Below are positions 1 to 26,400 of a DNA stretch of 26,400 nucleotides, in pieces. The DNA comes from a virus, in IMG/VR virus record IMGVR_UViG_3300012950_000022, positions 1 through 26,400 of that record; one strand, 5' to 3'. A program made the position numbers and the translations under genes. Position 1 is the first letter of the stretch. The number at the start of each line of letters is the position of its first letter. The notes under the pieces are model-generated. The model saw only the letters and a list, made by a program, of their open reading frames with translations, was not told the DNA's origin and ran no database searches.

Positions 1-1
1 C

Positions 2-793
2 AGCTCCATTATAGAAGCAGATCATGGTTGCCCAACAAAAACACACAAGAAGTATGTCTTAAAAAAAGCAGAGGCTCCTACAGGTATTTATGGGTCTTTT
101 GGTCGAGCCTTACACCATACAATCTCTACTACTATTGACTTTGGACACATGAATGCAATAGAAATGGTAGAGAACCAATGGGAACAGGATTATGAGAAGA
201 TCTTTAAAAAAGAGATAAAGGGTCTATCTGTTAAGGGGAATATGAAAGAACTTGGCTCTGAATTAGTGACAAATTGGAGTCAAGATATGGTTCAACGTGG
301 GTGGGATAAAATGAAGCCATTGATGATGGAGAAATACTGCCTACATAAACTGACAGATGAAATCACTATGTCTGGCTATATAGATATTGTCTTTGAATTA
401 GAAGGTAAGATATACCTGGTAGACTGGAAGTCACAAACTAAATACCCTTCTCAATATGAATTAGACACTTCAATCCAACTAAGCACCTATTATTGGTTCT
501 TAACTCAACTAGGGATCACTCCAGACTATATATGCCTCTATATGTTAAGGGGGAATCAACCCCTATATACCCAAAGAAGAGAAGAGGACGTTCAGAAACT
601 AACTAATGTGGCTGAACACGTATATCAAAGATTGAAACCAGATAAAATATTAGCTATTCCTAGTAATGAAAACTGCAAGTGGTGTGGCTACAGTGAAGAG
701 TGTGACTCCTATGTCAATCAAATAGCTATGGAATACGACAAAAAAACCGACAATTACGAATTTACTAATAACATAAAAAACTTCCTAAGTTAA
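2..793 (+). CDS. Cas4/AddB-type RecB-family nuclease, 5' end outside window
   Basis: The frame is open from base 2, so the gene starts upstream; the first internal ATG (149) is not the true start. Seen, numbering from the first codon in the window: a lone Cys10, then GSFGRALHH resembling the RecB-family G...H motif, GYIDI (D128), VDWKS (D141, K143), and a C-terminal C225-x2-C228-x5-C234 cluster. Known: one distal Cys plus a C-x2-C-x5-C cluster is the Fe-S signature of Cas4 and AddB nucleases, and D...DxK is the PD-(D/E)XK catalytic core. Inference: a phage DNA end-processing exonuclease acting in recombination or replication, consistent with the RecU-like gene downstream. No CRISPR array or cas1/cas2 is nearby, so a spacer-acquisition role is not supported. 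Confidence 0.8.
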   Translation, partial: SSIIEADHGCPTKTHKKYVLKKAEAPTGIYGSFGRALHHTISTTIDFGHMNAIEMVENQWEQDYEKIFKKEIKGLSVKGNMKELGSELVTNWSQDMVQRGWDKMKPLMMEKYCLHKLTDEITMSGYIDIVFELEGKIYLVDWKSQTKYPSQYELDTSIQLSTYYWFLTQLGITPDYICLYMLRGNQPLYTQRREEDVQKLTNVAEHVYQRLKPDKILAIPSNENCKWCGYSEECDSYVNQIAMEYDKKTDNYEFTNNIKNFLS

Positions 794-796
794 AAA

Positions 797-829
797 AGTG
801 TGGTAACTTTCCAAATTAAAACAGTATGT
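797..829 (+). promoter_or_regulatory. Candidate phage-specific promoter, copy 1
   Basis: AGTGTGGTAACTTTC at 797-811 and AGTATGT at 823-829 recur with identical spacing at 7855-7887. Both copies follow a gene or RNA end and precede a hairpin. The conserved blocks do not match TTGACA/TATAAT, so this may be a promoter class read by a phage-modified polymerase. Function is inferred from conservation and position only. Confidence 0.5.
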
Positions 830-878
830 ATGTATATGAGGGTATTAAACATATTTTAAAAAATATTTAAACATATAT

Positions 879-909
879 TAGGGACAGGGCTTTTCTAGCC
901 CTGTCCCTA
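879..909 (+). promoter_or_regulatory. 13-bp leader hairpin
   Basis: Arms at 879-891 and 897-909 pair perfectly (GGGACAGGGCT with AGCCCTGTCCC plus two A-T pairs) around loop TTTCT. No T-tract follows, so it is not a canonical terminator. It lies in the leader of the gene at 929, downstream of the candidate promoter at 797-829, and may be a processing or stability element. Confidence 0.55.
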
Positions 910-928
910 TAAGAGAAAACAAACAATT

Positions 929-1366
929 ATGGAAGATATAGAAACTTATCTTGAAAATAGTAAGTTAGAAAAAATTTGGAATGGACGTATGGAGTTAGCT
1001 AAAATACTCACCTTAATGGATCAACAACCATTTTGTAAGTCTATTAGTAAAAAATCTAATGCCTATTATATTTCCTATTTTAAATACCACCTAGAGAACA
1101 CTGCAGTACCAAAAATGAATGGTCAAATAGTGATAGAAAATAAACCCTCTGTAATACTAAGGTCTATAAAAAAAAGAACTGAATTTTATGTCACCTTTGA
1201 TGATTTACCTGAAATAATGGAACTCGACTTTGAAAAACAAAGTCGAAGCTATGGAATTAGACATTGGAAATGGTTAGGTGATCCCATTAACGAAGTAGAT
1301 TTCAAAAGACTTAATGTTTACATAGACTATATCTGCAGTCAAAAATTCAAGAAGCATGTATTGTAA
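929..1366 (+). CDS. Hypothetical protein, 145 aa
   Basis: Not recognised. The protein is basic and rich in Lys, Tyr and Ile, with no signal peptide, membrane segment or obvious catalytic motif. It ends 11 bp inside the start of the intein-derived endonuclease gene, so the two are probably translationally coupled. It has the nearest upstream promoter candidate (797-829) and a leader hairpin (879-909). The ribosome binding site is weak (AAGAGAA, about 12 nt before the ATG). It belongs to the nuclease/terminase operon by position, which suggests a DNA-related role, but nothing in the sequence shows one. Confidence 0.6.
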   Translation: MEDIETYLENSKLEKIWNGRMELAKILTLMDQQPFCKSISKKSNAYYISYFKYHLENTAVPKMNGQIVIENKPSVILRSIKKRTEFYVTFDDLPEIMELDFEKQSRSYGIRHWKWLGDPINEVDFKRLNVYIDYICSQKFKKHVL

Positions 1367-2414
1367 TAAGACTGAAATACTAACAAGAAAAGGATTTAAA
1401 AAAATAGGTGAAATCGATAGTAATGCAAAGGTTCTAATAAAAAACCCCATAAGTGGTAAATCCAGTTGGTCTTTCTGTAATGGAGTTGAAAAAGAATATT
1501 ACACAGGTGAAATACACTTTTTTAAAACCAGATACTGGGATAGCCCTAGATTTACACCCTATACTAATTTGTGGACTACGACTATTAAACAAAGTATGGG
1601 TGGTATAGACTCTATGACAGATAGGTGTGAGAAATTACAATACTCTTCTGTCTGGAGAAAACATATAGTATTAGATCATAAAATAAAAATAGATAAGAAA
1701 AGTAACCCTGAATACATCAATATAGGTAAGTTTGAATATAATATGTTAGACCTATATTATTGGTTGGGTATAGTGGCTACAGATGGGCACTTAAGTAAAA
1801 GAGATCCCGTAATCATAATTACTCAATGCAAAGATAAAAATATTACAGAAATAGAACGGGTTATGAATAACTTATTCCAAGATAGATGGAGAAAGTACCA
1901 ATATGAAAGAGCTACCAGCACAATAAATTATTTCAATATACAAAATAAGAACTTATATGACTGGACATTCAGGAAAATAAAACGAATTAAGAAGGATAGA
2001 CGTTTAATAGACCTATACGATGAACACCCCAGACTATTAAATCAATTTATGATTGGTGCATTACTTGGTGATGGATGGCATAACATAGTTGGTAATAATG
2101 TAGGGTTATTTTGTGGTCAATCCAGTGACTTGGCTAAAGACTATCAAGTTATTATGGGTATGCTTAATAGAAGAAGCAACATTACCATTAAAGACCAGAG
2201 GGGAAAAGTAACTCAAATCCCAACTAAAACAGGATTTCAAACAATTACCTCTAAGAACTTGATGTATAAACTGAGTATCCACTTAGAAGGGGCTAGTACT
2301 GTACAAAGAAAACACCATATCTCGGAAATATATGACAATCATGTATATAGGCCAAACACTAAAGATGGACTTATATATCTACGACGAAATGGAATGGCAT
2401 TCTGGACAGCTTAA
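1356..2414 (+). CDS. Free-standing intein-derived LAGLIDADG homing endonuclease, splicing residues degenerate
   Basis: The 352-aa product looks like a whole intein without exteins. Residues 3-20 resemble intein block A, starting at Cys3, which is preceded only by MY. TPYTNLWT (67-74) occupies block B, but the usual His is Thr. LGIVATDGH (137-145) and FMIGALLGDG (231-240) are the two LAGLIDADG helices with acids D143 and D239 present. The C-terminus, YLRRNGMAFWTA, matches the end of phage-type inteins, except that the terminal Gly-Asn is replaced by Ala-stop. Known: loss of the block B His and terminal Asn disables splicing, while two intact LAGLIDADG acids usually mean a working nuclease. Inference: an ex-intein that persists as a mobile endonuclease. 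It overlaps the genes on both sides. The target is unknown; the nearby terminase is a candidate. Confidence 0.75.
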   Translation: MYCNKTEILTRKGFKKIGEIDSNAKVLIKNPISGKSSWSFCNGVEKEYYTGEIHFFKTRYWDSPRFTPYTNLWTTTIKQSMGGIDSMTDRCEKLQYSSVWRKHIVLDHKIKIDKKSNPEYINIGKFEYNMLDLYYWLGIVATDGHLSKRDPVIIITQCKDKNITEIERVMNNLFQDRWRKYQYERATSTINYFNIQNKNLYDWTFRKIKRIKKDRRLIDLYDEHPRLLNQFMIGALLGDGWHNIVGNNVGLFCGQSSDLAKDYQVIMGMLNRRSNITIKDQRGKVTQIPTKTGFQTITSKNLMYKLSIHLEGASTVQRKHHISEIYDNHVYRPNTKDGLIYLRRNGMAFWTA

Positions 2415-2911
2415 TGAAAAACAGACAAGAAAAAATATTTGAGAAAACTCTACAATTCTACAAAGAAGAGAATATACCTAATTTTTATTTCTATCGTCCT
2501 ACAGATGCTAGTGAGTTTAGAAAATTCAGTCAATATGAAAAGCCGTGTGATTTTTGGTTTTTTGATACAGGTTTTGTAGCTATAGAGTGTAAATTTACTG
2601 CCTCTGATAAAATAGCAAATAGTAAAATAAAACCCCATCAAATAGAATCTATGACCCATTTTTCACAACATGGTAGCCGATCATATTTATTCCTTTCTAT
2701 GAATTTAAAACCTAAGAAAAGAATTAGTAAAAGTCAAAACTTTGCTTTAAATATTGATGATTATAATCACTTTAGGGAACACTATAGGAAATCACTAATT
2801 CAAGATAACTATCAAGATTGGTCTGGCATACCTATAGACTTCATAGAAGAATTAGGTATTTATAATATAGACCCCATTTTAAACAAAACACATCGATTAT
2901 TTGAAAGATAA
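2414..2911 (+). CDS. RecU-like Holliday junction resolvase / PD-(D/E)XK nuclease
   Basis: This 165-aa protein carries a RecU-type core: KPCDFWF with D46, then FVAIECKFT giving E58-x-K60, followed by KPHQIESM (73-80), which matches the conserved HQI helix of RecU and related resolvases. Known: RecU-family enzymes cut four-way DNA junctions. In phages such enzymes resolve recombination intermediates or debranch DNA before packaging. The gene starts on the last base of the preceding stop codon (TAATG overlap) and lies immediately upstream of the terminase genes, which fits a packaging-associated resolvase. The family could also be read as a generic endonuclease; the exact substrate is not shown by the sequence. 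Confidence 0.72.
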   Translation: MKNRQEKIFEKTLQFYKEENIPNFYFYRPTDASEFRKFSQYEKPCDFWFFDTGFVAIECKFTASDKIANSKIKPHQIESMTHFSQHGSRSYLFLSMNLKPKKRISKSQNFALNIDDYNHFREHYRKSLIQDNYQDWSGIPIDFIEELGIYNIDPILNKTHRLFER

Positions 2912-2914
2912 AAT

Positions 2915-3646
2915 ATGAGTCAAACATGTGATTTTCTAATAACTAAATGTGAGTGTTCCTATCAATATGGAAGAGAACAACAAACACAAGAGTGCCCTCA
3001 TTGTGGAAAAGAAAGGACTAAATGTCGAAAAGCAAAACCTTTTATATGGGTAACCGATCCTGAGACAGGTAAAAAAGCCAATACAGGAGAGAGACATAAT
3101 AGATGTTATTTTCATGGCAATAAAAGAGAACCTGAAGTAGGGGCTACTGCCAATAGAACTAAAGAAATAGTGGATTATAAGACAGTCAAACATAATGATA
3201 GAACGGATGAAGACTCAAAACAACAATTCATCAAGAAATATGTAGAAACTGGTAAATTTGAAAAAAACAGTACAGGATTTGTACCTAAATTACCACATGG
3301 ATCAGAGTTTTTTGATGTTTGGGCAGAACATGTAGAAAATGAAAATATGTCTAACCTTAGAGGTGAAGTGGCTTTATTAAGGGCATACTTACAATATAAC
3401 ATTCAAGATCATGGTGACTATCCCGAAGCTAAAGATGTTAGATTATCCCAAAGATTAATACAACAAACTACCACTACCATTACCAACATAATGGAATTAG
3501 AGACTAAATTATCAGCTCTAGTTAATGTAAGTGAGGTTCGGGCTATGGTAGAACGTATTATAGCAGTTATACTCCGTTCTGATATCCCCGATGATAGTAA
3601 GTTCAAAATAGCTGAAGAAATTAAAATAGCCACTAGTCAGGAATAA
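2915..3646 (+). CDS. Probable terminase small subunit with N-terminal zinc-binding region
   Basis: The 243-aa protein begins with a Cys-rich segment: C12, C14, C27-P-H-C30, C37, then C64-Y-F-H67, likely one or two zinc sites. The middle contains NLRGEVALLRAYL, a helix typical of phage small-terminase-like proteins that follow a C..H-G zinc motif. The C-terminal third is predicted helical. It sits 1 bp before the terminase ATPase gene, the normal place for the small subunit, which recognises packaging sites and loads the large subunit. The assignment rests on position plus these motifs. No classical helix-turn-helix is obvious. Confidence 0.6.
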   Translation: MSQTCDFLITKCECSYQYGREQQTQECPHCGKERTKCRKAKPFIWVTDPETGKKANTGERHNRCYFHGNKREPEVGATANRTKEIVDYKTVKHNDRTDEDSKQQFIKKYVETGKFEKNSTGFVPKLPHGSEFFDVWAEHVENENMSNLRGEVALLRAYLQYNIQDHGDYPEAKDVRLSQRLIQQTTTTITNIMELETKLSALVNVSEVRAMVERIIAVILRSDIPDDSKFKIAEEIKIATSQE

Positions 3647-3647
3647 T

Positions 3648-4478
3648 ATGCAATTAAATAGTTCAGAACTATTCTCTAACTTTTCAGAAGAACTAAGTCG
3701 TAGACTTTATACAGGTGATGATGAGACTTATGCTTACGAACAAGAATGTATTAATATGCACGAATTCATCACCTCTACTGACTATATGGATCTGGAAAGA
3801 GACATATCCGAAGCTAACCTACAACTTTTATGCCATATAGATAATCCCGAAATAAGAGAGGCATGGCTTATATTGGGTAAAGGAAGTGGAAAAAGCTTCA
3901 ATTCTTCTATCTACCAATGTCGAGGTATTTGGAGAACTGCCATGTTGAAAGATCCTCAACGGTATAGTAACCTGGCAGTAGGAACCCATATATATTTTCT
4001 TAATATGGCTACTAATCAAGTCCAAGCTAGAGATATCGTTTTTACCGACTTTATTGAGAAGTTAAAACACAGTAAGTGTTTTTTCGAAGTGACTAATGCT
4101 TTAGATGTTAATCAAATTGATGGACACCGTGTACCTTACTATGTAGATACCAAAGACAGGATCATTTTCCCCAAAAATATTATTGGGATCTGTGGTCACT
4201 CGAAATCAGAAGCATGGTTGGGATATAACACCAAACAAGGTATATTAGATGAGGCAGATTGGTTTGTTGATAACTCTAATAGATCCAAAGCTTATGAAGT
4301 ATATAATGCCTTACTGGGTTCCTGTAGAACCAGGTTTCCAGAACATTATAAAATAATAGTAATCACCTCACCAAAGTCAACAGAGTCATTTGCTGTTAGA
4401 AACATGAGGCAAATATCTAATGATGGTGAGAAAGTAGATTTTTGGAGTAAAAACTTTAAGGAAACAGATGATATATAA
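3648..4478 (+). CDS. Large terminase, ATPase domain only (split gene, 5' part)
   Basis: The 276-aa product contains the terminase motor motifs in order: Walker A GKGSGKS (77-83), Walker B GILDEAD (198-204, with D201 and E202) and the coupling motif ITSPK (239-243). It stops at WSKNFKETDDI, about 33 residues after the coupling motif, where a normal large terminase continues into its RNase H-like nuclease. That nuclease is encoded at 4665-5684 in the same frame, after an intervening ORF in another frame. Two consecutive TAA stops close this gene. Inference: the motor is assembled from two polypeptides, or one full-length protein is made by an unseen mechanism. Confidence 0.88.
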   Translation: MQLNSSELFSNFSEELSRRLYTGDDETYAYEQECINMHEFITSTDYMDLERDISEANLQLLCHIDNPEIREAWLILGKGSGKSFNSSIYQCRGIWRTAMLKDPQRYSNLAVGTHIYFLNMATNQVQARDIVFTDFIEKLKHSKCFFEVTNALDVNQIDGHRVPYYVDTKDRIIFPKNIIGICGHSKSEAWLGYNTKQGILDEADWFVDNSNRSKAYEVYNALLGSCRTRFPEHYKIIVITSPKSTESFAVRNMRQISNDGEKVDFWSKNFKETDDI

Positions 4479-4689
4479 TAACTCAGAAACCCACACCATA
4501 GGTGAATCAGATGTTTATTACCTATTAGAGAGTACTAAAGGAATGAAGGAGTATTCCCATGCCAACTTTCTATTTACTAAAAAAGAGCTAGAAAGGGCTA
4601 AAGAAAGATGGGAAAAAAAAGGTAAGCCTGCTATAGTAAAAAAAGGACTTTTTGGATTTGGTAGATGGGAATTAACAAAGAACGTATAG
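4468..4689 (+). CDS. Small ORF inserted between terminase halves
   Basis: This 73-aa basic protein reads in the +1 frame relative to both terminase parts, overlapping the first by 11 bp and the second by 25 bp. It has its own good ribosome binding site (AAGGA, 5 nt before ATG). Residues 36-50 (FLFTKKELERAKERW) look like a helix found in small phage proteins of unknown role. No terminase motif is present, so it is more likely an inserted gene than terminase sequence displaced by frameshifts. With about 190 bp between the terminase parts, there is little room for a group I intron core plus this ORF. Confidence 0.65.
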   Translation: MIYNNSETHTIGESDVYYLLESTKGMKEYSHANFLFTKKELERAKERWEKKGKPAIVKKGLFGFGRWELTKNV

Positions 4690-5684
4690 ATGTAGATTTA
4701 GATGCCATCTTTACCTTTGAGGATGACCCTGATAATGAAAACAGAGTCAGCTCAGAATTTATTAAGGAAAGGTATGACTATGAGATAAAAATGTTTCAAC
4801 ATGGAAAATCCATAGCTATACAGGCACCTACCTGGAAGATGAGGGGGCAGCAAAGTATCGAACATTATATGGATGAATTTATTAAAAATCCATCTAATGC
4901 CAATCGAGACTTTGCTGCCAACCCTATTGATGCCGTATCTCCTGCTATAGAACATAGGAAGTTTATAGACAGGGTTTTTGAGAGAAAAAAGGACTTTAAA
5001 CACCCCATTATTAAAAACCCATATATTCAACCCAATGGAGAAATTAAAAAGACCGTTTTTATTCCAGACTATAGATGTTTTAATAAAAGTGTTGACCGAT
5101 ATGCACACGTAGATATCGGTCTAACTAGAGACAGACTGGGTTTAGCTGTAGGACATGCCGTAGAATGGAAAGAAAATGAATACCGAAACGTTAGTGGAAG
5201 AGTACGTAAAATTAAAGAACCCATTATGGAATTTGATATGTTAGCCAGTTATAAAGGATATCAAAACAATCCTATTCAACTGAACACTATCAGACAAATA
5301 ATCCTAGATATGTTAGATTTAGGCTTCAATATTAGACGAGTAACCCTAGATGGATATCAATCGGCTGATTTTATTCAATCTATGAATACTTTCGGTATTG
5401 AATCTAAAGTACTCTCTATTGATAAAGACTCAGAGCCTTTTGATGAATTAGTGAAAGCCATTTATGGTAGTAGGCTGCACTTATATCCCTTATTAATTAA
5501 TACACCAGAAGGTAAAGAGAATCTCCCTCATAAAGAACTCAGGCAATTGGAACGGGTTAATAACAAGTATGATCACCCCGTAGGTGGATCACACGACCTA
5601 ATTCAAGCTGTGGCTGGAGTAGTGATGAACATTAAACAATATGCCAAAATTAGTGGGGGAGGAGTTCTTGGCTATCTTAAGTAA
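4665..5684 (+). CDS. Large terminase, nuclease domain only (split gene, 3' part)
   Basis: The 339-aa product lacks the ATPase motifs and starts in the linker region. APTWKM (54-59) corresponds to the conserved TW segment between motor and nuclease in phage terminases. Three acids in RNase H-like positions are visible: AHVDIG (D150), TLDGY (D229) and GSHDLIQA (D311). These would bind two metals to cut concatemeric DNA at packaging start and end. Translation probably starts at 4665, overlapping the inserted ORF, although no strong ribosome binding site is seen. It has the same frame as the ATPase gene, which argues that the two were once one ORF. Confidence 0.87.
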   Translation: MGINKERIDVDLDAIFTFEDDPDNENRVSSEFIKERYDYEIKMFQHGKSIAIQAPTWKMRGQQSIEHYMDEFIKNPSNANRDFAANPIDAVSPAIEHRKFIDRVFERKKDFKHPIIKNPYIQPNGEIKKTVFIPDYRCFNKSVDRYAHVDIGLTRDRLGLAVGHAVEWKENEYRNVSGRVRKIKEPIMEFDMLASYKGYQNNPIQLNTIRQIILDMLDLGFNIRRVTLDGYQSADFIQSMNTFGIESKVLSIDKDSEPFDELVKAIYGSRLHLYPLLINTPEGKENLPHKELRQLERVNNKYDHPVGGSHDLIQAVAGVVMNIKQYAKISGGGVLGYLK

Positions 5685-5874
5685 GATCAATTTTGATAAG
5701 ATATTAAAGTTTATTACTGCTTGTTGTTTCATAATTTGTTTAATATTGGGTATAATAAAGGCTTACAACTCAGTGCTATTAGATGCTTTAACTTTAATTG
5801 GTATTAGTATATATTCGGCTTATATAAATGATAAGATTTTAAGCACTGATACTGAGCAAGGAGAAAACGAATGA
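5641..5874 (+). CDS. Small two-helix membrane protein, holin-like by size
   Basis: A 77-aa reading frame overlaps the end of the terminase nuclease gene and runs 4 bp into the portal gene. The ATG at 5641 lacks a ribosome binding site. A TTG at 5668 follows GGAGGAG closely, so the true start is uncertain. Two hydrophobic stretches, FITACCFIICLILGII and a second around ALTLIGISIYSA, suggest two membrane helices, followed by an acidic tail. Size and topology would suit a small holin or another phage membrane protein, but there is no family match that I recognise. Confidence 0.6.
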   Translation: MPKLVGEEFLAILSKINFDKILKFITACCFIICLILGIIKAYNSVLLDALTLIGISIYSAYINDKILSTDTEQGENE

Positions 5875-7541
5875 TTTCTTTCACTAAACAGGCACCATCC
5901 ACTATCAGCTTAATACGTCCTAATAATCTAGCTAGGATAAGTCGAGAACCCAATACAGTCAGAAAACGAAAACGTAGATCTCAACTGAGTGACATCAGTG
6001 TGGATTCAATGAGTAGGGAGACTGTAGATTCCCTAACCTTCACTGATATGAGAGTAATCTACGAAAAGAACACCTGGATTAGAGCCTGTGTGGATAAAAT
6101 CGTAACTCGTCTCAGTTTAATTCCTCCCAAAATACTACCTATTGAATATGCCTATACCGATACCAGTAACACTACACAAGTCACAGATGATCAATTACGG
6201 CATATAGAAGAAGTAGCTGAACTGCTTACCAACCCTAACTCTACCAGGGAATCGTTTGGCTCCATCAGGCAAAAGGTGGATCGTGATCTACTAGTATACG
6301 ATGCAGGTGCCATCGAAATCGTCAGGAATAAAAGAGGTCGTCCCAAAGAACTATATGCCTCCAACGGTTCAGAATTCATCCTCAATACTGACACTACAGG
6401 TACTTTCAAAAACCATAGTAAAGCCTACTATGAAAAACATGAAAACGATTCCGAAGGTGTTTGGTACAGTATCGATGAATTGATCTATATGATCATGAAT
6501 CCACGTAGTGGCACACCCTATGGCACTAGTAAGATAGAAACCCTAGCTAAAACTGTAGTTAATGCCCAACGAGTAGAGAACTACAACTCTGAACTGTTCG
6601 GTAATGATGCCACTCCTAGATTGGCCGTTATGTTCCAGAATGTATCCCTGGAAAGACTAGAGGAATACCAAAAATACTGGGATAGTCACCTAAGAGGTAA
6701 GCCACATCGACCTATTCTGATCAGTACAGGAGAAGGGGAAGGATCTGTCAAGATAGATAAGGTGGGATTAGCCCCTAATGAGATGTCTTTCAAATCCTAT
6801 TCTCAATGGATGTTAGAGCAGATCATGTCTGTCTTCAACATGCAACCTTTGGTTTTAGGTATGGTAACCCCTAACACAGGTAAACTTAACTCTGAACGGC
6901 AACAGGCTCAATTTGAAAAAGATGCCTTAGTTCCACAACTAAGTAGTTTTGCCTACCATTTAAATTCAGAACTTATCTGGTCACAACCTAACCCATTTAT
7001 TGGACATAAAGGTGGATTTGGATTTAAGGATATCTATATAGATTGGGGTATGGAAAGAGAATTAGATGCCACTGAACAGTGGGATCTAGATAAAGATATG
7101 CTTAATCAAGGTGTGGTTACCGTCAACTATATCAGAGAGAAGAGGTTAGGTCTAAGACCCGTCAGTTGGGGCAATATACCGTTTAAAATAGCCATTAAAC
7201 AAGGTGTGCCCACAGGTATGGAAGAATTAGAACAAACCGAACTGGATGAAATTGAGGCCAAAAACCAGAAAGATATAGAAAACCTGTACCATAACTATTC
7301 TTTACCTTCTGCTGATACTGAAGTCGATAAAGACGACGATGATTTAGATCAACCCACTAAACGTGAAACAGAGAAAAGTGAGCAGGAATTCACAGACAAG
7401 GTGACTCAGTTGATAGATCAAGCTATAGAAGATCCTTTTGAGAACAACCTGAGTCAAAAGATAGAGCAGGTGGTAGAAGAAAAGATCAATTCCCTGCAGG
7501 GAACTCTAGTAGACAAAATCAACAATGTTTTGGATAATTAA
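5871..7541 (+). CDS. Portal protein
   Basis: The 556-aa product has the layout of an HK97-type portal. WIRACVDKIVTRLS near residue 65 is the typical start of the wing. YGTSKIETLAKTV and NYNSELFGNDATPRLAV form the conserved core. MQPLVLGMV, then SERQQAQFEKDALVP and a long helical C-terminus (an acidic linker then helices) complete it. It forms the dodecameric ring at the capsid vertex that the terminase docks to. Position right after the terminase genes supports this. The start at 5871 follows AAGGAGA and overlaps the preceding stop. A small RNA unit follows the gene. Confidence 0.92.
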   Translation: MISFTKQAPSTISLIRPNNLARISREPNTVRKRKRRSQLSDISVDSMSRETVDSLTFTDMRVIYEKNTWIRACVDKIVTRLSLIPPKILPIEYAYTDTSNTTQVTDDQLRHIEEVAELLTNPNSTRESFGSIRQKVDRDLLVYDAGAIEIVRNKRGRPKELYASNGSEFILNTDTTGTFKNHSKAYYEKHENDSEGVWYSIDELIYMIMNPRSGTPYGTSKIETLAKTVVNAQRVENYNSELFGNDATPRLAVMFQNVSLERLEEYQKYWDSHLRGKPHRPILISTGEGEGSVKIDKVGLAPNEMSFKSYSQWMLEQIMSVFNMQPLVLGMVTPNTGKLNSERQQAQFEKDALVPQLSSFAYHLNSELIWSQPNPFIGHKGGFGFKDIYIDWGMERELDATEQWDLDKDMLNQGVVTVNYIREKRLGLRPVSWGNIPFKIAIKQGVPTGMEELEQTELDEIEAKNQKDIENLYHNYSLPSADTEVDKDDDDLDQPTKRETEKSEQEFTDKVTQLIDQAIEDPFENNLSQKIEQVVEEKINSLQGTLVDKINNVLDN

Positions 7542-7565
7542 GGTCTAATATGTTACAATATTGAC

Positions 7566-7626
7566 CTCTCCACAGAATGACCAACAAACTTCCGACCACC
7601 ACTTTCCCCAAGTGGTGGTTTTTTTA
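7566..7626 (+). ncRNA. Candidate small RNA 1
   Basis: An extended -10 element TGTTACAAT (7551-7559) with a weak TTGGAT upstream would start a transcript near 7566. It would end at the terminator 7595-7626, giving about 60 nt. The same TGTTACAAT plus nearby terminator arrangement recurs at 11424 and 12680. A 19-codon ORF from 7578 reads through the terminator, but it has no ribosome binding site. Confidence 0.45.
7595..7626 (+). terminator. Rho-independent terminator after portal gene
   Basis: ACCACCACTT (7595-7604) pairs with AAGTGGTGGT (7610-7619) around TCCCC, followed by seven T. Confidence 0.88.
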
Positions 7627-7706
7627 TCTATATTAAATAGTGAAAAATTTTAAGACGATTGTCTTCAAACCCTGTCTGTCATTGAATTCCAGCCAATATG
7701 TAATTT

Positions 7707-7748
7707 GTTCTGCCCCCCATAAAGTCCATATTTATGGAGGGGTAGAAC
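7707..7748 (+). other. 17-bp hairpin just upstream of tRNA-Glu
   Basis: Arms 7707-7723 and 7731-7748 pair over 17 bp, with one bulged A (7738) and one G-U. The loop is 7 nt. It ends 9 nt before the tRNA and could be a processing signal for the tRNA precursor. It has no T-tract. Confidence 0.5.
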
Positions 7749-7757
7749 ACATCTTAT

Positions 7758-7831
7758 GCCCCCTTGGTCTAGTCTGGTTAGGACACCACCCTTTCAAGGT
7801 GGTAACACGGGTTCAAATCCCGTAGGGGGTA
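7758..7831 (+). tRNA. tRNA-Glu (anticodon UUC)
   Basis: A full cloverleaf is visible. The acceptor GCCCCCT (7758-7764) pairs with AGGGGGT (7824-7830), with a G-U closing pair. The anticodon loop CTTTCAA (7791-7797) carries TTC, flanked by stem ACCACC/GGTGGT. The T-arm ACGGG-TTCAAAT-CCCGT is at 7807-7823. The discriminator is A (7831) and CCA is not encoded. The sequence resembles bacterial tRNA-Glu. It is intact, so it could be expressed to supplement GAA decoding; it might alternatively mark an attachment site, but no integrase is seen. Confidence 0.95.
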
Positions 7832-7854
7832 CTAATCCTATAAAAAATGAAAAT

Positions 7855-7887
7855 AGTGTGGTAACTTTCAAAAAAAGAATAGTATGT
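7855..7887 (+). promoter_or_regulatory. Candidate phage-specific promoter, copy 2
   Basis: AGTGTGGTAACTTTC (7855-7869) and AGTATGT (7881-7887) match 797-829 with the same 26-nt offset. It lies between the tRNA and a small-RNA-like unit. Confidence 0.5.
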
Positions 7888-7894
7888 TATAGGT

Positions 7895-7967
7895 AGAAGA
7901 AAGCTGCAGAGGTCAGTCAATGCTACCGTTACACACTTAAACGAGTAGAACCTCTACAGCTTTTTTT
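7895..7967 (+). ncRNA. Candidate small RNA 2
   Basis: A short unit between the promoter candidate at 7855 and a terminator. AGCTGCAGAGGT (7902-7913) pairs with ACCTCTACAGCT (7950-7961) with one mismatch, and seven T follow. The 36-nt loop is long for a terminator, so the unit may be a structured RNA of about 70 nt or an attenuator for downstream genes. Confidence 0.4.
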
Positions 7968-7977
7968 AGATTGTTGG

Positions 7978-8020
7978 CATACAATCTTCTCCTATGACTT
8001 GGGTCATTTTGACCCAAGTC
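7978..8020 (+). promoter_or_regulatory. Promoter -10 and leader hairpin of the 8084 gene
   Basis: TACAAT at 7980-7985, followed by CTTCTCC, resembles the other TACAATCTT promoters of this window. Just downstream, GACTTGGGTCA (7996-8006) pairs with TGACCCAAGTC (8010-8020), an 11-bp stem with loop TTT and no T-tract. Together with the two small-RNA units and the tRNA, this accounts for the gene-free stretch 7542-8083. Confidence 0.45.
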
Positions 8021-8083
8021 ACCTTATTATCAACCTTAACCATTTGAAAAATTGAAAAAATTGAGAATTTGGAGAATTGAATT

Positions 8084-8938
8084 ATGAGTTTAATGGGCAT
8101 GAAAGCCGAATCTATGGGTGTGAACCTAACCAGTGATCGTCCCCCCTTTATAAATTGGAAGAAAAACTCTCGTCTCAGAGTCTTTGGTAGTGTAGAAAGA
8201 CGTTATCAACATTTTGTAGTTGTAAAACAAGATGATGGTAATGAAAAAATTACTGCCGTCAACTGCAGTAATTATGACTATAGTAAAATAGATTTGGCCG
8301 AAACCACCGTTAGAGAAGATCGAGATTGTATTCTTTGTGAAGTATATGACAACCAAATGAATGGTAATGTACATCCAGAGTTGGATTTCGTATCTTTTGC
8401 CCCTAATAGATGGGATTCAGAAAAACCACCCGTCTTGAAGTCTTTTCAAGCTAATATGCTTTGTTTTGACCGTGAAGTACAAGAAGTAGATTTAGCTGGA
8501 TCTATCTCTATCATTTCATTCCGTATGAGTAACTGGAATGAAATAATGGGTTGGATACCTCCTAATATGGAAGAGGCTAAAACAGGTTTTTATCGAGGTG
8601 ACCCAACCGAACCAGCAGAAGGTTATGATATCAAGATTACCTACTTCCCCGACAAAAAGGGTTCAGAGATGTATAATCTTGACTATCAACTTACCAATAG
8701 CCCCCTAACAGAAGAAGAATTACAGGCTATAGAAGATAGAAAAGAAACCTTCCTACTGTCAGAATACTATAAGAAGAAGACCAGAGATGAACAGATACAA
8801 TTCTTGTATGACGTTCATGATGTTCAAGGTAAATCATCCTTTACACCCTGGGAGGATAATAAAAAGGAGTCCACCTCATCGGCTGATGAAACTGATGAGG
8901 TAGCAGGGGAGATAGCTAAATTAATGGAAAATTCCTAA
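8084..8938 (+). CDS. Unknown protein, possible single-stranded DNA-binding protein
   Basis: The 284-aa product starts with a segment like those of phage recombination proteins (GVNLTSDRPPFINWKK), has a beta-rich middle, and ends in a charged region with an acidic tail (SADETDEVAGEIAKLMENS). An acidic C-terminal tail after a compact body is characteristic of ssDNA-binding proteins such as gp32 and SSB, and the next operon includes a Rad50-like ATPase. No zinc site or clear OB-fold motif is seen. The reading as an SSB is therefore a hypothesis. The start is supported by GGAGA about 8 nt upstream. Transcription likely begins near 7990 and ends at the terminator at 9013-9056. Confidence 0.45.
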   Translation: MSLMGMKAESMGVNLTSDRPPFINWKKNSRLRVFGSVERRYQHFVVVKQDDGNEKITAVNCSNYDYSKIDLAETTVREDRDCILCEVYDNQMNGNVHPELDFVSFAPNRWDSEKPPVLKSFQANMLCFDREVQEVDLAGSISIISFRMSNWNEIMGWIPPNMEEAKTGFYRGDPTEPAEGYDIKITYFPDKKGSEMYNLDYQLTNSPLTEEELQAIEDRKETFLLSEYYKKKTRDEQIQFLYDVHDVQGKSSFTPWEDNKKESTSSADETDEVAGEIAKLMENS

Positions 8939-9012
8939 CGTTAGCTCGACCTGAATATGTCGATAAACTATTCAAATTGTTGATCATAGAGTCCTTATCT
9001 TTATAAGGATTT

Positions 9013-9056
9013 AGCCCCAACCCTTGTGGTGACCACTTAGGGGGTTGGGGCTTTTT
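9013..9056 (+). terminator. Rho-independent terminator
   Basis: AGCCCCAACCC (9013-9023) pairs with GGGTTGGGGCT (9042-9052), followed by T's. The loop holds a smaller GTGGT/ACCAC hairpin. A preceding TCCTTAT/ATAAGGA hairpin lies at about 8990-9008. It closes the 8084 gene. Confidence 0.88.
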
Positions 9057-9074
9057 CATACCACACAACTAATT

Positions 9075-9272
9075 ATGTCAAAACAAGAACAAGATGTTAA
9101 GAAAAATATACTAAATACCTTTTTTGAAGAAGAAGAGGTAAAAGACGATAAAAGCTTCCTAGTTTTATTAGTTAGTACCTCCATTTTTGTCCTCTTCAGT
9201 CTTGGTTGCACCTTTTATGGATATATGAAATTTATACAATGGATTATACAGACGATCAAAACAATTTTTTGA
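9075..9272 (+). CDS. Small single-pass membrane protein
   Basis: The 65-aa protein starts at ATG 9075, because the earlier in-frame start lies inside the terminator. A charged N-terminal half (KQEQD...EEEEVKDDK) precedes one membrane helix (SFLVLLVSTSIFVLFSLGCTFYGYM), then a short tail. It overlaps the next gene by 34 bp, which points to translational coupling with the Rad50-like ATPase. It has no known family that I recognise. It may anchor or regulate the ATPase or the histidine kinase encoded downstream. Confidence 0.6.
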   Translation: MSKQEQDVKKNILNTFFEEEEVKDDKSFLVLLVSTSIFVLFSLGCTFYGYMKFIQWIIQTIKTIF

Positions 9273-9889
9273 ATTTTGAAGAAATTACAGACCAGATTGA
9301 ACAGTTAGAAGAGTTAAGAAAGAAATACCACTATCAAAGTCAAGAGATTGAGACTCAATTACAAAAACACCAACAACAACAATCAGATAATGAAGAAATG
9401 GTTGTAGTCTATACTGAAGTTAGGGAATTCCTATCTAAAGTATCGGCTGAATACCGTATTCGGATCTGCAGTACCTTCAACCAACTAGTAACTGAAGCTC
9501 TAAGTCATATTTTTCAAAAAGATATCGACTTCCAAATCAGCCTGGAAAGTTATAGGAACCAACCTGCCATCAATGTCATGATCACTGAAGATTCATTTAT
9601 CCTTGACCCACAAAAATCATGTGGTGGTGGTATGAACGACATTATAGCTCTGATATTCAAAATCATTTTTGTCTACCTAAGTGGGTCACAAAGAACTATC
9701 GTTTTAGATGAAAGTTTAAAATTCCTATCTACTAGCTACTTACAGACAGCTTCAAACTTCCTAGCTGAAATTTGTAGCCGTTTACAGATGCAACTAATCC
9801 TAATTACCCATAAAGAAGATCTGCAGATATCTGCCAACAATATTATCACCATTTCCAAAAGAGAAGGTGCATCCTACATAACAGGTTAA
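9239..9889 (+). CDS. Half-Rad50/SbcC-type ATPase (C-terminal half only)
   Basis: From ATG 9239 the protein has 216 residues; an upstream TTG at 9206 is less likely. A coiled-coil N-terminus (about 14-65) is followed by an ABC signature-like SCGGGMND (127-134), Walker B TIVLDES (153-159) and an H-loop ITHK (189-192). This is the C-terminal lobe of Rad50/SbcC/SMC-type ATPases; the Walker A lobe is absent here and in the neighbouring genes. Known: in full-length enzymes the signature acts on ATP bound by the partner's Walker A. Inference: it works with another subunit encoded elsewhere or by the host, or it only senses nucleotide. It is coupled to the membrane protein upstream and to the histidine kinase 2 bp downstream. 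Confidence 0.7.
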   Translation: MDYTDDQNNFLNFEEITDQIEQLEELRKKYHYQSQEIETQLQKHQQQQSDNEEMVVVYTEVREFLSKVSAEYRIRICSTFNQLVTEALSHIFQKDIDFQISLESYRNQPAINVMITEDSFILDPQKSCGGGMNDIIALIFKIIFVYLSGSQRTIVLDESLKFLSTSYLQTASNFLAEICSRLQMQLILITHKEDLQISANNIITISKREGASYITG

Positions 9890-9891
9890 AA

Positions 9892-11397
9892 ATGTTTGAT
9901 TTAATTTTTCTATCAGCTTTTCAGTTAAAACTATGGCAAGTACTTTTTCTAGGATCTCTATGGGGTATGGCTACATCCTTTATAGTATCTAGAATTTTAT
10001 CTAGACAACAAGATGTGGTTGTTTGTAACATTAAGAAATATCTGTCAGAAACCCTATTAGAACATAGAAAAGCTGCTACCGAAATAGTAGGTAATGAAGT
10101 TGGACAAAATATATCTCAACAATTAAAACTGGTGAAGGAAGAACTGAAACAGGCTTTAACCGATAAGGTGATAGCTCAGGATGCCCAGGTGACAGCTCAA
10201 TATGCTCTGGTGGCAGCAGAAGATGCCAGCCAAGCTAAAACCGACTTCCTGTCTCGGATGTCACATGAAATACGGACTCCCATTAACGGTATTATCGGTT
10301 CCCTGGATCTGATAAACCTAGTCGAAGTGACAGAGGTACAAGGTCAAGATATCCAACGGGCTGTCGATTCTTCCAATCGTTTACTAACAGTCATCAATGA
10401 AATACTCAATTTCTCTAGCCTGGAGGCTGGAGCTGTAAAATATGATTGTGGCTCTATTAATATAACTACTATAACTCAGGATATCGTAGGTTCATTACAA
10501 CCACTAGCCGATAAAAAAGATTTACCCATACACACAGTAATAGATCCCAAAATACTACTGGAGAGTACTAATCGATGGGGTGATCAACAAAAAATCGGAC
10601 AAATATTGACTAACCTAATTGGTAATGCCATCAAATTTACCCCTCAAGGTGAAATAATAATTTCTATCCAAACCCTAAAAAAAGACTGGTTACGTTTCGA
10701 AATCTCAGATACAGGTATCGGTATCGAGACTGAAAAACAAGAAAAACTATTCGAACCCTTCAACCAAGGGGATGAAGGTAATAATCGTAACTTCGGAGGT
10801 ACGGGTCTAGGTCTATCCATCAGTAAAAAATATGTAGAGGGAATGGGTGGTAAAATAGGAGTCGAAAGCCATAAAAAAATTGGCTCTATATTTTGGTTCG
10901 AATTGGAATTGTGTAAAAAACGTTGTGATCAATCTCCAAACTGTTTTATTATCAATGGTGTACGGCATATTCCCAACGTAGAGTTAGAGTTAGAGTTAGA
11001 AGGTAACCTCCCCTCAAGAGATATAAGGGTATTAATAGTAGATGATGATGTGGTCAACAGAACAGTGGCTAAACGTCACCTGGAACAGATGGGTTGCCAA
11101 ACTGACGAGGCAGAAGATGGTAAATCGGCCATTAAGAAGTTTCGACAAATAAAATATGATCTAATAATCATGGATCTGCAGATGCCTAAAATGGACGGTT
11201 TTGAGGCTAGTCGTAAAATACGTAGGCTAGAACAAGAACAGGAGCTAGATCCTACTCCTATCTTAGCCCTATCTGCCAGTGTGTTGGGTGAAGTAGAGAA
11301 ACAGTGTTATGAGGCAGGGATGGACGACTATGTGGGTAAACCCTTCAAAAAATATGAATTAATAAATAAAATAAATCGTCTAGTTAATATGGAATGA
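9892..11397 (+). CDS. Membrane-anchored hybrid histidine kinase with receiver domain
   Basis: The 501-aa protein has one N-terminal membrane helix (about 14-36) and a long coiled coil (about 45-115). The HisKA domain carries SHEIRTP (phosphoacceptor H125). The HATPase domain has an N box at 241-250, DTGIG (D273) and GGTGLGLSISK (302-312). After an acidic linker of repeated Glu-Leu codons comes a receiver (about 378-500) with VDDD (D384, D385), phosphoacceptor D428 in MDLQMPKMDGF, S461 and K483. All catalytic residues are intact. No periplasmic sensor, Hpt or DNA-binding output domain is present. It would sense through the membrane or coiled coil and pass phosphate to an outside partner, probably a host Hpt protein. 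Hybrid kinases are rare in phages. It is translationally linked to the Rad50-like ATPase gene. Confidence 0.95.
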   Translation: MFDLIFLSAFQLKLWQVLFLGSLWGMATSFIVSRILSRQQDVVVCNIKKYLSETLLEHRKAATEIVGNEVGQNISQQLKLVKEELKQALTDKVIAQDAQVTAQYALVAAEDASQAKTDFLSRMSHEIRTPINGIIGSLDLINLVEVTEVQGQDIQRAVDSSNRLLTVINEILNFSSLEAGAVKYDCGSINITTITQDIVGSLQPLADKKDLPIHTVIDPKILLESTNRWGDQQKIGQILTNLIGNAIKFTPQGEIIISIQTLKKDWLRFEISDTGIGIETEKQEKLFEPFNQGDEGNNRNFGGTGLGLSISKKYVEGMGGKIGVESHKKIGSIFWFELELCKKRCDQSPNCFIINGVRHIPNVELELELEGNLPSRDIRVLIVDDDVVNRTVAKRHLEQMGCQTDEAEDGKSAIKKFRQIKYDLIIMDLQMPKMDGFEASRKIRRLEQEQELDPTPILALSASVLGEVEKQCYEAGMDDYVGKPFKKYELINKINRLVNME

Positions 11398-11438
11398 TAT
11401 AGATGTTTTTAGTCAACCTAAAATGTTACAATCTTGAC

Positions 11439-11510
11439 CTAACAAAATTAATTATTACATTAGTTTTTGTTATCAAGGCTACCACCTCTATTTAGAGGTG
11501 GTTTTTTTTT
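11439..11510 (+). ncRNA. Candidate small RNA 3
   Basis: Extended -10 TGTTACAAT at 11424-11432 precedes a 5' hairpin (AACAAAA pairing with TTTTTGTT inside 11440-11472) and the terminator at 11482-11510. The transcript would be about 70 nt. It could equally be an attenuated leader for the gene at 11536. Confidence 0.45.
11482..11510 (+). terminator. Rho-independent terminator
   Basis: CCACCTCT (11482-11489) pairs with AGAGGTGG (11494-11501), followed by nine T. Confidence 0.88.
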
Positions 11511-11535
11511 GAATCTAAAGTGAGTGTATTAAGAT

Positions 11536-11781
11536 ATGTTTGGTTCAGATACCGTTGTACTTTCTAATAAAATTTCCAAACTAATGGATGAAGTTAGAAA
11601 AGATATCTATAAAAGGTGTAACTTAAATAAACAAATTAAGGATATGACCTGGGACGAGAAAATGTCGAAACTGCCAGCCGATGCTTGGATGGTAGAACAG
11701 ATGATGTTTCAAATAGAACGTTATATACAAAGACAAAGTGGATTAATTAAGTGGCACCCACCTTTAGATATTAAAGAATAA
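11536..11781 (+). CDS. Hypothetical protein, 81 aa
   Basis: Not recognised. It is helical, with alternating charged and Met/Leu residues (KLMDEVRKDIYKRC, MVEQMMFQIERYI), and may form a helical bundle or dimer. It sits between a promoter-terminator unit and the dCMP-deaminase gene, from which it is separated by 2 bp, so the two probably share a transcript. It has no membrane segment or catalytic motif. Its ribosome binding site is poor. Confidence 0.6.
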   Translation: MFGSDTVVLSNKISKLMDEVRKDIYKRCNLNKQIKDMTWDEKMSKLPADAWMVEQMMFQIERYIQRQSGLIKWHPPLDIKE

Positions 11782-11783
11782 AT

Positions 11784-12230
11784 ATGTTTCATAAAACCTA
11801 CGACTATAAACCCCACAGTAAACGAATGACCTGGGAACGTTATGCCTTGGAACTAGCTAAAACTGCCTCCCTTCGAAGTGAAGACCCCTATATACAGGTT
11901 GGGGCTTGTGCCCTGGATTTCGAACATAAAGTGCTTGGCTTGGGCTATAATGGACTTGCCCCTGGTAAAGAGGTGGAAAAATACTTTTGGGCTGATAGGG
12001 ACGAACGTAGACCCTTTATGATCCATGCAGAGGCCAACTGTCTGGCCCTATTTACGTCAGGTGAATGTGAAATCCTAGCTGTCACCCTCCTGCCCTGTTC
12101 CTCCTGTGCTACCCTTATTGCAGGCTATAAAATTAAAAAAGTGGTCTACCAGGAGGTCTATAAACGAGATATCGAAGCCATCAAAATATTTAACTTCTAT
12201 CAGATAGAACACGAACAACTTATCCTATAA
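11784..12230 (+). CDS. Deoxycytidylate deaminase-like zinc enzyme
   Basis: The 148-aa protein carries the cytidine/dCMP deaminase signature: IHAEAN with His81, Ala82 and the proton-shuttle Glu83, and LPCSSCATL with zinc ligands Cys105 and Cys108. VGACALDFEHKVLGLGYNG (39-57) matches the substrate-binding strand of dCMP deaminases. The reaction would be dCMP to dUMP, feeding dTTP synthesis during phage replication. The length fits the family. It is co-transcribed with the genes on both sides and followed directly by the SemiSWEET gene. Deamination of another free or modified cytosine nucleotide cannot be excluded. Confidence 0.85.
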   Translation: MFHKTYDYKPHSKRMTWERYALELAKTASLRSEDPYIQVGACALDFEHKVLGLGYNGLAPGKEVEKYFWADRDERRPFMIHAEANCLALFTSGECEILAVTLLPCSSCATLIAGYKIKKVVYQEVYKRDIEAIKIFNFYQIEHEQLIL

Positions 12231-12500
12231 GTGCTAGAACAACTATTCGGACTGATCTTAACCCTATCCTTCAGTTCAGCTTATATCCCACAAATCCTTA
12301 AAATCATTAAACGTAAAAGCTCAAACGATGTGAGCCTGACTATGCTAATTATCAATGCCATAGGATACCTGTGTGGCTTACTATACGTCCTCTTAAAACA
12401 GGTTGAGGCTAGTTGGCTCCTATTCAACTACTCGGCAGGGTTGATCATGACCTGCCTGTGTATCATTGTCTGGATATACTATAAGTCAATAAAAACCTAG
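12231..12500 (+). CDS. SemiSWEET / PQ-loop three-helix membrane protein
   Basis: This 89-aa protein starts with GTG directly after the deaminase stop codon. The first helix contains the PQ motif in SAYIPQILKIIKRKSSNDVSL (P20, Q21), followed by two more membrane helices (about 40-58 and 66-85). Size and PQ placement match bacterial SemiSWEETs, which dimerise to make a sugar transporter; PQ-loop proteins can also carry amino acids. It is unusual in a phage and suggests metabolic modulation of the infected cell. The substrate cannot be told from the sequence. Close linkage with the deaminase is noted but unexplained. Confidence 0.82.
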   Translation: MLEQLFGLILTLSFSSAYIPQILKIIKRKSSNDVSLTMLIINAIGYLCGLLYVLLKQVEASWLLFNYSAGLIMTCLCIIVWIYYKSIKT

Positions 12501-12532
12501 CCCCTATAAATCAAATATGATATAATATTTGC

Positions 12533-12659
12533 CTCGTATTAGTTAAAAACTAGGGTCTTCCAAGAGAAGATTCAAAATGTTTAAGACTGATCTTGACTTA
12601 CAAAAGCTAGACCGACAATCCTGGGGAATGATAGCTCCAAAAGGTTGTCGGTTTTTTTA
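12533..12659 (+). ncRNA. Candidate small RNA 4
   Basis: Extended -10 TGATATAAT (12518-12526) followed by small hairpins (TAGTT/AACTA; TCTTC/GAAGA) and the terminator at 12612-12658. Length is about 125 nt. A 30-codon ORF from 12577 reads through the terminator, so a leader peptide is a weaker alternative. Confidence 0.45.
12612..12658 (+). terminator. Rho-independent terminator
   Basis: CCGACAATC (12612-12620) pairs with GGTTGTCGG (12643-12651) including one wobble, followed by seven T. Confidence 0.82.
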
Positions 12660-12694
12660 TGGCTTATGACCTCTCTATCTGTTACAATCTCTAC

Positions 12695-12766
12695 TAGAAA
12701 GACACAGACTTTCGTTCAACTGAACCCACAACTAGTTTTTAATAGTCGAATTAGTTGTGGGTTTTT
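12695..12766 (+). ncRNA. Candidate small RNA 5
   Basis: Extended -10 TGTTACAAT (12680-12688), a small GAAAG/CTTTC hairpin, then the terminator at 12724-12767, for about 70 nt. Its 3' end overlaps the 3' end of the opposing SET gene, so it may also act as antisense there. Confidence 0.45.
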
Positions 12767-12767
12767 A
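12724..12767 (+). terminator. Rho-independent terminator
   Basis: ACCCACAACTA (12724-12734) pairs with TAGTTGTGGGT (12752-12762), followed by T's. It overlaps the stop of the minus-strand SET gene. Confidence 0.82.
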
Positions 12768-13083
12768 TTTGGTAGAGAGTATAACTACAGGTTATCTCTT
12801 CCCCCTGCCCAATCCTCTCTATAGTCCATAATTCCAATACTTCGGTGTGACCAACCACCAACCTCTTTACTAACTCACAATTGGGTGTATCAGAATGATT
12901 GTAAAATCCACCTAGTGGAGTTCGACAATAGTTTTGAGGGAATAAACCACCCAGATAGACCTTGAGATGAGTAATGCCCAGGTTGATGCCTATGTCTAAA
13001 CTGGTGTTGGCAAATAAACCCATGCCGTCTATGGGAGATTTTTTGATGGAAATACACTCTGGTAGTGGTCTATAGTTCAACAT
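12751..13083 (-). CDS. SET-domain protein, probable lysine methyltransferase
   Basis: The 110-aa protein contains the SET-domain landmarks: GMGLFA (20-25), NHSDTPNC (62-69, the SAM/pseudoknot motif) and GEEITCSY (94-101) with its catalytic Tyr. It consists of little more than the SET core, without pre- or post-SET zinc regions, as in small bacterial and phage SET proteins. It would transfer methyl groups from S-adenosylmethionine to a protein lysine; the target is unknown. It is the only minus-strand gene in a rightward stretch. A TATAAT (minus, 13125-13130) lies about 40 bp upstream, overlapping a rightward promoter candidate. Confidence 0.8.
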   Translation of the reverse strand: MLNYRPLPECISIKKSPIDGMGLFANTSLDIGINLGITHLKVYLGGLFPQNYCRTPLGGFYNHSDTPNCELVKRLVVGHTEVLELWTIERIGQGEEITCSYTLYQIKTHN

Positions 13084-13124
13084 CTTTAACTGTTTTAAAG
13101 GTTTCTTGATTTAATTTGGTTTTT

Positions 13125-13153
13125 ATTATACCAAATGTGATATCATACTTAAC
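13125..13153 (-). promoter_or_regulatory. Promoter of the SET gene, overlapping a rightward promoter
   Basis: On the minus strand, TATAAT at 13125-13130 has a weak TTAAGT 17 nt upstream. On the plus strand, TGATATCAT at 13138-13146 could start small RNA 6. The two would compete. TTTGGT/ACCAAA arms flank the minus -10. Confidence 0.4.
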
Positions 13154-13278
13154 AACATATTTTTGTGTTTGTTAGATGCCACTTAAATATGAAACACTAA
13201 AGTAGATATTGGTGTTCGATGCCAGTAGGTAATGATAGTGTCAGGGCATGACATTATCAATAGTTACTGGCTTTTTTT
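13153..13278 (+). ncRNA. Candidate small RNA 6
   Basis: A -10-like TGATATCAT (13138-13146) precedes about 125 nt with a 5' hairpin (TAACA/TGTTA near 13150-13175) and the terminator at 13221-13278. No credible ORF is seen (longest with ATG is 9 codons). Confidence 0.4.
13221..13278 (+). terminator. Rho-independent terminator
   Basis: GCCAGTA (13221-13227) pairs with TACTGGC (13265-13271), with further pairing inside, followed by seven T. The same GCCAGTA/TACTGGC arms recur at 13431. Confidence 0.8.
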
Positions 13279-13302
13279 ATGCCTTGATGATATTATAGTA
13301 TT

Positions 13303-13463
13303 TCCTTCCCGTGACAAATAGGTTAAATGACAATTATTGTTGAAGGAGATACCCCTCTTTCATTGCCTGCTAGGAATGATGACAACTAGTGGTTATTTTT
13401 AGTGGGTGTGTAATTATCACTTAGCTTGTTGCCAGTAAGTGTTGATACTTACTGGCTTTTTTT
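13303..13463 (+). ncRNA. Candidate small RNA 7
   Basis: A -10-like TGATATTAT (13288-13296) lies upstream and a terminator at 13431-13463, giving about 160 nt. It contains a 20-codon ORF from 13328 without a clear ribosome binding site. With units 6 and 8 it fills the gene-free stretch 13084-13640. Confidence 0.4.
13431..13463 (+). terminator. Rho-independent terminator
   Basis: GCCAGTAAGT (13431-13440) pairs with ACTTACTGGC (13447-13456) around GTTGAT, followed by seven T. Confidence 0.9.
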
Positions 13464-13492
13464 ATATCAATACGGTATTATATAATCTACTC

Positions 13493-13562
13493 CTTTCAAC
13501 TATATTAGTTGAGATTAAGTTCTGCCCACAAATGAATTCTCGGTTCATTTGTGGGTTTTTTT
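13493..13562 (+). ncRNA. Candidate small RNA 8
   Basis: TATAAT at 13481-13486, then a CAACTA/TAGTTG hairpin near 13498-13512 and the terminator at 13525-13562. Length is about 70 nt, with no ORF. Confidence 0.45.
13525..13562 (+). terminator. Rho-independent terminator
   Basis: CCCACAAATGAA (13525-13536) pairs perfectly with TTCATTTGTGGG (13544-13555), followed by seven T. Confidence 0.9.
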
Positions 13563-13636
13563 GTGCCTAGACTCCCACTTACTATACTACAAAAAAATAT
13601 TCCAAACCCGTACTTATTTTCAATTTATTTTGAGGC

Positions 13637-13714
13637 AAAAAAAACCCAAGTGACCAATAACTGTTAACAACCTACTTTTTTGGATAGGCTTGGCTGAATT
13701 ATTAAATCACTTGG
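13637..13714 (-). terminator. Minus-strand terminator-like hairpin
   Basis: On the minus strand, CCAAGTGA (13714-13707) pairs with TCACTTGG (13653-13646), followed by eight T (13644-13637). The loop is long (about 53 nt). Another hairpin (GGATCTT/AAGATCC, about 13730-13760) lies just upstream, so this may be the 3' end of a leftward small RNA. Confidence 0.5.
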
Positions 13715-13775
13715 ATGAGGGATGTTGTCGGATCTTGACTTTAGAGTCAAATAAGATCCCAAATAAATTACCCTT

Positions 13776-13791
13776 CTACTATATATACTTG
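13776..13791 (-). promoter_or_regulatory. Repeated TATATA element
   Basis: On the minus strand, CAAGTATATATAGTAG recurs, with a TATA insertion, at 14431-14450. Each copy lies upstream of a minus-strand hairpin with a T-tract. It is a possible -10 region of a leftward promoter class. Confidence 0.35.
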
Positions 13792-13794
13792 CAA

Positions 13795-13831
13795 AAATGA
13801 GTCTGAAACCCTACCTCAATCTCATTTTTTT
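13795..13831. terminator. Hairpin with T-tracts on both strands
   Basis: AAATGAG (13795-13801) pairs with CTCATTT (13821-13827). T's flank it in both orientations. It lies 10 bp past the stop of the minus-strand nuclease gene and could terminate it. Confidence 0.5.
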
Positions 13832-13840
13832 CCACTTTTT

Positions 13841-14356
13841 TTACTTTTTCCATACCGTACTGTTTGGTAATTTCCTAATATCCTCCATTTTTATTAATGA
13901 TATCAAATCTTGTCTGCCACTTCTTGAATAACAAACATACTTAGCTTGAGATGAAATATGAACCCTTCTTCTGGTATCAATTTTATCTTCACAAAAACCC
14001 AACAATTCTTTTCTAATGGAAACAATAAAAGAATCTTCGGCTTCAAAAGCTATAAAATCAGATGCCCCATAAAGCCATCCATCACTGCCTGTAACGTTTT
14101 TTAACTCTATCCATACCCAATCATCTTCAAAATCTATATTTCTTCTACCTAACCTTTTCCTGCCCTTAACATCAACTTTTGCCTTCAGTTTACCACCCTC
14201 TTTAGTGGGAGAGTCTAAAGTTAGATGGAAATCTATATGGTCAAATTGTTCTGATCTAGTTGCTTCCCTTACCTCAAAACCTCTAGTTTCTGCTAACTTT
14301 TTAAATCGTTGTTCGGCCTGTAAACCTTCTGCAATACTTTTCTTATGTATATACAT
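13841..14356 (-). CDS. PD-(D/E)XK-like endonuclease, conserved phage protein
   Basis: The 171-aa protein shows an endonuclease-like core. FDHIDF (38-43) supplies an acid, and KVDVKGRKR (60-68) supplies the D62-x-K64 pair. Then come WIELKNVTGSDGWLYG (82-97) and DFIAFE (100-105), a run seen in a conserved phage protein family with a restriction-endonuclease-like fold. Role is probably DNA processing or host DNA degradation, not proven. It is transcribed leftward from a region with a TATATA element (14431-14450) and an attenuator-like hairpin (14371-14395) just before its ATG. Confidence 0.6.
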   Translation of the reverse strand: MYIHKKSIAEGLQAEQRFKKLAETRGFEVREATRSEQFDHIDFHLTLDSPTKEGGKLKAKVDVKGRKRLGRRNIDFEDDWVWIELKNVTGSDGWLYGASDFIAFEAEDSFIVSIRKELLGFCEDKIDTRRRVHISSQAKYVCYSRSGRQDLISLIKMEDIRKLPNSTVWKK

Positions 14357-14370
14357 ATAAAACCTCTATA

Positions 14371-14395
14371 AGAAAAGCCCCAAATTAATGGGGCT
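14371..14395 (-). terminator. Attenuator-like hairpin in the leader of the nuclease gene
   Basis: On the minus strand, AGCCCC pairs with GGGGCT (14395-14376), followed by TTTTCTT. It sits 15 bp before the start codon of the gene at 14356, downstream of a putative promoter. It could attenuate that gene or end a short RNA. Confidence 0.55.
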
Positions 14396-14430
14396 AATTT
14401 TGTGGGTCGTCCATTGAAGTGTTTATGTCT

Positions 14431-14450
14431 CTACTATATATATATACTTG
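14431..14450 (-). promoter_or_regulatory. Repeated TATATA element, copy 2
   Basis: The minus strand carries CAAG followed by an extended TATATA run and GTAG, as at 13776-13791. It is a candidate leftward promoter for the nuclease gene ending at 13841. No clear -35 is seen. Confidence 0.35.
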
Positions 14451-14552
14451 TGAAAACAAATAAAAATCCCTAATCTAAAGTCACTTTTTTTTGATTTATT
14501 TTCATTTGTCTTATATTTATAGCTTTTTTCCCAACTGGGAAGTGACTTAGTC

Positions 14553-14891
14553 TCAGCTTCCACCTACGTTACAAGCCTCTGGCATAATGGCTGGTAAATG
14601 GTGTTCCCTGGTCTTGAGTACCGTGACAGGAGTTTCTTTGGCCGTTCTAACTCTAAATTCAGATACCCTGCTCATTGAATCTTCCGAGGGTAGAGGATTA
14701 ATATTTGATAACTTAGATTGATGCCTCTGCTCTAGATCGTGATCCTCTGGATTTATAAAACTCTTCTGGAACTCTGGTTGTACTTCTATGCCTGAGATAA
14801 AGCCACTCTTCCTGACCACTGCCTCCTGTAAGACAACCTCTAAATGGTGTGGCTCTAAACTGGTTTCTACTACTACCGTTATTTTCTTCAT
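14553..14891 (-). CDS. Hypothetical protein, 112 aa
   Basis: Not recognised. The N-terminal strand (MKKITVVVETSLEPHH) and the rest of the sequence, rich in Glu, His and Pro, show no catalytic motif, membrane helix or signal peptide. It begins 2 bp after the stop of the upstream gene, with purine-rich AGAGAGAG ahead, so it is translated as part of a leftward operon (16417 to 14553). Its stop is followed by a CCCAACTGGG hairpin with A/T flanks at about 14527-14542. Confidence 0.6.
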   Translation of the reverse strand: MKKITVVVETSLEPHHLEVVLQEAVVRKSGFISGIEVQPEFQKSFINPEDHDLEQRHQSKLSNINPLPSEDSMSRVSEFRVRTAKETPVTVLKTREHHLPAIMPEACNVGGS

Positions 14892-14893
14892 AA

Positions 14894-15196
14894 CTACTCT
14901 CTCTTAATGAAACAGGGAGTCGTCTCCCCTAACCAACTTCCTATGGTGTTAAATTCAAAATACTCTACAGCCTCCTCTTGACTCATCCCCTGCTGCATGT
15001 ATATCTCTATTACCTTATGGTAATCATAACAGGCTATGTCAGACTGCCCAAATCTACTGACTACCCCTACTAAAGCCTCCTCTAAATCAGGATAGACTAT
15101 CGTCTCATTAGATAAAGATCCTATCACCTCATCTATGATGTGCTTGATACCCTGGCTTTTCTTAATCCTGGCTATCATACTCTCTGTTTGACTCAT
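14894..15196 (-). CDS. Conserved phage hypothetical protein
   Basis: The 100-aa protein resembles a widespread phage family of unknown function. The family's landmarks are visible: EALVGVVSRFG (40-50), ACYDYHKVIEIYM (55-67), SQEEAVEYFEFNT (72-84) and a terminal GSWLGETTPCF. The fold is small and helical. It lies in the leftward operon with two other small genes and no obvious partner. The ATG is preceded by AAGGTAA at a good distance. Function is unknown, and I do not infer one. Confidence 0.7.
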   Translation of the reverse strand: MSQTESMIARIKKSQGIKHIIDEVIGSLSNETIVYPDLEEALVGVVSRFGQSDIACYDYHKVIEIYMQQGMSQEEAVEYFEFNTIGSWLGETTPCFIKRE

Positions 15197-15250
15197 CTCT
15201 GATTACCTTGTGTTGTCTCCTGGGTTTCGGCTCCTCTTCTAAAGAAGCCG

Positions 15251-15628
15251 TTAATCTTCCTTTCCATTGTTCCTCTGGTCATACAAGGCTACCACTGCAC
15301 TGCTGAGAATTCCTAACATGACTAATAGTAGCCTTTCGAAAAAGGCCAACTCTTTTTCGATGCCGATGGTGCCTTTGGGTGACCACCAACTGATGATACT
15401 CATACATACCATGCCACCCACTAATAATATAACCCCAATGAAAACTAGCCTGACTACACTTATCTGTCCCTGAGTCTTTAATAAGCTGGAATTCTGCTTT
15501 TCACTCTTGTCCAGGTTGTTTATCAAATCCTGGACTTGAGTCTCTAAGATTAAAATTACCTCATGGTCAGTTTTGCCATTGTAGATGCCGTTAATCTCAT
15601 TTTCACTTTTGCTTGGGTTTTGGTTCAT
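15251..15628 (-). CDS. Two-helix membrane protein with N-terminal coiled coil
   Basis: The 125-aa protein has a polar N-terminus with a probable coiled coil (about 24-50: EVILILETQVQDLINNLD), then two hydrophobic helices (about 57-80, VVRLVFIGVILLVGGMVCM, and about 96-114, LLLVMLGILSSAVVAL) and a charged end. The topology could suit a phage membrane effector or spanin/holin accessory, but no family is recognised. Its start overlaps the preceding small ORF by 26 bp. It is part of the leftward operon. Confidence 0.6.
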   Translation of the reverse strand: MNQNPSKSENEINGIYNGKTDHEVILILETQVQDLINNLDKSEKQNSSLLKTQGQISVVRLVFIGVILLVGGMVCMSIISWWSPKGTIGIEKELAFFERLLLVMLGILSSAVVALYDQRNNGKED

Positions 15629-15803
15629 TGTTGATACACTTTAGGTTGTAAACCACTCGACAGTGGTGACAGACCAATCCACTGCCCCAATTGTAGGGGC
15701 AGTTTCTTATATTTGGGCTAATTTCTTCGTTAACGTGTCTAGGAGGCTGGTGGTGAGGTTTTTCCTGTTTGTCTAGTGGTTTGTGTGGAGCAGGAGTTAA
15801 CAT
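15603..15803 (-). CDS. Small Cys/His-containing hypothetical protein
   Basis: This 66-aa ORF starts 5 bp after the stop of the T5orf172 gene and overlaps the membrane protein gene by 26 bp. It is rich in Pro, His and Asn and has CPYNWGSGLVCHHC, a possible zinc-binding pair. There is no ribosome binding site, so it would depend on coupling. Placement between two coupled genes favours it being real, but composition and low-complexity ends make it doubtful. Confidence 0.4.
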   Translation of the reverse strand: MLTPAPHKPLDKQEKPHHQPPRHVNEEISPNIRNCPYNWGSGLVCHHCRVVYNLKCINNEPKPKQK

Positions 15804-15808
15804 GGGGC

Positions 15809-16417
15809 TTAATTTAGGTATCCTTGACCGTTTTCTGCTTCTTCGTCTACCTCGTAACTGGGAGATAGTTTGTTTCTCCAGGTGGAGAGTTTTTCTAATA
15901 AGTCGGGGATTTCAAACCACTCTCCTGTTTTTAATCGGTAAGGTTTGAAGACTGTGTGATATGCCCTCTCCAACTGCTTGGGTTTGTATGTCCAGTCCTT
16001 CCCCAAAACTAATAGTTCGGCTGGAACATTGTTCTGGATCTGGTTGAACCTCTTTTTGAAGTTGAAGGTGTAACCTATCTTTAAGTAGTTTGTGCCTGAC
16101 ATGTTGATGAAATAGACACAACCCATCTTTTTATCTTTATTTTCCTTGTCTTCGAAAAATTGGATCTGTGGAGGATGTTCGTAACTTACGTCCTTGGTTA
16201 CCTTGTCCTGACTCCACCTGAATAACTCCTTACTTAAGAATTTTTGCCAGACCGATATTTTCTTGCCATCCTTGATAGTGGTGGCTATAGCCTGGACTGC
16301 ATCTTTGTAGCCCTCGTAATAGCCGTTCCTCATTCCTGTTTGATACAAATCTATGTTCTTAATGTATCCATCCATCAAAGATAGATCTATCTGGTTTACT
16401 GCCTCTACCTGTTTCAT
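15809..16417 (-). CDS. T5orf172 (GIY-YIG-like) domain protein
   Basis: The 202-aa protein has a helical N-terminal half (1-95) and a T5orf172 domain (about 100-172). VYFINMSG (101-108), YLKIGYT (111-117), R123, LERAYH (149-154) and GEWFEI (165-170) follow the family's pattern. This domain is related to GIY-YIG nucleases and common in phage proteins; catalytic action on DNA is plausible but unproven for this family. It is the first gene of the leftward operon, next to the strand-switch region with iterons. That fits a role in replication or DNA processing, an inference from location only. Confidence 0.78.
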   Translation of the reverse strand: MKQVEAVNQIDLSLMDGYIKNIDLYQTGMRNGYYEGYKDAVQAIATTIKDGKKISVWQKFLSKELFRWSQDKVTKDVSYEHPPQIQFFEDKENKDKKMGCVYFINMSGTNYLKIGYTFNFKKRFNQIQNNVPAELLVLGKDWTYKPKQLERAYHTVFKPYRLKTGEWFEIPDLLEKLSTWRNKLSPSYEVDEEAENGQGYLN

Positions 16418-16505
16418 TAACTGTTTTTACCTTTCTTTTAAAATATCCTGCTTCAAAAAACACCTATTTACGTTTTTTGGGAAATACTGTTTTTTTAAAA
16501 ATCCC

Positions 16506-16622
16506 AAAATGGAAAATACTGTTGTTCAAGAAAACTCAAAAATGGAAAATATAAAATGGAAAATATTCCCCTTCAATAAAACTCAAAAATGAAAAATATA
16601 AAATGGAAAATATTCCCCTTCA
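16506..16622. repeat. AT-rich iterons in a tandem 47-bp repeat
   Basis: AAAATGGAAAATA occurs at 16506-16518, 16539-16551, 16553-16565, 16586-16598 (one change) and 16600-16612, at intervals of 33, 14, 33 and 14 bp. From 16531 the sequence is two nearly identical 47-bp units, each ending in TTCCCCTTCA. It lies in the divergent region between the leftward operon and the right arm, like an iteron-type replication origin or repressor site. The rest of 16418-16780 holds no gene. Confidence 0.65.
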
Positions 16623-16784
16623 GGAAATGTGTGAATTAGGTTTCGTATGAAAAACGAGAATCCAAAATCACAAATCCATTTATAATTTTCACAGCACCAC
16701 TTTTTTCAGATCTAAAATTTTATTTTTAAACCCTAAAACCCACTAAATACAACTAGCACTAAACTGTTTAAAATACCAACATAG

Positions 16785-16969
16785 TAAAAAGGCTTAATTA
16801 GATGTGAATCCTCGATACAAGACTCAATATCTAACTAAGCCCTACGTTAGGAGAAATAATAAGCCCATATCACTAAGGGCATGTTGCCTAACTGCAATAG
16901 AGATGGGTTAACCTTTCCACTAAGTTAAATCCATCTACTATGCTACAACCCATAATGCAGCTAGGCAAC
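16785..16969 (-). ncRNA. Structured minus-strand RNA candidate, about 185 nt
   Basis: On the minus strand an extended -10 TGATATAAT (TATAAT at 16981-16976) precedes a 5' stem: GTTGCCTA-g-CTGCA (16969-16956) with TGCAG-t-TAGGCAAC (16896-16883), enclosing AGATGG/CCATCT. Next comes a GCCC/GGGC hairpin near 16860-16880. A terminator follows: arms 16841-16829 and 16803-16791 (one mismatch), then TTTTT. There is no ORF. The compact pairing from the first base to the terminator supports a stable RNA. It is not a tRNA, and I do not recognise the family. Confidence 0.6.
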
Positions 16970-17016
16970 GACTTTATTATATCATATATGATATCACAAT
17001 ATGCAAGACTTAAATC

Positions 17017-17163
17017 CTAAAAATTACTATTCCCTGATGAACTATATGACTTTTTATCTCTAGAGGAGTACTCGTACACCATAACCATTAAAATATTCAC
17101 CCCTAACCAACCCACAGCAGGAAATACAAACTGGCATAAGAACCAAACAAACCAACTAGGCAT
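17017..17163 (-). CDS. Short hydrophobic protein, 48 aa
   Basis: The start at 17163 follows GAGGTG with a 7-nt gap, a convincing ribosome binding site. A single hydrophobic stretch (WFVWFLCQFVFPAVGWL, continuing through NILMVMV) is followed by a polar tail rich in Ser, Lys and Asn. A minus-strand promoter (17299-17326) lies upstream, with a 125-nt leader containing an 11-bp hairpin (17215-17240). It may be a small membrane-active protein. Its short length and unusual composition leave room for doubt. Confidence 0.5.
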   Translation of the reverse strand: MPSWFVWFLCQFVFPAVGWLGVNILMVMVYEYSSRDKKSYSSSGNSNF

Positions 17164-17214
17164 ACCATAACACCTCAAACAATAACCCTTATAAAGAAGA
17201 CTATAAAGTATAAA

Positions 17215-17240
17215 TGGTGATGGGAGTTATCCCATCACCA
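17215..17240 (-). promoter_or_regulatory. Leader hairpin of the 48-aa gene
   Basis: GGTGATGGGA (17216-17225) pairs with TCCCATCACC (17230-17239), plus one flanking pair, around a GTTA loop. No T-tract is present. It lies in the leader between the promoter at 17299-17326 and the start at 17163. Confidence 0.55.
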
Positions 17241-17298
17241 CCTTAAAGAAACAGAATACTCAATCGAGAAAACAGTTAAAACTCAACTGAGTGAAATA

Positions 17299-17326
17299 AT
17301 TATAACACAACTGCCTTTGATGACAA
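17299..17326 (-). promoter_or_regulatory. Minus-strand sigma70-type promoter
   Basis: TTGTCA (17326-17321), 16-nt spacer, TATAAT (17304-17299), reading leftward. It would drive the short hydrophobic gene. Confidence 0.65.
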
Positions 17327-17382
17327 CAACATTATAAGGGCCGAAAACACCCTAAATGACCCCCTTTTTGGGCACCTCTCTC

Positions 17383-17471
17383 AGCAGAGCATTCGGGCCT
17401 ATCAGGGGTTCAGTAGACCCCCTAATAGGTATTCCAGATTCAAGGCCCATTCTGCCAGGTGTCATGTTGTA
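17383..17471 (+). repeat. Structured repeat AGCARAG-N11-ATCA, copy A
   Basis: AGCAGAG (17383-17389), 11 nt, ATCA (17401-17404), followed by GGGGT/ACCCC (17405-17421). Around it GGGCC pairs with GGCCC, and GCAGA with TCTGC further downstream. It is one of four copies (18143, 22303, 23283) with exactly the same 11-nt spacing. With the flanking promoter and a TTGGGGGTATGCCA copy it fills 17327-17682. Confidence 0.55.
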
Positions 17472-17475
17472 GATT

Positions 17476-17489
17476 TTGGGGGTATGCCA
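17476..17489 (+). repeat. TTGGGGGTATGCCA repeat, copy 1 of 3
   Basis: This exact 14-mer also occurs at 18048-18061 and 18236-18249. Here it is followed by ATGGCAT, making an ATGCCA/TGGCAT palindrome. Confidence 0.7.
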
Positions 17490-17621
17490 AATGGCATAGT
17501 TTGGCACAATGAGAAAACCTCTACCATACCCACAACCCTCAACCCTCTATATACCCTATATTAGCTCCACATACCATATCAATAAAACCCTTGTCATACC
17601 TCACTTTTATACACTTCACCC

Positions 17622-17650
17622 TTGACATTCTTATATAAATCTGGTATAAT
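17622..17650 (+). promoter_or_regulatory. Cassette promoter of the 17683 gene
   Basis: TTGACA (17622-17627), 17-bp spacer containing TTATATAAATCTGG, TATAAT (17645-17650): a perfect consensus promoter, and the reference member of a nine-copy family in the right arm. Confidence 0.93.
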
Positions 17651-17682
17651 TATGACATCAAACAAAGGAAAGGAAGACGATC

Positions 17683-17976
17683 ATGAAGACCCAAATTCAA
17701 GCCAATCAAGACCAAACCCATAGAGATAAATCACTAGGTAAAGAGGTCTATTTAGACCATGACCAATGCCAAGATTTCGGGGTTGAATACTTCAATACAT
17801 CAAGCTTCTATATGACTGCAGATGTGTTATTAGACTCTAAGGGTGGTGATGGATACGACACCAACCACCAACAACTACTAAAACCTATCGGAACCGATTA
17901 TGTAGTTCTAAGTCGTCAACATGGTGAGAAGCCAGGTTGGTTCAAGATAGATAACATCGTAACGGCAGGACACTAA
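17683..17976 (+). CDS. Hypothetical early protein, 97 aa
   Basis: Not recognised. The sequence is polar, rich in Asp, Gln, His and Tyr, with no membrane helix or motif. It has a consensus promoter (17622-17650) and a strong ribosome binding site (AAAGGAAAGGAAG) before the ATG, so it should be highly expressed soon after infection. It is followed by a 38-aa coupled ORF. Many phage host-takeover proteins look like this, but no function can be assigned. Confidence 0.75.
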   Translation: MKTQIQANQDQTHRDKSLGKEVYLDHDQCQDFGVEYFNTSSFYMTADVLLDSKGGDGYDTNHQQLLKPIGTDYVVLSRQHGEKPGWFKIDNIVTAGH

Positions 17977-17988
17977 AGGAGAAACCCA

Positions 17989-18105
17989 ATGAAGAAACTA
18001 GCTAGTCATAGTTTGGCATGTCTGGCATCTGTCATGTTTGGCATATCTTGGGGGTATGCCATCCTACATGTTGCCAGGACACTCAAGACCCTCATTAACC
18101 CCTAA
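17989..18105 (+). CDS. Small single-pass membrane protein, 38 aa
   Basis: ATG 17989 follows AAAGGAG with a 9-nt gap, 12 bp after the previous stop. The product has a basic start (MKK) and one hydrophobic segment (SLACLASVMFGISWGYAILHV). The coding sequence contains a TTGGGGGTATGCCA repeat, read as part of the membrane helix. It is real by ribosome binding site and spacing but short. It is probably co-expressed with the 97-aa gene. Confidence 0.55.
   Translation: MKKLASHSLACLASVMFGISWGYAILHVARTLKTLINP
18048..18061 (+). repeat. TTGGGGGTATGCCA repeat, copy 2 of 3
   Basis: Exact 14-mer inside the 38-aa ORF. GTCATGTT precedes it, as in copy 1. Confidence 0.7.
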
Positions 18106-18114
18106 ACCCCCTGA

Positions 18115-18137
18115 CAGTGGGGCTTTCAGCCCCACTG
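18115..18137. repeat. 10-bp hairpin
   Basis: CAGTGGGGCT (18115-18124) pairs with AGCCCCACTG (18128-18137) around TTC. No T-tract. First of a chain of perfect hairpins in the gene-free stretch 18106-18513. Confidence 0.75.
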
Positions 18138-18142
18138 CCCTA

Positions 18143-18215
18143 AGCAGAGCCGAAGGCCATATCAGGTCTACCGAAATGGTGTAAACACCATTTGTAGACA
18201 GAAGGAGCCTTCGGC
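18143..18215 (+). repeat. Structured repeat AGCARAG-N11-ATCA, copy B
   Basis: AGCAGAG (18143-18149), 11 nt, ATCA (18161-18164). GCCGAAGGC (18149-18157) pairs with GCCTTCGGC (18207-18215), enclosing GTCTAC/GTAGAC and an AAATGGTG/CACCATTT hairpin. Confidence 0.6.
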
Positions 18216-18217
18216 AT

Positions 18218-18271
18218 TTACAGCCCTGTTGAAAATTGGGGGTATGCCATCCCATGTCAACAGGGCTGTAA
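18218..18271. repeat. 14-bp hairpin with a TTGGGGGTATGCCA loop (copy 3)
   Basis: TTACAGCCCTGTTG (18218-18231) pairs perfectly with CAACAGGGCTGTAA (18258-18271). The loop contains the third TTGGGGGTATGCCA copy (18236-18249). Confidence 0.75.
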
Positions 18272-18278
18272 TTATTGG

Positions 18279-18333
18279 CAATCATGATGCCCTCAAACCC
18301 TTGCTATCACTGGGTTTGAGGGTGTCATGATTG
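18279..18333. repeat. Nested hairpin sharing its core with 20091-20176
   Basis: The outer arms CAATCATGA/TCATGATTG and inner arms CCCTCAAACCC/GGGTTTGAGGG are separated by a 2x2 internal loop. The 25-nt core at 18294-18318 reappears inverted at 20127-20151 with one change. Confidence 0.75.
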
Positions 18334-18339
18334 TCGGTG

Positions 18340-18387
18340 TTTTTTGGCATGACATGGTGGCATAGATTGGCATGTCATGCCAAAAAA
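18340..18387. repeat. 17-bp inverted repeat with GGCATGACATG arms
   Basis: TTTTTTGGCATGACATG (18340-18356) and CATGTCATGCCAAAAAA (18371-18387) are perfect complements separated by 14 nt. It has T's at one end and A's at the other, so it could work as a terminator in either direction. Confidence 0.7.
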
Positions 18388-18513
18388 ATTAATCAAAAAA
18401 TCTGGTAGAAACTTGGCATGGTTTGTGATTTGTTGACAGTTGTTTACAAAAAGAGTACACATTCTAAATAGGGTGTCAAGGTAAAATGACATTTTAAAAA
18501 AATTATTTTAGGC

Positions 18514-18544
18514 AAAAAAAAACGGTGGCATTTCTGCCACCGTT
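18514..18544 (-). terminator. Minus-strand terminator
   Basis: AACGGTGGCA pairs with TGCCACCGTT (18544-18521) around GAAA, followed by T's (18522-18514) on the minus strand. It ends the gene at 18565. Confidence 0.9.
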
Positions 18545-18564
18545 CGGAGTTGGTTCTGATTAGT

Positions 18565-18906
18565 TTACCATCCAACGTCTGTATTCGATTCCCCAAAAAA
18601 TTCCTCTGCTTGATTTTTAAAATTGGTTTTTGTTTCCCAAGGCAGATCTTTAAATGTTAATTTGCCTTTATCATCAAGCATATCCTCTGCTAGTTGATCA
18701 CTAATCCAACTATACGGACAGCCCATTAGAACCTTAGCTATACCGTAAGGCATAATTCCATATTCGAGATAGTAACTATATAACTTGTTGAAAAGGTCTG
18801 GATGGTCTGATAATTCACTTCGTGACATTAAAACAGCTATTGTGTCGTGCCTATATTCAAGCACGATTGATTTTAATGTAGTTGGTTGATGGGTTGACTG
18901 ATTCAT
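18565..18906 (-). CDS. Hypothetical early protein, 113 aa
   Basis: Not recognised. It is mostly helical (LFNKLYSYYLEYG, AEDMLDDKGK), with no membrane segment or catalytic motif. It has its own promoter (18934-18962), a CAGAGGAC ribosome binding site and a strong terminator (18514-18544), so it is a self-contained one-gene cassette. Its leader is nearly identical to that of the gene at 19534. Confidence 0.72.
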   Translation of the reverse strand: MNQSTHQPTTLKSIVLEYRHDTIAVLMSRSELSDHPDLFNKLYSYYLEYGIMPYGIAKVLMGCPYSWISDQLAEDMLDDKGKLTFKDLPWETKTNFKNQAEEFFGESNTDVGW

Positions 18907-19003
18907 GTTTTTTGTCCTCTGTGTTATGGTTGTATTATACCAGATTTATATAAGAATGTCAAGGCCGAAATGAAATTAATTCGACCTTGACCAAACTTTT
19001 TTG
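18904..19003 (-). repeat. About 100-bp cassette-junction repeat, copy 1
   Basis: From the start codon back through leader, promoter and an upstream hairpin, this segment closely matches 19532-19629. The hairpin GTCAAGGTCGAA/TTCGGCCTTGAC overlaps the -35 TTGACA. Confidence 0.75.
18934..18962 (-). promoter_or_regulatory. Cassette promoter of the 18906 gene
   Basis: TTGACA (18962-18957), 17-bp spacer with TTATATAAATCTGG, TATAAT (18939-18934). Confidence 0.93.
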
Positions 19004-19005
19004 GG

Positions 19006-19290
19006 TTATTGTATCGTATGGGGTAGCCTTGTTAGAATCTGTCCTGGTATTGGCTCTAAACTGTTAAAGTATACGGTGATCTGTTCCATTGTATTGGGAA
19101 CGGTTACATCAACAACAATTTTACCATCGGTAACATTGTCATACCGAGGATTACAACCTCTAGCCATTTCGACAAATTGTTTGCTATCTTTGTCCCAATG
19201 GGTAGCACATACCATCCCAACTTTGATTGCATCCCAATTATTTTCCATCCACTCTTTAAAATTCGGTTGTGTAACTTGGTTATTATTCAT
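19006..19290 (-). CDS. Hypothetical early protein, 94 aa
   Basis: ATG 19290 lies 1 bp after the preceding stop and is preferred over an upstream in-frame ATG at 19332, which would overlap the previous gene. The protein begins MNNNQVTQPNFKEW and has a beta-rich C-terminal half (KIVVDVTVP, ITVYFNSLEP). No motif is recognised. It is the second gene of a two-gene leftward cassette. Confidence 0.62.
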   Translation of the reverse strand: MNNNQVTQPNFKEWMENNWDAIKVGMVCATHWDKDSKQFVEMARGCNPRYDNVTDGKIVVDVTVPNTMEQITVYFNSLEPIPGQILTRLPHTIQ

Positions 19291-19291
19291 G

Positions 19292-19534
19292 TTATATCCC
19301 TGTTCCTTCACTGTGGTAAACGTCCCAAACATTACAATCTATACTTTCCCCGTCATCACCAAAGGCAGTAAGTAAACCCTCTGCCGTTAGTGTTTCGATC
19401 TGATATGGGGTATTTAAGTGAGTAGTAAAAACCCAATCCCCGACCTTGACATTCCGTTTGGTCTTGGATAGATCGTTATCGGTGAATGTGAATTCCTTGA
19501 CGAAATTGTCAGGGATTATGTTGGTGAATTTCAT
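19292..19534 (-). CDS. Hypothetical early protein, 80 aa
   Basis: Not recognised. The middle, VKVGDWVFTTHLNTPYQIETLT, looks like a small beta-barrel seen in several nucleic-acid-binding folds, but that is not a firm assignment. It is driven by the promoter at 19561-19589 with leader CAGAGGACAAAAAC. It is followed 1 bp later by the 94-aa gene. Confidence 0.68.
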   Translation of the reverse strand: MKFTNIIPDNFVKEFTFTDNDLSKTKRNVKVGDWVFTTHLNTPYQIETLTAEGLLTAFGDDGESIDCNVWDVYHSEGTGI

Positions 19535-19629
19535 GTTTTTGTCCTCTGTGTTATGGTGTAATTATACCAGATTTATATAATAATGTCAAGGTCGAAACGA
19601 AATTATTTCGACCTTGACCAAACTTTTTA
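19532..19629 (-). repeat. About 100-bp cassette-junction repeat, copy 2
   Basis: Closely matches 18904-19003. Its hairpin, GTCAAGGTCGAAA with TTTCGACCTTGAC (13 bp), lies directly downstream of the gene ending at 19627 and overlaps the -35 of the next promoter. Confidence 0.75.
19561..19589 (-). promoter_or_regulatory. Cassette promoter of the 19534 gene
   Basis: TTGACA (19589-19584), 17-bp spacer with TTATATAAATCTGG, TATAAT (19566-19561). Confidence 0.93.
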
Positions 19630-19794
19630 TCCCCAATAATTGGCTTGTATTTCTTCGTCATTAATAAAATCGTCGTAATTACTATAGCCATATTCGAATT
19701 GGGCTACAATATAATCTATCTCGGCTTGGCTCATGTCACTTTCGAATTCGAAAGTAAATTCCAGTTGGGTACATTGGTTGATTGATTGTTTCAT
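19627..19794 (-). CDS. Small acidic hypothetical protein, 55 aa
   Basis: The start ATG 19794 follows AAAGGAT. The product is acidic and aromatic-rich (FTFEFESDMSQAEIDYIV, EYGYSNYDDFINDEE) with no membrane helix. It has a perfect consensus promoter 25 bp upstream (19819-19847). Small acidic early proteins of this kind are often DNA mimics or inhibitors of host enzymes, but that is speculation. Confidence 0.65.
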   Translation of the reverse strand: MKQSINQCTQLEFTFEFESDMSQAEIDYIVAQFEYGYSNYDDFINDEEIQANYWG

Positions 19795-19818
19795 GTTTCT
19801 ATCCTTTAGTATGACAGA

Positions 19819-19847
19819 ATTATACCATTATTATATAATGGTGTCAA
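19819..19847 (-). promoter_or_regulatory. Cassette promoter of the 19794 gene
   Basis: TTGACA (19847-19842), 17-bp spacer, TATAAT (19824-19819). The spacer CCATTATATAATAATGG is nearly palindromic and differs from the other copies. Confidence 0.92.
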
Positions 19848-19864
19848 GGTAGAATCGTTTTTTC

Positions 19865-19893
19865 TTGCCATTTTTATATAGGAATGGTATAAT
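19865..19893 (+). promoter_or_regulatory. Cassette promoter of the 19920 gene
   Basis: TTGCCA (19865-19870), 17-bp spacer with TTATATAGGAATGG, TATAAT (19888-19893). It is divergent from the promoter at 19819-19847, with 17 bp between the two -35 elements. Confidence 0.88.
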
Positions 19894-19919
19894 TACCGAC
19901 AGACAGAAGGAGAGAAAAA

Positions 19920-20039
19920 ATGGTTGACATTATCATAATTGCATGTATCGTGCTTGGTATATTAACACTGCCTGCACCGAACCATTACGAAGATTTTGCC
20001 AGGGTATCCAAGAAACGACACCCCAACGACTGGAAATAG
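19920..20039 (+). CDS. Small single-pass membrane protein, 39 aa
   Basis: ATG 19920 follows AAGGAGAG and a good promoter. The N-terminal 18 residues are hydrophobic (DIIIIACIVLGILTLPAP), and the rest is basic (RVSKKRHPNDWK). It is probably an inner-membrane microprotein with its tail in the cytoplasm. Function is unknown. Confidence 0.6.
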   Translation: MVDIIIIACIVLGILTLPAPNHYEDFARVSKKRHPNDWK

Positions 20040-20090
20040 TGCTATTTACACTCCACCTATTTACAGTGTCAACACCTAATGTAAACACCT

Positions 20091-20176
20091 ATAGTTGGCA
20101 CGTTCCATGATATAAACCTATAGCCCCAAACCCACTGATAGCAAGGGTTTGGTGGTTCATGGAACGTGCCAACTAT
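20091..20176. repeat. 20-bp perfect hairpin with conserved nested core
   Basis: Arms 20091-20110 and 20157-20176 are perfect complements (ATAGTTGGCACGTTCC begins the left arm). Inside, CCAAACCC (20126-20133) pairs with GGGTTTGG (20145-20152). The 25-nt core 20127-20151 is the inverse of 18294-18318 apart from one base, while the outer arms are unrelated. Confidence 0.8.
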
Positions 20177-20238
20177 GGATGACTACAAAGATGTTGACAA
20201 GCCACCATGCCACCTGTCATGTCATGGCATGACACAAA

Positions 20239-20268
20239 CCCAACGTGACTAATCAAACCCACGTTGGG
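20239..20268. repeat. 9-bp hairpin
   Basis: CCCAACGTG pairs with CACGTTGGG around 12 nt. No T-tract. With the large hairpin and the terminator it fills 20040-20353; no gene is seen there. Confidence 0.65.
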
Positions 20269-20289
20269 GATCAATCGTCCAGAAACAAC

Positions 20290-20323
20290 AAAAAAAAGCC
20301 ATGTGATTTTTCAACCACATGGC
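20290..20323 (-). terminator. Minus-strand terminator
   Basis: GCCATGTG pairs with CACATGGC (20323-20298), followed by eight T (minus strand). An outer CCAGAAAC/GTTTCTGG stem surrounds it. It closes the operon 21107-20354. Confidence 0.88.
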
Positions 20324-20353
20324 AAATTCTCAGTTTCTGGATTTTAAGGGGTT

Positions 20354-20737
20354 CTACAACATCTCCCCACCATAATCCTCATCGGTTCCCCAACCTGCAG
20401 AAGCTAGTACCTGGGCATCATCATACTGATCGTCTGGATAGTTAGGTTCTGTCCGTTCCTCATATTCTGACTCAAGTTCTGAATCCATTTTAGATTCTGG
20501 CAATAGATCCCATTCTGGATATGGCTTGGTAATTCTAAGACCCTGGAATTTTCTAAGCTTATGTTCTATGGCATCCACTAATTCTGCTACCATAGATTCA
20601 TCCATTTCTTTATCACCATAAGCCATATCATGGCTCATGGTAATCGTTCTAAGAACAACATCCGACACTGATTCCATAAAAGAATCTATACGTGGAGTCT
20701 CAATAATTGTCTGCTTACTGTGAAACCTATCTTTCAT
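20354..20737 (-). CDS. Hypothetical acidic protein, 127 aa
   Basis: The start ATG 20737, with GGAG 6 nt upstream, is preferred over a longer frame to 20812. The C-terminal third is very acidic (SELESEYEERTEP, YPDDQYDDAQ) and ends DYGGEML. It overlaps the upstream gene by 11 bp. Not recognised; it is an early-type protein in a two-gene cassette. Confidence 0.65.
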   Translation of the reverse strand: MKDRFHSKQTIIETPRIDSFMESVSDVVLRTITMSHDMAYGDKEMDESMVAELVDAIEHKLRKFQGLRITKPYPEWDLLPESKMDSELESEYEERTEPNYPDDQYDDAQVLASAGWGTDEDYGGEML

Positions 20738-21107
20738 TATCTTCTCCAAAATAATAGTCATACATTTCCCGTACCTCATCTTCAGGCATGGATCTCCAAC
20801 CATTACAACCATCTAATAAGATCTCTAATAAATCACTAGACCCTAAACGTGCACCTTGCCTTTCAGCTAAAGCCCTCCTCATGTTTTCAATATTGGGCCT
20901 GTTGTTCTTATAGTCTGAATTGGCCTGCTGTTGGTAATCCATAACTATTTCTTTCTGCTTAGTACTATAATCTTTCCTCATCTCTAACCCACCACTTCTG
21001 ATCAAAGATTTAGTTATCTCCGTCTGCTTACACCATGCCTCATAATCGGCCTCATGTTGTGCCTGTTCCTCTTTGGTTAAACCGTGTTCGTTGACTACTT
21101 GATCCAT
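20727..21107 (-). CDS. Hypothetical protein, 126 aa
   Basis: It is helical and highly charged (TKEEQAQHEADYEAW, RRALAERQGARLG), with no membrane helix or catalytic motif. It is the first gene of a leftward cassette with a good promoter (21136-21164) and an AAGGGGAG ribosome binding site. The family is not recognised. Confidence 0.68.
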   Translation of the reverse strand: MDQVVNEHGLTKEEQAQHEADYEAWCKQTEITKSLIRSGGLEMRKDYSTKQKEIVMDYQQQANSDYKNNRPNIENMRRALAERQGARLGSSDLLEILLDGCNGWRSMPEDEVREMYDYYFGEDNER

Positions 21108-21135
21108 GTCTAATTCTCCCCTTTGTTATGCCCTA

Positions 21136-21164
21136 ATTATACCAGTATTATATAAGAATGTCAA
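21136..21164 (-). promoter_or_regulatory. Cassette promoter of the 21107 gene
   Basis: TTGACA (21164-21159), 17-bp spacer with TTATATAATACTGG, TATAAT (21141-21136). Confidence 0.92.
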
Positions 21165-21211
21165 GACCTAATTGCATATAAAACTAATTTAAATAAAAAT
21201 GAAAATAGGGG

Positions 21212-21240
21212 TTGTCATCCTTATATAAATCTGGTATACT
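21212..21240 (+). promoter_or_regulatory. Cassette promoter of the 21268 operon
   Basis: TTGTCA (21212-21217), 17-bp spacer with TTATATAAATCTGG, TATACT (21235-21240), preceded by TAGGGG, as at 22403 and 23383. Confidence 0.9.
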
Positions 21241-21267
21241 TATGACAGTTACGAATTAGGGGAAAAC

Positions 21268-21609
21268 ATGCTTACAACATTGGCTTTGGTAGGAATGAAA
21301 CGAGATGAGATCGAACACAAAGGATCTGGTGGTCAACCCACATACGAAAAGGATGGCACATGGGATAGGTCATCACTGCATAACGATATGAAAGTAATCA
21401 GTAAAGTGCCTAACCGATTCGTCATTTATCAACTGACAGAATCCAAAAGATTTTTGTTAATGGCAGAACCTTCAGACGTAAATCCTAAATATAAAAAGGG
21501 ATTAATCAGAACTTTTAGAACTTGGGAGAATGCTTACACTTCAGCCATAGACTTTCTCTTTGGTGAAGATGTACCGATACAAAGAAACTGGAGATTTAAC
21601 AATGGCTAG
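21268..21609 (+). CDS. Hypothetical early protein, 113 aa
   Basis: The ATG follows AGGGGAA. Beta-rich segments (RFVIYQLTE, RFLLMAEP) and a helical end are visible; there is no motif that I recognise. It is the first of three overlapping genes (21268-22074), transcribed from 21212-21240 up to the RNA unit at 22114. Confidence 0.68.
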   Translation: MLTTLALVGMKRDEIEHKGSGGQPTYEKDGTWDRSSLHNDMKVISKVPNRFVIYQLTESKRFLLMAEPSDVNPKYKKGLIRTFRTWENAYTSAIDFLFGEDVPIQRNWRFNNG

Positions 21610-21871
21610 AAAAATTCAACACCTACAAGAACTAGAACTTTTCCCCACAGAGAAAACCTTTGTCAAACTCACACGACTACACTCTAAAGACTACCCTTTA
21701 GGGATACCTCTTTACCCCAACCAGGAACGTGACAGAATTGAATGTTGGATTGGACATAAAGACCCATGTATCGGTAACCATAAATTCGTAGTCAATTCAA
21801 ACAGTATGTCTTATGCCAAACGTAAAGCCCTTGAGGTTTTACGTTCAGGTAGAGTCTGGAGAATTTTTTAA
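21602..21871 (+). CDS. Hypothetical protein, 89 aa
   Basis: ATG 21602, with GGAG 9 nt upstream, is preferred over an earlier in-frame TTG. It overlaps the preceding gene by 8 bp. The protein is basic with a mixed fold (TFVKLTRLHSKDYPLG, KRKALEVLRSGRVWRI). The family is unknown. Confidence 0.65.
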   Translation: MARKIQHLQELELFPTEKTFVKLTRLHSKDYPLGIPLYPNQERDRIECWIGHKDPCIGNHKFVVNSNSMSYAKRKALEVLRSGRVWRIF

Positions 21872-22074
21872 TGCCTACATTTAATGTACACTGTAAAATG
21901 ACAGAAAGCTATCGTGGAGAACTAGAGGTTGAAGCCTCTAGCCCACACGAAGCACAAGAGAAAGCCGAACAAATAGTTAAACAGTTTGGTGTCAGCTCTG
22001 ACGATTGGTATGTTGATTCTGATTTTAATTGGGACTATAAGGAAACTGACTTCGAAGTAACCGAAGTTAGATAA
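21871..22074 (+). CDS. Hypothetical protein, 67 aa
   Basis: It starts on the TAATG overlap of the preceding stop. A strand-helix pattern (FNVHCKMTESYRGELEVEA, then SPHEAQEKAEQIVKQFG) and an acidic end are seen. It resembles small alpha/beta proteins of phage early regions; no function is recognised. Confidence 0.65.
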   Translation: MPTFNVHCKMTESYRGELEVEASSPHEAQEKAEQIVKQFGVSSDDWYVDSDFNWDYKETDFEVTEVR

Positions 22075-22078
22075 ACAC

Positions 22079-22107
22079 TTGAAAATATAATATCAATATG
22101 ATATTAT
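22079..22107 (+). promoter_or_regulatory. Promoter of the pseudoknot RNA
   Basis: TTGAAA (22079-22084), 17-nt spacer, TATTAT (22102-22107), preceded by TGA to form an extended -10. Confidence 0.7.
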
Positions 22108-22113
22108 ATCTAT

Positions 22114-22287
22114 AGGCCAAATTTCTTTGACTTCCCCCTTGATTCTCCTTCCTTTAAGGTAGACAGCTAAATTATCAAGGGGGTGTGGTAGAGGGAATTG
22201 TTACACCCGTAAGCCACTATTCATGTGTTTAGCTGTCTTGTCTATGTGTTATAATGCAAAAAACCCCATCGAAAGATGGGGTTTTTT
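22114..22287 (+). ncRNA. Pseudoknotted RNA candidate, about 175 nt
   Basis: Between a good promoter and a strong terminator there is no ORF but strong crossing pairing. Stem 1 is CCCCCTTGAT (22134-22143) with ATCAAGGGGG (22174-22183). Stem 2 is AGACAGCTAAA (22161-22171, in the loop of stem 1) with TTTAGCTGTCT (22228-22238). GGGTGT/ACACCC (22181-22186 with 22203-22208) offers an alternative to the last pairs of stem 1. Such long crossing stems are characteristic of folded functional RNAs. I do not recognise the class. Confidence 0.65.
22262..22287 (+). terminator. Rho-independent terminator
   Basis: AACCCCATC pairs with GATGGGGTT around a GAAA loop, followed by T's. Confidence 0.92.
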
Positions 22288-22302
22288 GTTGCCTCCCTCC
22301 CA

Positions 22303-22349
22303 AGCAAAGTCCGACCCGACATCAAATGTCCAGAAAGATTCTGGACATT
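22303..22349 (+). repeat. Structured repeat AGCARAG-N11-ATCA, copy E
   Basis: AGCAAAG (22303-22309), 11 nt, ATCA (22321-22324), then AATGTCCAGAA/TTCTGGACATT (22325-22349, 11 bp). CCCCCTA and TAGGGG motifs lie between it and the promoter at 22403, as in copy F. Confidence 0.6.
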
Positions 22350-22402
22350 AATTCCAGGATTTAGACCCCCTAAAATAAATGGACGTTTTTAGAAAATAGG
22401 GG

Positions 22403-22431
22403 TTGTCATTTTTATATAAATCTGGTATAAT
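22403..22431 (+). promoter_or_regulatory. Cassette promoter of the 22458 gene
   Basis: TTGTCA (22403-22408), 17-bp spacer with TTATATAAATCTGG, TATAAT (22426-22431). The leader repeats CATAACACAAAGGACAAAAA of the minus-strand cassettes. Confidence 0.92.
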
Positions 22432-22457
22432 AAAGGCATAACACAAAGGACAAAAAC

Positions 22458-23261
22458 ATGAATCTTAGAGCCACACATCCAGCCGTTCTGAACGGTACGA
22501 CAATTCACCCAAGCACAATCAAAGCTCCAACCTACGGAAAGATTTTCAAGTCTGCAGACATGAACACCAAACTTGGTGGCTGTTCAGATTGGACAGGTTC
22601 TGAACGTAAACGAAACAAGAAAAATAAAGATTCTATCATCACTAACCCTAAATGGTTTGGTCAAAGATTTTATTATAACACCTTAACAGAAAGGGAAACT
22701 TGCCCCACAGATTGTAAATTCTGGACTAAATGTTACGGAAATTCTATGGGATTTGCTCACCGTATGCAACACGGTCAAGAGATGGAAGATGTTATGATGT
22801 GGGAAATGGAAAGCCTATCCCTTGAAAACCGAAACAAATTTTTTACCATCCGTCCCCACGTCCTAGGTGATTTCTACAGCTTAAAATATGTCGAGCTGTG
22901 GGATAAAATGCTAACCAATTTTAGAGTTAATGCCTTTGGATATACGGCTTATTTGCCCGACAGTACAAACTCCAAATACTCCGAAATAGGTCAAGCCCTG
23001 ATTGAGTTACGAGAGAAACACACCGACAGATTTTGGATACGTCAATCAGGTGGAACAGCCCCAACCATGTCAGCCCTCGGAATATCCAACCCCCTAGCAA
23101 AAGAACAACTGAAAAGCAAAAAGGCTTTTATCTGCCCCAACCAACTAACCAAAAAATCCTCGACCTGTACTGATACCTTCCAACCCAAACGTGCCAAAAA
23201 TTGTGCATCCTGTGGGTTATGCTACCGTACCAAAAAGAACGTGGTGTTCCTTGAACACTAG
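22458..23261 (+). CDS. Cys-rich conserved phage protein of unknown function
   Basis: The 267-aa protein has a Cys pattern shared by a broad phage family: C82-PTD-C86-KFWTK-C92-YG, then RPHVLGDFYS (132-141), FGYTAY, WIRQSGG, and a C-terminal set C226, C237, C249, C252, C255 (CASCGLCYR). The Cys clusters probably bind a metal or Fe-S cluster. The family is recurrent in phages but has no agreed activity; a radical-SAM-like role has been suggested by its Cys motif but is not shown here. It is a single-gene cassette with its own promoter, ending in an 8-bp hairpin overlapping the stop. Confidence 0.7.
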   Translation: MNLRATHPAVLNGTTIHPSTIKAPTYGKIFKSADMNTKLGGCSDWTGSERKRNKKNKDSIITNPKWFGQRFYYNTLTERETCPTDCKFWTKCYGNSMGFAHRMQHGQEMEDVMMWEMESLSLENRNKFFTIRPHVLGDFYSLKYVELWDKMLTNFRVNAFGYTAYLPDSTNSKYSEIGQALIELREKHTDRFWIRQSGGTAPTMSALGISNPLAKEQLKSKKAFICPNQLTKKSSTCTDTFQPKRAKNCASCGLCYRTKKNVVFLEH

Positions 23262-23275
23262 CCTACAGGCTAGTG
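23256..23275 (+). terminator. Hairpin overlapping the stop codon
   Basis: CACTAGCC pairs with GGCTAGTG around TACA and includes the TAG stop. No T-tract follows, but a second hairpin, GTGCCCCCC/GGGGGGCAC (23273-23300), is directly adjacent. Confidence 0.45.
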
Positions 23276-23282
23276 CCCCCCA

Positions 23283-23326
23283 AGCAAAGTAGGGGGGCAC
23301 ATCAATGCTTCAGAAATGAAGCATTG
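23283..23326 (+). repeat. Structured repeat AGCARAG-N11-ATCA, copy F
   Basis: AGCAAAG (23283-23289), 11 nt, ATCA (23301-23304). CAATGCTTCA (23303-23312) pairs with TGAAGCATTG (23317-23326) around GAAA. CTTCAGAAAT can alternatively pair with ATTTCTGAAG just downstream, so two folds compete. Upstream of the promoter, CCCCTAAA/TTTAGGGG form another stem. Confidence 0.6.
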
Positions 23327-23382
23327 AAGATTTCTGAAGTTCTAGCCCCTAAAAAAAATAGCCAATATTCTGAATTTAGGGG

Positions 23383-23411
23383 TTGCATTTCTTATATAAA
23401 TCTGGTATACT
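23383..23411 (+). promoter_or_regulatory. Cassette promoter of the 23438 operon
   Basis: TTGCAT (23383-23388), 17-bp spacer with TTATATAAATCTGG, TATACT (23406-23411). TAGGGG lies just upstream. Confidence 0.9.
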
Positions 23412-23437
23412 TAAGATAGTTCAAAGGAAGTAGTTAA

Positions 23438-23761
23438 GTGGAAGTTCTAGGAAATTCTGGCAGGGTATCAAGGGGAATACCCAATTGTTCAATATCGGTT
23501 ATGAATCAACCAAACCAATTAATTGATAAACTATTGCATGTTATTTGTTCTGAGATATCTCTTGAAGTTCTAGAAATATTTGAAGATTGTAATTTGTTTG
23601 AGAAGGATGACGAAAACAACATTCTACTCAAAGAAGAACATCGAGATGATTACGAAATGCTTTATAACACTTTCGAGTTTAGTATCCAATCCATTCTGAA
23701 TGGAAACTTAGTTAACCCTAAAACAATTGACACTGACACATGGAGATTGACACATGAATAA
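23438..23761 (+). CDS. Hypothetical acidic protein, 107 aa
   Basis: GTG 23438 is chosen because AAAGGAAG precedes it at normal distance and it lies 27 nt from the promoter's -10. The internal ATG 23501 lacks a ribosome binding site but would give a cleaner N-terminus. The C-terminal part is acidic and helical (EVLEIFEDCNLFEKDDEN). It overlaps the next gene by 8 bp. The family is not recognised. Confidence 0.6.
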   Translation: MEVLGNSGRVSRGIPNCSISVMNQPNQLIDKLLHVICSEISLEVLEIFEDCNLFEKDDENNILLKEEHRDDYEMLYNTFEFSIQSILNGNLVNPKTIDTDTWRLTHE

Positions 23762-24644
23762 CGAAACCACTGCTATATATTCTATGCCCGAAGCTTCAAT
23801 AGCTGAACCACAAACAAACCTTGAGAGATTACAATCACAACTCTCAGAAGTTCTAGAATCCATAGGTAAACTCAGTGAAGAGAAAGATGAATCCCCACCG
23901 ACATCTAATCAGCTAGATCGAGTATTAGACCTACTTAACAACATAAACCATAGTGTTGGTCTACAAGGGATCAAACGTGTGGAGAAAATGGGTAATGAAT
24001 TCAATCAAGAGTTAGGTGAGATTGATTCTATCATTAAGGAAAATGTAGGTAAAATCATTAACTACTTCGATTCTATTAATGGTAACACTCACTCTACTTT
24101 GAATACTGTAGTTGAATCCCTAAAACTTTTAGCAGAGTCTAACGACAACATTACTACTGCCGTTGAAAATGTTGAGTTAGACACAAGCACCCTTGAAGTA
24201 GATCTTAACGTCAATGACTACGGATTAGAAGTAAGTTTAGATTCCAGTGAGATTGAATCATCTATTAGTAACATTGATGATAAGGTAGAAGATTTATCTG
24301 AGAAGATTAACAAAGCTACCCACATAATGAAAATGCTTTGTATGGGTATTTTCATTCATCCTGACTCAGGTGACCAAACCCTTAAAGATAAAATTTCTGA
24401 AGGTGAACTATCTGTTTTTGAAGAAACTAAAGAAATTTCTATCTATGACATGATTAGAAAAATGGGTACGTGGATGGCAATTGGGAGTCAAGTACAATCC
24501 AGAATCCTAGACTCAGTTGAAGCCCAACAAGAGTTGATTAAAGACAATACTAAGACGATTGAACGACTAGGCCAACTAATTGGAACTAACTTGAATACAA
24601 CCAATAGCCTACTGAAAGATGTTATAGAGGGGTTAAGGAGTTAA
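23754..24644 (+). CDS. Long coiled-coil protein, 296 aa
   Basis: Almost entirely helical and acidic, with heptad-like repeats (LQSQLSEVLESIGKLSEE, IDDKVEDLSEKINKATHI). A short hydrophobic patch near 192-202 (IMKMLCMGIFI) is too weak for a clear membrane segment. It may be a scaffold-like or filamentous early protein. It overlaps its neighbour upstream and precedes the antirestriction gene by 2 bp, so it belongs to one operon with it. Function unknown. Confidence 0.68.
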   Translation: MNNETTAIYSMPEASIAEPQTNLERLQSQLSEVLESIGKLSEEKDESPPTSNQLDRVLDLLNNINHSVGLQGIKRVEKMGNEFNQELGEIDSIIKENVGKIINYFDSINGNTHSTLNTVVESLKLLAESNDNITTAVENVELDTSTLEVDLNVNDYGLEVSLDSSEIESSISNIDDKVEDLSEKINKATHIMKMLCMGIFIHPDSGDQTLKDKISEGELSVFEETKEISIYDMIRKMGTWMAIGSQVQSRILDSVEAQQELIKDNTKTIERLGQLIGTNLNTTNSLLKDVIEGLRS

Positions 24645-24646
24645 CA

Positions 24647-25528
24647 ATGGCAAGACAAGACATGTACACTACTGCTACCGATAACGTCATTACTATGTTG
24701 GAAACTGCTGGTAAGGATTGGTCAAAGAGTTGGACAATCAAAGGCAATTGCAACGTGGTCACAGGCAAACCTTATCAAGGTATCAATGCCTTCATGATAG
24801 CTTATGCACCATTCAGTTCCCCATTTTGGGGAACTTACAAGCAATGGTCTTCTAAAGAATGCCAAGTGCAAAAGGGGGAGAAAGGCACAGACATAATTTT
24901 CTTCAACTACATCCAGAAGAAAAACAAAGATGGCAGTATCTTTATTAATGATAACGGTAGTCAAGAATCTTTTCCTCTGCTACGTGGATACAAAATCTTT
25001 AACTTCGATCAGGTCGAAGGTAAGTGGACTCCACCAGAAGAGAAAGAAATTGATGAAAACATAAGATTCGATCACGTCGATAATTATGTAATCAATACTG
25101 AAGCTGAGATACAACATGGTCAAGACCAAGCATACTACAGTCCTCTCTCAGACTACATCGGTATGCCCGACCTAGAACAGTTCAAGGATTCAGAAAGTTA
25201 TTACAGTGTCCTGTTGCATGAGTTGATGCACTGGACAAAAACTGAGAAACGTTGCAACCGTTTGAATGAACGGTTCGAAAAGAGAATGGGCAAAGAACAT
25301 AGCTATGCCTTCGAAGAACTAGTAGCCGAATTGGGTTCCATCTTTCTTGGTATCGAACTCAAGGTTCAAGCTACTCCACAACCGAACAATGCCAAGTATC
25401 TAAACAGTTGGCTGGAGAAACTGAAGCAGGACAAACGTTTTATATTTAGTGCCAGTAGCTATGCACAGAAGGCAGTAACCTTCTGCAACAAACTACAGGA
25501 AACTAAAATGAAGGAGAAGGTAGCTTAA
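24647..25528 (+). CDS. ArdC-type antirestriction protein
   Basis: The 293-aa product matches ArdC (DUF1738 plus zincin-like C-terminus). The N-terminal half holds the ArdC signature (ITMLETAG, W-S-K-S-W, TGKPYQGINAFM, WGTYKQWSSKECQVQKGEKG, 15-80). The C-terminal half has HELMH (191-195, the HExxH zinc site) and YAFEELVAELGS (220-231). Known: ArdC proteins bind ssDNA and can protect incoming DNA from type I restriction; the role of the protease-like fold is unsettled. In a phage this would be an early counter-defence protein, consistent with its place in the right arm. It has a good ribosome binding site (AAGGAG) and closes with a TAATG overlap. Confidence 0.88.
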   Translation: MARQDMYTTATDNVITMLETAGKDWSKSWTIKGNCNVVTGKPYQGINAFMIAYAPFSSPFWGTYKQWSSKECQVQKGEKGTDIIFFNYIQKKNKDGSIFINDNGSQESFPLLRGYKIFNFDQVEGKWTPPEEKEIDENIRFDHVDNYVINTEAEIQHGQDQAYYSPLSDYIGMPDLEQFKDSESYYSVLLHELMHWTKTEKRCNRLNERFEKRMGKEHSYAFEELVAELGSIFLGIELKVQATPQPNNAKYLNSWLEKLKQDKRFIFSASSYAQKAVTFCNKLQETKMKEKVA

Positions 25529-25698
25529 TGACTCCGTTAATCAATAGGATACTCTTTACACTGGTGAATGCTTTAGGCTTCACCAGTGCCGTTCTCGTAG
25601 GCATATGGATAGATTTAATCTATCTAGTCAGCCCCAAGTTAGCCTATAAGCTTTTAGATATGGTATTGGAATATACCAAGGTTGATGATGATGAGTAG
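25528..25698 (+). CDS. Small single-pass membrane protein, 56 aa
   Basis: ATG 25528 overlaps the antirestriction stop (TAATG) and follows AAGGAGAAGG. The protein begins MTPLINRILF, has a hydrophobic stretch through LVNALGFTSAVLVGIWIDLIYL, then a charged end (VDDDE). Function unknown; it is real by ribosome binding site and overlap. Confidence 0.6.
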   Translation: MTPLINRILFTLVNALGFTSAVLVGIWIDLIYLVSPKLAYKLLDMVLEYTKVDDDE

Positions 25699-25972
25699 CT
25701 TACCTCTTACCTCTGATGAATTTGAAGATAACCATCCCTTTGATTTATATTCTACAGGTTGTTTTATTAGCCCAATGCAAATACAACTAGGCAATAAAGA
25801 ATGGAAGTGGATATGGGTCGTCAATAGTTTCGACAGTGACAGTTACTATCTAGGTGACTACATCGAACTCAATCCTGTAGCCGATACACAGAATGGATTG
25901 ATCCAAACTGAAATCTTAGAGTTTAAAATAGAAGAGGAAGACGAAGACTTGGACGATGATGAGGAAGAATAA
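25688..25972 (+). CDS. Hypothetical acidic protein, about 94 aa
   Basis: Three ATGs in a row make the start uncertain; AAGG at 25678-25681 favours 25688 or 25691. It has a Trp-rich middle (EWKWIWVVNSFDSD) and ends in an extended acidic run (EEEDEDLDDDEEE). It overlaps its neighbours upstream and downstream. Not recognised. Confidence 0.6.
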   Translation: MMSSLPLTSDEFEDNHPFDLYSTGCFISPMQIQLGNKEWKWIWVVNSFDSDSYYLGDYIELNPVADTQNGLIQTEILEFKIEEEDEDLDDDEEE

Positions 25973-26220
25973 TGGATAAGATTAGAAACTTAGATGAACT
26001 GAAAAAGTTAGCTGATGGAGAATCTGTTGAGTGTTTCATTTCACTTGGAGCCTTCGGTGGAATGTCCAGCAAAATTATTTGGTACGATTCAAAAGATGAT
26101 GAGTGGGAGATCTACAACATGATAGATGACTCAGAGGAAAACTTTAAGTCTACTAATGATATGTTAGATCAAACACACATTGCCCTAGCTTTAAAACGTG
26201 GTGCTTTGTATTTAGGATAA
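25972..26220 (+). CDS. Hypothetical protein, 82 aa
   Basis: Starts in a TAATG overlap. The helical N-terminus (KIRNLDELKKLADGE) is followed by strands (VECFISLGAFGGMSSKIIWYD) and an acidic region. Resembles a small phage protein of unknown role. Confidence 0.62.
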   Translation: MDKIRNLDELKKLADGESVECFISLGAFGGMSSKIIWYDSKDDEWEIYNMIDDSEENFKSTNDMLDQTHIALALKRGALYLG

Positions 26221-26225
26221 AAGTA

Positions 26226-26400
26226 ATGCCAAATGAAATTGACTGCATGGAAGTGTGTGAAGTAGATGTCCCTTGCCCTTACGGTTATGATTGTGAACAT
26301 GAAGAGGCAGGACGATTAAATAACCAAGGGATAACGAAAGGAAAAACCCTGATGGAAGTTTTTGCAGACGATAAGGAAACGAAAGTGAAAGATATTAACC
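26226..26400 (+). CDS. Cys-rich hypothetical protein, 3' end outside window
   Basis: Open from ATG 26226 to the window edge (58 codons), 5 bp after the previous stop. It begins MPNEIDCMEVCEVDVPCPYGYDC, with four Cys (C7, C11, C17, C23) within 20 residues, possibly a zinc knuckle. The rest is polar and acidic. Its function cannot be judged from the visible part. Confidence 0.5.
   Translation, partial: MPNEIDCMEVCEVDVPCPYGYDCEHEEAGRLNNQGITKGKTLMEVFADDKETKVKDIN

Follow-up and report, generated by a model that had tools for sequence, protein, structure and literature searches.

The locus studied here raises the question of whether three tightly packed viral genes, encoding a small membrane protein, a Rad50-like ATPase, and a hybrid histidine kinase, work together or are merely adjacent. 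The window is the whole 26,400-nt IMG/VR virus record IMGVR_UViG_3300012950_000022, a 26.4-kb fragment that carries portal, terminase pieces, single-strand DNA-binding protein (SSB), and tRNA-Glu genes. An earlier note had read the three genes as one signalling or superinfection-sensing module that plugs into a host phosphorelay. The arrangement it described was confirmed: the genes (9075-9272, 9239-9889, and 9892-11397) are joined by a 34-bp overlap and a 2-bp gap and bounded by two terminators, with an upstream hairpin (9013-9052; -30.2 kcal/mol, z -4.7) next to a T run and a downstream hairpin (11481-11502; 9-bp stem, z -4.6) with T8. All three genes are conserved in relatives and so are not chance ORFs. 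We consider it likely that the operon consists of two functionally unrelated units, a split-SbcC recombination unit (9075-9889) and a mobile hybrid kinase (9892-11397). The features on which this interpretation draws are the following.

8084..8938, plus strand: gp32-like SSB (Pfam gp32, E 2.5e-4)
9013..9057, plus strand: intrinsic terminator between the SSB gene and the operon (hairpin, then T run)
9075..9272, plus strand: small membrane protein of 65 aa, candidate anchor of the SbcC C-subunit (ATG at 9075, stop at 9272; homologues)
9239..9889, plus strand: 216-aa protein, predicted C-terminal subunit of a split SbcC/Rad50 (has a coiled coil, the ABC signature, and Walker B; lacks Walker A)
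9892..11397, plus strand: 501-aa hybrid histidine kinase, with HisKA, HATPase_c, and receiver domains following an N-terminal membrane helix and a signalling coil (Pfam)
10166..10227, plus strand: tandem repeat of a 21-bp unit (seven residues) within the signalling helix of the kinase (TRF)
10979..11000, plus strand: TAGAGT x3.7, a perfect hexanucleotide array in the linker that joins HATPase_c to the receiver (TRF)
11481..11510, plus strand: intrinsic terminator 3' of the kinase (fold and T8)
11536..11781, plus strand: 81-aa protein (48% identity over 66 aa to a homologue)
15251..15628, minus strand: M1, a small protein that combines an N-terminal coil with two hydrophobic segments (alignment)

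A split SbcC/Rad50

Alignment places the start of the ATPase at ATG 9239, which is conserved in relatives; the ORF called from TTG 9206 extends too far upstream. The protein carries the ABC signature SCGGG and the Walker B motif IVLDES, and no GxxxxGK[ST] (Walker A) was found in it, in agreement with the earlier note. The GGG of the signature, IVLDE, and THK (the H-switch) are conserved across an alignment of 34 sequences. The window protein matches phrog_15167 (4e-30) and phrog_77, SbcC (1e-8); Rad50 C-lobes were the best matches of the C-half in a PDB profile search (4.5e-18), and Rad50 chain B was the top Foldseek match of its AF2 model (pLDDT 91). Judged by its sequence and predicted fold, the window ATPase is the C-terminal half of a split SbcC/Rad50 and not part of a sensor.

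The N-terminal half was found in relatives. A portal-protein scan returned nine related contigs, including L006 (133.6 kb) and L010 (about 104.9 kb); L-numbers label the phage contigs and records compared. When L006, L010, and Bacillus phage vB_BboS-125 were searched with PF13476, each yielded exactly one ORF with a Walker A. This N-half is 307 aa long and ends at CPIC in L006, and is 330 aa long and ends at CPTC in L010. In both contigs, it lies on the opposite strand about 33 kb from the C-half, a distance taken from the locus ranges, and is followed by an SbcD gene. Profile scans with both halves recovered dozens more phage contigs with split halves. The N-half was upstream of the C-half on the same strand, at 0.27-5.6 kb, in 62/62 stretches containing both, a set that includes overlapping stretches and near-identical Bacillus prophages, so the independent cases are fewer. 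The N-half ORF ends 6-23 aa past the CPxC zinc hook in 58 of 63 distinct ORFs, many of them from near-identical Bacillus prophages. No P-loop was found in the C-halves, and every relative examined encodes the two lobes in separate genes rather than on one polypeptide. An SbcD-type phosphoesterase (PF00149) was present in all 14 split-SbcC records tested, both long relatives included, and that of L165 matches TIGR00619 sbcD. SbcD, the zinc hook, and the N-half itself are all absent from the window fragment, where the best tblastn match to the N-half (E 0.004) was a coiled-coil match. A degenerate or orphan ATPase was also considered and was ruled out by the N-half and SbcD found in relatives. 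Apparent SbcD-SbcC(N-half) fusions were seen in L048 (5216-7351; 712 aa) and L043 (4462-6768; 769 aa); they were called from an SbcD match falling in an ORF as long as the N-half ORF, and both end near the zinc hook with a separate C-half downstream.

The N-half and C-half profiles match the Rad50 N-lobe and C-lobe separately, and the single-chain AlphaFold models, including that of the N-half (pLDDT 81), match the respective lobes. Taken together, these sequences and models establish the split architecture and the predicted fold of each half. Among the matches were 1ii8_A and 1ii8_B, the two separate chains from which heads of P. furiosus Rad50 were crystallised, so it is plausible that the phage halves can reassemble. 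On this reading, the genome carries the partner N-half, with Walker A, ascending coil, and C-terminal zinc hook, at a separate site adjoining SbcD; N-half and C-half would form one ABC head per protomer, and the SbcCD assembly would process DNA ends in replication and recombination, beside the SSB.

This SbcC shares with the SbcCD/Mre11-Rad50 systems (E. coli SbcC, P. furiosus Rad50, and T4 gp46/gp47) the N-lobe Walker A, the C-lobe signature and Walker B, the coiled coil, the CPxC hook in the N-half, and, in relatives, a nearby SbcD-type phosphoesterase. It differs in being made of two (often three) polypeptides and, in the window lineage, in having its halves about 33 kb apart on opposite strands. 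Named phages with the split are rare: apart from vB_BboS-125, whose halves are gp32 and gp35, there is the Microbacterium phage Magritte, whose gp155 (hypothetical) and gp2 ('exonuclease') are about 93 kb apart, and one further match in the named set, an unannotated uncultured phage, was obtained from the C-half side alone. In PHROGs, the C-half belongs to phrog_15167 ('ATPase') and the N-half to phrog_16465 ('exonuclease'); both families thus already hold the halves, but as unrelated entries, and their link as one SbcC is unstated there. A literature search, thin on subscription papers, returned no description of a split SbcC/Rad50. If our reading is right, a Rad50/SbcC cut exactly past its zinc hook is a natural dissection of one of the most highly conserved repair machines, and shows that its coil can be built from two chains. 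It would also join the two PHROG families and explain the lone 'ATPase' and 'exonuclease' annotations in phages.

The C-half ATPase gene lies 3' of the SSB gene in all relatives that reach it, either directly or with one or two small genes between, and the gene after it varies: the kinase in the window, an RRM protein in L006, a 66-aa coil in L010, and 84-88-aa proteins in L008 and L009. Two insertions in this region were observed in passing, a ThyX gene between the SSB gene and the membrane/C-half pair in L002 (3674-4315) and, two genes past the SbcC C-half in L006 (14070-15365), an OrfB/TnpB-type gene with a Cas12f1-like TNB domain.

The membrane protein and the coil slot

The 65-aa protein has a single hydrophobic segment (residues 28-46). 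Homologues of its gene occur in L002 and in L005-L007, which form one near-identical lineage; the gene is absent from L008-L010. Its overlap with the ATPase gene is exactly 34 bp in three phages (the window, L002, and the L005-L007 lineage). In T4, gp46/gp47 is membrane-associated and the 46-aa gp47.1 has been suggested as its anchor, and in SPN3US a 63-aa TM gene follows SbcC (PMC5105663). Like T4 gp47.1 and SPN3US gp187 (PMC5105663), the window protein is a small one-helix product encoded beside SbcC(D); it differs in that its gene overlaps the start of the SbcC C-half by 34 bp, and the likeness is one of size and position. Because T4 gp46/gp47 is membrane-associated and the SPN3US membrane gene adjoins SbcC, a tether is the simplest reading, and by this analogy the 65-aa protein probably anchors the SbcC C-subunit to the membrane.

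In most of the distant loci (about 50, counted by eye), a coiled-coil ORF of about 77-100 aa lies between the halves and abuts the C-half; the ORF of about 80 aa at L003 5684-5920 is an example, and a matching ORF is present in most C-half loci. Some small ORF fills this slot in 62 of 65 loci. It is possible that the coil ORF of about 80 aa is a third piece of SbcC. In the window lineage, the slot abutting the C-half is taken by the membrane protein; homology between it and the coil genes of the same slot was not shown.

The hybrid kinase and its neighborhood

The kinase begins 2 bp past the ATPase stop, a spacing that could give useful co-expression of the two. Its Pfam domains are HisKA (115-180), HATPase_c (230-340), and Response_reg (380-494), and the protein ends right past the receiver. 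A single-sequence scan of IMG/VR with the kinase returned nothing; an alignment of two sequences (the window and L006, 50% identical) returned six more orthologues. Most kinase matches in the 'phages' collection were records of bacterial size or name (Salmonella and Acinetobacter contigs) and were left out. The phage orthologues are 452-501 aa long and share the same architecture, one truncated copy excepted. H125, N245, D273/G275/G277, D385, D428, and K483 are invariant in all eight (the window and seven others). The kinase had been described beforehand as complete and membrane-bound, with a receiver and without an output domain. The conserved phosphotransfer residues, none of the phosphoacceptors being lost in any of the eight, and the end point of the protein agree with this description; the membrane helix is clear in six orthologues and falls below the hydropathy cut-off in the window copy.

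No Pfam match to a periplasmic, HAMP, or PAS sensor was found in the phage kinase, and its matches to NCBIfam TorS (7.7e-100) and BarA (2.4e-89) were all far below the equivalog cut-offs. The order HisKA-HATPase_c-receiver is common to the phage kinase and hybrid kinases of the BarA/TorS/RcsC type, whereas the phage kinase is short, lacks an Hpt, has a repeat-bearing linker, and is phage-borne. Neither an Hpt nor a second receiver was found in the nine phage records searched, which is weak evidence, as most of the records are fragments. The output of the kinase, if it signals at all, would therefore run through the host, and our best guess from the sequences is that a host phosphorelay is the likely target. 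The kinase, which has no extracellular sensor, most likely autophosphorylates on a membrane or cytoplasmic cue, and its receiver phosphate would then pass to a host Hpt and tune the host phosphorelay in infection. The protein could act as a phosphatase or phosphate sink instead. A literature search, equally thin on subscription papers, gave no match for a phage histidine kinase. Whether phages can plug a working hybrid kinase into the phosphorelay of their host is a question that this family makes testable.

Two kinds of repeat occur in the kinase genes. The 21-bp repeat is also present in L072 (8238-8286), and the signalling helix is lengthened in both copies. At the linker position where the window has TAGAGT x3.7, different perfect hexamers were found in L072 (8988-9078; CAAGCA x15.2), L073 (8916-8976; GAGTCA x10.2), and L077 (8892-8926; GAAGCC x5.8); since the units differ, the repeats arose separately. 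Perfect hexamer arrays numbered 13 in the 2.09 Mb of sequence fetched, 4 of them inside these kinase genes, which total 11 kb, and 82 other kinase matches contained none. On this comparative evidence, the length of the linker is evolutionarily fluid. Slippage in the repeat can change it in two-residue steps, and in-frame repeats would thus give the kinase a changeable linker length; we hypothesize that such slippage takes place during infection. A wider proposal is that many phages have a three-piece SbcC (hook N-half, coil of about 80 aa, and C-half), with the anchor occupying the coil slot here, and that the kinase is a phosphorelay hijacker tuned by hypermutable hexanucleotide and heptad repeats. 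We put this forward tentatively, as a possibility that would more probably fail than hold.

The surroundings of the kinase bear on the supposed linkage of the three genes. In L006, the kinase is 5.7 kb past the ATPase, and in L072-L077 it adjoins M1/M2 membrane genes. No C-half was found in L072-L077, and no kinase in the about 104.8 kb of L010. The kinase, membrane gene, and ATPase are thus separable in relatives: conserved co-occurrence of the three in phages was not seen, the kinase has unrelated neighbors in L006 and L072-L077, and the proposal of one signalling module is not supported. An M1 homologue precedes the kinase in L006, L072, L074, L075, and L077. A homologue of the 81-aa protein is encoded directly 3' of the kinase in L074 and 3' of M1 in L160, and the dCMP deaminase that follows the 81-aa gene is 70% identical in L160. 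Since M1, the 81-aa gene, and the dCMP deaminase are shared across phages, we conclude from gene content that the kinase belongs to an accessory cassette moving between phages. Together with the alignments, these data show that the kinase is conserved, that it is independent of the split-SbcC unit, and that it carries repeats.

The recurrent company of M1 suggests another role for the kinase, in lysis or late-gene control, with M1 as a two-helix membrane partner serving as its sensor. Outside the window, M1 was found in six phage contigs, and in five of them it adjoins or is near the kinase; in L075 the two genes share 4 bp. Tail-fibre, GH108-like, and weakly holin-like genes are nearby. However, M1 occurs without a kinase in L160, belongs to no recognised family, and in the window is on the strand opposite to the kinase, at a distance of 4 kb. 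We regard this role as unlikely, and prefer to describe the kinase as a mobile unit that probably acts through the host.

Other readings of the locus and further genes of the window

Phages are known to counter host end-processing nucleases, and an ATPase without Walker A might do so by itself, pairing with host SbcC in a regulatory or dominant-negative way and blocking host SbcCD. Its predicted C-lobe fold is one that could pair with the N-lobe of a host protein. However, the related genomes have an N-half and an SbcD of their own, and the Walker B, signature, and H residues remain intact, as in a working subunit, which makes this explanation improbable compared with the split SbcC set out above.

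It is also improbable that the phage took up the kinase from its host only recently, as a passenger of little use to it. The eight orthologues scored 597-739 bits, whereas the next kinase scored 405. They group in one clade (91/94), within which the window and L006 pair together (98/94). Its sister group (100/100) is formed by kinases from a Candidatus Poribacteria MAG; no closer cellular relatives were found, and this MAG also holds M1, which would fit a capture. But the eight orthologues keep the catalytic residues and short architecture at about 40-50% identity, and long-term purifying selection in phages follows from this. The genome scan with M1 found one 4.5-kb contig of the Candidatus Poribacteria MAG, holding an M1 fragment. 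As M1 was present in 1 of 85 Poribacteria-phylum genomes and the others sampled had no kinase at E 1e-100, Candidatus Poribacteria as the host is unproven by these sequences.

The weakest reading, that the membrane peptide, SMC-like ATPase, and kinase are one module in which the ATPase relays DNA or superinfection status to the kinase, has in its favor that the window genes are closely spaced between one pair of terminators and that both kinase and C-half are present in L006, but it is very improbable given that the kinase is remote from the ATPase in L006, missing from L010, and beside other neighbors in records without the C-half, and that dozens of contigs have the C-half in another gene context. 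The suggested role in superinfection sensing found no support in these data; PADLOC gave weak domain-level matches alone (best E 1.6e-5).

Several further observations were made in the window. The terminase-like sequence (3648-5684) falls into two ORFs, separated by a small ORF of 73 aa (4468-4689); homologues of the small ORF are found near the kinases in L073, L074, and L075. A standalone protein encoded at 1356-2414 has an intein-like beginning (CNKTEILTRKGFKKIGEI) and resembles homing endonucleases, with no clear Pfam match. A 110-aa SET-domain protein (PF00856, E 2.8e-7), unusual for a phage, is encoded on the minus strand (12751-13083), and an ArdC-like anti-restriction protein (PF08401 and PF18818) at 24647-25528. 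Finally, a 47-bp tandem repeat with units of AAAATGGAAAATAT is located at 16478-16627.
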